DNA from: an uncultured Flavobacteriales bacterium
Lineage (GTDB): Bacteria; Bacteroidota; Bacteroidia; Flavobacteriales; BACL11
Length of the DNA: 48,472 nt
Assembly: GCA_905478185.1 (NCBI GenBank)
Contig: CAJQHO010000051.1
Location: 1-48,472 of the forward strand
Direction: 5' to 3'
The notes beneath the pieces are model-generated. The model saw only the letters and a list, made by a program, of their open reading frames with translations, was not told where the DNA came from and did not search any database. The position numbers and the translations under genes were made by a program. This document shows, one piece after another, positions 1 through 48,472 of this stretch. Each line of letters starts with the position of its first letter. The stretch's first letter is position 1.

Positions 1-1
1 G

Positions 2-445
2 CGTATGTCTGAGGAAGATTTTGATAGTGTAATGAGCATCAATATGAAATCGGTTTTTAACATGACAAAAGCAGTTTTGCGACCAATGTTAAAGGCAAGA
101 GCTGGTTCAATTATTAACATGAGTTCTGTAGTTGGAGTAAAAGGAAATGCAGGGCAGGCAAATTATTCTGCTTCAAAAGCTGCTATTAACGGATTTACAA
201 AATCTACTGCATTAGAATTAGGCTCAAGAAATATTAGATGCAATTCAATTGCACCTGGGTTTATTGAAACAGAAATGACTGAAGCTTTAGGTGAAGAAAC
301 TGTAAAAGAATGGAGGGAGCAAATTCCATTAAAAAGGGGAGGTACTCCAGATGATATTGCTAATACAACTTTATTTTTAGCTTCTGATATGTCGGCATAT
401 GTAACAGGGCAAGTTATAAATGTTTGTGGAGGTATGCTAACATAA
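2..445 (+). CDS. fabG: 3-oxoacyl-ACP reductase FabG, 5' truncated by window edge
   Basis: This is the C-terminal part of a short-chain dehydrogenase. FabG reduces 3-oxoacyl-ACP to 3-hydroxyacyl-ACP with NADPH in the fatty acid elongation cycle. Counting from the first Met in the window, the catalytic Ser41, Tyr54 and Lys58 are all present (MSS, then YSASK), with the Ser-Tyr spacing of 13 that is normal for FabG. The C-terminus ending [14 protein letters not shown] is typical. The reading frame is open to the left edge, so about 100 N-terminal residues, including the Rossmann NADP-binding loop, lie outside the window. The Met at position 5 is internal, not a start. A VWA membrane protein gene follows after 4 bases. 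Other SDR enzymes are possible, but the [11 protein letters not shown] motif strongly favours FabG. Confidence 0.88.
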
Positions 446-449
446 ATTG

Positions 450-2447
450 ATGTTTGGCTTAACAATAGATTTCCCTTTTTATTATAGCATAATCTGCATT
501 TTATTAGGTGTAGTTTATGCTTATTTTCTATATGTCAATGAACGCTTATTGCAATCAAAAACATTACGAGTTTTATTGTTTGCTATCCGTACAATTTTTG
601 TAGGAATACTTGCTTTTTTATTGTTGAGTCCATTAATTAAGTCTTTTAGTAATACTACCGAAAATCCTATTGTTATTATTGCTCAGGATGTGTCGGAATC
701 TATTGCAGACTCTACTTTTGACTTACTTTCAAATCTTTCTAGTCAATTAACTGAATTTGATGTTCATAAATTTTCTTTTTCTGAGGAGGTTGATCCTGGT
801 TTTCAGACCTCTAACATAGGAGTAAAAACAGACTATTCATCTCTTTTTTCTGATCTAGAAAATAGATTTTCAAATAGAAATGTTGCAGGGATTATTTTAG
901 CTTCTGATGGTTGTTATAATTCAGGAAATAATCCAACTTTTCGTCAATTTGATTTCCCAGTCTATAGTATTGCTTTAGGAGATACATCAGTAAAACAAGA
1001 TGTTTTAGTTCGAAAAGTTACTAATAATGATATTGCATTTTTAGGTAATATTTTCCCTTTGGAAGTTGCAGTAGCTGCAGTTAAGTTGAAAGGAAAAAAA
1101 TCTAAGTTATCTGTTTGGAATAAGGGTATTGAACTTTACACTGAACAAATTTTATTTGATTCAAATGATGATTATAAAATTATCAATATGCAATTAGAAG
1201 CAAAGGATATCGGTTTGCAAGCATATAAAATTGTATTATCGGAAGTAAAAGGTGAGAAAAATATTGAAAATAATATTTACACATCTTATATTGATGTGAT
1301 TGATTCTCGTTATAATGTACTCATTTTAAAAGATAAATCTCACCCAGATTTAGCTTCATATATTAGTGCGATTGAAAAGAATAAAAACTATAAAATTGAG
1401 ATAAAGACTATTGATGAGGTAAATGATTTTAATAAATATCAATTAGTTGTATTATCTGGAGTTTCTCAAATTCCTAGTAGTTTAATTGATAAAAACATCC
1501 CTTTAATTCTATTTGGAAGCCTCAATTTTAGTACTGATTTATCATCAGTAAAATTTGTGCAAAATGGAAGTAATGAAGAAACAAGAGTTGCTCAAAATGA
1601 ACTATTCTCTAAGTTTACATTTTCACCTGAGTTGTTAAATCTAATTAAAGATGCTCCTCCTTTATATGGTGTTTTTGGAAAATATGAGCTGAATGTAAAT
1701 ATTGATGTTGTTCTTAAAAAGAAAATTGGAGCTATCATTACAGAAAGCCCTTTGCTTTTTATTGAAGAAATTGCAAACAGAAAAGTGGCCTTCTTTACTG
1801 CTGAGGGGTGGTGGAAGTGGAAGTTGTATGATTATTCAGTAAATGAAAATAATGATGCTTTTAATGAGCTTATTTCAAAGCTAACACAATATTTATTATT
1901 GCAAGAAGATAAAAGTAAATTCAGGTTTTATTATGAAAAACAAGTTGCTGAGCATACTAATATTTTGTTTGATGCTAATTTATATAACGAGAGTTATGAG
2001 TTAATAAATAATAAAGAAATTACTTTGGAAATCAAGAATGAATATGGTAAAGAGTTTGATTTTCAATTTTCTAAAGTAAACCAAGGTTATTTTTTAGATA
2101 TTGGAATTTTGGAAAATGGACATTATAGTTTTGTTTCTAAAGTTGTTGGGACTTCTGTTGTCAAGTCTGGTGTGTTTGATGTAAAAAAACTTCAGTTAGA
2201 ACAAATGAACTTAGTTGCAAATCATGGACTTTTGTTTAAAATTTCAGAGTTAAGTAATGGTAAATTGTTTTATAGAAATGAAATTGATTTGCTGTCAGAA
2301 GAACTTAATAAAAGTTCCAAAAATCAGAAATTAATACATTCTAAAGAAAAGCTTACAAGTTTGATAAACATTCCTTTGATTTTATTAAGTTTGCTACTGC
2401 TTATATCTACAGAATGGTTTGTGAGGAAATATAACGGATTAATATAA
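450..2447 (+). CDS. Membrane-anchored von Willebrand factor A domain protein
   Basis: A protein of 665 residues with two N-terminal transmembrane segments (about 9-29 and 40-62), a large periplasmic region and a C-terminal transmembrane helix (about 642-660) followed by a basic tail. Just after the second helix lies a DVSES sequence, which fits the DxSxS metal-ion (MIDAS) motif of VWA domains; a second typical element, LASDG, follows about 70 residues later. The layout resembles BatA-like aerotolerance or other VWA membrane proteins of Bacteroidota, but the exact family and ligand are unknown to me. ATG at 450 is chosen; a TTG at 447 directly before it would add one residue. It lies 4 bases after fabG and before a prohibitin-like gene, so co-transcription is likely. 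Confidence 0.75.
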   Translation: MFGLTIDFPFYYSIICILLGVVYAYFLYVNERLLQSKTLRVLLFAIRTIFVGILAFLLLSPLIKSFSNTTENPIVIIAQDVSESIADSTFDLLSNLSSQLTEFDVHKFSFSEEVDPGFQTSNIGVKTDYSSLFSDLENRFSNRNVAGIILASDGCYNSGNNPTFRQFDFPVYSIALGDTSVKQDVLVRKVTNNDIAFLGNIFPLEVAVAAVKLKGKKSKLSVWNKGIELYTEQILFDSNDDYKIINMQLEAKDIGLQAYKIVLSEVKGEKNIENNIYTSYIDVIDSRYNVLILKDKSHPDLASYISAIEKNKNYKIEIKTIDEVNDFNKYQLVVLSGVSQIPSSLIDKNIPLILFGSLNFSTDLSSVKFVQNGSNEETRVAQNELFSKFTFSPELLNLIKDAPPLYGVFGKYELNVNIDVVLKKKIGAIITESPLLFIEEIANRKVAFFTAEGWWKWKLYDYSVNENNDAFNELISKLTQYLLLQEDKSKFRFYYEKQVAEHTNILFDANLYNESYELINNKEITLEIKNEYGKEFDFQFSKVNQGYFLDIGILENGHYSFVSKVVGTSVVKSGVFDVKKLQLEQMNLVANHGLLFKISELSNGKLFYRNEIDLLSEELNKSSKNQKLIHSKEKLTSLINIPLILLSLLLLISTEWFVRKYNGLI

Positions 2448-2473
2448 ATTAAATTAACTAAAAACAATAAATT

Positions 2474-3292
2474 ATGGAAAATCAAGGATTGCCTAAGGCA
2501 ATGGTAATGGGAGTAGTAGGATTAATATTTGTAGTGATGTTTGGCTCAAGTATGTTTGTAACAATTAACCCAGGACAAAAAGGAGTGTTATTTAAAACAC
2601 TTGGAGAAGGATTAGATAAAGATTACGTTTACGGACAAGGATTACATGTTATAGCGCCATGGAACGATATGATTGTATATGATGTGAAAGAAACAGAGAC
2701 TTTCGAAAAAATGGAAGTACTATCAAAAAACGGACTTTCAATTAAAATTGATTTATCTATTTTACATCACCCTGTACAGGATAAAATTGGTTACTTGCAC
2801 GATAATATTGGAAAAAATTACTTAGAAAAAATCATAAAGCCAGCTGTAAGATCGGTAACCAGAGAGGTGATTGGTAACTATTTGCCAGAAGAACTTTATT
2901 CTACTAAAAGAACAGAGATTGAACAGGAAATTTATGATCAGACAAATGAAATTGTTGCTGATAAAAATATAAATTTACCAGCAATTTATATTAGAGATGT
3001 AACCTTACCTCAAACTTTAAAAACTGCAATTGAGCAAAAATTAAAACAAGAGCAAGAGTCTTTAGAGTATGAGTTTAAAATTGATAAAGCAAGAAAAGAA
3101 GCAGAAAGAAAGGAGATTGAAGCTAATGGAATTGCTAAATTTCAGAAGATTGTAAATCAGACTATTACTCCACAATTATTGAAATGGAAAGGTGTAGAGG
3201 CTACTCAAGAGATTGCTAAATCTAGTAATGCTAAAGTTATTGTAATTGGAAATGGAGATGGTGACTTGCCAATTATTTTAGGCGGACAATAA
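2474..3292 (+). CDS. Prohibitin-family SPFH/Band 7 membrane protein
   Basis: A 272-residue protein with one N-terminal transmembrane helix (about 11-30), then an SPFH/Band 7 domain (about 30-205) and a charged, Glu/Lys-rich coiled-coil segment (about 195-225). The stretch VTINPGQKGVLFKTLG at the start of the domain is typical of prohibitins. Members assemble into large membrane rings and scaffold or protect membrane proteases; a specific partner cannot be seen here, and no ftsH or hflC lies in the window. The ATG follows an A-rich leader without a Shine-Dalgarno sequence, which is usual for this phylum. It sits 26 bases after the VWA gene, so the two membrane proteins may share an mRNA. Confidence 0.87.
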   Translation: MENQGLPKAMVMGVVGLIFVVMFGSSMFVTINPGQKGVLFKTLGEGLDKDYVYGQGLHVIAPWNDMIVYDVKETETFEKMEVLSKNGLSIKIDLSILHHPVQDKIGYLHDNIGKNYLEKIIKPAVRSVTREVIGNYLPEELYSTKRTEIEQEIYDQTNEIVADKNINLPAIYIRDVTLPQTLKTAIEQKLKQEQESLEYEFKIDKARKEAERKEIEANGIAKFQKIVNQTITPQLLKWKGVEATQEIAKSSNAKVIVIGNGDGDLPIILGGQ

Positions 3293-3346
3293 TATTTTGT
3301 ATTATTGCATTATTAAAACCAATTAAATTAATTTAAAAAAGAAAAG

Positions 3347-3778
3347 ATGAAGAAGATTACACTAATCATGTTAGTAGCTATGGTTCCATTTATGACTATG
3401 GCTCAGAAGAAAAGTAAAAAAGGCAAGAAAGATAAAATTGAAAAAGTTGATAATTCTAATGCTACTTATGAATTTATGGTTCTATCAGGGTTTGAAAGGG
3501 AAATTGACAAAGATGCTTCTAGAAGGGGGACTGCTGAAATTCCTGCTGAGATGCAAATTAAAAAGTTAATGAAGGCAGGATCTCAAGTTATGATTAATTT
3601 TGATTTTGGGACAAGAAGTCAAGCGAATAGTGAGTTAATGAAAAATGCAAGATCTTATAAGACAATGGCATCAGCTGTTAATGCTTTAGCTAATAACGGT
3701 TGGGAGTTTGTAAATGCTAATGTAGTAAATTTAGGAACAACAAAAGCTCATTACTATTACATGAAAAGAAGTAAATAA
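3347..3778 (+). CDS. Small secreted protein with DUF4177-like C-terminus
   Basis: A 143-residue protein with a clear Sec signal peptide (residues 1-19, ending TMAQ), then a very basic Lys-rich patch (about 20-35). The C-terminal half holds ALANNGWEFVN followed by a short strand ending YYYMKR. This resembles the DUF4177 pattern, in which a 'lxxLGxxGWElv' stretch precedes a final 'yxFKR' strand. I make the link by eye only, so it is tentative. The protein should be periplasmic or outer-membrane facing; function unknown. A strong terminator follows within 20 bases, making it the last gene of the fabG-VWA-SPFH run. Confidence 0.6.
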   Translation: MKKITLIMLVAMVPFMTMAQKKSKKGKKDKIEKVDNSNATYEFMVLSGFEREIDKDASRRGTAEIPAEMQIKKLMKAGSQVMINFDFGTRSQANSELMKNARSYKTMASAVNALANNGWEFVNANVVNLGTTKAHYYYMKRSK

Positions 3779-3796
3779 TTTTCTATAAAGTTATAT

Positions 3797-3827
3797 AAAA
3801 GCTCTACTGAAAAGTAGGGCTTTTTTT
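3797..3827 (+). terminator. Intrinsic terminator, probably bidirectional
   Basis: A 12-bp stem (3797-3808 with 3813-3824, one G-T wobble) closed by a GAAA loop and followed by a T-run. The upstream A-run gives a T-run on the other strand too, so it could end both the plus-strand unit and the minus-strand hutI, whose stop codon overlaps its edge. Confidence 0.85.
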
Positions 3828-5070
3828 ATTGCAACTTTCCAGCAATCATTACTTTTTCAATAACATTATGCCCAAAACTATAAGGTAGGTAAGCATAACT
3901 TGGAATTGGTTTTGTGATAAACAAATTCGCTTTTTTCCCAATACAAATACTTCCTAATTCTTTTTCAATCCCCATGGCATAAGCAGTGTTGATAGTTGTA
4001 GCATTTATTACTTCTTCAGGTGTCATCTTCATTTGTATACATCCTAGGGATGCTACAAAATTCATATTTCCGCTAGGTGTGGATCCAGGATTGTAATCGG
4101 TTGCTAAAGCTACTGGCAATCCTTCTTCTATCATTCTTTTTACTGGTCCGTAAGGTATCCTTAAAAAGAAAGAACAAGAAGGTAAAATAGTTGGCATACA
4201 ATTACTTCCCTTCAAAGCTTTATAATCTTCTTCTGCCATCTCTTCTAAATGATCCACTGATAAAGCACCTAAATCAACTGAGGCTTTTACGCCACCAATT
4301 GCATTAAATTGATTGACATGTGTCTTGGATTGTAATCCTAATTTATTGGCTGCAGTAAGTAGGTTTTTTGTGTCTTCAACTGTAAAGTAGCCCTCTTCAC
4401 AGAATATATCTACATAGTCGGCTAATCCTTCTTTTGCTACTATTGGTAAAATTTCATTAATTACCAAATCCATATATCCATCTTTATTGTCTTTGTATTC
4501 TTTGGGTAGGGCATGTGCTCCTAAGAAAGTAGCTTTTATAGTAACATCAGATGCTGCTTTTAATCTTTTAATTACTCTAAGCATTTTAAGTTCTGCATCT
4601 AAAGTTAGGCCGTAACCACTTTTTATTTCTATGGCTCCAGTTCCCATTTGTATTAATTCGTTTAATCGAGCCAATGCATCTTCAAAAAGTTCATCTTCTG
4701 AAGCGTTTTGTAATTTATCAGCAGAGTTTAGGATTCCTCCTCCTCTTTCTGCTATTTCAGCATAACTCAATCCATTTATTCTATCGACAAATTCTCCCTC
4801 ACGGCTAGCTGCAAAAACTAGGTGTGTATGGCTGTCGCAATAAGTAGGGAAAACCATTCCTCCTTCAGCATCAATTATATCAGTATTATTCCAGTCTTCA
4901 ATTCCATTCCAGTCCTCCATACTTCCAAAGGATGTAATGATTCCTTCTTCAACCTCAATAAATGCATCTTTTATAGTGCTGATATGTGACATATTTTTTC
5001 CTGCCACCCATTTTTTTGGAGTTGTTTCTGTTTGTATAAGCTCTGAAATATTCTTGATTACTGTTTTCAT
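3826..5070 (-). CDS. hutI: Imidazolonepropionase HutI
   Basis: A 414-residue amidohydrolase that hydrolyses 4-imidazolone-5-propanoate to N-formimidoyl-L-glutamate, the third step of histidine degradation, in the cytoplasm. The metal-binding HxH is at residues 81-83 (CDSHTHLVF), with later ligands in FLGAHA, KTHVNQF and ATDYNPG; the RGGGI element and IKSGYGL are typical of HutI. An upstream in-frame Met at 5115 would add a poorly conserved 15-residue extension crossing the promoter region, so the ATG at 5070 is preferred. A near-consensus -7 box (reverse strand TATTTTCG, 5089-5096) lies 18 bases upstream. No hutH, hutU or formiminoglutamase gene is nearby, so the pathway must be completed elsewhere. 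It diverges from aroC. Confidence 0.92.
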
Positions 5071-5121
5071 ATTTTGTTTTTGATTGTGCGAAAATACAAA
5101 ATTCACTCTAATCAATTATGT

Positions 5122-5129
5122 TATATTTG
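5122..5129 (+). promoter_or_regulatory. TAnnTTTG -7 promoter box of aroC
   Basis: TATATTTG matches the Bacteroidota primary-sigma -7 consensus exactly and ends only 4 bases before the aroC ATG. Transcription starting a few bases downstream would produce a leaderless or nearly leaderless mRNA. No convincing -33 TTG is visible at the usual spacing. Confidence 0.6.
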
Positions 5130-5133
5130 CGCT

Positions 5134-6207
5134 ATGGGAAATTCAATCGGTAAAATTTTTAAACTGACTACTTTTGGCGAATCGCATGGTGCTGCTATTG
5201 GTGGTATTATTGATGGTTGCCCTGCAGGGTTAAAGTTGGATTTTGAAAAAATTCAAAAACAGTTGGATAGAAGAAAGCCAGGGCAATCCAAGATTACCAC
5301 TCAAAGAAAGGAAAGTGATACAGTTCAGTTTTTATCTGGAATTTTTGAAGGTAAGACTACTGGCACTCCTATTGGATTTACCATTAAAAATGAAGATGCT
5401 AAGAGTAAGGACTATACGCATGTAAAAGATACTTTTAGACCTTCTCATGCCGATTATACTTATCACCAAAAATATGGAATTAGAGATTATAGGGGAGGAG
5501 GAAGGTCTTCTGCTCGTGAAACTGCTTGTAGAGTAGTAGCTGGCGCTATTACTCAGCAGATACTTGCAACAATTGGTGTTGAAGTGCAAGCTTATGTTTC
5601 GGCTGTTGGAAGTGTTAATCTGAATACATGCTATACTAATTTGGATTTAAGTTTAACCGAAACAAATTTAGTGAGGTGTCCTGATGTTGCAATTGCTGAA
5701 CAGATGATTACAACAATTGAAAAAACAAAAAAAGAGGGTGATACCATTGGAGGTGAAATTACGGTTGTAGCAACTGGTGTTCCTGCAGGTTGGGGCGAAC
5801 CCGTTTTTGATAAACTGCATGCCGATATAGGAAAAGGAATGCTGTCTATTAATGCAGTTCATGGATTTAAATATGGTTTTGGTGAAGTAGATATTTCTTC
5901 TAGTAAAGGAAGTGAAGTAAATGATATTATTATAGATGAAAGTGGTAAAACCAAAACTAACTTTTCTGGAGGAATACAAGGAGGAATAAGTAATGGAAAT
6001 GATATTTATTGTGAAGTAGCTTTTAAACCAGTAGCGACTATTATGCAAAAACAAGAAATTATTGATGTTAATGGGGAAAAAGTAGAGATAAAAGGAAAAG
6101 GAAGGCATGATGCTTGTGTAGTGCCAAGGGCAGTACCTATTGTAGAAAGTATGATGGCACTTACTTTAGTAGATGCTTATTTAAGAAGTAAAATTAATAA
6201 GATTTAA
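5134..6207 (+). CDS. aroC: Chorismate synthase AroC
   Basis: A 357-residue enzyme that converts 5-enolpyruvylshikimate-3-phosphate to chorismate using reduced FMN, the last step of the shikimate pathway. The signature FGESHG is at residues 14-19 and the second family signature [11 protein letters not shown] at 120-130; the C-terminal [16 protein letters not shown] motif is intact. The length is normal. The ATG at 5134 is chosen because family members begin almost directly at the '[13 protein letters not shown]' segment and because a -7 promoter box sits just upstream; a longer in-frame start at 5074 would cross that promoter. aroK, for an earlier step of the same pathway, is at 17 kb in this window. 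Confidence 0.97.
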
Positions 6208-6211
6208 GATT

Positions 6212-6403
6212 ATGAAAAAACTACTACTTATATTACTTTGCCTAACTATAATTTTTTCTTGTAAAAAATGTGAAGATTGCACGTGTGATTCACTAACAGA
6301 CATAGTATATACAGAGGAGATTTGTAGAGATGATTATGATTCAAATGAAGATTATAATGAAGCTATTGGTACTTTAGAATCTTCGGGCTGTAGTTGTAAT
6401 TAA
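6212..6403 (+). CDS. Small cysteine-rich lipoprotein
   Basis: A 63-residue predicted lipoprotein. The lipobox IFSC gives a lipidated Cys17, and the short mature part (about 47 residues) is acidic and contains seven cysteines (17, 20, 23, 25, 38, 60, 62), suggesting disulfides or metal binding. It starts 4 bases after aroC and 45 bases before the LRR gene. Its first roughly 30 bases are nearly identical at DNA level to the starts of the two LRR genes at 6449 and 21777, so the signal-peptide segment appears to have been copied between genes. Function unknown; no family recognised. Confidence 0.6.
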   Translation: MKKLLLILLCLTIIFSCKKCEDCTCDSLTDIVYTEEICRDDYDSNEDYNEAIGTLESSGCSCN

Positions 6404-6448
6404 TTTCAAAAGAAAGAATAAATTCAATTAAATTAACAATTAACTAAA

Positions 6449-7816
6449 ATGAAAAAACTAATTCTTATATTACTTTGCTTACCAATTATTGGATTTGGGC
6501 AGAATATATTTATACCTGATGATGCTTTTGAGCAGGAATTAATAAATTTAGGAGTTGATAATGTATTAGATGATTCTGTAAGTTTGTCTGCTATTGACAC
6601 AATAACTTACTTAGATATTGCATTTCCTCAAACTACATTAGAATACATTTATGATATTGCAGGTATTCAATTTTTTTCCTCCTTAGAATATTTTAATGCT
6701 CAAGCTCAATTTCTTTCGGGAACATTAAATTTAACTAATAGTCCTAATTTAGAATATCTAAATTGTGGAGAAAATGATTTGGATACTTTATTATTTATTG
6801 AAAGTAGTTATATAGAGTATATAAGATGTGATCAAAATAACTTGTCATTTATCCAAGTCTCAAATTGTTTTAACTTAAAGACATTGAGGTGTAATATAAA
6901 TTCAATTGATAATCTCGATATTACCAATTGTGCACAATTAGAGGAATTACAATGTCAGGCTAATCAGTTAACGACAATTGACGTAAGTAATAATTTGCTT
7001 TTAGAATTTTTATCTATTGGTCAAAATCAAATTACTACAATTGATTTAAGTTTTAACTATTCGCTCGAATTTATAAGTTGCTCACTAAACCCTATTACAA
7101 ATCTAGATTTAACATCTAATTCAATGTTAAATTGGGTTCAGGCAGTCGGTTGCAATCTTTATTCTGTTGATTTGAGAAACGGAAACAATACCAACATTGG
7201 TCCATGTTTTTTACAACTAAATGCAAATAATAATCTCACTTGCATTAATGTTGATGACACTTCATATGCTAACAATACATGGAATAATTCTTGTTTTTAT
7301 CCAAATATTGATCCTCAAATGTTTTTCAATGAGAGTTGTCAATCATATTTTTGTAACTTTCTTTATGTAACGAATGTGTTAATAGACAATAGTAATAACA
7401 CAATTGATATTGCTATTTATAATGATAGAAATTCATTCCTTTACTATCCTTATGTTGCTTTTACAGTTGATGCAAATGGAGACACTATACAGGCAGATAC
7501 TACGACTCAATTATTTGCAGCCTTTAATTATGATACAGCTTGGTATAATTATTCTATTCTTAGTAGTACTAGTGCTACTTATCCTTTAACTATGTATTTT
7601 GTATATCAATATAGTACAGGTGTGTTTGAAGCAGACACTTGTACATTAACATATAATCCACCATCAACAGCTATCACTGATCTTAATATAATTAAGGATA
7701 CAAAGCTTATTAGCATTATTGATGTTTTAGGAAAACAAAATAAAGGGACAAAAAACCAACCTCTCTTCTATATTTTTGATGATGGAACAGTAGAGAAAAG
7801 AATAGTTATAGAATAA
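6449..7816 (+). CDS. Secreted leucine-rich-repeat protein with divergent T9SS-like tail (paralogue 1)
   Basis: A 455-residue surface protein. Residues 1-18 form a signal peptide ending GFGQ. An N-terminal cap with FIPDDAFEQELINLG is followed by irregular leucine-rich repeats with a period of about 21 residues (about 75-270), each of the form 'L-x-x-L-x-C-x-x-N-x-L-x-x-I-D'. A Cys-containing domain of unknown type spans about 270-400. The last 45 residues run from a DVLGK segment to FDDGTVEKRIVIE, a shortened version of a T9SS type A sorting domain. LRRs usually mediate protein binding or adhesion; the partner is unknown. The gene is packed against the symporter gene (1 base apart) and has a paralogue at 21777 with matching ends. 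Confidence 0.8.
   Translation: MKKLILILLCLPIIGFGQNIFIPDDAFEQELINLGVDNVLDDSVSLSAIDTITYLDIAFPQTTLEYIYDIAGIQFFSSLEYFNAQAQFLSGTLNLTNSPNLEYLNCGENDLDTLLFIESSYIEYIRCDQNNLSFIQVSNCFNLKTLRCNINSIDNLDITNCAQLEELQCQANQLTTIDVSNNLLLEFLSIGQNQITTIDLSFNYSLEFISCSLNPITNLDLTSNSMLNWVQAVGCNLYSVDLRNGNNTNIGPCFLQLNANNNLTCINVDDTSYANNTWNNSCFYPNIDPQMFFNESCQSYFCNFLYVTNVLIDNSNNTIDIAIYNDRNSFLYYPYVAFTVDANGDTIQADTTTQLFAAFNYDTAWYNYSILSSTSATYPLTMYFVYQYSTGVFEADTCTLTYNPPSTAITDLNIIKDTKLISIIDVLGKQNKGTKNQPLFYIFDDGTVEKRIVIE
7777..7816 (+). repeat. 40-base direct repeat, copy 1 (3' end of LRR gene)
   Basis: The last 40 bases of this LRR gene, including the stop codon, are identical to 22631-22670, the 3' end of the second LRR gene. 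It encodes the DDGTVEKRIVIE tail. Synonymous positions are also conserved, which points to recent duplication or gene conversion. Confidence 0.85.
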
Positions 7817-7817
7817 T

Positions 7818-9107
7818 ATGAGAAAATTAGCTTTACACTGGAAAATTATAATCGGAATGGTATTGGGGGTCGTTTACGGCCTAATCGCCAACAAATTAGG
7901 TTGGGTGGACTTTACTAATGCTTGGATAAAACCTTGGGGAGTTATCTTTGTAAATCTCTTAAAACTAATTGCTGTGCCTTTGGTGTTTGCATCTCTTATC
8001 AAAGGGGTGGCATCACTTTCTGATATTTCAAAACTATCACGCATAGGTGGGAAAACAATTGCTATTTATTTAACATCAACAGTTATTGCAGTAACCATTG
8101 GTTTGTTCTTGGTTAACATGGTAAGTCCTGGGGCTAATTTTGATAGAGAATCCATTCAGTTATCTGAAAATTCTCAATCAGGGGCAGATAAAAAAATTGC
8201 TGCTGCAGGAAATGTAAAAGAGGCAGGTCCTCTTCAGTTTGTGGTAGATATAGTGCCAACTAATATCTTTTCAGCTTCTAGTGACAATTCTAATATGTTG
8301 CAGGTTATCTTCTTTGCTATTCTCTTTGGTATTGCTATGGTTATGTTGCCGAGTGAGAAAACAGTTTATGTAAAAGGTTTCTTTGATGGAGTAAATGATA
8401 TTATCCTACAAATTGTGGATTTAATTATGTTGGCAGCACCATATGGAGTGTTTGCGCTTTTAGGAGGTCTGGTGGTTGATTTTGGAGCAAGTTCTACTTT
8501 ATTTATCGCCTTAGGGAAATATTCGCTAACAGTTATTGCAGGTTTGTTACTGATGGTAGTTGTGGTTTATCCTTTAATTTTAAGGATGTTTACAAAAGTG
8601 AAGTATTTGGATTTTTTCAAAGCAATTTCTCCTGCACAAATGTTGGCATTTTCTACAAGTTCAAGTGCGGCAACTTTGCCCGTTACTATGGAAAGGTGTG
8701 AGGATCATTTAGGGGTTTCTGAAGAGGTTTCTTCTTTTGTATTGCCATTAGGTGCTACAATCAATATGGATGGAACTTCTTTGTATCAAGCGGTAGCAGC
8801 AGTATTTATTGCTCAAGCTTTTGGTATTGAGTTGGATTTAGGACAACAATTAACCATCGTTCTTACCGCAACTTTAGCTTCCATTGGTGCTGCTGCTGTC
8901 CCAGGTGCTGGTATGGTTATGCTAGTGATTGTATTGGGGGCAATTAATGTGCCTACTGAGGGGCTTGCACTTATCTTTGGTGTGGATAGAATACTAGATA
9001 TGATGCGTACAGTTGTGAATGTTACGGGTGATGCTACTGTGGCAACTGTTGTGGCTTCTACTGAGGGTGAGTTGCGCCAAGTTACTGAAGAAGAATTAAT
9101 GAGTTAA
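7818..9107 (+). CDS. Dicarboxylate/amino acid:cation symporter (DAACS family)
   Basis: A 429-residue inner-membrane carrier of the GltP/DctA/GltPh family, which takes up glutamate, aspartate or C4-dicarboxylates with H+ or Na+. The serine-rich re-entrant loop SSSAATLP and the substrate/cation motif NMDGT are both intact, as is the GAAAVPGAG segment of the second re-entrant loop; about eight transmembrane segments are visible. A hydrophilic insertion between helices at about residues 105-135 is common in the family. Substrate cannot be assigned from motifs alone. The start is one base after the upstream LRR stop, implying translational coupling, and an OmpA-family gene follows at once. Confidence 0.92.
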   Translation: MRKLALHWKIIIGMVLGVVYGLIANKLGWVDFTNAWIKPWGVIFVNLLKLIAVPLVFASLIKGVASLSDISKLSRIGGKTIAIYLTSTVIAVTIGLFLVNMVSPGANFDRESIQLSENSQSGADKKIAAAGNVKEAGPLQFVVDIVPTNIFSASSDNSNMLQVIFFAILFGIAMVMLPSEKTVYVKGFFDGVNDIILQIVDLIMLAAPYGVFALLGGLVVDFGASSTLFIALGKYSLTVIAGLLLMVVVVYPLILRMFTKVKYLDFFKAISPAQMLAFSTSSSAATLPVTMERCEDHLGVSEEVSSFVLPLGATINMDGTSLYQAVAAVFIAQAFGIELDLGQQLTIVLTATLASIGAAAVPGAGMVMLVIVLGAINVPTEGLALIFGVDRILDMMRTVVNVTGDATVATVVASTEGELRQVTEEELMS

Positions 9108-9110
9108 ACT

Positions 9111-11015
9111 TTGCAAAGATATATTCTAATTTACCTTTTATTTATGGGTCATTTATTAATGGCTCAAGAATGTTTTCCTGAAAAAAGAAAGGATAAGAAG
9201 TTAGTGCAGAAGATTGAGAGATTAATTGAAAAGAGAGCTTTTTATGATGCTTTTGATGAGTTAAGAGGAAAAGAGGAGTTTGCAGTTTTCTATGAGTTAA
9301 AAGCAGAAATACTTTGGGTTAAAGAAGCCTATTTTGAGTCAGAGACTGAAGCTTTAAAGGCTATTGATTTTTGTCCTGATAACTTTCCTAAAGCATACTA
9401 TTTTTTAGGAGAGATTGCTTTTAATCGTAAGGATTATGTAAATGCAGATATTTATCTTAAAAAGTGCATAGAATTAGAAATTGGTGATCCTTATTATTCT
9501 GATGCTATTTTGCTATACTCTAAAGCAATAGTTCTTGCTGAAATTATAAATAATCCAGTAAAATTTAATCCAAATATTGTTACAGGTATTTCTACTGAGT
9601 TTGATGAATATTTACCGATTATTTCTCCTGATCAAGAACTTTCTTTCTTTACAAGAAGGTTAGAGAAAAAGAGCAAGCAATCTATAACTTCAATAATAGT
9701 AGAGGAATTTACTTGTAGTAAAAAAGAAAATAAAACATTTGAAGTTGGAAGTGCTTTAGGTTATCCGTTTAATATGGAATCTAATGAAGGTGGTGCATCA
9801 ATTACTATTGATAATAAGATATTGTATTATACAAAATGTTCTTTAACTCCAGTAGGTTATAAAAATTGTGATATCTATTATGTTTTTAATCAAGATGGTT
9901 CTTGGTCAGAAGTACAAACTTTCTCTAAAAATATTTCTAAAATTGATAGTTGGGAGTCGCAACCCACAGTTTCATCAGATGGTAAAACGATTATTTTTGC
10001 TAGTGATAGAAAAGGAGGATATGGTAAAATTGATTTGTATGAAATTCAGCTCCTAAATGGCGTGTGGACTGCTTCCAAAAATTTGGGGAGCAATATCAAT
10101 AGTAGTGAGAATGAGAAATCTCCATATTTACATACTGATGGTAAGACATTGTTTTTTGCTTCTCAGAATTTTCCAACTTTAGGAGGTTTTGATATTTTTT
10201 ATAGCAGAAAGGATTCTTTAGGTAATTGGGGGAAACCTCAGAATATTGGTTATCCTATTAATTCTGTGGCTGATGAGATTTCCCTTTTTGTAAGTACAGA
10301 TGGAAATACCGCTTATTTTGCTTCAAATCACTTGGATGGAGTAGGAGGTTGGGATATTTATTCTTTTTCTTTACATGATGGCGCAAAGCCTGAAAGAGTA
10401 CTGTTTTTAAAAGGAGAATTGTTGGATGAAAATGGGCTGGTTTTGGAGGATGTTGAGTTAGAAATTAAGAACCTTAAAACAAACAAAGTTACTACTGTAA
10501 AGGTTGATGCTGGAACTTATGTTTCTTCTTTAACTTTAGAGGATGATGCTGATGTTTTGATTACTGTTAAAAAAGAGGGGTTTTCTTTTAGCTCTACTTT
10601 TATTGCTTCTGATGATACTTCTTTTGTTACTCCAACTGAATTAAATATTGAATTGCAATCTCTTGAAAAAGGAAAGTCATTTAATATTTCAAATATATTT
10701 TTCTCAACTAATTCTTATGAGATAAATGATTTGGCACAGGAAATATTAATTGAGTTTTCTTCCTATCTTAAGCTGAATAATAGTTTAGTTATTGAAGTTA
10801 ACGGATTTACTGATGATATTGGTGATTTTAATGATAATCAGATATTGTCAGAAAATAGAGCTAGTGCTGTTAGGGATTTAATTCTAACAAATGGAATTTC
10901 AGCAGATAGGATAACGTTTAATGGATTTGGGGAGTTATATCCGATAGAGCCTAACAAAGATCAAAAGAGTAGGGGGGCTAATAGAAGAACTGAATTTAAA
11001 ATTATTAGGAAATAA
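9111..11015 (+). CDS. PorE-like protein: TPR, PD40 propeller, carboxypeptidase-regulatory and OmpA domains
   Basis: A 634-residue envelope protein. In order: signal peptide (1-19, ending LMAQ), a TPR-like helical part (about 25-150), four PD40/WD40-like blades (about 165-415, with repeats such as VSSDGKTIIFASDR and HTDGKTLFFAS), a carboxypeptidase-regulatory-like domain (about 433-515) and a C-terminal OmpA peptidoglycan-binding domain (about 525-634, NGFTDDIG to NRRTEF). This is the order known for the T9SS accessory protein PorE, though PorE is a lipoprotein and this one lacks a lipobox. A TTG start at 9111 is preferred because the first ATG (9144) would cut the signal peptide in half. It lies 3 bases after the symporter. 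A paralogue is at 13555. Confidence 0.82.
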   Translation: MQRYILIYLLFMGHLLMAQECFPEKRKDKKLVQKIERLIEKRAFYDAFDELRGKEEFAVFYELKAEILWVKEAYFESETEALKAIDFCPDNFPKAYYFLGEIAFNRKDYVNADIYLKKCIELEIGDPYYSDAILLYSKAIVLAEIINNPVKFNPNIVTGISTEFDEYLPIISPDQELSFFTRRLEKKSKQSITSIIVEEFTCSKKENKTFEVGSALGYPFNMESNEGGASITIDNKILYYTKCSLTPVGYKNCDIYYVFNQDGSWSEVQTFSKNISKIDSWESQPTVSSDGKTIIFASDRKGGYGKIDLYEIQLLNGVWTASKNLGSNINSSENEKSPYLHTDGKTLFFASQNFPTLGGFDIFYSRKDSLGNWGKPQNIGYPINSVADEISLFVSTDGNTAYFASNHLDGVGGWDIYSFSLHDGAKPERVLFLKGELLDENGLVLEDVELEIKNLKTNKVTTVKVDAGTYVSSLTLEDDADVLITVKKEGFSFSSTFIASDDTSFVTPTELNIELQSLEKGKSFNISNIFFSTNSYEINDLAQEILIEFSSYLKLNNSLVIEVNGFTDDIGDFNDNQILSENRASAVRDLILTNGISADRITFNGFGELYPIEPNKDQKSRGANRRTEFKIIRK

Positions 11016-11017
11016 AA

Positions 11018-11038
11018 AATCCTGCATATAGCAGGATT
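11018..11038 (-). terminator. Intrinsic terminator of the trmD-rplS unit
   Basis: An 8-bp perfect stem (11018-11025 with 11031-11038) with a 5-base loop. On the minus strand it is followed by a T-rich run (A-run at 11012-11019 on the plus strand), so it terminates rplS. The plus-strand side lacks a good T-run. Confidence 0.8.
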
Positions 11039-11062
11039 CATTATTGTATATTTATTAGGAGA

Positions 11063-11407
11063 TTATCTAACCTCTTTAATCCTAGCTTTTTTACCAGTTA
11101 ACTCTCTTAAGTAGTAAATTCTTGCTCTTCTTACTCTACCTTGCTTGTTTACTTCAATCTTTTCAATTAAAGGTGAGTTTATAGGGAAAATTCTTTCAAC
11201 TCCTACTGAGTGAGAAATTTTTCTTATTGTAAAAGTTTCAGTTCCTCCAGTTCCTTTTCTTTGGATTACATCTCCTTTAAAAAGCTGAGTTCTTTCCTTA
11301 TCTCCCTCTTTAATTGTGTAATACACTGTTATATTGTCTCCAGCTTTGAAAGAAGGTAATTCTTTTGTTGCATTAAGCTCTTTAGCGATAGTTTCAGTAA
11401 TGTTCAT
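11063..11407 (-). CDS. rplS: 50S ribosomal protein L19
   Basis: A 114-residue ribosomal protein located at the 30S-50S interface of the large subunit. Diagnostic segments are [16 protein letters not shown], the [10 protein letters not shown] motif, [18 protein letters not shown] and the C-terminal [19 protein letters not shown]. Length is normal. It lies 77 bases downstream of trmD, the usual partner of rplS in bacteria. A near-consensus -7 box (reverse strand TAATATTG, 11440-11447) in the gap suggests an additional internal promoter, leaving a leader of about 30 bases. The gene ends in a strong terminator. Confidence 0.98.
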
Positions 11408-11439
11408 TTTTCTAGTTATTAGTTTTGAAAATCGGTTTG

Positions 11440-11447
11440 CAATATTA
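11440..11447 (-). promoter_or_regulatory. Possible -7 box of rplS
   Basis: The reverse strand reads TAATATTG, one mismatch to TAnnTTTG, 32 bases before the rplS start and inside the trmD-rplS gap. It could provide extra transcription of rplS independent of trmD. Confidence 0.4.
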
Positions 11448-11484
11448 CGGATATTTTTTTATTAGAAATAATTAAAACAAAATA

Positions 11485-12159
11485 TTATTCTAATAAATCA
11501 GGCCTTCTTTTAGTTGTTCTTTTTAGTGCCTCATTCTCTCTCCATACTGTTATAAGTTTCTCATTTCCAGAAAGTAATACTTCTGGAACTTTCATTCCAT
11601 TGTAGTTGGAGGGGCGCGTGTAGATTGGTGGTGCAAGAAGATTGTCTTGAAAAGAATCGCTTAATGCTGATGTTTCGTCATTGATTACTCCTGGAATTAA
11701 TCGGATTACTGCATCAGATAAAATTGCAGTAGCAGCCTCTCCTCCAGTAAGTACAAAGTCACCTATGCTTATCTCTTTTGTGATGTGTAATTCTCTAGCT
11801 CTTTCATCAACACCTTTATAATGTCCGCATAGTATGATGATATTTTTATGCAAAGAAAGTGTATTGCACATTTGCTGATTGAGTTTTTCACCATCAGGGG
11901 TCATGTAAATAACTTCATCATACTTTCGTTCTAATTTTAGTTTAGTAATTAAATCGTCAATTGGTTGTATGTTCATCACCATTCCGGCTCCTCCACCAAA
12001 TTGATAGTCGTCAACACTTTTTTGTTTGTTAGAAGAGTAGTCTCTAAGGTTGTGGATTTTGATTTCAGCCTTCCCTTTTTCTTGTGCCTTTTTTAAAATT
12101 GAGTACTCAAAAAAATGATTAAAAAAATCTGGAAATATTGTTATGATGTCAATTCTCAT
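11485..12159 (-). CDS. trmD: tRNA (guanine-N1)-methyltransferase TrmD
   Basis: A 224-residue SPOUT-class enzyme that methylates G37 at N1 in tRNAs with a G at position 36, preventing frameshifts, using S-adenosylmethionine. It begins [13 protein letters not shown] as is standard; the trefoil-knot segments [14 protein letters not shown] and [13 protein letters not shown] are intact, as is the FGGGAGMVM loop. An upstream Met at 12180 would add seven residues but would cross the -7 promoter box, so ATG 12159 is chosen. It is first in a trmD-rplS unit that runs against the flanking PorE-like genes. Confidence 0.97.
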
Positions 12160-12163
12160 TTTG

Positions 12164-12171
12164 CAAAAATA
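12164..12171 (-). promoter_or_regulatory. TAnnTTTG -7 promoter box of trmD
   Basis: The reverse strand reads TATTTTTG, an exact match, ending 4 bases before the trmD ATG. As with aroC, a transcript from here would be leaderless or nearly so. Confidence 0.5.
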
Positions 12172-12219
12172 CAAAATCAAAAATTGTAATTAAAATTGTA
12201 AAAACACTTCAAAACAGAA

Positions 12220-12236
12220 CATGACATGCTGTCATG
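12220..12236. promoter_or_regulatory. 17-base perfect palindrome, candidate operator
   Basis: CATGACA and TGTCATG form perfect 7-base arms around a TGC centre. It lies in the 287-base gap between divergent trmD and the TPR gene at 12447, 60 bases upstream of trmD and about 210 upstream of the TPR gene. The symmetry and short spacer suit a dimeric DNA-binding regulator; no T-run follows, so it is not a terminator. The rest of the gap is AT-rich and shows no gene. Confidence 0.45.
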
Positions 12237-12446
12237 ATATTGTTATAATCTTCATGTAATCAGTATATTTATAGAATTTTGATAAAGTTATAGTTTACAT
12301 ACTTATTTAAGTAGTATTATAAAATTGAATCTATCAAATTTAGTTAAAAATGGTTAATATAATGTTGATAATTACACTTAATAATCTTGCAATTAGCTTA
12401 AGTATTAGGATGTTTAATTTGTAGTTTTCACTTTTAAAATATTAAT

Positions 12447-13553
12447 ATGAAATACAATTTTATCATTTTCTTATTTGCTATTTTTACTTGTGAATTTTCT
12501 TATTCTCAAGCTACAGATAGTATTGTTATTGACTCTACTTTAACTAATTCAGAACGACTTTTTACTGATTCAATTAATGTTTTAAATAACCAAAATCAAC
12601 AGCTCTCCGGCTCAAGAAACGCATATAATCAAGGACTTGAATTTGTGAAAAATGAAGAGTTTGAGCAGGCGATTATAAGTTTTACTAATGCTATAAATAT
12701 TGATTCTTCTTTTTCTTCTGCATATTTGGAGCGAGCTAAGTGTTATGCGGGTCTAAATAATGAGTTGGCAATAAATGATTATAATTCTGCATTTGCTTTA
12801 GATTCTTTAAATTACGAGCCATTATATAGAATTGCTAAAATTCAATCTGTATCTGATAGAAAATCAGCATTAACTACTTATAATTCTATCATTAAATTAG
12901 ATAGTCAACAGTATAAAGCATATTATGAGATTGGTGTTTTATGTTACCTAGATGATAATATAGATAAAGCTATTGCTTCTTTTTCATCTTCAATTGATAT
13001 CAATAAAGATGCAAGAACTTTTAATGATAGAGCATCTTGTTATAGGAAGAAAGAGAAATATGATGATGCAATTAATGATTACTTTTTAGCAATAACTCTT
13101 AATTCTGACTTGGCTTTTGTTTATAATAATCTTGCAAGCACTTATAGAAAGAGTGGAAATAACGAAAAAGCATTGAGCTATTATACTTTAGCAATTTCTA
13201 AAGATATCAATTATGCTTTAGCTTATAATAATAGAGGAAGTTTGCAAATTGATTTAGGAAATTCAATAGAGGCTTTATCTGATATTGAAAATGCAATTTC
13301 ACTTGATGATAGATACGCTCCTGCTTATAATAATAGAGGGGTTTTACATCATCAAAATAAAAAATACACTAAAGCCCTTGCTGATTTTGATATAGCTATA
13401 AAACTGAATAGTAATTATGCTAAAGCATATTTAAATAGAGGAATTACTAGGCAAATGATTAGAGATGAAAATGGGGCTTGTAATGATTGGAGTAAAGCAA
13501 AAGAATTAGGAATAAAGATGGCTAATAAATATTTAGGGAATGATTGTGAATAA
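12447..13553 (+). CDS. Secreted tetratricopeptide-repeat protein
   Basis: A 368-residue protein with a Sec signal peptide (about 1-21, ending SYSQ) and roughly eight consecutive TPR units from about residue 60 to the end, recognisable by repeated 'A-Y-x-N-R-G' and 'A-[IL]-x-D-[FY]-x-x-A-I' patterns (for example AYNNRGVLHHQNKKYTKALA). TPR arrays form protein-binding superhelices; here probably in the periplasm. The gene ends one base before the preferred start of the OmpA/PD40 gene, so the two are almost certainly one operon and the proteins may interact. No catalytic domain is visible. Confidence 0.82.
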   Translation: MKYNFIIFLFAIFTCEFSYSQATDSIVIDSTLTNSERLFTDSINVLNNQNQQLSGSRNAYNQGLEFVKNEEFEQAIISFTNAINIDSSFSSAYLERAKCYAGLNNELAINDYNSAFALDSLNYEPLYRIAKIQSVSDRKSALTTYNSIIKLDSQQYKAYYEIGVLCYLDDNIDKAIASFSSSIDINKDARTFNDRASCYRKKEKYDDAINDYFLAITLNSDLAFVYNNLASTYRKSGNNEKALSYYTLAISKDINYALAYNNRGSLQIDLGNSIEALSDIENAISLDDRYAPAYNNRGVLHHQNKKYTKALADFDIAIKLNSNYAKAYLNRGITRQMIRDENGACNDWSKAKELGIKMANKYLGNDCE

Positions 13554-13554
13554 G

Positions 13555-15633
13555 ATGAAAAACATTGCATTATTGGTAGTTGGGATTTTTTTTTCGCAAT
13601 CAACTTCAGCGCAAAATATTGAATTTAAAAATTCTAATTTTAAATCAGATAAAGAGGGTTTAAAACTTGCAAAGGAGAACATTAAATTTGCTGATAATTT
13701 TCGTGATAATGCAATAATTGAAATGTTGGCAATGCATGATGCTGAACTACTCTATAGTCAAGCTGTTTTTTATTATCAAAAGGCACAAAGTTTTAACCCT
13801 AATAATGCTGAGTTAAATTATAAAATTGGAAGCTGCATGTTGTTTACTAATAATAAAGAGAATGCTTTTTCTTATCTGAAAAAAGCAGCTAGCCTTTCTA
13901 ATGATTTTCCAAATGATTTTTTGTTTTATAAAGGTATGTGTTTACAGTTAGATGGTGAATTTGGAAACGCTATTGAGCAATTTGAACTTTTTAGAAATTC
14001 AGCAAAAAAGAAAGAATTGGAGTTTTTTGAGATGCTAACAAAAAAATATATTAAAGAATGTCAGTCGTCTGTTTATGTTTTATCACAAAATCATAGAATC
14101 TGGGTAGATAACTTATCATTGAATACTGAGTATGATGATTGGAGTCCGTGTTTAAGTGCTGATGGTGACTTATTGCTATTTACCTCAAACAGACCTAATG
14201 AAAACTCAGCAAATAATATTGGAAGTTATGATCAGGATATTTATTATTCAAATAAAAAAAGCAGGAAATTTAAATCGATTTTCCCTTTATCTGAGTTAAA
14301 CTCTAGTTCTGATGATGTTTCTGGTGGTCTTTCTTATGATGGGCAAAGACTACTTATTTTTAAAGAAGAAGATGGAAATACTGATGTTTATGAGTCTGAA
14401 TTAAATGGAAAATATTGGGGTGAAGTAAATAGAAAAATGGGTAAGAAATCTAGGGGAGGAAATACTGATAAAAATGAGACTTTTGCATCTTTTGATCCTC
14501 CAGATATAAAAGTGTATTACATTACTGATGGAGGGCATAGCGGAAATAAAAATATCTACTTTTCTGGTGTAATGAATCGAGAGAGAAATATTTGGGGAAA
14601 AGGACAAAGTGCTGGGGTTGTGAATACAAAATTTCAGGAGGGTTCAGTTTATATTCATCCTGATGGAAAGACAATGTATTTCTCATCAAAAGGGCATAAT
14701 ACTTTAGGTGGCTATGATATTTTTGTTTCTTATGTTGATGATTTGGGGCATTGGGGAAAGCCAATTAATTTGGGTTATCCTATTAATACTCCTTATGATG
14801 ATTTATTTTACAGTGCTACTGCTAGTGGAAGATATGCTTTTATTGCTTCAAATAGAGCTGGAGGCAAGGGTGGTTTAGATATTTATAAGGTAACTTATTG
14901 GGGTGCAGATAAGCCAATGACTGCTGATTTTGAAGATCAGTTAATGGCTAGTATTGCAAGCCCTGTTTCTGATAATTCAGTTGCTGAACCAATTACTGTT
15001 GAAGAGAAATCTTTAACTGTATTCAAAGGTAAAATATTAGATGCGATTACTAAAAATTCTATTGCGGCTGATATTGAGATTACAATCAATTCTACTGGAG
15101 AAGTTTACACTACACTAAAATCAAATAGTTCAACAGGTAAATTTTTATTATCACTTCCTGCAGGAAAAAATTATGGAATTTCTGTTGTTGCTGAGGGGTA
15201 TTTATTTCATTCGGAAAATTTTGATTTACCTAAAGGAGATGGTTTTAACTTAGTAAATAAAGATATTGAACTAAAGAATATTAAAGTTGGAAGTAACATT
15301 ACGCTCAGAAATGTATTTTTTAATTCTGGAAAATGGGATGTAAAATCTGATTCATATGCAGAACTTGATAGGCTAGTTGCATTACTTTCTGATATTCCAT
15401 CTTTAAAAATAGAAATATCTGGTCATACGGATAATGTTGGTTCAGTATCCTTTAATAAATTACTCTCTCAAAGGCGAGCGGATGCGGTGGTAAATTATCT
15501 AGCAGGAAAAGGAGTAGATAAAAAAAGATTGTCCGCAAAAGGTTACGGACAATCTAAGCCTGTTGATTCTAATAATACTGCTGAAGGTAGAGCCTTAAAT
15601 AGAAGAACTGAATTTGAGATTATTGAAAATTAA
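13555..15633 (+). CDS. PorE-like protein: TPR, PD40 propeller, carboxypeptidase-regulatory and OmpA domains (second copy)
   Basis: A 692-residue envelope protein with the same domain order as the protein at 9111: signal peptide (1-20, ending TSAQ), TPR-like helices (about 40-165), PD40 blades (about 185-455, including LSADGDLLLFTS, IHPDGKTMYFSS and ATASGRYAFIAS), a carboxypeptidase-regulatory-like domain (about 490-570) and a C-terminal OmpA domain (about 580-692) with the canonical GHTDNVG and NRRTEFE elements for peptidoglycan diaminopimelate binding. The ATG at 13555 places the signal peptide at the N-terminus; an in-frame ATG at 13540 overlaps the upstream gene. It is paired with the TPR gene. 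Likely anchors an outer-membrane or T9SS-associated complex to peptidoglycan; the exact role is inferred from architecture. Confidence 0.85.
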   Translation: MKNIALLVVGIFFSQSTSAQNIEFKNSNFKSDKEGLKLAKENIKFADNFRDNAIIEMLAMHDAELLYSQAVFYYQKAQSFNPNNAELNYKIGSCMLFTNNKENAFSYLKKAASLSNDFPNDFLFYKGMCLQLDGEFGNAIEQFELFRNSAKKKELEFFEMLTKKYIKECQSSVYVLSQNHRIWVDNLSLNTEYDDWSPCLSADGDLLLFTSNRPNENSANNIGSYDQDIYYSNKKSRKFKSIFPLSELNSSSDDVSGGLSYDGQRLLIFKEEDGNTDVYESELNGKYWGEVNRKMGKKSRGGNTDKNETFASFDPPDIKVYYITDGGHSGNKNIYFSGVMNRERNIWGKGQSAGVVNTKFQEGSVYIHPDGKTMYFSSKGHNTLGGYDIFVSYVDDLGHWGKPINLGYPINTPYDDLFYSATASGRYAFIASNRAGGKGGLDIYKVTYWGADKPMTADFEDQLMASIASPVSDNSVAEPITVEEKSLTVFKGKILDAITKNSIAADIEITINSTGEVYTTLKSNSSTGKFLLSLPAGKNYGISVVAEGYLFHSENFDLPKGDGFNLVNKDIELKNIKVGSNITLRNVFFNSGKWDVKSDSYAELDRLVALLSDIPSLKIEISGHTDNVGSVSFNKLLSQRRADAVVNYLAGKGVDKKRLSAKGYGQSKPVDSNNTAEGRALNRRTEFEIIEN

Positions 15634-15643
15634 TCGCAGGGCG

Positions 15644-15661
15644 ATACCCTTTAGGGTTTTG
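15644..15661 (+). terminator. Weak hairpin after the second PorE-like gene
   Basis: ACCC and GGGT arms around a TTTA loop, followed by a short T-run. It lies between two convergent genes and may terminate the plus-strand operon, but the stem is short. Confidence 0.35.
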
Positions 15662-15673
15662 CTAAGGATTAGT

Positions 15674-16435
15674 TTATTTGATAATAATTTTTTGTGTTTT
15701 ATTTTCTGATTTAAGTATATAAACTCCTTTATTTAAATGAGAAATAGTTGTAAATTTTTCATTAGTTGAAAGCACTAGTTTTCCACTTATATCATACATT
15801 GAAACAGTTTTCATTGATTCAATTGTATTGTTTGCTGAATTAAATGTAAAATTATTTTCTTCAGATAAATTTATTGTAGAATTAACTATTGCCTCATTAA
15901 AACTTACTGTGGTAGAATTAAAAAGATCACCTTGGTTGTTGCCTATAGGGTAACCTGCTTCAATAAAAGCACCATAAAAAGTAATATCACCTGTTCCTGC
16001 TATAGGTGCTTCCCAAGTAAGATTCCAAGTATTCAGGCTATTTCCTGCTGCAGTATGTGTTACCGCTTTACTATTGTTAGTAAATTGTGTATTTATTGGA
16101 TCGGATGTTCCAAATGAACCAGCCTTTGTATCATTGGTATTTTCTTCACAAGTCACTTCAAAACCATTAGGACCTCCAGTTCCTAATCCACTATTTATTG
16201 TTGCTGTTATATTGTATATATTTCCAGGTTCATATCCAGTTGAGGGAATATCTGTTGTAATTGTAGCGCCTTGTCCTTGTTGTGCACCATGGCACTGCGT
16301 ACAATTTGCACCATCCGTTGGAGATCCTGTTTTTCCTCCTACTGAACCTGTAGAATTGGAGTTAGAAGTTGTTGGATAAAAGAATATTCCTAGAACAATA
16401 CTAACCGGAATAATAAGTAAAGATTTTTTCATCAT
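15674..16435 (-). CDS. T9SS-exported choice-of-anchor V-type protein with a CxxCH motif
   Basis: A 253-residue secreted protein. A signal peptide (about 1-24) is followed by GKTGSPTDGANCTQCHG, the pattern seen at the start of 'choice-of-anchor V' domains; the CTQCH within it is a candidate covalent haem c site, though in this family it may bind something else. A beta-rich Reeler-like domain with Asn/Thr-rich strands covers about 60-185. The C-terminal 70 residues form a canonical T9SS type A sorting domain (MYDISGKLV, then LNKGVYILK and KIIIK). Starts at 16435 or 16432 (ATGATG) are equivalent; a longer start at 16456 would overlap the -7 box. Likely surface-exposed or released; function unknown. 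Confidence 0.8.
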   Translation of the reverse strand: MMKKSLLIIPVSIVLGIFFYPTTSNSNSTGSVGGKTGSPTDGANCTQCHGAQQGQGATITTDIPSTGYEPGNIYNITATINSGLGTGGPNGFEVTCEENTNDTKAGSFGTSDPINTQFTNNSKAVTHTAAGNSLNTWNLTWEAPIAGTGDITFYGAFIEAGYPIGNNQGDLFNSTTVSFNEAIVNSTINLSEENNFTFNSANNTIESMKTVSMYDISGKLVLSTNEKFTTISHLNKGVYILKSENKTQKIIIK

Positions 16436-16453
16436 ATAAAGTTTTAATTTAGG

Positions 16454-16461
16454 CAAATATA
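16454..16461 (-). promoter_or_regulatory. TAnnTTTG -7 box of the minus-strand T9SS protein
   Basis: The reverse strand reads TATATTTG, an exact match, 18 bases upstream of the ATG at 16435. It is only 21 bases from the plus-strand box at 16483, so the two divergent promoters overlap. Confidence 0.6.
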
Positions 16462-16482
16462 TGATATTAAAGAGAAAATAAA

Positions 16483-16490
16483 TACATTTG
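16483..16490 (+). promoter_or_regulatory. TAnnTTTG -7 box of the phosphoribosyltransferase gene
   Basis: TACATTTG matches the consensus exactly and ends 5 bases before the ATG at 16496, again predicting a leaderless or near-leaderless mRNA. Confidence 0.55.
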
Positions 16491-16495
16491 CAAGT

Positions 16496-16999
16496 ATGAA
16501 TACCAAAACTAAAATCCTAGATTCGGTAGGGATAAGTCAAAAAATAAACAGATTAGCATGGGAGGTTTACGAGAATAATTTGCTTGAAAAAGAAATTATT
16601 ATTGTTGGTGTTTCAGGTAGAGGAGAAGCGTTGGCAAATCAGTTGTCTGAGGTGATTAATGAGATATCTTCAATCAGAACAAAAATTGGAACTATTAGTT
16701 TAGATAAAGATAATCCTTATCAAAAAGAAATAAGTACAACTTTAGATGAAGTAGATTACTCTAATAAGGTTGTAGTTTTGATTGATGATGTACTAAATTC
16801 AGGAAAAACTTTAATGTATGCAGCTAAGCATTTTTTAACTACACCAATATTAAAACTTTCAACAGTTGTTTTGGTTGATAGAACACATAATCGTTTTCCA
16901 ATAAAGGCTGACTATGTTGGTCTGTCTTTAGCGACTACTTTAAAAGAATATGTAAATGTAAAATTAGATGGTGAGGAGCAGGGAATTTATCTCTCTTAA
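16496..16999 (+). CDS. PyrR-like phosphoribosyltransferase
   Basis: A 167-residue type I phosphoribosyltransferase. The PRPP-binding signature VVVLIDDVLNSGKT (about 91-104) is intact, and the segment VDRTHNRFPIKADYVG followed by a C-terminal strand is characteristic of PyrR and related proteins. PyrR acts as an RNA-binding regulator of pyrimidine genes with uracil phosphoribosyltransferase activity in some phyla; in Bacteroidota the role of such proteins is not established, so no symbol is given. No pyr genes or PyrR-type attenuator are seen next to it. Its last 36 bases overlap the 3' end of the convergent aroK gene. Confidence 0.82.
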   Translation: MNTKTKILDSVGISQKINRLAWEVYENNLLEKEIIIVGVSGRGEALANQLSEVINEISSIRTKIGTISLDKDNPYQKEISTTLDEVDYSNKVVVLIDDVLNSGKTLMYAAKHFLTTPILKLSTVVLVDRTHNRFPIKADYVGLSLATTLKEYVNVKLDGEEQGIYLS

Positions 17000-17470
17000 A
17001 ACTTCCTTTACTGTTTTGTTATCAGTTTCAATTGTGTAATCTGCTTGCTTATAGGTTTCCTCCCTTTCTTTAAGTATCTTACGTATAAACTCTAACAGCT
17101 TATCATTTGTTAATTTACTGATTAATGGCCTCTTATTTTTATTTTTCTCTAATCTTTTGATTAATGTAACTGTTGATGCCTTTAAGTAGATAACTGTCCC
17201 TTTGTGTTTAAGGTATTCTATATTGTTATTATGAGAAGGTAGTCCGCCACCACAGGCAATAATAGCCTTTCTATTAATTGAACGAATTGTATCGGTTTCC
17301 AATTTTCTAAAAGCAATTTCACCATCAGTTTCAAATATTTCTTTGATACTTTTAGATGTTTCTTTTTCAATCTGACTGTCTGTATCAATAAAAACAACTT
17401 TATTAAAAGCAGCAATTTGCTTTCCTATAGTTGTTTTTCCTACCCCCATAAAACCAATAAGATACAGCAT
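16964..17470 (-). CDS. aroK: Shikimate kinase AroK
   Basis: A 168-residue cytoplasmic kinase that phosphorylates shikimate at the 3-hydroxyl with ATP. The Walker A loop GFMGVGKT is at residues 6-13; the shikimate-binding DTD, FR-x-x-E and GGG elements and the LID Arg in KRPLI are all present. Length is normal. It provides a step of the pathway completed by AroC at 5.1 kb, but the two genes are unlinked. It converges on the phosphoribosyltransferase gene, overlapping its last 36 bases with no terminator between them. Confidence 0.95.
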   Translation of the reverse strand: MLYLIGFMGVGKTTIGKQIAAFNKVVFIDTDSQIEKETSKSIKEIFETDGEIAFRKLETDTIRSINRKAIIACGGGLPSHNNNIEYLKHKGTVIYLKASTVTLIKRLEKNKNKRPLISKLTNDKLLEFIRKILKEREETYKQADYTIETDNKTVKEVLREINSLLLTI

Positions 17471-17593
17471 ATTTATGTATTGTTTATTGACGCAAATTAA
17501 CTGAATTTTTGAGAATAAAAACAGACTGTTTTAAGTAAAGAATTATTTATTAATTTTTTTTTGTCAAAATATTTTCTGATTAATTAAAAGTAA

Positions 17594-17601
17594 TATATTT
17601 G
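17594..17601 (+). promoter_or_regulatory. TAnnTTTG -7 box of the tRNA-Lys gene
   Basis: TATATTTG, an exact match, ends 15 bases before the mature 5' end of tRNA-Lys, a suitable distance for a short pre-tRNA leader. Confidence 0.65.
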
Positions 17602-17616
17602 CAGCCGATTTTGACC

Positions 17617-17689
17617 GACCTGGTAGCTCAGTTGGTAGAGCATCTCCCTTTTAAGGAGAGGGTCCTGGGTTCGAGCCCCAGCCAGGTCA
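17617..17689 (+). tRNA. tRNA-Lys (anticodon TTT)
   Basis: A 73-base cloverleaf. The acceptor stem GACCTGG pairs with CCAGGTC, the D-arm contains AGCTCAGTTGGTAGAGC, the anticodon arm TCTCC-CTTTTAA-GGAGA gives anticodon TTT, and the T-arm holds GGTTCGAGC. The discriminator is A; the CCA end is not encoded. It is followed by its own terminator. Confidence 0.97.
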
Positions 17690-17700
17690 CAAATTGAAAT

Positions 17701-17726
17701 AAATCCCGCATCAGCGGGATTTTTTT
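17701..17726 (+). terminator. Intrinsic terminator after tRNA-Lys
   Basis: A 9-bp stem (17701-17709 with 17714-17722) with ATCA loop and a following T-run. It separates the two tRNA genes. Confidence 0.9.
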
Positions 17727-17742
17727 ACTTTTGTAAACCTAA

Positions 17743-17825
17743 GCCCAGGTGCTGAAATTGGTAGACAGGCATGATTGAGGGTCATGTGTCCTAAGGACGT
17801 GCGGGTTCGACTCCCGCTCTGGGCA
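17743..17825 (+). tRNA. tRNA-Leu (anticodon GAG)
   Basis: An 83-base class II tRNA with a long variable arm. The acceptor stem GCCCAGG pairs with TCTGGGC (one G-T pair), the anticodon arm CATGA-TTGAGGG-TCATG gives anticodon GAG, the variable arm TGTCCTAAGGACG forms a stem, and the T-arm holds GGTTCGACTCC. The CCA end is not encoded. It starts 16 bases after the tRNA-Lys terminator, so it either has a promoter in that short gap or is read by readthrough. Confidence 0.95.
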
Positions 17826-17829
17826 CAAA

Positions 17830-17854
17830 AAAAAACGGGCTTATGCCCGTTTTC
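17830..17854. terminator. Bidirectional terminator between tRNA-Leu and hbd
   Basis: A perfect 9-bp stem (17832-17840 with 17845-17853), TTAT loop, with an A-run before and T-run after. It serves tRNA-Leu on the plus strand and the 3-hydroxybutyryl-CoA dehydrogenase gene on the minus strand. Confidence 0.85.
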
Positions 17855-17880
17855 TTATCAGAAATTGATTTGATGTCTTC

Positions 17881-18771
17881 TTACTTTACAAACTGTTCTG
17901 CTACTTTTTTGTTTCTAGGTCCTTCTGAATAATTATAAAAACCTTCCCCTGATTTAATTCCTAATTTACCAGCAGTAACCATATTTACTAAAAGTGGGTT
18001 AGGAGCATATTTAGGATTTCCAAATCCTTCATGCATCACCTCTAAAATTGATAAACACACATCAAGTCCGATAAAATCAGCTAAATGTAATGGACCCATT
18101 GGATGAGCCATTCCTAGCATCATTACAGTGTCAATTTCTTCAACACCCGCAACTCCTTGAAATAATGTCTCAATTGATTCATTTATCATTGGCATTAAAA
18201 TTCTATTGGCAACAAAACCAGGGTAATCGTTTACTTCAACAGGTGATTTCCCTAAAGTTCTACTCATTTCCATAATTCTTTCAGTAACTTTATCAGAAGT
18301 AGCATATCCTCTGATAACCTCTACTAACTTCATGACCGGGACAGGATTCATAAAATGCATTCCAATAACTTTGGTAGGTCGATTTGTTACAGCTGCAATT
18401 TTTGTTATTGAGATAGATGACGTATTAGTTGCTAATAAAGTATTAGTATCACAGATTTCATCTAATTGCTTAAATATTTTAAGTTTGAGGTCAATATTTT
18501 CAGTTGCAGCCTCAACAACTAAATCTACACCTTTTACACCTTCTTTAATGTCTGTGTAAGTAGTAATGTTTGATAAAGTATTGTTTTTATCATCTTCAGT
18601 AATTCTTTCTTTCTTAACCATACGGTCCAAGTTTTTACTGATAGTAGCTATAGCTTTTTCTAAAGCATCAGCAGAGATATCTACTAAATTTACATTAAAA
18701 TCTTTTTGAGCAAAAGTATGAGCAATTCCATTACCCATAGTTCCTGCACCAATTACTGTAATATTTTTCAT
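17881..18771 (-). CDS. hbd: 3-hydroxybutyryl-CoA dehydrogenase
   Basis: A 296-residue cytoplasmic enzyme that interconverts acetoacetyl-CoA and 3-hydroxybutyryl-CoA with NAD(P)H. The N-terminal Rossmann motif GAGTMGNGIAH is at residues 7-17; the catalytic His lies in GMHFMNPVP and the conserved DYPGFVANRI segment joins the C-terminal helical dimer domain, which ends with GEGFYNY. The length fits the stand-alone Hbd/PaaH type rather than the fused FadB type. An exact -7 box lies 22 bases upstream. It ends just before a bidirectional terminator. No thiolase or crotonase gene is adjacent, so whether it works in fatty acid breakdown or phenylacetate-type catabolism is open. Confidence 0.93.
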   Translation of the reverse strand: MKNITVIGAGTMGNGIAHTFAQKDFNVNLVDISADALEKAIATISKNLDRMVKKERITEDDKNNTLSNITTYTDIKEGVKGVDLVVEAATENIDLKLKIFKQLDEICDTNTLLATNTSSISITKIAAVTNRPTKVIGMHFMNPVPVMKLVEVIRGYATSDKVTERIMEMSRTLGKSPVEVNDYPGFVANRILMPMINESIETLFQGVAGVEEIDTVMMLGMAHPMGPLHLADFIGLDVCLSILEVMHEGFGNPKYAPNPLLVNMVTAGKLGIKSGEGFYNYSEGPRNKKVAEQFVK

Positions 18772-18793
18772 TTTTTGTATTTTTAATTTTTGG

Positions 18794-18801
18794 CAAATAT
18801 A
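18794..18801 (-). promoter_or_regulatory. TAnnTTTG -7 box of hbd
   Basis: The reverse strand reads TATATTTG, an exact match, 22 bases before the ATG at 18771. Confidence 0.65.
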
Positions 18802-18836
18802 ATTAGTCTTATAAGATAAGATTATAGCTGTAGAAA

Positions 18837-19664
18837 TTATTTTTTGTAATGAACAATTCTAATATTATCAAAATCTAGTGTTTTTACTTCTGAGAAGTTA
18901 TCTCTCTGCATTCTAATAAAAACAGAGAAACTTTCAGCACCAATTGCCTCACTAACCGTTTGGGTTAAATTTACATATATTTTATTCCAATCATCTTTAG
19001 GGTTTATCCATAGAAGGTCTTTTTGTAAAGTTGGTGTATTAGGAAAATTAATATACATTCCAACTAAAAATTCACTATCACTTTTATAATCTAATTCAAG
19101 GTAGGTTGCTGATCCTTGTTGGGGTACATTGTCAAAACTAAGTGGGTGATCTTTGTAATTTATTTCTGTAACAAAAATAGAATCTAAGAATGATAAAGAG
19201 CCATAATTTCCGTAAGGTCCTCCTGAAATTTTTTGAAAACAAGTGTCATAATTAAAAGTATATGATGGATCAAAATTATCAATCATTCCTTCAATATTTT
19301 CTTTTAATGCAACAATAGGACTAATAATTGTTGTGGAATCAATTGTTAGTTTTATTGAAGAAGTGTCAGAGTGATAGAACGGATAAGTAACTCTTTGTGA
19401 TGCAATTCCATTATCCTTAATTCCTGCATAAATACGGACTTCAACAGCTCCATCATTTAAAACTGGAAAATGAGCAGGTAGCTCGTAAACACCTTTGTTA
19501 ACCCCGTCAATATATACCCAAGCATCTGTAATGTTTGTAGTATAATCTTCATCAAGTGTAATTTCATCAATTTGAATGTATGATGGTACTCCATTAGTAG
19601 TTGTATCATCTTTATCACAAGAGAAGAGTGAGATAGCAATAAGGAAATAGAGGGTCTTTTTCAT
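18837..19664 (-). CDS. Lipoprotein of unknown function
   Basis: A 275-residue predicted lipoprotein with a short signal peptide and lipobox LFSC giving lipidated Cys16, followed by an Asp-rich linker (DKDDTTTN), typical of Bacteroidota lipoproteins. The mature part is beta-strand rich: an N-terminal PEGA-like region (about 30-115, AWVYIDGVNKGVYELP) and a C-terminal jelly-roll-like region (about 130-275) ending in LDFDNIRIVHYKK, a pattern common at the end of galactose-binding or carbohydrate-binding-like folds. No catalytic motif seen. It stands alone between hbd (same strand) and pcm (divergent). Confidence 0.75.
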   Translation of the reverse strand: MKKTLYFLIAISLFSCDKDDTTTNGVPSYIQIDEITLDEDYTTNITDAWVYIDGVNKGVYELPAHFPVLNDGAVEVRIYAGIKDNGIASQRVTYPFYHSDTSSIKLTIDSTTIISPIVALKENIEGMIDNFDPSYTFNYDTCFQKISGGPYGNYGSLSFLDSIFVTEINYKDHPLSFDNVPQQGSATYLELDYKSDSEFLVGMYINFPNTPTLQKDLLWINPKDDWNKIYVNLTQTVSEAIGAESFSVFIRMQRDNFSEVKTLDFDNIRIVHYKK

Positions 19665-19794
19665 ATCTTTAGTATTAACAATTTACTGTGTATTTTCTAG
19701 AAACATCTAATGTTAAAAATACTTATTTATTGTCTTAATTTGTGATTAATAATTTTCCTCAAAAATAGTTTAAAAGATTGATTGAGAAATAAGA

Positions 19795-20448
19795 ATGAAA
19801 GATAGTTTTAGACATCAGGGGTTGCGAAAGCAGTTAGTACAACATTTAGCATCAAAAGGCATTAAGAATATTGATGTTCTGAGTGCGATAAATAACATTC
19901 CTAGGCATCAGTTTTTGGATACTGCATTTGTTAATTTTGCATATCAAGATAAAGCATTCCCTATTGGTTCTGGTCAAACTATTTCTCAACCATATACTGT
20001 AGCTTTTCAGTCGCAATTACTAGAGTTGAATCCGTATGATAAAGTGCTTGAAGTTGGTACAGGTTCAGGTTATCAGGCAGCAGTATTGACTTTATTGGAT
20101 GCTGATGTTTATACAATAGAAAGACAAAGAGATTTATTTAATAAAACAAAAATATTTTTACCAAAGTTAGGCTACAATTGTCGCTTTGTTTATGGTGATG
20201 GTTATAAGGGATTACCTAAATTCGCACCTTTCGATAAGATAATTATTACATGTGGAGCTCCTTGTATTCCAGAAGATTTAGTTGCCCAATTAAAAGTTGG
20301 AGGTAGAATGGTAGCTCCAATTGGAGAAGGAGATATTCAAGTAATGCATTTGATAGAAAAATTATCAGAAACTGAAACTAGAATTACAACTCATGGAGAG
20401 TTTTCGTTTGTTCCTATGCTTAATGATAAAAATAATGGAGTTGAATAA
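19795..20448 (+). CDS. pcm: Protein-L-isoaspartate O-methyltransferase
   Basis: A 217-residue SAM-dependent methyltransferase that methylates L-isoaspartyl residues in damaged proteins and so starts their repair. The diagnostic GSGQTISQPYTVAFQ segment (substrate loop) is at about 60-75 and the SAM motif VLEVGTGSGYQAAVL at about 83-97, followed by the VYTIER acidic-loop motif; IITCGAPCIPEDLV and GGRMVAPIG are also typical. Length is normal. It opens a long plus-strand run; dapF follows after 78 bases that hold no clear terminator. Confidence 0.95.
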   Translation: MKDSFRHQGLRKQLVQHLASKGIKNIDVLSAINNIPRHQFLDTAFVNFAYQDKAFPIGSGQTISQPYTVAFQSQLLELNPYDKVLEVGTGSGYQAAVLTLLDADVYTIERQRDLFNKTKIFLPKLGYNCRFVYGDGYKGLPKFAPFDKIIITCGAPCIPEDLVAQLKVGGRMVAPIGEGDIQVMHLIEKLSETETRITTHGEFSFVPMLNDKNNGVE

Positions 20449-20526
20449 GTTCTATATTTAACTAGAAAATTTATTTTTTGTATTTTTAATGAAAATTAAA
20501 ATAACTATTTTCCCTATTTTTACCCT

Positions 20527-21300
20527 ATGATTATAGAATTTTACAAATACCAGGGAACTGGTAATGATTTCATCATGATTGATGATAGGGAAAGCACTTT
20601 TGATATTACTGATAATAAGTTAATAGCAGCACTTTGCGAAAGAAGAATGGGCATTGGTGCTGATGGTTTGATATTATTAAGAAACCATCCATCTTTGGAT
20701 TTTGAGATGATTTATTTCAATTCTGATGGAAATCAATCTAGTATGTGTGGTAATGGTGGGAGATGCATTATTGATTTTGCAGCAATGTTAGAAGTCATCA
20801 AAACTGAAACTACATTTATGGCTATTGATGGCGAGCATAAAGGTCAGTTTTTAGGAGATACAATTGCATTGCAAATGCAAGATGTTGCTGAGATTTTTGG
20901 AGAGGGTGATGGTTTGGTTTTAGATACTGGCTCTCCTCATTATATTGAGATGGTTGATAATTTACAATATATAGATGTAAATAAAGAGGGAAGAAGAATA
21001 AGAAATTCAGCTCCTTTTAAAAAGGAAGGGATAAATGTAAATTTTGTACAAGATAGTGCAGAGCTTGAGGTAAGGACTTATGAGAGAGGAGTGGAGAAGG
21101 AGACTTTAAGTTGTGGTACTGGTGTTGTGGCTACAGCTTTAGCAATGCATTATGCCAATTGCATAGGTGAAAATTTGGTAAATGTAAAAACTAAGGGTGG
21201 CGAGTTAACCGTTAGTTTTGAAGAGTTTAATGGTGGGTACAAAAACATTTGGTTAAGTGGAGAGGCTAGTATGGTTTTTGCTGGCGATTTTGAATGTTAA
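20527..21300 (+). CDS. dapF: Diaminopimelate epimerase
   Basis: A 257-residue cofactor-independent racemase that converts LL- to meso-diaminopimelate for peptidoglycan and lysine synthesis. The two catalytic cysteines are visible: Cys74 in MCGNGGRC and Cys196 in LSCGTG; the N-terminal YQGTGNDFIMID motif is intact. It begins a tightly coupled set: the next gene starts 7 bases before its stop. Later genes in the same run (mltG and a phosphohexomutase) also concern the cell wall, which agrees with an envelope operon. Confidence 0.96.
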   Translation: MIIEFYKYQGTGNDFIMIDDRESTFDITDNKLIAALCERRMGIGADGLILLRNHPSLDFEMIYFNSDGNQSSMCGNGGRCIIDFAAMLEVIKTETTFMAIDGEHKGQFLGDTIALQMQDVAEIFGEGDGLVLDTGSPHYIEMVDNLQYIDVNKEGRRIRNSAPFKKEGINVNFVQDSAELEVRTYERGVEKETLSCGTGVVATALAMHYANCIGENLVNVKTKGGELTVSFEEFNGGYKNIWLSGEASMVFAGDFEC

Positions 21301-21773
21301 AAAGCGACAAAATATTGTTACGACCTTTGCAATTATCTGATTTAGATTTTTTGTTTGAAATTGAAAACAACAAAGAGAATTGGAAGTACGGAACTGAAAA
21401 TAAACAGTATACTAAAGAGGAGCTTACAAATTATATTGCTAATGCTAAACAAGATATTTCTAATGCTGGGCAGTTTCGTTTTGTTATTGATTTTGAAAAT
21501 ACTCCAATAGGTTTTATTGACCTTTTTGATTATAAAACTAACAGTGCAGGTGTTGGTGTAATAATTGTAAAAAATTACAGAAGAAGAGGTTTTTCAAAAG
21601 AGGCATTGGAACTTTTGATTGATTATGCTACAAACACTCTTAAAATAGAAAAGTTACATTGTAATATTCAAAAAGATAATTTAGCGAGCATTAAGCTATT
21701 TACCTCTTGTGGCTTTGAATTGGAAAGAGAAAAAAAAGAGTTGCAGTATTTTGTTAAATTAGCGAAAAAATAA
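21294..21773 (+). CDS. GNAT family N-acetyltransferase (RimJ/RimL-like)
   Basis: A 159-residue acetyltransferase fold. The N-terminal segment LLRPLQLSDLDFLFEIEN is typical of the RimJ/RimL group and the acetyl-CoA pyrophosphate loop is YRRRGFSKEAL (about 98-108); the C-terminal DNLASIKLFTSCGFELE is the usual motif B region. Substrate unknown; relatives acetylate ribosomal proteins, amines or antibiotics. The ATG overlaps the dapF stop by 7 bases, implying translational coupling, and the next gene starts 3 bases after its stop. Confidence 0.88.
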   Translation: MLKSDKILLRPLQLSDLDFLFEIENNKENWKYGTENKQYTKEELTNYIANAKQDISNAGQFRFVIDFENTPIGFIDLFDYKTNSAGVGVIIVKNYRRRGFSKEALELLIDYATNTLKIEKLHCNIQKDNLASIKLFTSCGFELEREKKELQYFVKLAKK

Positions 21774-21776
21774 ATT

Positions 21777-22670
21777 ATGAAAAGACTACTACTTATATTA
21801 CTTTGCTTACCTATGATTGGGTTTGGGCAATTAACTTATGTGCCTGATGATAATTTTGAAGATTGGCTTGAGATAAATGGGTATGGAGATGGGAATTATG
21901 CGAATGACTCTGTTCTTACACAGGCTATTGATACTATAACGATATTAAATATAGATAATTGGATGATATCCGAACTTACAGGAATTGAAGACTTCCTTAG
22001 TTTAGAATATCTATACTGCAGGAATAATCAAATAACAACTATTAACTTAAACAATAACACTAACTTAATCGAACTAAATTGCAGGTCTAATTTTGTTACT
22101 TCAATAGATGTTCAAAATAACACTCAGTTACATTATTTATCTTTTGATGAAAATCAGATGACTACTATTGATTTAAGTGGCAATCCAAATTTAACTGCTC
22201 TAGGAGCTCAATCAAACCAAATTACAGATCTAGATGTGTCTAACAATCTATTTCTTTGGATATTATATTGTTGGGATAATCAGTTGACAGCTTTAGATTT
22301 AACTTCTAACAGTTTCCTTCATTATTTAAATTGTCAAGACAACTTACTTCTTGATTTAGATATTAAAAATGGAAATAATAGTCAAATGATAGAGTTTTTG
22401 GTTCAAGGTAATGAGGAATTATATTCTATTAATGTTGACGATTCGACTTGGTCTACTAATAATTGGAATTTCCTACCGCAGAATAATATTGAACCATGGC
22501 ATTATTTTAGTGAGAATTGCCATGTCACAACTAATTTACAAGAATACCCTTCAAATAAAGCGCTTCTTAAAACAATAGATTTATTAGGAAGAGAAACAAA
22601 CCAAAAAAATCAACCTCTATTTTATATCTATGATGATGGAACAGTAGAGAAAAGAATAGTTATAGAATAA
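21777..22670 (+). CDS. Secreted leucine-rich-repeat protein with divergent T9SS-like tail (paralogue 2)
   Basis: A 297-residue surface protein and a shorter paralogue of the protein at 6449. Signal peptide 1-18 (ending GFGQ), N-terminal cap with YVPDDNFEDWLEI, then about seven LRR units (about 65-215) with a period near 21 residues, and a C-terminal segment with DLLGRE and YDDGTVEKRIVIE. It lacks the extra domain found in paralogue 1 between the repeats and the tail. Signal-peptide and tail regions are conserved at DNA level between the two. It sits inside a tight operon, 3 bases after the GNAT gene and directly abutting the cytochrome gene, an unusual place for a surface protein. Confidence 0.8.
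   Translation: MKRLLLILLCLPMIGFGQLTYVPDDNFEDWLEINGYGDGNYANDSVLTQAIDTITILNIDNWMISELTGIEDFLSLEYLYCRNNQITTINLNNNTNLIELNCRSNFVTSIDVQNNTQLHYLSFDENQMTTIDLSGNPNLTALGAQSNQITDLDVSNNLFLWILYCWDNQLTALDLTSNSFLHYLNCQDNLLLDLDIKNGNNSQMIEFLVQGNEELYSINVDDSTWSTNNWNFLPQNNIEPWHYFSENCHVTTNLQEYPSNKALLKTIDLLGRETNQKNQPLFYIYDDGTVEKRIVIE
22631..22670 (+). repeat. 40-base direct repeat, copy 2 (3' end of LRR gene)
   Basis: Identical to 7777-7816. In both places the repeat ends at the stop codon and is followed within one base by an unrelated gene starting ATGAGA. Confidence 0.85.
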
Positions 22671-24512
22671 ATGAGAAGCATTGTTTTTTTACTTGCTACT
22701 TGTTTACTGTTTGCTTGTCAAAGGGGAGAGGTCAGTACTTATACCACTTACTTAAATCATAATGATACAGTAAAATATGTAGGAAAGGAAGAATGTAGAA
22801 TGTGTCATTCTGAGATTTATGATTCTTATATGCAAACTGGAATGGGGCAGTCCTTTCATTTTGCAACAAAGGAGCATAGTGCATTAGCAAACAGTCAAAT
22901 GCATGTCATTTATGATACTATCAAAAATCTTTCTTACCAACCATTTTGGATAAATGACAGTCTGTATATAAAAGAATTCCGCTTAAATGGAAAGGATACA
23001 ACTCATCAACTCATCAAAAAAGTTGATTATAAAATTGGGAGTGGGCAACATACAAATTCTCATTTATTTGAGGTCAATGGTTATGTTCATCAAATGCCAT
23101 ATACTTATTATACTCAAGATAAATTAGCTGATCTACCACCAGGATTTGAAGATGGTCAGAACACTCGATTTTCTCGAGAGATTGGCTTGGAATGTATGAG
23201 TTGTCATAATGCTTACCCTGGGCATGAAAGTGGCTCTTTTAACAAATACAGCAGCATTCCTTCAGGAATTGACTGTGAAAGGTGTCATGGTCCAGGTGAG
23301 GTGCATGTTAAGCAGAAATTAGCTGGAAATATAATTGATACTTCAAAGTACATTGATTATACCATTGTTAATCCTGCAAAATTGCCAATTGATTTGCAAT
23401 TTGATGTTTGTCAAAGATGTCATTTGCAGGGGACTTCAATTTTAGCTGAAGGAAATACTTTTACCTCTTTTAAACCTGGGATGAAACTCAGTGATGTAAT
23501 GGATACTTATCTTCCAAAATATGAGCATGATAATTCATTTATTATGGCATCTCATGTGGATAGGTTAAAGCAAAGTACTTGTTTTCAAAATACTGAAATG
23601 ACTTGTGTCACTTGTCATAATCCGCATAAAAGCGTTACTACTTTAAAAGCAACTTATTTTGATGCAAAATGTATGCAATGCCATGATGTGTGTAAAGATG
23701 AAAAAACACAAAATTGCACTGATTGTCATATGCCAAAATCAACTTCAACTGATATTATGCATGTAGCAATTACGGATCATAAAATTACCATTCCTTCTAA
23801 TGAAAAAAATCAAAAAGGGGCATTTTTAGGTTTGTTTGCAATTAATAATTCTAATCCAACTCATCTATCTAAAGCTAAGGCATATTTAAAACGCTATGAA
23901 AGTTTTGAATCTAGCCAATTCTACTTGGATTCTGCTTTTAAGTATTTACAGATTTCAGAACATAATTTCACTTCCTATATTCAGTATTACTATCTTAAAA
24001 ATGATACAAAAGGACTTGTTAATTTTGTAATGTCTAATGATGTAGATAGCAGCAAATATTCTCAGACGGATTTAGCAATGGCTTACAGCAGAATGGGAGA
24101 GGTGTTTGCATCTCAAAATATGAATACTAATGCTGAATTGTATTTTAAAATTTCAGTAGATTTAATGCCTTTTGTAATTGATTATAAAATAAAATACGGC
24201 AGTTTCTTATTAAATGTTAATAAAAAAACGATTGCTTCTTCAGTTTTTCATGAAGCATTAAAGTTAAACCCAACAATAAAAGAAGTTCATTTAAATTTAG
24301 GATATATTGATATTTTAAATCGAGAGTATGAAATGGCTGATAGAAGGTTAAAACAAGCTATCGTACTGGATCCTGATTATATTTTGGCTTATGAGAATTT
24401 GGTGCTTTCTGCCCAGATGCAAAATAAAAATATCCAGATGAAGTTTTATTTGAAGAAAATTTTGGAAATTGCTCCAGGTCATAAAGCCAATCAAATTTTA
24501 AAGAATTTATAA
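22671..24512 (+). CDS. Heptaheme cytochrome c lipoprotein with C-terminal TPR domain
   Basis: A 613-residue predicted lipoprotein (lipobox LFAC, Cys16). Seven CxxCH haem c motifs are visible: CRMCH (42-46), CMSCH, CERCH, CQRCH, CVTCH, CMQCH and CTDCH, all within about residues 42-360. The arrangement recalls multihaem cytochromes of the c554/NrfB-like type, but I cannot place it in one family. From about 395 to the end there are TPR-like helices (for example LNPTIKEVHLNLGYIDILNR in part). It probably faces the periplasm as an electron-transfer or redox-sensing protein. It starts at the base after the LRR stop and is followed directly by mltG. Confidence 0.85.
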   Translation: MRSIVFLLATCLLFACQRGEVSTYTTYLNHNDTVKYVGKEECRMCHSEIYDSYMQTGMGQSFHFATKEHSALANSQMHVIYDTIKNLSYQPFWINDSLYIKEFRLNGKDTTHQLIKKVDYKIGSGQHTNSHLFEVNGYVHQMPYTYYTQDKLADLPPGFEDGQNTRFSREIGLECMSCHNAYPGHESGSFNKYSSIPSGIDCERCHGPGEVHVKQKLAGNIIDTSKYIDYTIVNPAKLPIDLQFDVCQRCHLQGTSILAEGNTFTSFKPGMKLSDVMDTYLPKYEHDNSFIMASHVDRLKQSTCFQNTEMTCVTCHNPHKSVTTLKATYFDAKCMQCHDVCKDEKTQNCTDCHMPKSTSTDIMHVAITDHKITIPSNEKNQKGAFLGLFAINNSNPTHLSKAKAYLKRYESFESSQFYLDSAFKYLQISEHNFTSYIQYYYLKNDTKGLVNFVMSNDVDSSKYSQTDLAMAYSRMGEVFASQNMNTNAELYFKISVDLMPFVIDYKIKYGSFLLNVNKKTIASSVFHEALKLNPTIKEVHLNLGYIDILNREYEMADRRLKQAIVLDPDYILAYENLVLSAQMQNKNIQMKFYLKKILEIAPGHKANQILKNL

Positions 24513-25586
24513 TTGAAGAAAAGAAGAAAATTTAAGAAAAAATCAGGTTTTAGAAAATTTCTAATTTCATTTTTAGTATTAGTTCTTTTGGGAGGTGGAG
24601 GAATGGTATATGAATTGTACTCTAGAGTATATAATCCTAATATTATTTTTGCTGAAGATACTAAAGAAAAGTATATTTATATTCCAACTTCTTCTGATTT
24701 CACTAAGGTAGTTGAGGTCTTATCAGAGAATGGATTGTTGATTAATTCCAATTCTTTTGAGTGGTTAGCAAAACAAAAGAAATACACTAAGAACATTAAG
24801 CCTGGTAGGTATAAAATTGACAGAGCATTAAATAATAATGAATTGATTAATTTATTGCGCTCTGGTAGACAAACTCCTATAAAAGTTACTTTTAATAATT
24901 TGCGAACAAAAGAACAATTAGTAGGTAAAATTTCAAGCCAAATTGAAGCAGATTCTTTAACATTATTAAATTATATTTCTGACACTTTGTTTCAGCAGAA
25001 ACTTGGTTTATCAGATGATAATGTGGCTTGTATCTTTATTCCTAATACTTATGAGTTTTATTGGAATACTTCAGCAGATCAATTTGTAAAAAGAATGCTA
25101 AAAGAATATCAAAAATTCTGGAATAATGACAGAAAAGCAAAGGCTAATAAGATTAAATTAAATTATTATGAGGTGGCTACTTTGGCATCAATAGTCGAAA
25201 AAGAGCAAAACATCAAAAGAGATGAACGACCAGAAATTGCTGGTTTATATTTGAACAGAATTAAAAAGAAAATGAAGTTGGAATCTGACCCTACTTTAAT
25301 TTTTGCATTGGGAGATTTTACTATCAAAAGAGTACTGAATAAAGACAAAAAAGTTGATTCCCCTTTTAACACTTATAAACATAAAGGTTTGCCACCAGGT
25401 CCTATTTGTATTCCCTCTATCAACTCAATTGATGCAGTATTGAATGCAAGTAATCATAAATATATTTTTATGTGTGCAAAAGAAGACTTTTCCGGCTATC
25501 ATAATTTTGCAAAAACCTACGCTAAGCACCTCATAAATGCGCGTAAATATCAAAAAGCACTAAATAAGAGGAAAATAATGCGTTAA
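24513..25586 (+). CDS. mltG: Endolytic murein transglycosylase MltG
   Basis: A 357-residue inner-membrane enzyme that cleaves nascent peptidoglycan strands and sets glycan length. A Lys/Arg-rich cytoplasmic N-terminus is followed by one transmembrane helix (about 14-33), a LysM-like part, and the YceG catalytic domain with ASIVEKEQN; Glu229 is the expected catalytic Glu. ESDPT and the final KGLPPGPICIPS are further family marks. The start is TTG at 24513, right after the upstream stop; the next in-frame ATG (about residue 31) would remove the membrane helix, so TTG is favoured. Confidence 0.93.
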   Translation: MKKRRKFKKKSGFRKFLISFLVLVLLGGGGMVYELYSRVYNPNIIFAEDTKEKYIYIPTSSDFTKVVEVLSENGLLINSNSFEWLAKQKKYTKNIKPGRYKIDRALNNNELINLLRSGRQTPIKVTFNNLRTKEQLVGKISSQIEADSLTLLNYISDTLFQQKLGLSDDNVACIFIPNTYEFYWNTSADQFVKRMLKEYQKFWNNDRKAKANKIKLNYYEVATLASIVEKEQNIKRDERPEIAGLYLNRIKKKMKLESDPTLIFALGDFTIKRVLNKDKKVDSPFNTYKHKGLPPGPICIPSINSIDAVLNASNHKYIFMCAKEDFSGYHNFAKTYAKHLINARKYQKALNKRKIMR

Positions 25587-25620
25587 TTTTTTAATTTCGC
25601 ATCCTTTTAAAACAAGTAAA

Positions 25621-27021
25621 ATGACAAAAATTAAGTTTGGAACAGATGGTTGGAGAGCAATCATTGCAAAAGAATATACTACCGATAATGTAGCAAGAGT
25701 AAGTATTGCTGTAGCTGATTGGTTAAATGAAAATAATGATAACCCTTCAGTAGTAATTGGACATGATTGCCGTTTTTCTGGTGAGATGTTTGCAGAAACA
25801 GCTGCAAAGGTTTTAGCATCAAACGGTGTGTTGGTTAAAATTGCAAAAGGCTTTGTTTCTACTCCAATGGTTTCCTTGGGTGTGGTAAAGGAAAAAGCAT
25901 CTTTGGGTGTTGTAATTACAGCTTCTCATAATCCACCTGCATATAATGGCTTTAAACTTAAAGGTGATTTTGGAGGTCCATTATTACCTGTTGATATTAC
26001 TGATGTAGAAAATAGAATTCCTGAAAGTAATTCTGTTGATTTAGATGTAATTTCCATAGAAAGTTTAGTTACTGAAGGAAAAATTATTTATGTTGATTTA
26101 GAAGAAATGTATTGCAAACATGCTGAGGCTAATTTTGATTTAGATGTTATTAATAATTCTGATATGAATTTTGCTTATGATGCAATGTTTGGTGCTGGAA
26201 TGAGTGCGATAAAATGTCTTTTGCCAAAAGCTACTTTATTGCATTGTGATGATAACCCTGGTTTTTTAGGTATTGCTCCTGAGCCAATTCATAGAAATTT
26301 ACAAGAGTTTTCTGATTTGATGAAAAACAATGATTTGGATTGTGGATTGGCTACAGATGGTGATGCAGATAGAATTGGGCTTTATGATAGTAAAGGTAAC
26401 TTTGTTGACTCTCATCATATTATCCTTTTATTGATTCACTATATGGTGAAATATAAAGGAATGAAAGGAAAAGTAGTTACAGCATTTTCTTGTTCAGTAA
26501 AAGTTGAACAAATGTGTAAGTATTATGGACTGGAACAAGAAACTGTTCAGATTGGCTTTAAGCATATTGCAGGCAAAATGATAACAGAAGATGTATTGTT
26601 AGGTGGTGAAGAATCTGGTGGAATTGCTACTGCTGGTCATATTCCTGAGAGAGATGGTATTTGGATGGGATTAATCTTGTTCGAGTTTATGGCTAAATCA
26701 GGTAAATCATTGGAAGATTTAATTGCAGAAGTATATGAAATTGTTGGTCCTTTCGCTTTTGAGCGTATCGATCTACATATTGATAATGAAACTAAATTAA
26801 AAATTATAGAAGATTGTAAAACAGGTATGTTTACTAAGTTTGGTAAATATGAAGTGGAAAGAATTGAAACAACTGATGGCTTCAAATTCTTCTTTGATGC
26901 TGACACTTGGTTAATGATACGTCCTTCTGGTACTGAGCCAGTCTTAAGAACTTATGCAGAGGCTTCAACTCAAGAGAAAGTATTTGATATTTTAGCTGAT
27001 TGTAAAGCTACAATCTTATAA
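25621..27021 (+). CDS. Phosphoglucomutase/phosphomannomutase family protein
   Basis: A 466-residue alpha-D-phosphohexomutase. The phosphoserine is Ser102 in TASHNPPAYNGFK, the Mg-binding loop DGDADR is at 246-251, the sugar-binding loop is GGEESGG and the phosphate-binding loop RPSGTEP is near the C-terminus, so all four active-site loops are intact. It interconverts hexose 1- and 6-phosphates; the sequence alone does not decide between glucose, mannose and glucosamine substrates, although the envelope-gene context would suit GlmM-like or PgcA-like roles. A near-consensus -7 box (TAATTTCG, 25592-25599) lies 21 bases upstream, so it may have its own promoter within the run. Confidence 0.9.
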   Translation: MTKIKFGTDGWRAIIAKEYTTDNVARVSIAVADWLNENNDNPSVVIGHDCRFSGEMFAETAAKVLASNGVLVKIAKGFVSTPMVSLGVVKEKASLGVVITASHNPPAYNGFKLKGDFGGPLLPVDITDVENRIPESNSVDLDVISIESLVTEGKIIYVDLEEMYCKHAEANFDLDVINNSDMNFAYDAMFGAGMSAIKCLLPKATLLHCDDNPGFLGIAPEPIHRNLQEFSDLMKNNDLDCGLATDGDADRIGLYDSKGNFVDSHHIILLLIHYMVKYKGMKGKVVTAFSCSVKVEQMCKYYGLEQETVQIGFKHIAGKMITEDVLLGGEESGGIATAGHIPERDGIWMGLILFEFMAKSGKSLEDLIAEVYEIVGPFAFERIDLHIDNETKLKIIEDCKTGMFTKFGKYEVERIETTDGFKFFFDADTWLMIRPSGTEPVLRTYAEASTQEKVFDILADCKATIL

Positions 27022-27936
27022 ATGAAACAGCTTTTTCTGATATTATTTTCATGTATTTTATTGACTGTAAATGCTCAGGATTGGAATATTCCCAAAGTAG
27101 GTGATGGTGGCTGGGAGGTAGAGCAAGAATTTACTTTAAATAAGAAAAGAAGAAACATTCTTTTAATTTCAGAGGCAAGTGCTTATACTGTTGCTTTGGT
27201 TGGTTTAAATCAGCTTTGGTATGCTGATTATCCTAAGAGTAGTTTCCATTTTATTAATGATAATGAAGAATGGTTGCAAATGGATAAAATGGGGCATATG
27301 TCAGCATCCTATTATACAGGTGTTGCAGGAATTAAGGCTTATGAATGGGCAGGTTTTAGTCGTAAAAATGCTATTTGGTATGGAGGTATGACGGGTTCAA
27401 TTTTCTTAACTGTTATTGAGGTTTTAGATGGAACATCAGAGCAGTGGGGTGCGTCATCAGGAGATTTAATTGCTAATACTACAGGCTCGCTATTAGCAAT
27501 AGGACAAGCACTTAAATGGAACGAGCAAAGAATACAGTTGAAGTATAGTTACAGCCCTTCTAATATTTCTGCCAAGAATCCAGAACAACTTGGATCAAAT
27601 CATTTAGAAAGAGTATTGAAAGATTATAACGGCCAAACTTATTGGCTTACCTTAAATCTTAAGTCTTTATTGCAGATAGAAAATTCAGATTTTCCAAGTT
27701 GGCTTAGTTTAGCATTAGGTTATGGTGCTGATGAAATGGTAAATCCATATCATGAAGAAGGTAATGCGGAAAGATATAGACAATTTTTAATGTCATTTGA
27801 TGTTGATTTGAATAAGATTAAAACAAAAAACAAAACTCTGAATTCTGTGTTGCATACTTTCGGCTTCTTGAAATTTCCAACACCTGCAATCCAATATACA
27901 AATGGAAATATCTTTTTCCACCCAATTTATTACTAA
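27022..27936 (+). CDS. DUF2279 family secreted protein
   Basis: A 304-residue protein with a signal peptide (1-18, ending VNAQ). The middle part (about 55-165) with LQMDKMGHMSASYYTG, YEWAGFSRKNAIWYGG and SGDLIANTTGS fits DUF2279, a Bacteroidota family that resembles YfiM-like lipoproteins with short membrane-associated helices. Likely periplasmic or outer-membrane associated; function unknown. It starts at the base following the phosphohexomutase stop and shares one base with the Smr gene, so the three form one unit. Confidence 0.8.
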   Translation: MKQLFLILFSCILLTVNAQDWNIPKVGDGGWEVEQEFTLNKKRRNILLISEASAYTVALVGLNQLWYADYPKSSFHFINDNEEWLQMDKMGHMSASYYTGVAGIKAYEWAGFSRKNAIWYGGMTGSIFLTVIEVLDGTSEQWGASSGDLIANTTGSLLAIGQALKWNEQRIQLKYSYSPSNISAKNPEQLGSNHLERVLKDYNGQTYWLTLNLKSLLQIENSDFPSWLSLALGYGADEMVNPYHEEGNAERYRQFLMSFDVDLNKIKTKNKTLNSVLHTFGFLKFPTPAIQYTNGNIFFHPIYY

Positions 27937-28442
27937 TGGATTTTAAGATTGGCGATAAAGTGCTTTTTAAGAATGAAAACCTAAAAGGTGAGGTTATAAA
28001 GATTAATTCTAATTATAAACTTACTGTGCTTTCATCTGATGGTTTTGAGCTTAATGTAGCTATAAAAGATTTGGTTAAAATTGAGAAAGGAACTGATAAA
28101 GCGACTTCTTATGGTGAGTATACTTACACTAAGGATGTTGATAGAAGAACTTCAAAATCACAAAAAAGACAAAAAAGCCAAACAGTATTAAAAGTTGATT
28201 TACATATAGAATTGCTTACTTCTAACTATCATTATTTGGATAATTTTGAAATTGTACAAATGCAGCTAAACGAATGTCATAAGAAGATTCAACAAGCGAT
28301 AAATTCCAATATCTCAAAACTTATTATAGTTCATGGAATAGGTACTGGTGTTCTGAAATCAGAAGTGCATAAGTTACTCAGAAATTATAAGCTTAGATTC
28401 TATTTATCAAAAGATGCAGGAGCCACTGAAGTGATGATTTAA
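27936..28442 (+). CDS. Smr domain protein with N-terminal SH3-like domain
   Basis: A 168-residue cytoplasmic protein. The N-terminal 45 residues (FKIGDKVLFKNENLKGEV) look like an SH3-like beta barrel; a basic linker follows, and residues 85-168 form a Smr (small MutS-related) domain with VDLHIE and IIVHGIGTGVLKSEVH, the LDxH- and HGxG-type motifs of the family. Smr domains bind or cut nucleic acids; in bacteria some cleave mRNA at collided ribosomes. Bacteroidota commonly have this short two-domain form (DUF2027-Smr). Its stop overlaps the 3' end of the convergent TlpA-like gene by 4 bases. Confidence 0.85.
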   Translation: MDFKIGDKVLFKNENLKGEVIKINSNYKLTVLSSDGFELNVAIKDLVKIEKGTDKATSYGEYTYTKDVDRRTSKSQKRQKSQTVLKVDLHIELLTSNYHYLDNFEIVQMQLNECHKKIQQAINSNISKLIIVHGIGTGVLKSEVHKLLRNYKLRFYLSKDAGATEVMI

Positions 28443-29908
28443 TTCCCCTCTAATCGGCTAATTATCTCAACTATTTGGGTGTGAGTAATCCTCTTTGCAA
28501 TAATCTTTTTGTCTTTGTCAAGTAAGTAAATAACTGGAGTAGAGTAGATGTCATATTTATCCCGCCAGTCGCTACTAGCTACAGGATTCCCCTCCTCATC
28601 ATGATTAATATCAGCAACATTAGTCCAATCTCCAGTTTCTTGAGCGTTAATAAATTTCTTCCATTCATTTTTATCAAATTCAGTTGCTACTGCAAAAGTC
28701 TTTATGTCATACCCAACTGAAGTTAATGAGTCTACATCATTTTTAATTTTTGGAATCTCTTTTTTACAATGTCCACAAGTTGGTCCAAAGAAAACAAGCA
28801 CAGTATAATCAGCTTTTATTTCTTGTAAAGTATGCAGAACTCCAGACGTATCTTTCATAAAGGGTCTTCCATAAAAATCAAGAAATTCTGATGCTTTTCT
28901 TCCAATTAAATTTGGAGCAATTTTCTGAGCTCTATCTGCTATTTTAACTAGTTGAGTAGAATCTACCCAATCACATTGATTTGTGATGTAGTAATTTTCG
29001 ACCATGTGTACAAAAACAGCATCCATACCCATAATTTTTGATCTCTCATAAGTTGAAGTAATGTAAGAAACTACATATTGGAAAATCTCACTATTAGCTC
29101 TTGAATGTTCTACTAAAACATCAGCAGATACATTAATAGAGTCAGGATGTTTAGCGGTTAGTTTATCTAAATATTGATCCATTTTACTGTAGAAAATAGG
29201 AGTTCTTAGCATTCTTTCATCAGAGAAATCAATATTATCCCAAAAGTGTTTTTTGTAAAATCTGTAAGGAAAAGTTTTGTCAGGATTTCCTAAACTATCT
29301 AAAGGCGATTCAGGAATAACGGGTTCAGTAGTTGCGTTAATTATTTTTGCAAAGAATTTATCAGAGTTATTTTTTATAAAGTTATAGCGAAATTCTTTAA
29401 CCTTCTTGTCAACTTCTGAAGCTTTTTCTTGCAATGCTTTTTTATTTTCTCCTTCTGCAGTTTCAAGTTGTTTTCTTAAAGGAGTAACCTCTTTTTGCAT
29501 ATCCGTTATAAAGTTAAGGTACTCATAAAATGCAGGGTTTTCTTTAGAATTTTTGAAAGTCATTGCTCCAACTAAATCATCTGATTTAGTTGTGAATGAG
29601 AAATGTTGCTCAGAAACAATAATATCAAAATACCTGCTCTCTGATAAAACTACTAGGTACATTCCACCTTTCAGTTTTTCATCACCTTCAAAAATGAATT
29701 TACCATTTACTACATTGGCTGTATCGGTTGCATATTGTTTTCCTCCAAAATAGTACGCAAGCATCACAGTTGAATCTTTCAATCCACTTACTGTTCCTGT
29801 AATTTTATATCCCTCTTTTTTTTGTTGTAAAAGTTCTGCTAAAGTTTGAGAGTTAGATGTTAAAGAGAATGTGACAACTGCAATTAATAAAAATATTTTT
29901 TTCATCAT
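28439..29908 (-). CDS. TlpA-like thioredoxin-fold protein with DUF4369 and DUF5106-like regions
   Basis: A 489-residue periplasmic protein. After a signal peptide (about 1-20) come a DUF4369-like beta domain (about 35-125, with the KDSTVMLAYYFGGK segment), a helical DUF5106-like middle part (about 130-330) and a C-terminal thioredoxin fold (about 340-489) whose active site is GPTCGHCKKE with Cys378 and Cys381. The fold suits disulfide exchange in the periplasm, for example reduction of client cysteines or cytochrome maturation; many c-type haem proteins and Cys-rich secreted proteins in this window would need such help, but that link is inference. Starts at 29908 or 29905 are equivalent. Confidence 0.88.
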   Translation of the reverse strand: MMKKIFLLIAVVTFSLTSNSQTLAELLQQKKEGYKITGTVSGLKDSTVMLAYYFGGKQYATDTANVVNGKFIFEGDEKLKGGMYLVVLSESRYFDIIVSEQHFSFTTKSDDLVGAMTFKNSKENPAFYEYLNFITDMQKEVTPLRKQLETAEGENKKALQEKASEVDKKVKEFRYNFIKNNSDKFFAKIINATTEPVIPESPLDSLGNPDKTFPYRFYKKHFWDNIDFSDERMLRTPIFYSKMDQYLDKLTAKHPDSINVSADVLVEHSRANSEIFQYVVSYITSTYERSKIMGMDAVFVHMVENYYITNQCDWVDSTQLVKIADRAQKIAPNLIGRKASEFLDFYGRPFMKDTSGVLHTLQEIKADYTVLVFFGPTCGHCKKEIPKIKNDVDSLTSVGYDIKTFAVATEFDKNEWKKFINAQETGDWTNVADINHDEEGNPVASSDWRDKYDIYSTPVIYLLDKDKKIIAKRITHTQIVEIISRLEGN

Positions 29909-29925
29909 TTTTTAATTTAGGTTTG

Positions 29926-29933
29926 CAAAATTA
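29926..29933 (-). promoter_or_regulatory. TAnnTTTG -7 box of the TlpA-like gene
   Basis: The reverse strand reads TAATTTTG, an exact match, 17 bases before the ATG at 29908. Confidence 0.6.
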
Positions 29934-29959
29934 AGAATCTTAACGAAAACTACTAATTT

Positions 29960-30835
29960 CTATTGTTTGTTTTTCAGATATCCGTCTAAAAATACTATTC
30001 CAATAATAATAGTGCTCCCAACATAGAATGATGTGCTCATAAGTTCAGATTCACCAAATATAAGTAATGCAAGAATTATACTGTAGATTGGCTCTAGATT
30101 TATAGCCATTATTAGTGAAAAAGGGGTGATGTGTCGCATTATTTCAGTCATCCAAACAAAAACCATTGCTGTACAAAGTGTCCCTAGTATGAAAAGATAA
30201 CTAAAGTCAGTTATTGATATTGTTGAAGTGAAAACAGAATAATCCTTTTGCAGTAGTAAAATTCCACTTATGATAATTAACCCAGAGAGCATTTCAATCA
30301 TGGTAATTTGTGCCGCTCCTACCTTTTTGATATACTTAGCATTAAACAAGGTAAATAAAGTGCCTAAAAGTGCAGCCATTATCCCATAAAAATATCCCCA
30401 GAAATATTGTGTTTCCATTCCCATTACAAAACCTAAGGCGATAATTACAATTACTCCCATTACTACTTCATATCCCAATAATTTTCTCTTAAAGAATAAT
30501 GGTTCAATTACTGCAGAAAATAGGGAGGATGTTGCCAAACAAACAACAGCTACTGATACTGTTGATACTTTTATTGATTCAAAAAAACATAACCAATGAA
30601 AGGTTACTAATGCGCCAACTCCCATTATCCCAAAGAAATCTTTTTTATTAACGCAAAATAATTGTTTCTTAAATGCTAAAAAAATGGCAAGACTTAAAAA
30701 AGCGATCCCCATTCTGTACCAGACTAAATGAATAGTGTCTAAAGAAATAAGTTTCCCCAAGACACCTGTTAGTCCCAATATTACCACCATTATATGTAGT
30801 GAGGTAAGTTTGTATTTAGCGAGTATGTGATACAT
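29960..30835 (-). CDS. EamA/DMT family transporter
   Basis: A 291-residue integral membrane protein with about ten transmembrane helices in two EamA repeats (about 5-135 and 145-285). The segment LEPIYSIILALLIFGE near the end of the second repeat is typical of this drug/metabolite transporter superfamily. Members export amino acids, nucleosides or metabolites; substrate cannot be assigned. A one-mismatch -7 box (30858-30865, reverse strand TATTATTG) lies upstream, interlocked with the yaaA promoter on the other strand. Confidence 0.88.
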   Translation of the reverse strand: MYHILAKYKLTSLHIMVVILGLTGVLGKLISLDTIHLVWYRMGIAFLSLAIFLAFKKQLFCVNKKDFFGIMGVGALVTFHWLCFFESIKVSTVSVAVVCLATSSLFSAVIEPLFFKRKLLGYEVVMGVIVIIALGFVMGMETQYFWGYFYGIMAALLGTLFTLFNAKYIKKVGAAQITMIEMLSGLIIISGILLLQKDYSVFTSTISITDFSYLFILGTLCTAMVFVWMTEIMRHITPFSLIMAINLEPIYSIILALLIFGESELMSTSFYVGSTIIIGIVFLDGYLKNKQ

Positions 30836-30847
30836 GAATTAAATTGA

Positions 30848-30855
30848 TAATTTTG
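30848..30855 (+). promoter_or_regulatory. TAnnTTTG -7 box of yaaA
   Basis: TAATTTTG, an exact match, 20 bases before the yaaA ATG and only 2 bases from a near-consensus box on the opposite strand, so divergent transcription of yaaA and the EamA gene would compete. Confidence 0.55.
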
Positions 30856-30875
30856 TGCAATAATACAATATAAGA

Positions 30876-31616
30876 ATGAAGATAATTATTTCTCCAGCTA
30901 AAAAACTAGATACTTCTGTAAAAGTACAGAATAGTAAAATGAATACTTCATTTTTAGGTGAATCTACAAAGTTGATTCAGACTCTGAAAGGAAAGAGTAT
31001 TTCGGAACTAAAAGATTTAATGGGTCTAAGTGATAATTTGGCTCAACTTAATTGGCAAAGGTTTCAGGATTGGGATATTGAAAATAGGAACACTTACAAA
31101 GCTCTTGAATTGTTTAACGGTGCTGTTTATGAAGGGGTAAATGCAAAAAAATTTAATAAGTCGGATAATGATTTTGCTCAAAATAATTTAAGAATACTTT
31201 CTGGTTTGTATGGTATATTAAAGCCAAATGATTTGATTTTACCTTATAGATTAGAAATGGGTACCAAGTTGAAAACAATAAAAGGAAATAACTTATATAG
31301 ATTCTGGCAAGATAAATTGTATCAAAATATCGTAGAAGAGTTAAATAATGAAGTATTAATTAATTTAGCTTCAAACGAGTATTCTAAAGTTTTAAAGCTG
31401 AATAAGATAAAATCTGAGGTGATAACTCCAGTTTTTAAGGATTATAAAAATGGTAAATTAAAAGTTATTTCATTTTTTGCAAAAAGAGCAAGAGGTGAAA
31501 TGGTTAATTTTATAATAAAAAATAGAATCACAAGCCCTGAGGAATTAAAATCGTTTAAAAATAATGGATATGCATTTTCTGAGGAAAGTAATGGGCAACT
31601 TCTTTTCGCTAGATAA
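30876..31616 (+). CDS. yaaA: Peroxide stress protein YaaA (DUF328/UPF0246)
   Basis: A 246-residue cytoplasmic protein of the YaaA family, which in E. coli limits intracellular iron and DNA damage during hydrogen peroxide stress and has a DNA-binding fold. The N-terminus MKIIISPAKKLD is the family hallmark, as are FNGAVYEG, RILSGLYGILKP with YRLEMGT, and the C-terminal FAKRARGEMVNFI. Length is normal. It diverges from the EamA gene and is transcribed from its own promoter; no peroxide-response operator is recognisable by eye. Confidence 0.95.
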   Translation: MKIIISPAKKLDTSVKVQNSKMNTSFLGESTKLIQTLKGKSISELKDLMGLSDNLAQLNWQRFQDWDIENRNTYKALELFNGAVYEGVNAKKFNKSDNDFAQNNLRILSGLYGILKPNDLILPYRLEMGTKLKTIKGNNLYRFWQDKLYQNIVEELNNEVLINLASNEYSKVLKLNKIKSEVITPVFKDYKNGKLKVISFFAKRARGEMVNFIIKNRITSPEELKSFKNNGYAFSEESNGQLLFAR

Positions 31617-31701
31617 GGTGTTTTGTTTCATAAAATAATTAAGATCGGAGTATTAATGAGATGATTTTAGTATATTTACCTTCAATTTAAATCTATTTAA
31701 A

Positions 31702-33183
31702 ATGAAAAAAATATTTAAGATTTTTCTTATATTCCTTTTTTCAGGGTATTCTAATTTTATTTATTCTCAACTTACACCCTGCAATCTTACAGGAGGTAGT
31801 GTTTATGTTGATCATACTACTAGTCCTTGGATGATGAATGCAACTGTTAATGGAATGTCTCAATATAGTTATACATGGACAAATGGGGCAACAGCTAATC
31901 AAACTCCATTTTATTCTCAATGGTGTGTAAATATTTTAGATCTTATAAGTGGTTGTGATACGACTATTTGTCAAGATTGTATAGCAGATTCAACAGCAAT
32001 GTGTGGATGTAATATGATGTATATGCCTGTTTGTGGATGTGATGGAGTAATGTATCCAAATTCTTGTGTAGCTGATTGTGCAGATGTTCCATGGACTCCA
32101 GCGGTTCCTAGTGGAATTCCTGGTGGCTTTTTGCCATGTAATCAGCCTAGTTCTTGTGTAGATTCTTCTTTAATTGATTTGACAGCTATCTGTACTTTGA
32201 TATGGGATCCTGTTTGTGGTTGTGATAGTATTACATATTCTAATGATTGTCATGCGCTTAATTTTGGAGGAGTAACTTCTTGGACACAAGGACCTTGTAA
32301 TTTTACGACAAATTTTGCCTGTATGGGAGGGATAAATCCTGGAGTTACTTCATGTCAAGGTCCTGGAAATTATTCTTTAGGACAAACGTATGTTATGGCA
32401 GTTTATCCAACAATGGCAGCATGTATAGCTGATTCTTGTAATGTTATCCCACCACCTCCACCTCCTTGTGGGGTAGAACTTACTGGAGATTCTATTATTT
32501 GTAATTGGGGTAATCCTCAGATTCTTACTGCATCACCAAATTCATCAACAGTATTGCCTGTTACATATATGTGGAATACTGGGCAAACAGGACCTGTTTT
32601 AACAATTATTACCCCTGGAACTTATTGTGTAACTCAGATTGATGCTAATGGATGTATTGATACAGCATGTATTACTGTTACTGTGCAGGACATTCCAATT
32701 TATTCGGCACCATCACCACCAATCATTTGTTTGGGAGATTCTATTGTTTTAGAAATAGATACTATTGGACTTTCTAATATCATTTGGGTTCCTAATACCT
32801 TGATTACCCCACCTGTTCATAGGATTGTAGATTTCCCTATATTCACAACTACTTATGTTGTTGAAGCTGTGGATTCGGCCGGCTGTGATAGAAGAGGTGA
32901 AATAGAAGTTATTATAGACTCTTGTATAACAGGAATAATGCATATTATGTCAGCTCAAGTTTTAATTTACCCTAACCCTGCTAAAGGTAATTTGACAATT
33001 AGTATGCCAAAATTTGAAATTTTTGATTTAAGGATTTATGATATTATGGGAAGGTTAGTTTTATCAGAGGATACGATATCTCAAACCTTTATTATATCAG
33101 GCAATACTTTATCCAAGGGAAGTTACATTCTTCATTTAAGTCATGCTAAAGGAATAATAACTAAGAAGTTAATGATTGAGTAG
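31702..33183 (+). CDS. T9SS-exported protein with Kazal-like domains
   Basis: A 493-residue secreted protein with a signal peptide (about 1-22, ending IYSQ). Two Kazal-type modules are visible: MPVCGCDGVMYPNSC (about 112-126) and DPVCGCDSITYSNDC (about 170-184), the pattern of Cys-rich serine protease inhibitors. A proline run (PPPPPP, about 250) leads to two Ig/PKD-like beta domains (about 255-405, with TYMWNTGQTG and VVEAVDSAGC) and a canonical T9SS type A C-terminal domain (about 415-493: YPNPAKG, IYDIMGRLV, SKGSYILHL, KKLMIE). It may inhibit proteases at the cell surface; that is inferred from the modules. A TATATTTA box (31671-31678, one mismatch) lies upstream. Confidence 0.85.
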   Translation: MKKIFKIFLIFLFSGYSNFIYSQLTPCNLTGGSVYVDHTTSPWMMNATVNGMSQYSYTWTNGATANQTPFYSQWCVNILDLISGCDTTICQDCIADSTAMCGCNMMYMPVCGCDGVMYPNSCVADCADVPWTPAVPSGIPGGFLPCNQPSSCVDSSLIDLTAICTLIWDPVCGCDSITYSNDCHALNFGGVTSWTQGPCNFTTNFACMGGINPGVTSCQGPGNYSLGQTYVMAVYPTMAACIADSCNVIPPPPPPCGVELTGDSIICNWGNPQILTASPNSSTVLPVTYMWNTGQTGPVLTIITPGTYCVTQIDANGCIDTACITVTVQDIPIYSAPSPPIICLGDSIVLEIDTIGLSNIIWVPNTLITPPVHRIVDFPIFTTTYVVEAVDSAGCDRRGEIEVIIDSCITGIMHIMSAQVLIYPNPAKGNLTISMPKFEIFDLRIYDIMGRLVLSEDTISQTFIISGNTLSKGSYILHLSHAKGIITKKLMIE

Positions 33184-33202
33184 CTAACAATATTATTTTT
33201 AA

Positions 33203-33427
33203 ATGATTCTACTAGGAACTGGTAACAGTGAAGATGTTATTTTAATTATTCTGCTTTTATCTATATTATTAGCTATTTTGATAAATAGAAAGTTGTTTTT
33301 TAAAATATTAGCAAAGGTTAATAAATTAATAATACCTTCATTATATAAGAAGGATATTGGTAAATTAAAAAGTTACGAGAAAGTAATTTTAGGATATAGA
33401 TATTGGGTAACTAAGAATAGTTTGTAG
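33203..33427 (+). CDS. Small single-pass membrane protein
   Basis: A 74-residue protein with one hydrophobic helix (about 10-29) and a basic C-terminal half. I recognise no family. It begins 19 bases after the T9SS protein and its stop codon abuts the stop of the convergent DUF4019 gene, which fits the dense packing here and supports a real gene, but it could also be a chance frame. Confidence 0.5.
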   Translation: MILLGTGNSEDVILIILLLSILLAILINRKLFFKILAKVNKLIIPSLYKKDIGKLKSYEKVILGYRYWVTKNSL

Positions 33428-33874
33428 TTATTCTTCTGCAGATTCTAAATTCTGAAACTCATAATTAAAATCAAATATTTTCCATTCTAATTGATCATTC
33501 TGTTTAAGCAGTATACTCTCAGTATGGTTTTTAGTTTTTGAATATTCTACATTATATTCAACAATTACATAAAACCCAGACCCATAGCCCTCAATTTCAC
33601 TATTAAAATAAGTGTCGGACACCGATCTTTCTTCTAGTTGACCAAACTCATCCATCAATATTGAGATTTGATTCAACCAACTCTCTTCCGAGAATCTTTT
33701 CTTTAACTCAGAAGAAAGATATTGATAAGATGTTGAATATTGTCCTGAGTTTACATCATTCCACCATTGCAAACCAACTTTATTAGCATCAGTTATATAT
33801 TTTGTAGTATATTTTTGAGCTGAAAGATTATTAAAAGAAAATAGTGCTAATAAAAGAATACTTAGATGTTTCAT
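33428..33874 (-). CDS. DUF4019-like secreted protein
   Basis: A 148-residue protein with signal peptide (1-19, ending LSAQ). The body (about 30-140) begins with GLQWWNDVNSGQYSTSYQYLSSELK, has a middle SWLNQI segment and a closing 'WKIFDF' strand, the plan of DUF4019 domains, a cystatin/NTF2-like fold in the periplasm. Function unknown. The start is followed upstream by the 448-base intergenic region; the gene's 3' end abuts the small membrane protein gene. Confidence 0.72.
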   Translation of the reverse strand: MKHLSILLLALFSFNNLSAQKYTTKYITDANKVGLQWWNDVNSGQYSTSYQYLSSELKKRFSEESWLNQISILMDEFGQLEERSVSDTYFNSEIEGYGSGFYVIVEYNVEYSKTKNHTESILLKQNDQLEWKIFDFNYEFQNLESAEE

Positions 33875-34050
33875 AGTGAATTTTTTTAAGATTGTAAAAG
33901 TAGTTGTTTTAATAAGAAATTTTAAAATTTTCCCAGATGATTTTTTCTTAATTCGCTATTTTTAAGAAGATATAATTAAAATTAACTTCCATTTTTGACC
34001 TTATTTTCTTCTTTTTTGTTGTTTTTGAAGTCAAAGTTATTAACCAATCT

Positions 34051-34249
34051 TTATCTAGTGTTTTTTTGTCCTTATCTAGTAAAGTTGCAATTGTCATAAT
34101 TTAAGCAATATCACCATAATACACTGAAAATAAGGCAGTTGAAAAAACATTATATTTGATGTAAGTATTACAGTTTTTAGATTGAAAAAACTTATTTTCT
34201 TTAAGTTAATTTTTGACTTATGAACAATAAAACAAAATTCTTATCTAGT
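34051..34249 (+). repeat. Three direct copies of TTATCTAGT
   Basis: Copies at 34051-34059, 34072-34080 and 34241-34249; the last two share the longer CTTATCTAGTAAA. The first two are 21 bases apart, about two helical turns. A degenerate copy, TTATCTAT, is at 34273-34280. They could be binding sites for a regulator or RNA-level signals. Confidence 0.6.
34151..34158 (+). promoter_or_regulatory. TAnnTTTG -7 box upstream of the 66-aa gene
   Basis: TATATTTG, an exact match. If used, the 66-aa gene would have a leader of about 160 bases carrying the third TTATCTAGT copy; otherwise it may drive a separate small RNA. Confidence 0.45.
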
Positions 34250-34322
34250 AAAATTTAGTTTGTAAGGATTTTTTATCTATATTAGTCCCTGTAAAAATAA
34301 TATTAACCAAAAAAAATAAATC

Positions 34323-34523
34323 ATGGCTTTTACGCACACAAACGAAAGAGGTACTTTATACCACTTAAACAAAAAAGATGTAACATTAAAATCAACTGGT
34401 AGAGTTCAGACTATCTATTATTTCTCAAAAGATTCAAGAGATACTGCTTCTGACAAACCAGATGGTTACTTTGTTAAGGAAAATTCAAGAACTGGATTAC
34501 CATTCTTAACTAAGAAGAAATAA
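34323..34523 (+). CDS. Conserved 66-aa protein of unknown function
   Basis: A 66-residue soluble basic protein starting MAFTHTNERGTLYHL, with TIYYFSKDSRDTASDKP and ending NSRTGLPFLTKKK. This pattern is familiar from small conserved bacterial proteins annotated as hypothetical; a distant similarity to YegP/DUF1508-type beta folds (KTIYFF-like strand) is possible but not certain. It is well insulated: long leader region upstream and a very strong terminator 20 bases downstream, suggesting a monocistronic, possibly highly expressed gene. Confidence 0.8.
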   Translation: MAFTHTNERGTLYHLNKKDVTLKSTGRVQTIYYFSKDSRDTASDKPDGYFVKENSRTGLPFLTKKK

Positions 34524-34542
34524 TTTTAAGTTTTCTTAAAAG

Positions 34543-34574
34543 AAAAGCCCTAACATTTGTTAGGGCTTTTTTTT
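34543..34574 (+). terminator. Strong intrinsic terminator
   Basis: A perfect 12-bp stem (34543-34554 with 34559-34570), ATTT loop and a T-run to 34574. It ends the 66-aa gene and, by its flanking A-run, may also end the convergent zinc peptidase gene. Confidence 0.93.
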
Positions 34575-34594
34575 GTGCTTTGTTTTTTGTCTGA

Positions 34595-35272
34595 TTAATC
34601 TCTTAACATTGACACATAATAGAGTAAGTAGGTTACGGCAGCTAAAGCAGCAACTACATAAGTGCTAGCAGCCCATCTAAGTGCATCATCAGCATATCCT
34701 AATTCTTTATCACTTGTAATTCCTGATGATCGTAACCAAACTAAAGCTCTTCTGCTGGCATCAAATTCAACTGGAAGTGTAATTAGTGTAAATGCAGTAA
34801 CAATTGCTTGCAGTATGATAAATAGCATTATTAGCTGATTAAATCCAAGCCCAATATAGCTACCACCTATTAGTCCTATAATGAAAACGGTACTCATCAT
34901 TTTATTGCTATAATTTACCACAGGAACCATTTGTGATCTCATTTGTAACCATTGATAAGCAGTAGCGTGTTGTACTGCATGTCCGCACTCATGAGCTGCA
35001 ATTGCAGCAGCTGTTACGTGCCTTCCTTGATAAACTTCAGGACTTAGATTTACAGTCCTATCCATAGGATTGTAATGATCAGTAAGTTTTCCTGGAACTG
35101 AAATTACTTTTACATCATTTATTCCATTATCACTTAACATTCTTTCAGCAATTTCTTTTCCACTCATGCCTGATACGGTTGGTACTTGGCTGTATTTTTT
35201 AACTTTACTTTTTAATCTTGAACTTACAATCCCTCCTACAATCATAAACCCTATCATTATTACCCAAATCAT
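34595..35272 (-). CDS. Membrane zinc metallopeptidase (YugP/Zn_peptidase_2 family)
   Basis: A 225-residue integral membrane protein. An N-terminal helix (about 1-17) is followed by a cytoplasmic part with SGKEIAERMLSDNG, the zinc-binding HECGHAVQH (HExxH-type in the form HECGH, residues 94-98) and at least three hydrophobic helices in the C-terminal half (about 115-165 and 200-220). This is the plan of YugP-like predicted Zn proteases. Substrates are unknown. It has an exact -7 box 22 bases upstream and diverges from surE. Confidence 0.9.
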   Translation of the reverse strand: MIWVIMIGFMIVGGIVSSRLKSKVKKYSQVPTVSGMSGKEIAERMLSDNGINDVKVISVPGKLTDHYNPMDRTVNLSPEVYQGRHVTAAAIAAHECGHAVQHATAYQWLQMRSQMVPVVNYSNKMMSTVFIIGLIGGSYIGLGFNQLIMLFIILQAIVTAFTLITLPVEFDASRRALVWLRSSGITSDKELGYADDALRWAASTYVVAALAAVTYLLYYVSMLRD

Positions 35273-35294
35273 ATTTTATTGTTTTTAGTTTTTG

Positions 35295-35302
35295 CAAAAT
35301 TA
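35295..35302 (-). promoter_or_regulatory. TAnnTTTG -7 box of the zinc peptidase gene
   Basis: The reverse strand reads TAATTTTG, an exact match, 22 bases before the ATG at 35272. Confidence 0.6.
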
Positions 35303-35336
35303 GGAAATTCCTCATCAGTATACAACAATATTATAG

Positions 35337-35344
35337 TAGTTTTG
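35337..35344 (+). promoter_or_regulatory. TAnnTTTG -7 box of surE
   Basis: TAGTTTTG, an exact match, 20 bases before the surE ATG; divergent from the box at 35295. Confidence 0.55.
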
Positions 35345-35364
35345 TAGTATTAAAAATTTATTGA

Positions 35365-36141
35365 ATGAAACGACCACTTATATTAGTAGTTAATGATGAT
35401 GGAATTTCTGCTCCTGGAATCAGAAATCTTATTAGAATTATGAATGATTTTGGAGATGTATTTGTTGTGGCTCCTGATAGTCCACAATCAGGAAAAGGAC
35501 ATGCAATTACGATTGAAGCAACTATTAGATGTGATAAAGTTATTATAGATGATGGCCCTCAAATTGAATATTCTTGTAGTGGCACTCCTGTTGATTGTGT
35601 TAAATTAGCTGTTAATCAGCTTTTAGATAGAAAACCAGATTTATGTGTTTCAGGAATAAATCATGGTTCAAATTCATCAATAAATGTCATTTATTCTGGC
35701 ACTATGTCTGCTGCTGTTGAGGGTGCTTTAGAGGGAATACCATCAATTGGTTTTTCTCTTTTAGATTATGCACATAATGCTGATTTTTCTGAAGCAGAAC
35801 AATACATCAGAAAAGTTACAAAAGAAGTTTTAGAAAATGGCTTAGATGATGGTGTTTGCTTGAATGTGAATATTCCAAAAAGAATAGAGGGGGAAGAAAT
35901 TAAAGGATTAAAAGTATGTAGGCAAGCTGATGCAAATTGGGAGGAGGAATTTGAAGAAAGAACTGACCCAAAAGGAAGAACATATTATTGGCTTACTGGT
36001 AAATTTATGAATTATGACAAAGGTACAGATACAGACGAGTGGGCTTTGGCAAATCATTATGTTTCAGTTGTACCTGTTCAGTTTGATGTTACTGCACATT
36101 CTTCATTAGTTTCTGTAAATAAACTTTTATTGAATGAATAA
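35365..36141 (+). CDS. surE: 5'/3'-nucleotidase SurE
   Basis: A 258-residue metal-dependent phosphatase that removes phosphate from nucleoside 5'- and 3'-monophosphates and is linked to stationary-phase survival. The metal ligands Asp11 and Asp12 lie in VVNDDGISAPG, the loop SPQSGKGHAIT carries the conserved Ser, GINHGSN supplies the Asn ligand, and YSGTMSAAVEGALEGIPSIGFS is typical. Full length. It is the first gene of a surE - small membrane gene - lpxB unit, with overlapping ends. Confidence 0.96.
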   Translation: MKRPLILVVNDDGISAPGIRNLIRIMNDFGDVFVVAPDSPQSGKGHAITIEATIRCDKVIIDDGPQIEYSCSGTPVDCVKLAVNQLLDRKPDLCVSGINHGSNSSINVIYSGTMSAAVEGALEGIPSIGFSLLDYAHNADFSEAEQYIRKVTKEVLENGLDDGVCLNVNIPKRIEGEEIKGLKVCRQADANWEEEFEERTDPKGRTYYWLTGKFMNYDKGTDTDEWALANHYVSVVPVQFDVTAHSSLVSVNKLLLNE

Positions 36142-36415
36142 AGCTGTAGCTAAAGGTTTTTCTGTTGGAGTAATTGCTCCAATTATTACATTAGTAGTTT
36201 ATATTGCTTTTGTTTTGGAGGTGGAACTAGAAATTGCATTTGCTGAATTTGAAAGGTTAAATACATTAACGCATCATATTAGTTTAAGTGTATTTCTTAC
36301 TAATATAATATTATTTTTTATGAATATAAAAACTCATAAAGAGGAAGTTGCAAAAGGAATTCTTGGAGCGACTCTTGTTTATGCATTTGTAATTGTTATA
36401 ATCAAGTTCTTATAA
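36134..36415 (+). CDS. Small integral membrane protein between surE and lpxB
   Basis: A 93-residue protein with three hydrophobic stretches (about 7-27, 48-62 and 75-92). It overlaps the surE stop by 8 bases and shares one base with the lpxB start, so translation of all three is likely coupled. No family recognised; its fixed place before lpxB could point to a membrane role, but nothing in the sequence shows one. Confidence 0.7.
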   Translation: MNKAVAKGFSVGVIAPIITLVVYIAFVLEVELEIAFAEFERLNTLTHHISLSVFLTNIILFFMNIKTHKEEVAKGILGATLVYAFVIVIIKFL

Positions 36416-37494
36416 TGAAGTATTATATTATTACAGGAGAACCTTCTGGAGATTTACATGCAGCTAATTTAGTTTTCGAGTTAAAAAAATGCGATAAAAA
36501 TGCGGAGATAAGAGCTTGGGGAGGAGACCGATTAATTGCTGAGGGTGTTCAGATTGCTAAACACATTAAGGATACAGCTTTTATGGGACTTTGGAGTGTA
36601 CTAAAAAATCTAAGGGCCATAAAATCTAATTTGGATTATTGTAAAAAGGATATTATTAATTTTAAACCGGATGCACTGGTTTTAGTAGATTACCCAGGAT
36701 TTAATCTAAAAATTGCACAATTTGCTAAGAAGCAAGGAATAAAAGTTTTCTATTATATTTCTCCTAAAGTTTGGGCTTGGAATAAAAGTAGAGTTTCTAA
36801 AATTAAAAAATTTGTTGATCATTTAATCGTAATCTTTCCTTTTGAAGTTGATTTCTATAAAAAGTATGGCATGGAAGTTGCTTATGTAGGAAATCCTTTG
36901 TTAGATGAGATAGGTAAAGATAATTTTAAGTTTTCTTACAAGTCTGATAAAAATATAATTGCGTTACTCCCTGGTAGTAGAAAACAAGAAATAGAAAAAA
37001 TTCTCCCAAGAATGCTAGAAGTAGTTGAAAGTTATCCGAATTATCAATTTGTAATTGCGGCTACTAATACATTTTCAAAAGAATATTACCATCAAATTAT
37101 TAAAAATTCGAAAGTAGATTTGGTTTTTGACGAAACTTATGGTTTGCTTTCCAATGCTGATTATGCTTTAGTAACTTCTGGTACAGCTACTTTAGAAACA
37201 GCTCTCTTTAAAGTGCCTCAGCTTGTTTGCTATAAAACAAACTGGCTTACTTATTCTATTGCTAAATCTCTTATTAAAATTGACTATTTATCCCTTGTAA
37301 ATATCTTAATGGATAAATTAGTAGTAAAGGAATTGATACAATCAGAGTTAAATAAGGAGAATCTTATCTTTGAATTAAATAATATCATAAAAGAAAAAGA
37401 GTCTATCGCAAAGGATTACGATAAACTCATTAATTTATTAGATAAAAAAGGAGCTTCAAAAAATACGGCTCAGTTTATAGCAAAAACTATTTAG
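36415..37494 (+). CDS. lpxB: Lipid-A-disaccharide synthase LpxB
   Basis: A 359-residue GT19 glycosyltransferase that joins UDP-2,3-diacylglucosamine and lipid X to make the lipid A disaccharide, at the inner face of the inner membrane. Typical segments are YYIITGEPSGDLHAA at the N-terminus, VLVDYPGFNLKIA, YYISPKVWAWNKSRV, AYVGNPLLDEI, IALLPGSRKQEI and the nucleotide-sugar loop VTSGTATLETALF. Full length. It shows the organism makes lipopolysaccharide or lipooligosaccharide. The last 8 bases overlap the convergent lipoprotein gene. Confidence 0.95.
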   Translation: MKYYIITGEPSGDLHAANLVFELKKCDKNAEIRAWGGDRLIAEGVQIAKHIKDTAFMGLWSVLKNLRAIKSNLDYCKKDIINFKPDALVLVDYPGFNLKIAQFAKKQGIKVFYYISPKVWAWNKSRVSKIKKFVDHLIVIFPFEVDFYKKYGMEVAYVGNPLLDEIGKDNFKFSYKSDKNIIALLPGSRKQEIEKILPRMLEVVESYPNYQFVIAATNTFSKEYYHQIIKNSKVDLVFDETYGLLSNADYALVTSGTATLETALFKVPQLVCYKTNWLTYSIAKSLIKIDYLSLVNILMDKLVVKELIQSELNKENLIFELNNIIKEKESIAKDYDKLINLLDKKGASKNTAQFIAKTI

Positions 37495-38062
37495 TAGCTT
37501 CTTTGTATTCTTGTATTTTTTTCTTGCTTAGCTCTACTCTTGCACATTCGTTTGGATACACTACAAAAGTACCGTCATAATCTTCAATGGAACCATCATC
37601 TCCATAAGCTGACCATGAAAATATAGCTGTATTATTCCCATAATTTCCTGACCAATATAATGATGCTGTAAGTGTTGATCCGTCAAATTGCGGAGTACAA
37701 TCAGGAGGAGAGTTCCAGTAATAATCATTGGTTATATATCCAAGATTACTACCATTATAATCATAAAACGAATAAAAAGATATTCCAAAATTTAGCATGT
37801 ATTGTACTGCACTATAATCAAGGTAATAGACAACATCACAAGTATAGTCACAAGCATTCGCAGGCTCGTAAAAAGCACATGGGTCATAATTTAAAGCAGA
37901 AGGATCAGTACATCCGTCATAATATAGGCAGCTTCCATCATTATCATCTGCAAGGGGGTCAAAATTAGCTGCACATGGGTCAGTACAGCCGTCTTTCCTT
38001 ACTTCTACTGTACACGAATTTAAAAATATAGTTAGAGCTGAGAATAAGAGTATTTTTTTCAT
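37487..38062 (-). CDS. Lipoprotein with CTDP-type cysteine repeats
   Basis: A 191-residue predicted lipoprotein (lipobox LNSC, Cys17). The N-terminal mature part holds two copies of the GCTDPxAxNxDPxA repeat (about 25-70), the second with extra cysteines, a pattern frequent in secreted Bacteroidota proteins, often next to T9SS domains. The rest is rich in Tyr, Asp and Ser with strands such as TLTASLYWSGNYG, possibly a lipocalin- or jelly-roll-like fold. Function unknown. It converges on lpxB (8-base overlap). Confidence 0.75.
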   Translation of the reverse strand: MKKILLFSALTIFLNSCTVEVRKDGCTDPCAANFDPLADDNDGSCLYYDGCTDPSALNYDPCAFYEPANACDYTCDVVYYLDYSAVQYMLNFGISFYSFYDYNGSNLGYITNDYYWNSPPDCTPQFDGSTLTASLYWSGNYGNNTAIFSWSAYGDDGSIEDYDGTFVVYPNECARVELSKKKIQEYKEATK

Positions 38063-38074
38063 GGTTTATTTATA

Positions 38075-38872
38075 TTAATGAGACCAGAAATGTCTACCTA
38101 AGTAAAATGCTAATTTAAGTTTAGCATAAGCTCCCATAGAACTGAATTTATCTGTTCTATCTTCAATATTTTTAATGTCTTCATCTTTGTTATAAGAAGT
38201 AAATGTGCTGTTTGTTGTTCCAGATCCAATGTTAAAGCCAATAATTGGCTCAACTGAGAATATCTCTCTACTATTAAAGTTAAATAGTGACCAACCTACA
38301 GCTATTCCAATGTTAGAACCAAAAGTACTGCTCTTATCTTCTGACCAATCACCATTTGCTTGATCGATTTTGTTTTTGTTATTAGTTAACCCAATTCCAA
38401 ATGAAGTCTCAAAAAACATTGCATTACCTCTTCCTGTTTCTATATAGTATCTTAATTTAGGTGTTGCTCCTAATGTAAGATTGTTTAGTTTATTAATCAT
38501 AGTAGTATCATCATCATTTGTATTGAAACCACCTAAATCTAAACCCAATCCAATTAAAAAGCCATCAGCAACAAAATAACCAAGGCTTACATTTTTTAAA
38601 AATCTATCTTCCCAATTATCAAAATTTGTAGCATCCAAATCATACTGAAAATTTGTTTGCGAATTATAAAAATCACTCCAATCTCCATCTGCTTCAGATA
38701 TTATAGTTCCGTTAGATGTTATTTTTTCATCAAATTCACCTCCAGTTACCCAATTAAATCCTAAATCTAATCCTGTCCCAATTTCAATTTGCCAAATTCC
38801 TTTTTCAATTTTTTGTGCGCTTAAGTTTAATGCCAATAGAGCTGCAATTGCTAGTGTAAATATATTTTTCAT
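38075..38872 (-). CDS. Outer-membrane beta-barrel protein
   Basis: A 265-residue protein with a signal peptide (1-19, ending LSAQ) and a series of alternating amphipathic strands, many aromatic at their ends (for example FLIGLGLDLGGF, AMFFETSFGIGL, AKLKLAFYLGRHF). This fits a small outer-membrane barrel of the OmpW/OMP_b-brl kind. The C-terminus ends with an aromatic-His segment. No substrate can be inferred. It is followed upstream, 26 bases away, by a second barrel gene, so the two are probably co-transcribed. Confidence 0.78.
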   Translation of the reverse strand: MKNIFTLAIAALLALNLSAQKIEKGIWQIEIGTGLDLGFNWVTGGEFDEKITSNGTIISEADGDWSDFYNSQTNFQYDLDATNFDNWEDRFLKNVSLGYFVADGFLIGLGLDLGGFNTNDDDTTMINKLNNLTLGATPKLRYYIETGRGNAMFFETSFGIGLTNNKNKIDQANGDWSEDKSSTFGSNIGIAVGWSLFNFNSREIFSVEPIIGFNIGSGTTNSTFTSYNKDEDIKNIEDRTDKFSSMGAYAKLKLAFYLGRHFWSH

Positions 38873-38898
38873 ATTATTTATGTAATTAGTTTGTAAAA

Positions 38899-39627
38899 TT
38901 AGAATAAATATGCAAATGATAATACAATTGCTCTATTATTTAGTTCAAAGTTGTATTCTTTCTTTTCGTTTCCATGCTCTTCAATTGATGTAATTCTATT
39001 TACTGTACCAACCTTCAAAAATCCTGTATTTACTTTAGCATCTACTAAAAAACTCTCAGTTATATAATAAGACAACCCTAGGTTTAGGCCTACATCTAAA
39101 TCTTCTGCTTCATATGTTCCAGGTGTTGGTTCAACTGAATTTAAAGGTGGAACGTCACCAATAATTTTCTCAGTAAAAGTATAATCCTCACTAATTAGAA
39201 AAGAAACAGAAGGACCAAAGTTTAAAGCTAATTTATCAGAAGCTTTATAGCTAATTGTTGGGTTTAATTCTACATAAGCTAATTTTAATGAGTTAGTTGT
39301 AGCATATTCATCTAAATTATTTACATTATTTAAAGAAATACTATCCCATTTATGCTTGTAATCATAATTAAAAGAAGCGCCTTTTTGAACATAAAGAAGT
39401 TCAGGATTAATATACCATTTATCATTCAAAGCAATTTCCATATAAAACCCTCCTGCAACACCTAGTAGAGGAGTAGTTTCAATGTTTTTTACCCCTTCAT
39501 TCGGAGTTGAAGTTACATTTGCAATATTAAGTCCTACTTTAATTCCGTATTTAGTAGGCAGTAAACTTTGAGCATTAGCTCCAAAGCTTAATAAAGCTAC
39601 AATTGTTAATAGTGTTATTTTTTTCAT
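38899..39627 (-). CDS. PorT-like outer-membrane beta-barrel protein
   Basis: A 242-residue protein with signal peptide (1-19, ending ANAQ), then TKYGIKVGLNIANVTST and GVAGGFYMEIALNDKWYINPELLYVQKGA, which is the usual opening of the OMP_b-brl_2/PorT-like family in Bacteroidota. About eight strands follow and the last residues (VLSFAYLF) end in Phe as in many outer-membrane barrels. Whether it is the T9SS protein PorT itself cannot be shown; the family is large. It starts 6 bases after the dnaN stop. Confidence 0.82.
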   Translation of the reverse strand: MKKITLLTIVALLSFGANAQSLLPTKYGIKVGLNIANVTSTPNEGVKNIETTPLLGVAGGFYMEIALNDKWYINPELLYVQKGASFNYDYKHKWDSISLNNVNNLDEYATTNSLKLAYVELNPTISYKASDKLALNFGPSVSFLISEDYTFTEKIIGDVPPLNSVEPTPGTYEAEDLDVGLNLGLSYYITESFLVDAKVNTGFLKVGTVNRITSIEEHGNEKKEYNFELNNRAIVLSFAYLF

Positions 39628-39633
39628 AATTTT

Positions 39634-40752
39634 TTAGTTATTTAACATTACTGGCATTACCAGCATTAAAGTGTTTTCTCCTTCTTCTAGTCCATCTAAA
39701 GGCAGTATAATTCCAGCTCTATTTGGCGCACTCATTTCTAATGAAATTTGTTCAGCACCAATATTATTAAGCATATCAATTACAAATTTAGAGTTGAATC
39801 CTATTTCCATATCAGTTCCTTTATATTGACAAGATAATCTCTCTTCTGCTTTATTTGCAAAATCTAAATCTTCTGATGTAATTTGAAGTTCACTTCCTGC
39901 TATTTTCAGTCTTATTTGATGTGTCGTTTTATTTGCATAAATTGAGACTCTTTTAATTGAACTTAGAAGTGAAGCCGTTTCAATTGTTAGTTTATTAGGG
40001 TTCTCCTTAGGTATTACAGCTTCATAATTAGGATATTTCCCGTCAATTAATCTGCAGATTATTGTAATATTATTAAAAGTAAAGAGTGCATTAGTGTCAT
40101 TGAATTCTAATTTAATATCCGCATCATCACTAATGTTATTTTTAAGAATAGTTAATGGTTTCTTTGGTAAAATAAAAGAAGCGGTTTTATCAGAAGAAAT
40201 ATCTGTACGAGTATGTTTTACTAGTTTATGAGCATCAGTAGCAACAAAAGTAATTTGCTCACTAGAAAGTTCACAAAACATACCTGACATCACGGGTCTT
40301 AATTCATCATTTCCACTAGCAAATAAAGTTTTATTAATGGCATTAGCTAAAATATCACCTTTAATAGTTGTTGATGAAGAACCATTTAATTTTGGAGTTT
40401 TAGGAAATTCATTAGCATTTTGTCCTGCTAATTTATAATTCCCCATTTCTGAACTCATTTCAATTCCAAAAGTTTCAGTGTTTACAATAAATGTAAGTGG
40501 CTGATTAGAAAATGTTTTTAAAGTATCAATTAAAATACGAGCTGGAATTGTGATTTTACCATCAACATCAGCCTCAACTGAGATAGTTGACATCATTGTA
40601 GTTTCTAAATCAGAAGCAATAATCGTCATGTTATTACTGTTAATATCAAACAAAAAGTTATCTAATATTGGTAAAGTATTGTTTGAACTAATTACTCCAT
40701 TTAACTTTTGTAACTCTCTTAAAAGGGCAGTACTATTAACTATAAATTTCAT
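39634..40752 (-). CDS. dnaN: DNA polymerase III beta subunit (sliding clamp)
   Basis: A 372-residue ring-forming clamp that tethers the replicative polymerase. It starts MKFIVNSTALLRELQKLNGVI and shows three consecutive clamp domains (about 1-120, 128-245, 246-372), with SGMFCEL, FVATDAHKLV and the C-terminal LVMPVMLN, which helps form the hydrophobic partner-binding pocket. A longer in-frame start at 40791 is rejected because it would cover the exact -7 promoter box. It lies downstream of the gldF-gldG-DUF4340 unit on the same strand, a neighbourhood known from flavobacteria. Confidence 0.97.
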   Translation of the reverse strand: MKFIVNSTALLRELQKLNGVISSNNTLPILDNFLFDINSNNMTIIASDLETTMMSTISVEADVDGKITIPARILIDTLKTFSNQPLTFIVNTETFGIEMSSEMGNYKLAGQNANEFPKTPKLNGSSSTTIKGDILANAINKTLFASGNDELRPVMSGMFCELSSEQITFVATDAHKLVKHTRTDISSDKTASFILPKKPLTILKNNISDDADIKLEFNDTNALFTFNNITIICRLIDGKYPNYEAVIPKENPNKLTIETASLLSSIKRVSIYANKTTHQIRLKIAGSELQITSEDLDFANKAEERLSCQYKGTDMEIGFNSKFVIDMLNNIGAEQISLEMSAPNRAGIILPLDGLEEGENTLMLVMPVMLNN

Positions 40753-40788
40753 TAAATCTTCTTTTTTATTTTGTGTTAAAATGAGTGT

Positions 40789-40796
40789 CAAATATA
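40789..40796 (-). promoter_or_regulatory. TAnnTTTG -7 box of dnaN
   Basis: The reverse strand reads TATATTTG, an exact match, 36 bases before the dnaN ATG. It gives dnaN its own promoter apart from the gld unit. Confidence 0.6.
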
Positions 40797-40823
40797 AATT
40801 ATCTACTCATATTATATGTGTAT

Positions 40824-41774
40824 TTACTTTTTTAATTCATTGAGAGTAATTAACACTTTGTTAAAAACATAATCTTGTATCAGCATTAAATCTCCATGAT
40901 TTACAGTAGCATACATTCTGTCAACTGTAAAATTCTCTTCTTTTGACTTCTCTTTTCCTTCACTTAATTTATAGGTTCTTAGTGTGTCAGAATTTACAAT
41001 TAATTCATGTAATTGAGTGGAAAAATCAATTTTCCATTTTACTTTATATGTTTCGCAATTAAGTTTTTCAAAACTATTAAGTAGTTTGAAAATAGCCTCT
41101 TTGTTAACAGTTACTTTATTAGATGTATAATCACTTAAAATTATCGGATTAGTTGAAAGTTGATAAGAGTTTTTGATATTTGATAAGTCAGTAAATTTGA
41201 TGTTTTCAATTTCCTCTGATTTTAGAGAAAATATTTTATTTGACCTCCAATTAACAACATCTAGTTTTTGTCCTTGAATTCCATATCTTGGGGATAAAAA
41301 ACCATTAAAAGATGGGATATGAATTACAAACGGCTTTGTAGCATTTTTCATCAGCATATAAGTCCCTAGATGATCAGAAGTGTTTGAGCCAATTGTATAG
41401 GATTTAACTAAATTATATTTATCATAAATCTCTACTTTTATTCCAGATGTAGCCATAAATTTGATCACATTATCAAATGATGATTTTGACACTGGTTTCT
41501 TTATTTTCAATTTCGAAATAGTAGATAGCAAAGTATTTATTGCATCTTTTCTAACTTCATACTTGTTGTTTACAACCCAACTTCCATCATTTTTTTTAAC
41601 TGTAATTGTATTTCCACTTCTATCAGCAATAAATACCTTTTCAATAATTGAAGTATCTTCAATTGCAAAGTTGTTATCCTCAATAATTGTTGATTTTTTA
41701 TCAGAATTTAAGAGCCAAATAGAAATGCCAATAAAGAAAATAAGTAAAGCAAAAAGTATATTTTTTTTAGGCAT
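40824..41774 (-). CDS. DUF4340 domain protein
   Basis: A 316-residue protein with an N-terminal membrane anchor (about 5-23) and a periplasmic DUF4340 region built of repeated short strands (ITVKKNDGSWVVNNKYEV, VKSYTIGSNTSDHLGTYML). DUF4340 proteins are regularly encoded next to GldG-like proteins and ABC-2 permeases, which is the case here: the start overlaps the gldG stop by 8 bases. It is probably an accessory subunit of the GldFG transporter complex; this is inferred from context. Confidence 0.82.
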   Translation of the reverse strand: MPKKNILFALLIFFIGISIWLLNSDKKSTIIEDNNFAIEDTSIIEKVFIADRSGNTITVKKNDGSWVVNNKYEVRKDAINTLLSTISKLKIKKPVSKSSFDNVIKFMATSGIKVEIYDKYNLVKSYTIGSNTSDHLGTYMLMKNATKPFVIHIPSFNGFLSPRYGIQGQKLDVVNWRSNKIFSLKSEEIENIKFTDLSNIKNSYQLSTNPIILSDYTSNKVTVNKEAIFKLLNSFEKLNCETYKVKWKIDFSTQLHELIVNSDTLRTYKLSEGKEKSKEENFTVDRMYATVNHGDLMLIQDYVFNKVLITLNELKK

Positions 41775-43485
41775 ATTTTTTCTTTTTCATTTTTGTGAAA
41801 ATAAACGCAAAAATAAGTAATATTATTAGAGGAAGTAAGATATTTATTAGCTGAATAAAAGTCTTATTATTTTTGATTTTTTCTTTGTCTAATAATCTTA
41901 ATTTTATCTCTTTTGCTTTTAGCTGAGTTAACCCTGTTTCATCACATAGAAAGTGAATTGAATTCATAATAAATTTCTTGTTTCCAAGGTAGGTATACTT
42001 TATAAATCTATCATAACCTAAAGGATAAATATCTCCATTATTTGATACAGAATTTCGAATTAAATCCCCATCAGATACAACTATCATTTGAGTTTTTTTG
42101 CTTTGATTTACAAAATTCAACTTCTGATTTTTAGGGAGTATTCTATTTTTAAAAACTGATTCAAATTCTCCCTCTAATAATACTGCAATAGTCAAGTTTT
42201 CTTTGTTAAATGATGTAAGAGGAGGAGGGTTTTCTAATATCCCTAAACTTACTTTTGCAGGTGTTGGGCTTATTCTACTTTGCTTAGAACTATGTAAAAG
42301 TATTGTCTTGTTGATGTTATTCTTAATTGTATCAATTGAGCTTGCAAAATCACACTTTATTGCATCTAATCCTTTTGAGATAGGATGATTATTCTCTGAA
42401 AACAAAAGAGGGTAGTAGGGCCATGGAAAATAAGATTGCTGTGGAATATTATTGCTATATCCTGTTACAATTGGAATTTCGGTTGATCTTAAGTCTTCAA
42501 TTAAATTTGCATTAATTCTTATGCCATATTTGAAGAGTTGATCACTAAGTTTAAGGTCATTATTTGTAGCAATAAAACTCTTATTTTGTTGCAAACTATC
42601 CATACTTGCTTTTGCACCATCAATCAACCAAAGAATCTTCCCTCCATTCATTAGATATTGATCAATTATGAACTTATCTAACATATTAAAAGCAATTGTT
42701 GGCTTGGCAATAATTATTGCCTTATAACTGGTTAATTTCTTAACCTGACTAGATATGTCAGCCTGCAATGTATTGCTGTCAATTTCGAATTCTTTAATGT
42801 TAAATCTGTCAATAGTATAATGGTAACTCAGTTTATCATTATCCTGCATAACTGATTCTGTAATATCATAAACTTCAGATGCTGAAAGCTCCCCATTTCC
42901 TTCTAAAAATGCAATTCTATGTGTTTTAGTTTTACTGATGTGATATATTGCAGAGATAAATTCAAATTCTAGGTTTTCTACTGATGCATTGATATTTTCT
43001 CCTGCATTTTTTGTAACTGAGTTTTTTAAGAAATTTACTGCAATTTCTTTGTCTTTATAATAGATAATTGCACCAGGAAAAATGATTTGATTTATACTGC
43101 TTCCTGCTTTTCTTATTTCAATATCGGTAGGGGCAAGTCCTTGTTTTACTAATTGCTTATATAAGTCAACTTTTTCTTTTTCATTTCTGCCTTCATTAGG
43201 GTTGATGAACTCAAACTCTAAATTATCATCAGCAATAGTTTTAAATGAAGAAAGTAAATTCAAAACTTCTGAGTGAAGATGTTTGAATTCAGCAGGAAAA
43301 ACTCCTTCTAAATATACTTTAATGAAAACAATATCATCAACTTTTTCTAAAGTTTTTATTGTTTCTTCTGATATTGAATGTTTGCCATCAGCAGTTAAGT
43401 CCAAACTAAAATCAGTAAAAGAAACAAGTATGTTTGTTAGAATAATTAGTAATATAAAAACTAGAGAAGAATAGTATTTTCTCAT
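41767..43485 (-). CDS. gldG: Gliding motility-associated ABC transporter substrate-binding protein GldG
   Basis: A 572-residue protein with N-terminal (about 7-26) and C-terminal (about 545-562) membrane helices around a large periplasmic domain. It shows the GldG/IFT52-like plan: LDLTADGKHSISEETIKTL near the start, YYKDKEIAVNFL, LEGNGELSASEVYDI, GGKILWLIDG, and a late MIVVSDGDLIRN. GldG works with GldA and GldF in an ABC transporter needed for gliding in Flavobacterium johnsoniae. No gldA ATPase gene is in the window. Its start shares one base with the gldF stop. Confidence 0.93.
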   Translation of the reverse strand: MRKYYSSLVFILLIILTNILVSFTDFSLDLTADGKHSISEETIKTLEKVDDIVFIKVYLEGVFPAEFKHLHSEVLNLLSSFKTIADDNLEFEFINPNEGRNEKEKVDLYKQLVKQGLAPTDIEIRKAGSSINQIIFPGAIIYYKDKEIAVNFLKNSVTKNAGENINASVENLEFEFISAIYHISKTKTHRIAFLEGNGELSASEVYDITESVMQDNDKLSYHYTIDRFNIKEFEIDSNTLQADISSQVKKLTSYKAIIIAKPTIAFNMLDKFIIDQYLMNGGKILWLIDGAKASMDSLQQNKSFIATNNDLKLSDQLFKYGIRINANLIEDLRSTEIPIVTGYSNNIPQQSYFPWPYYPLLFSENNHPISKGLDAIKCDFASSIDTIKNNINKTILLHSSKQSRISPTPAKVSLGILENPPPLTSFNKENLTIAVLLEGEFESVFKNRILPKNQKLNFVNQSKKTQMIVVSDGDLIRNSVSNNGDIYPLGYDRFIKYTYLGNKKFIMNSIHFLCDETGLTQLKAKEIKLRLLDKEKIKNNKTFIQLINILLPLIILLIFAFIFTKMKKKKYA

Positions 43486-44216
43486 TAGGTTTTTTTGTTT
43501 TTAATTACTACCTCAGTAAGTTTTATAAAAAGTAAACTTACTGACATAAAATAAACTAAATCTGATATTTTTAACAGACCTTTACTCATCATATTATAGT
43601 GGTAAGAAATTCCGATTTTTTGAAGTGTTAAATCTACTATTTGAAGGTAGGGTAACTGGCTTAAAATATCAAATCCAAAGAAAAAGAAACTACTCATAAT
43701 TATTGCAAGTATGAAGGCAACAATTTGATTAGTACTTAATGATGATGCATAAACACTAATACTTGAAAAAATACTACTTAGTAAAAGCAGTCCGATATAA
43801 GACCCAACAACTGCTGCTAAATCCAAATTCCTAGTAGTTTCCCCTAAAAAGTAAATACTAATTACATAAGTAATAGTTGGTAAAATTGCAATAATTACTA
43901 ATGATAAAACTGCAAAGAATTTAGCAGTTACGATTTCAAAACTGGAAATAGGCTTGGTAATTAAAGTTTCGATTGTCCCTGTGTTGAATTCCTCTGAGAA
44001 TACTCTCATGCTTACTGATGGGATGAATAGTAAAAAAATTAGTGGGGCAATAGAAAAGAAAGTATCCATGCTTGCGTAAGCATTATCTAATATATTTATT
44101 TCACTGATGTCATGCCATAAAATTAAGCTACTAATTAAAAGGAAGAGTCCAATAATTAAGTAGCCAATAATAGTGCTAAAAAAAATACTTATTTCTTTTT
44201 TGTAAAGCCTTATCAT
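43485..44216 (-). CDS. gldF: Gliding motility-associated ABC transporter permease GldF
   Basis: A 243-residue ABC-2-type permease with six hydrophobic helices. The N-terminal YKKEISIFFSTIIGYLIIG, the SMRVFSEEFNTGTIETLITKPIS loop (the coupling region that contacts the ATPase) and the following helices are typical of GldF. It forms the membrane channel of the GldAFG transporter. Its start overlaps the stop of the DUF62 gene by 4 bases (ATGA-type), so the SAM hydrolase gene and gldF are translationally coupled. Confidence 0.93.
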   Translation of the reverse strand: MIRLYKKEISIFFSTIIGYLIIGLFLLISSLILWHDISEINILDNAYASMDTFFSIAPLIFLLFIPSVSMRVFSEEFNTGTIETLITKPISSFEIVTAKFFAVLSLVIIAILPTITYVISIYFLGETTRNLDLAAVVGSYIGLLLLSSIFSSISVYASSLSTNQIVAFILAIIMSSFFFFGFDILSQLPYLQIVDLTLQKIGISYHYNMMSKGLLKISDLVYFMSVSLLFIKLTEVVIKNKKT

Positions 44217-44998
44217 TTAAAATCTACTCTTACTAATTCATGAATTTTTAATCCTAATAAAGTCTTTGCACTTCCTTTATTAATAGCAATTTGGAGTAAA
44301 TTGTTTTCTCCAAATAAAGCTAATTTTTCAGGAACAGAAACATCTTTATACTTAGAAGAAATTTCTGTTATTTTCTCATCTTCTCTTCCAAAAAGGATTT
44401 CGAATGATCTTCCTTTTTGTATGCGTTCGAATTCAGCTTTCCTTATGTTAGTAGTCGCATTTCCGTAATTATCAACATAAACAACAACTCCTCTTATCAT
44501 ATCTGGTTGAATTACTGCTTTTAGTTCCATTTTTTGAACTTCAAAATCTGGAATTTCAGTGCCAATAATCTCCATAGTTCCACCTCTAGCTAGATGGCAA
44601 GCAGCTGGAACAAAAATATATTTTGCAGCAAATGTCATGCAATCTTCCTCTAATGAAATATTTAGTCTGACAATTTTTTCGGGTTTAAACTCATCAAAAA
44701 GTAATGAGAAAAAACCATTATCTGCACCAACAAAAAAATGGCCATTAGCATAAATTGCTAGATGCTCATTATTTATTGATATTTCATCATCAACACTAAT
44801 AATATGAACAGTACCTTTTGGAAATGATTTAAAGCAATTTCTTAAAACAAAAGTGGCTTGTTGAATATTAAACAACTCAATATCATTACTAATATCAACT
44901 ATTTTTGCATCTTCAAGTTGAGAGTATATGCTACCTTTTACGGATGCTAAATAGCTGTCTTTAGTGCCTAAATCGGTAGTAAGTGTAATTATTGCCAT
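44213..44998 (-). CDS. SAM hydroxide adenosyltransferase (DUF62 family)
   Basis: A 261-residue protein of the chlorinase/fluorinase-like family, which hydrolyses S-adenosylmethionine to adenosine and methionine. The N-terminal ITLTTDLGTKDSYLASVKG with its conserved Asp and the C-terminal domain with VVYVDNYGNATTNI are diagnostic. The halogenating enzymes of the family have a distinct loop that is not obvious here, so hydroxide is the likely nucleophile. It leads the DUF62-gldF-gldG-DUF4340 operon; the biological link between SAM hydrolysis and the gliding transporter is not known. It diverges from phoH. Confidence 0.92.
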   Translation of the reverse strand: MAIITLTTDLGTKDSYLASVKGSIYSQLEDAKIVDISNDIELFNIQQATFVLRNCFKSFPKGTVHIISVDDEISINNEHLAIYANGHFFVGADNGFFSLLFDEFKPEKIVRLNISLEEDCMTFAAKYIFVPAACHLARGGTMEIIGTEIPDFEVQKMELKAVIQPDMIRGVVVYVDNYGNATTNIRKAEFERIQKGRSFEILFGREDEKITEISSKYKDVSVPEKLALFGENNLLQIAINKGSAKTLLGLKIHELVRVDFK

Positions 44999-45084
44999 TT
45001 ATTAATAAAACCTATTGATAGAACAGTTAAAATGTGTTATTTTGTAACTTCAAAATTAAAATAAATCTATGAACAACTTTACTA

Positions 45085-46029
45085 ATGAGTGAAAAAAAAA
45101 TAACACTTAGTAACATTGAGTTGGTAAAACTTTTTGGCGCTAATAATAAGAAGCTTGATAAGATAAGAAGTTTATTTCCTCAGCTTAAAATTATTGCAAG
45201 AGGAGAAAACCTAAAGTTGATGGGTAGTATTGCTCAAATAAAATATTTTGAACAAAAATTAACAGCATTTATTAAGCATATAAATCAATATAATTCATTA
45301 ACAATTAGTCATATAGAAAGATTGGTTGAGGGTGATGAAAAAGAAATCTTAAAAACTAAAGATGATGTGATTTTGCATGGGCAAAATGGCAAAGTAATAA
45401 AAGCAAGAACAGCAAATCAAAGAAAAATGGTGGAGGAGATATCCGTTAAAGATATGATGTTTGCAATTGGACCTGCTGGTACAGGAAAAACTTATACAGC
45501 AGTAGCTATTGCAGTAAAAGCACTAAAAGATAGAGAGATAAAAAGAATTATTTTCACAAGACCTGCTGTAGAAGCTGGTGAAAACTTAGGTTTTTTGCCA
45601 GGTGATTTAAAGGAAAAGTTAGATCCTTACATGCAGCCAATTTATGATGCGCTTTTTGATATGATACCTATTGATAAATTGAATGAATATGTTGAAAATG
45701 GAACAATTCAAATAGCTCCTTTAGCATTTATGAGAGGTAGAACTTTGGATAAAGCTTTTGTGATTTTAGATGAGGGGCAAAATACAACTGAACCTCAAAT
45801 GAAGATGTTTTTAACAAGAATGGGAATGTCAGCTAAATTTATAATTACTGGTGATGAAACACAAATAGACTTGCCAAAACATCAAAAATCAGGATTAATA
45901 CACGCAAAAAATACACTTAAAGGAATAAAGGATATAAGTTTTATTACTCTTGATTCAAAAGATGTAATAAGACATAAACTTGTAAAACAAATAATTAAAG
46001 CATATAAAAATAATGATGAACACAATTAA
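45085..46029 (+). CDS. PhoH family P-loop ATPase
   Basis: A 314-residue cytoplasmic protein. An N-terminal KH-like region (about 1-75) precedes the PhoH ATPase domain with Walker A GPAGTGKT (about 129-136), the [19 protein letters not shown] segment, Walker [10 protein letters not shown] and the GDETQIDLP sensor motif. PhoH/PhoL proteins are RNA helicase-like ATPases, in some species tied to YbeY and RNA turnover. ATG at 45085 is the clear start. An out-of-frame ATG at 45069 opens a 7-codon frame that ends inside the phoH start. Its last 17 bases overlap purC. Confidence 0.95.
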
Positions 46030-46960
46030 AGGAACAAATTTTAACTTACCAGGACAAACTAAATTCTACAAAGGAAAGGTAAGAGATGTTTATACGGTAC
46101 ATAATGAGACATTAGTAATGGTAGCTTCTGATAGAATTTCAGCTTTTGATCATGTATTACCGGAGGGAATACCTTACAAAGGACAGGTTTTAAGCCAGAT
46201 AGCAGCAAAATTTTTAACAGCTACTGCTGATATTGTACCAAACTGGATGGAGGCAACACCAGACCCTTCTGTAACAATTGGTAAAATGTGTGAGCCATTT
46301 ATGGTTGAAATGGTAATTAGAGGATATTTAACTGGGCATGCTTGGAGAGAATATAAAGTAGGGAAAAGAATGATTTGTGGCGTTCCTATGCCAGATGGAA
46401 TGTTAGAAAATCAAAAGTTTGATACTCCATTACTTACTCCTACAACTAAAGCAATTGTTGGTCATGATGAGGATATCAGTAGAGATGAAATTTTAGCTCA
46501 AGGATTAGTTGCTGAAGCAGATTACATTAAACTTGAAGAATATACAAGAGCAATTTTTCAAAGAGGTACTGAAATTGCAGCTGAAAAAGGGCTAATTCTT
46601 GTTGATACCAAATATGAGTTTGGTAAAGATAAAGATGGAGTTATTACTCTGATTGATGAAATTCATACACCTGATTCATCTCGTTATTTTTATATTGAAG
46701 GATATGAAGATAAAATTGCAAATGGAATTCAGCAAAAACAACTTTCCAAGGAATTTGTGCGACAGTGGTTAATTGAAAACGGATTTCAAGGAAAAGAAGG
46801 ACAATCTATTCCAGCTATGAGTGAGGAATACTGTAATTCAGTTTCAGAAAGATATATTGAATTATATGAATACATTACTGGAGATAAATTTGTAAAAGAA
46901 GATGTAACTGATGTTGTGAATAGAGTAGAAGAAAATATTTTGAATTATTTAGCTAAATAA
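46013..46960 (+). CDS. purC: SAICAR synthetase PurC
   Basis: A 315-residue enzyme that condenses CAIR with aspartate using ATP in purine synthesis. The segment [12 protein letters not shown] at the start, [45 protein letters not shown] and [14 protein letters not shown] are signatures; the long form (over 300 residues) is common in Bacteroidota and eukaryotes, against about 240 in E. coli. Two adjacent ATGs (46013, 46016) are equivalent. It overlaps the phoH end by 17 bases. Confidence 0.96.
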
Positions 46961-46963
46961 TCA

Positions 46964-48067
46964 ATGCTTATCAATCTTCTTCTTGCTATTGCTGTAATTA
47001 GTTTGAATGTTTTGTTGTTTTATTATTTGTACTTTTTTTTGAAGTTGAATAAGAAACCAATTTCTAAATCAGGTTTTCATAAACCAATTTCAATAATAAT
47101 TTGTGCTAAAAATGAAGCTGATAATCTGAAAAAGTTTTTACCTAAAGTATTGGAACAAGACTATCCTGAATTTGAAGTTGTGGTGGTGAATGACCAATCA
47201 ACAGATGGTACAGCAGCTATTTTAAAAAACTTTGAAAAAAGCTATCCCAAGCTAGTAATAGTTACTATTGATAAGCATATTAAGCATTGGCCAGGAAAAA
47301 AGTTTGCACTTACTTTAGGAATTAAAACTGCTAATCATGAGTACCTCTTATTAACGGATGCTGATTGTTTGCCTAATTCTAGCAATTGGGCAAAACAGAT
47401 GAGCAGTAATTTTAATAACTCAGAAATTGTATTAGGTTTTGGTGGTTATAAAAAAAGAAAAGGTTTGCTTAATAAAATCATTCGTTTTGATACCTTTAAT
47501 GTGGCTAAGCAGTATTTGTCCTATGCTTTAGCAGGAGTTACTTATATGGGAGTAGGGCGTAATATTGCCTACAAAAAATCATTGTTTTTTGAAAATAAGG
47601 GATTTGCCAAACACTTGCATATTCCATCAGGTGATGATGATTTATTCATTCAAGAAGTAGCAAATAAAGACAATGTTTCAGTTGAAATAGTTACTGATGC
47701 TCATACTACATCAACAGTAATTGAAAGGTGGAAGGATTGGAGTTATCAAAAAAGAAGACACATTACTACAGCGCCATTATATAAAACAAAGTTTAAGATA
47801 CTTTTAGCTGTTTATCCTTATGCTCAATTTTTCTTTTGGACAGCTATAATTATACTTTTTGTGCTTAAAGTGCCAATTGCTATAACAACTACTATATTAG
47901 GGCTAAAATTACTTACTTCTTATCTGATTAATTACAAGCCTATGAAGCAGTTAAATACAATTGATTTGTATTGGATTCATCCTATATATGAAGTTATGTA
48001 CCTTTTAGTACAGGGATTTTTTGTATTATTGAATGTTGTTAATAAACCTAAAAAATGGAGTAGATGA
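46964..48067 (+). CDS. Membrane-bound family 2 glycosyltransferase
   Basis: A 367-residue GT2 enzyme. One N-terminal helix (about 2-24) is followed by a GT-A domain: SIIICAKNEADNLKKFL, VVVNDQSTDGT and the metal-binding LTDADC (about 123-128), then GDDDLFIQEVA and the QKRRH acceptor-side motif (Q-x-x-R-H type of processive synthases), and two or three C-terminal helices (about 275-320, 340-360). Likely makes or modifies an envelope polysaccharide or lipid; substrate unknown. It begins 3 bases after purC and overlaps the sigma factor start by 4 bases. Confidence 0.88.
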   Translation: MLINLLLAIAVISLNVLLFYYLYFFLKLNKKPISKSGFHKPISIIICAKNEADNLKKFLPKVLEQDYPEFEVVVVNDQSTDGTAAILKNFEKSYPKLVIVTIDKHIKHWPGKKFALTLGIKTANHEYLLLTDADCLPNSSNWAKQMSSNFNNSEIVLGFGGYKKRKGLLNKIIRFDTFNVAKQYLSYALAGVTYMGVGRNIAYKKSLFFENKGFAKHLHIPSGDDDLFIQEVANKDNVSVEIVTDAHTTSTVIERWKDWSYQKRRHITTAPLYKTKFKILLAVYPYAQFFFWTAIIILFVLKVPIAITTTILGLKLLTSYLINYKPMKQLNTIDLYWIHPIYEVMYLLVQGFFVLLNVVNKPKKWSR

Positions 48068-48472
48068 CAAACAATTTGACAGAGAAAGGAAAAAGAGATT
48101 TGAAACTCATCAATAGAGCTTTAGAAACTGGAGATCCTACTGCTTATAATGAGTTGATGAAGCTCTATAGAGATCCTCTTTATTTCATGCTTTATGAAAA
48201 AGTTGGTGACCAAGAATTGGCTAAGGATTTAACAATTGAATCACTTGGAAAAGCTTTTAAGAAATTGCACTTGTATGTGCCTAATTATGTTTTTAGTACT
48301 TGGCTTTTTACGGTAGCTCGTAATCATTGCATTGATTATTTGCGTAAGAATAAATTACCAACTGTTTCTATCGATAAAATGATGTTAGATGAAGATGGAA
48401 AAAGAACAAATTTCGATTTAATATCTGATATGCTCAACCCTGAGCAAGAGATGGAGAAAAAACAGAGGATAG
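48064..48472 (+). CDS. Sigma-70 family RNA polymerase sigma factor, 3' truncated by window edge
   Basis: An open frame runs from the ATG at 48064 to the right edge (136 codons). Residues 20-90 fit sigma region 2: AYNELMKLYRDPLYFML, then FSTWLFTVARNHCIDYLRK, the core-binding and -10 recognition helices. Region 4 lies outside the window, so an ECF-type factor is likely but its class is open. The start overlaps the glycosyltransferase stop (ATGA), so the two are co-translated, which suggests the factor is made together with purC and the glycosyltransferase rather than with a typical anti-sigma partner, at least on this side. Confidence 0.88.
   Translation, partial: MTNNLTEKGKRDLKLINRALETGDPTAYNELMKLYRDPLYFMLYEKVGDQELAKDLTIESLGKAFKKLHLYVPNYVFSTWLFTVARNHCIDYLRKNKLPTVSIDKMMLDEDGKRTNFDLISDMLNPEQEMEKKQRI

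Follow-up and report, generated by a model that had tools for sequence, protein, structure and literature searches.

What purpose does a long non-coding gap serve ahead of a very small gene? Within the window, by which we mean the entire 48,472-nucleotide stretch of DNA analysed here, from an uncultured Flavobacteriales bacterium, 448 bases (33875-34322; G+C 21%) separate a divergent 148-aa ORF (33428-33874, - strand) from a 66-aa ORF (34323-34523, + strand). This is the longest of the 32 gaps between the chosen main ORFs, the next ones measuring 410 and 266 bases, and the impression that it stands out in the window was thus borne out; the second longest lies at 17471-17880. Non-coding DNA is scarce in streamlined marine genomes, and an array of 250 bp that is fixed across a dozen genera would mark a gene worth precise control. 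We consider it likely that the gap is a dedicated multi-operator, enhancer-like transcription-control region of the 66-aa gene, about 250 bp in length and with one probable sigma-A promoter.

The locus had drawn attention through a repeated 9-mer, TTATCTAGT, and the sequence-only reading described it correctly: exact copies are found on the + strand at 34051, 34072 and 34241, the first two at a spacing of 21 bases, and the extended word CTTATCTAGTAAA is common to the last two. Three copies exceed chance: dinucleotide shuffling of the leader, repeated 20,000 times, never yielded TTATCTAGT three times, and three copies of any 9-mer containing all four bases arose in 13 of 20,000. A further near copy is present at 34272 (TTATCTATATTAGT) and overlaps what we read as the real -7 box. 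The near-perfect terminator attributed to the 66-aa gene was confirmed (Table 1).

Taken as a word, the 9-mer says little about the rest of the genome. It occurs 34 times in 1.66 Mb, compared with 16 occurrences of a mirrored control word, and apart from the three leader copies, 28 of the other 31 sites fall inside ORFs and three count as intergenic according to a crude ORF caller. A regulon marked by exact TTATCTAGT was rejected, given that 28 of the 31 off-leader sites are in ORFs. Spread of the 9-mer through the genome and a lack of conservation among relatives had been named in advance as speaking against a special role of the region; the former was found, in that the 9-mer is thinly spread and mostly coding, whereas the region is conserved in relatives. 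Of two bipartite patterns tried on the own genome, TATCTAGT-N16-40-TATNTTAG matched twice, once at the leader (mirror control, one match), and TTATTAACA-N6-24-TCTAGT did not match, because the own anchor is TTATGAACA.

The 66-aa gene itself turned up in 11 of the 14 genus genomes, in 40 of the 52 family genomes and in 32 of 148 genomes sampled from the order. When the whole leader was used as a DNA query, 11 of 14 genus genomes matched (the own included); the matches run the full length in the two closest relatives alone and elsewhere cover mainly the last 83-135 bases. Conservation of the leader becomes visible when it is read by motif rather than by alignment, as a fixed layout is shared by the sequences compared. 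Counted from the ATG, it comprises a distal module at about -285 to -245, made up of TTATTAAC and then two boxes of the TTATCTAGT type some 22 bp apart; a TGATWWTCA-like block follows at about -200 and a proximal module (TTATTAACA, TTATCTAGT) at about -105 to -75, ahead of a -7-like TATATTAG (Table 1). The comparison across relatives that had been proposed thus revealed a conserved leader with a family-wide footprint of sites, which supports the earlier suggestion of a regulated promoter with several operator copies.

Table 1. Features of the 66-aa gene and its leader (positions in the window)
Feature	Position	Strand	Remark
DA, TTATTAAC distal anchor	34037..34044	+	predicted -253..-246 from inferred TSS
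d1, first distal TTATCTAGT box	34051..34059	+	TTAYCTAGT type in relatives
d2, second distal TTATCTAGT box	34072..34080	+	21 bp after d1
C, central block CTGAAAATAAG	34124..34134	.	degenerate here; TGATWWTCA-like palindrome in relatives
A, TTATGAACA proximal anchor	34218..34226	+	TTATTAACA in most relatives
B, proximal TTATCTAGT box	34241..34249	+	predicted -49..-41 from inferred TSS
TATATTAG, probable non-consensus sigma-A -7 box	34278..34285	+	putative TSS near 34290
A-rich 5′ UTR end	34301..34322	+	conserved; probably translation context
Intrinsic terminator	34539..34574	+	16 pairs, loop 4, T run

The individual sites were scored in 37 leaders, three short ones having been dropped. DA matched fully (8/8) in 35 of the 37 when the best-scoring position in a 59-base range was used. 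Box d1 mostly follows DA by 12-14 bp in relatives, and d2 follows d1 by usually 21-23 bp, mostly 22; both boxes reached at least 7 of 9 letters in 28 of the 37, spanning 12 genera, although the match in one of these 28 (G028) is out of place and doubtful. Block C gave a mean best score of 8.92 out of 11, against a shuffle mean of 7.49 and a shuffle maximum of 7.76 over 300 rounds, and is degenerate in the own clade. The A anchor was complete (8/8) in 34 of 37 leaders and reached 7/8 in the own clade (G000, G007 and G008). Box B, located at -69 to -83 from the ATG, was compared in 35 loci: 20 have exact TATCTAGT, five TCTAGT or TCTAGG and five, from genera g6 and g15, the inverted form ACTAGA; it is absent in four loci of genus g5, where CTAG boxes are lost or altered, and one leader was too short. 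These motifs are concentrated in the leaders, as TATCTAGT occurs 43 times in 32 of them (2.99 per kb) and TTATTAACA 27 times, versus no occurrence of either in the flanks. A logo of 26 rows, with those of g5, g13, g15 and g6 left out, shows a CTAG core of about 2 bits per column and a spacer mostly below 1 bit.

The array appears to have one target per genome. The distal pattern TTATTAACN{4,14}CTAGTN{12,22}CTAGT matched a single time in each of 18 family genomes out of 52, and the coordinates place all 18 matches directly upstream of the small gene, with no match to the mirrored pattern; GTTATTAACN{4,12}CCTAGTN{12,22}CTAG was found in 8 of 52, again once in each. The looser TTATTAACN{9,18}ATCTAGT gave 25 matches family-wide, 17 at the small gene and eight elsewhere, and the latter are at chance level because the mirror control gave 12. 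Pattern searches of the 52 family genomes thus yielded no other target of the distal array. Such a lack of further targets is odd for a general regulator and counts against the explanation that we favour, as do the degenerate block C of the own clade and the lost or altered CTAG boxes of genus g5.

As to the promoter, the box TATATTAG at 34278 lines up across most leaders and is probably the sigma-A -7 box of the 66-aa gene; at this position (-40 to -49 from the ATG), TATATT is found in 32 of 37 leaders, TAAATT in four and TATCTT in one. The flavobacterial sigma-A -7 consensus is given as TAHHTTTG in the available text of PMC6847099, and TATATTAG fits five of its six near-invariant positions. 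Like the promoters covered in the available text of PMC6847099 and PMC9723704, the leader box has TA at -12/-11, TT at -8/-7 and G at -5; unlike them, it carries A instead of T at -6 in most leaders. The exact -7 box noted earlier at 34151 is present (TATATTTG), but an exact box stands there in only one of 32 leaders, and one close relative has a variant. Downstream, the A-rich end of the 5′ UTR is read as translation context because G023 has a similar TATTAACC...ATG context ahead of its tandem paralogue, where the 140-base leader lacks the boxes. It also agrees with the A-rich start contexts that the available text of PMC6847099 describes for Flavobacterium johnsoniae.

How might such a region work? 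One protein species, or two, would recognise TTATCTAGT, with TTATTAAC(A) and the TGATWWTCA block probably being further sites. If transcription starts near 34290, box B would lie at -49..-41, where an activator would touch RNA polymerase at a promoter with a non-consensus -7 box, A at about -70, C at about -160 and the distal module at -253..-210. Boxes d1 and d2, about 170 bp upstream, would probably strengthen control via a wrapped or looped complex. What the comparison establishes is the sites with their positions and conservation, their restriction to one target and their tolerance of inversion; protein binding, a start near 34290, control by activation and not by repression, and a looped or wrapped complex are all suppositions of this model. 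Multi-operator promoters with distant sites are a known kind, familiar from gal, lac and ara of E. coli. The leader resembles these in having repeated sites at the promoter and roughly 100-200 bp upstream; it differs in the sites themselves and in having one target gene. Judged from the genomes compared, the region is real, conserved and gene-specific.

The spacing of the sites adds a geometric aspect. Distances from d2 to C cluster near 42, 52 and 63 and those from C to A near 94, 104 and 115, i.e. in steps of about whole helical turns, and genus medians are phased at period 10.5 (d2-C, p 0.0003; C-A, p 0.0009). On a weakly resolved tree of 29 loci, 23 and 28 of which entered the spacing counts (G006 was left out as its C match looked out of register), the whole-turn steps go back to few events, at least 3 + 3 changes, which weakens the case for phasing. 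The direct d2-B spacing is phased only when all related rows are counted (p 0.005) and shows no phasing by genus (p 0.41 and 0.82 at period 10.5; 0.36 in a separate test). Assembly of the sites on the same face is therefore a suggestive rather than a firm feature. A bolder version, namely a bacterial enhancer-like array of six sites of three kinds on one helix face, conserved in the family, tolerant of inversion of single boxes, dedicated to one tiny gene per genome and possibly read by the 66-aa protein itself, strikes us as improbable. Should the phased array or autoregulation prove true, the significance of the locus would rise.

Direct repeats 21-22 bp apart made a LytTR regulator an attractive candidate. 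LytTR-regulated promoters, according to the available text of PMC6193735, have direct repeats about 12 bp apart (11-13 bp) just upstream of the promoter, and the leader has this type of spacing, with the TTATCTAGT 9-mers at 34051/34072 being 21 bp apart and leaving a 12-bp spacer. In contrast to the systems in that text, G000 and most of the array-carrying genomes give no LytTR match. The candidate was rejected because a protein search that did give matches in control genomes matched only 4 of 52 family genomes and none in G000.

One alternative assigns the distal module to the divergent gene, so that the gap would hold two ordinary divergent promoters sharing one regulator. We regard this as a serious rival because, where the upstream neighbour could be called, it is the DUF4019 gene in 34 of 35 loci and divergent in all 34, and the two modules have both motifs in common. 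We nevertheless hold it to be unlikely: in most leaders, DA lies 267-297 bases from the small-gene ATG, whereas the distance from the module to the DUF4019 ATG varies far more (121-193 in most, 276 in L164), the small gene is duplicated in tandem in G023, with the extra copy sitting between module and DUF4019, and a separate promoter-like signal can be seen by eye about 30 bases from the DUF4019 start. On these distances, the distal module stays with the small gene and so would serve it. A structured RNA, be it a riboswitch, an attenuator or a small RNA, would likewise account for a long intergenic gap preceding the small gene, and an unrecognised small RNA or leader element had been suggested for this stretch. 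The sites are better read as protein sites on DNA, because boxes are inverted (box B in 5 of 35 loci), no Rfam family exceeds its gathering score and no covarying structure was detected over 16 aligned leaders (four consensus pairs); nor does the leader fold unusually (z-score -1.2). Inverted boxes come naturally to a protein site and are hard to reconcile with an RNA element, and hence argue for the former, leaving a structured RNA very unlikely. Rfam gave some weak rows around 34440-34635; these fall short of gathering scores and stem mostly from the terminator.

Two further readings concern who binds. The 66-aa protein could be its own DNA-binding factor and the array an autoregulatory operator, as might be expected from one target per genome, from a basic protein (net charge +6, pI 9.8) and from an all-beta AlphaFold2 model (pLDDT 88) whose top, though weak, Foldseek matches are ssDNA-binding proteins. 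Yet the best Foldseek E-value is 0.14, the best VIA-align hit (Z 2.6) is to an unrelated enzyme, and none of the Saccharibacteria and Patescibacteria relatives listed has the array ahead of its homologue; we judge autoregulation improbable. A replication element (oriC, terminus or DnaA-titrating site) would fit a single-copy, AT-rich locus with a DnaA-box-like TTATCAACA in some relatives, the array anchor differing by one or two bases from TTATCCACA, which we take to be the DnaA box. Against it, the array adjoins a gene that has a promoter and a terminator of its own, and in G010, the relative used for GC skew (19 of 20 sampled stretches readable), the locus at 516 kb lies inside a positive-skew arm, with the sign changing between stretches at 700 and 770 kb. 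An origin or terminus was rejected since the G010 locus is not at the skew switch, and a replication element of any kind seems extremely unlikely to us.

A multi-operator control region, our preferred reading, makes box DNA usable as bait, a handle for finding the regulator of the small gene, and directs attention to a widespread protein family of 64-74 aa. Members are common to Flavobacteriales, Saccharibacteria, other Patescibacteria, a Planctomycetales MAG and a Kazan genome, and in a family search of a named collection, at least 547 of at least 588 pattern stretches encode relatives, of which the best 80 were kept. The 66-aa protein matched no Pfam model at cut-off and nothing in NCBIfam, PHROGs or PADLOC, and solved-structure and fold searches returned nothing significant; Pfam PV_NSP1 (21.1 bits versus a cut-off of 25; 2 of 41 relatives matching) was taken as chance. 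In the literature, no flavobacterial work on TTATCTAGT and nothing relevant on footprinting in flavobacteria appeared among the matches listed, and nothing linked DUF4019 with Bacteroidetes.

Several minor observations accompany the locus. The conserved DUF4019 gene at 33428-33874 has a signal-peptide-like start and a weak PADLOC match to Csx23 (E 0.0015) that is probably due to chance, and the 493-aa product of 31702-33183 combines a Kazal-type inhibitor domain with a sorting tail for type IX secretion. In L159 (G023), the tandem paralogue without a box array lies, relative to the gene start, at about -700 to -502, and G020 has a second small-gene copy with an internal TAG. L226 (G010, about 638-640 kb) has three same-strand TTATCAACA within about 2.1 kb in similar surroundings, perhaps a repetitive gene. 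Finally, in a second family of the order (f9), TCTAGT is found near -72 in three of the six leaders fetched.
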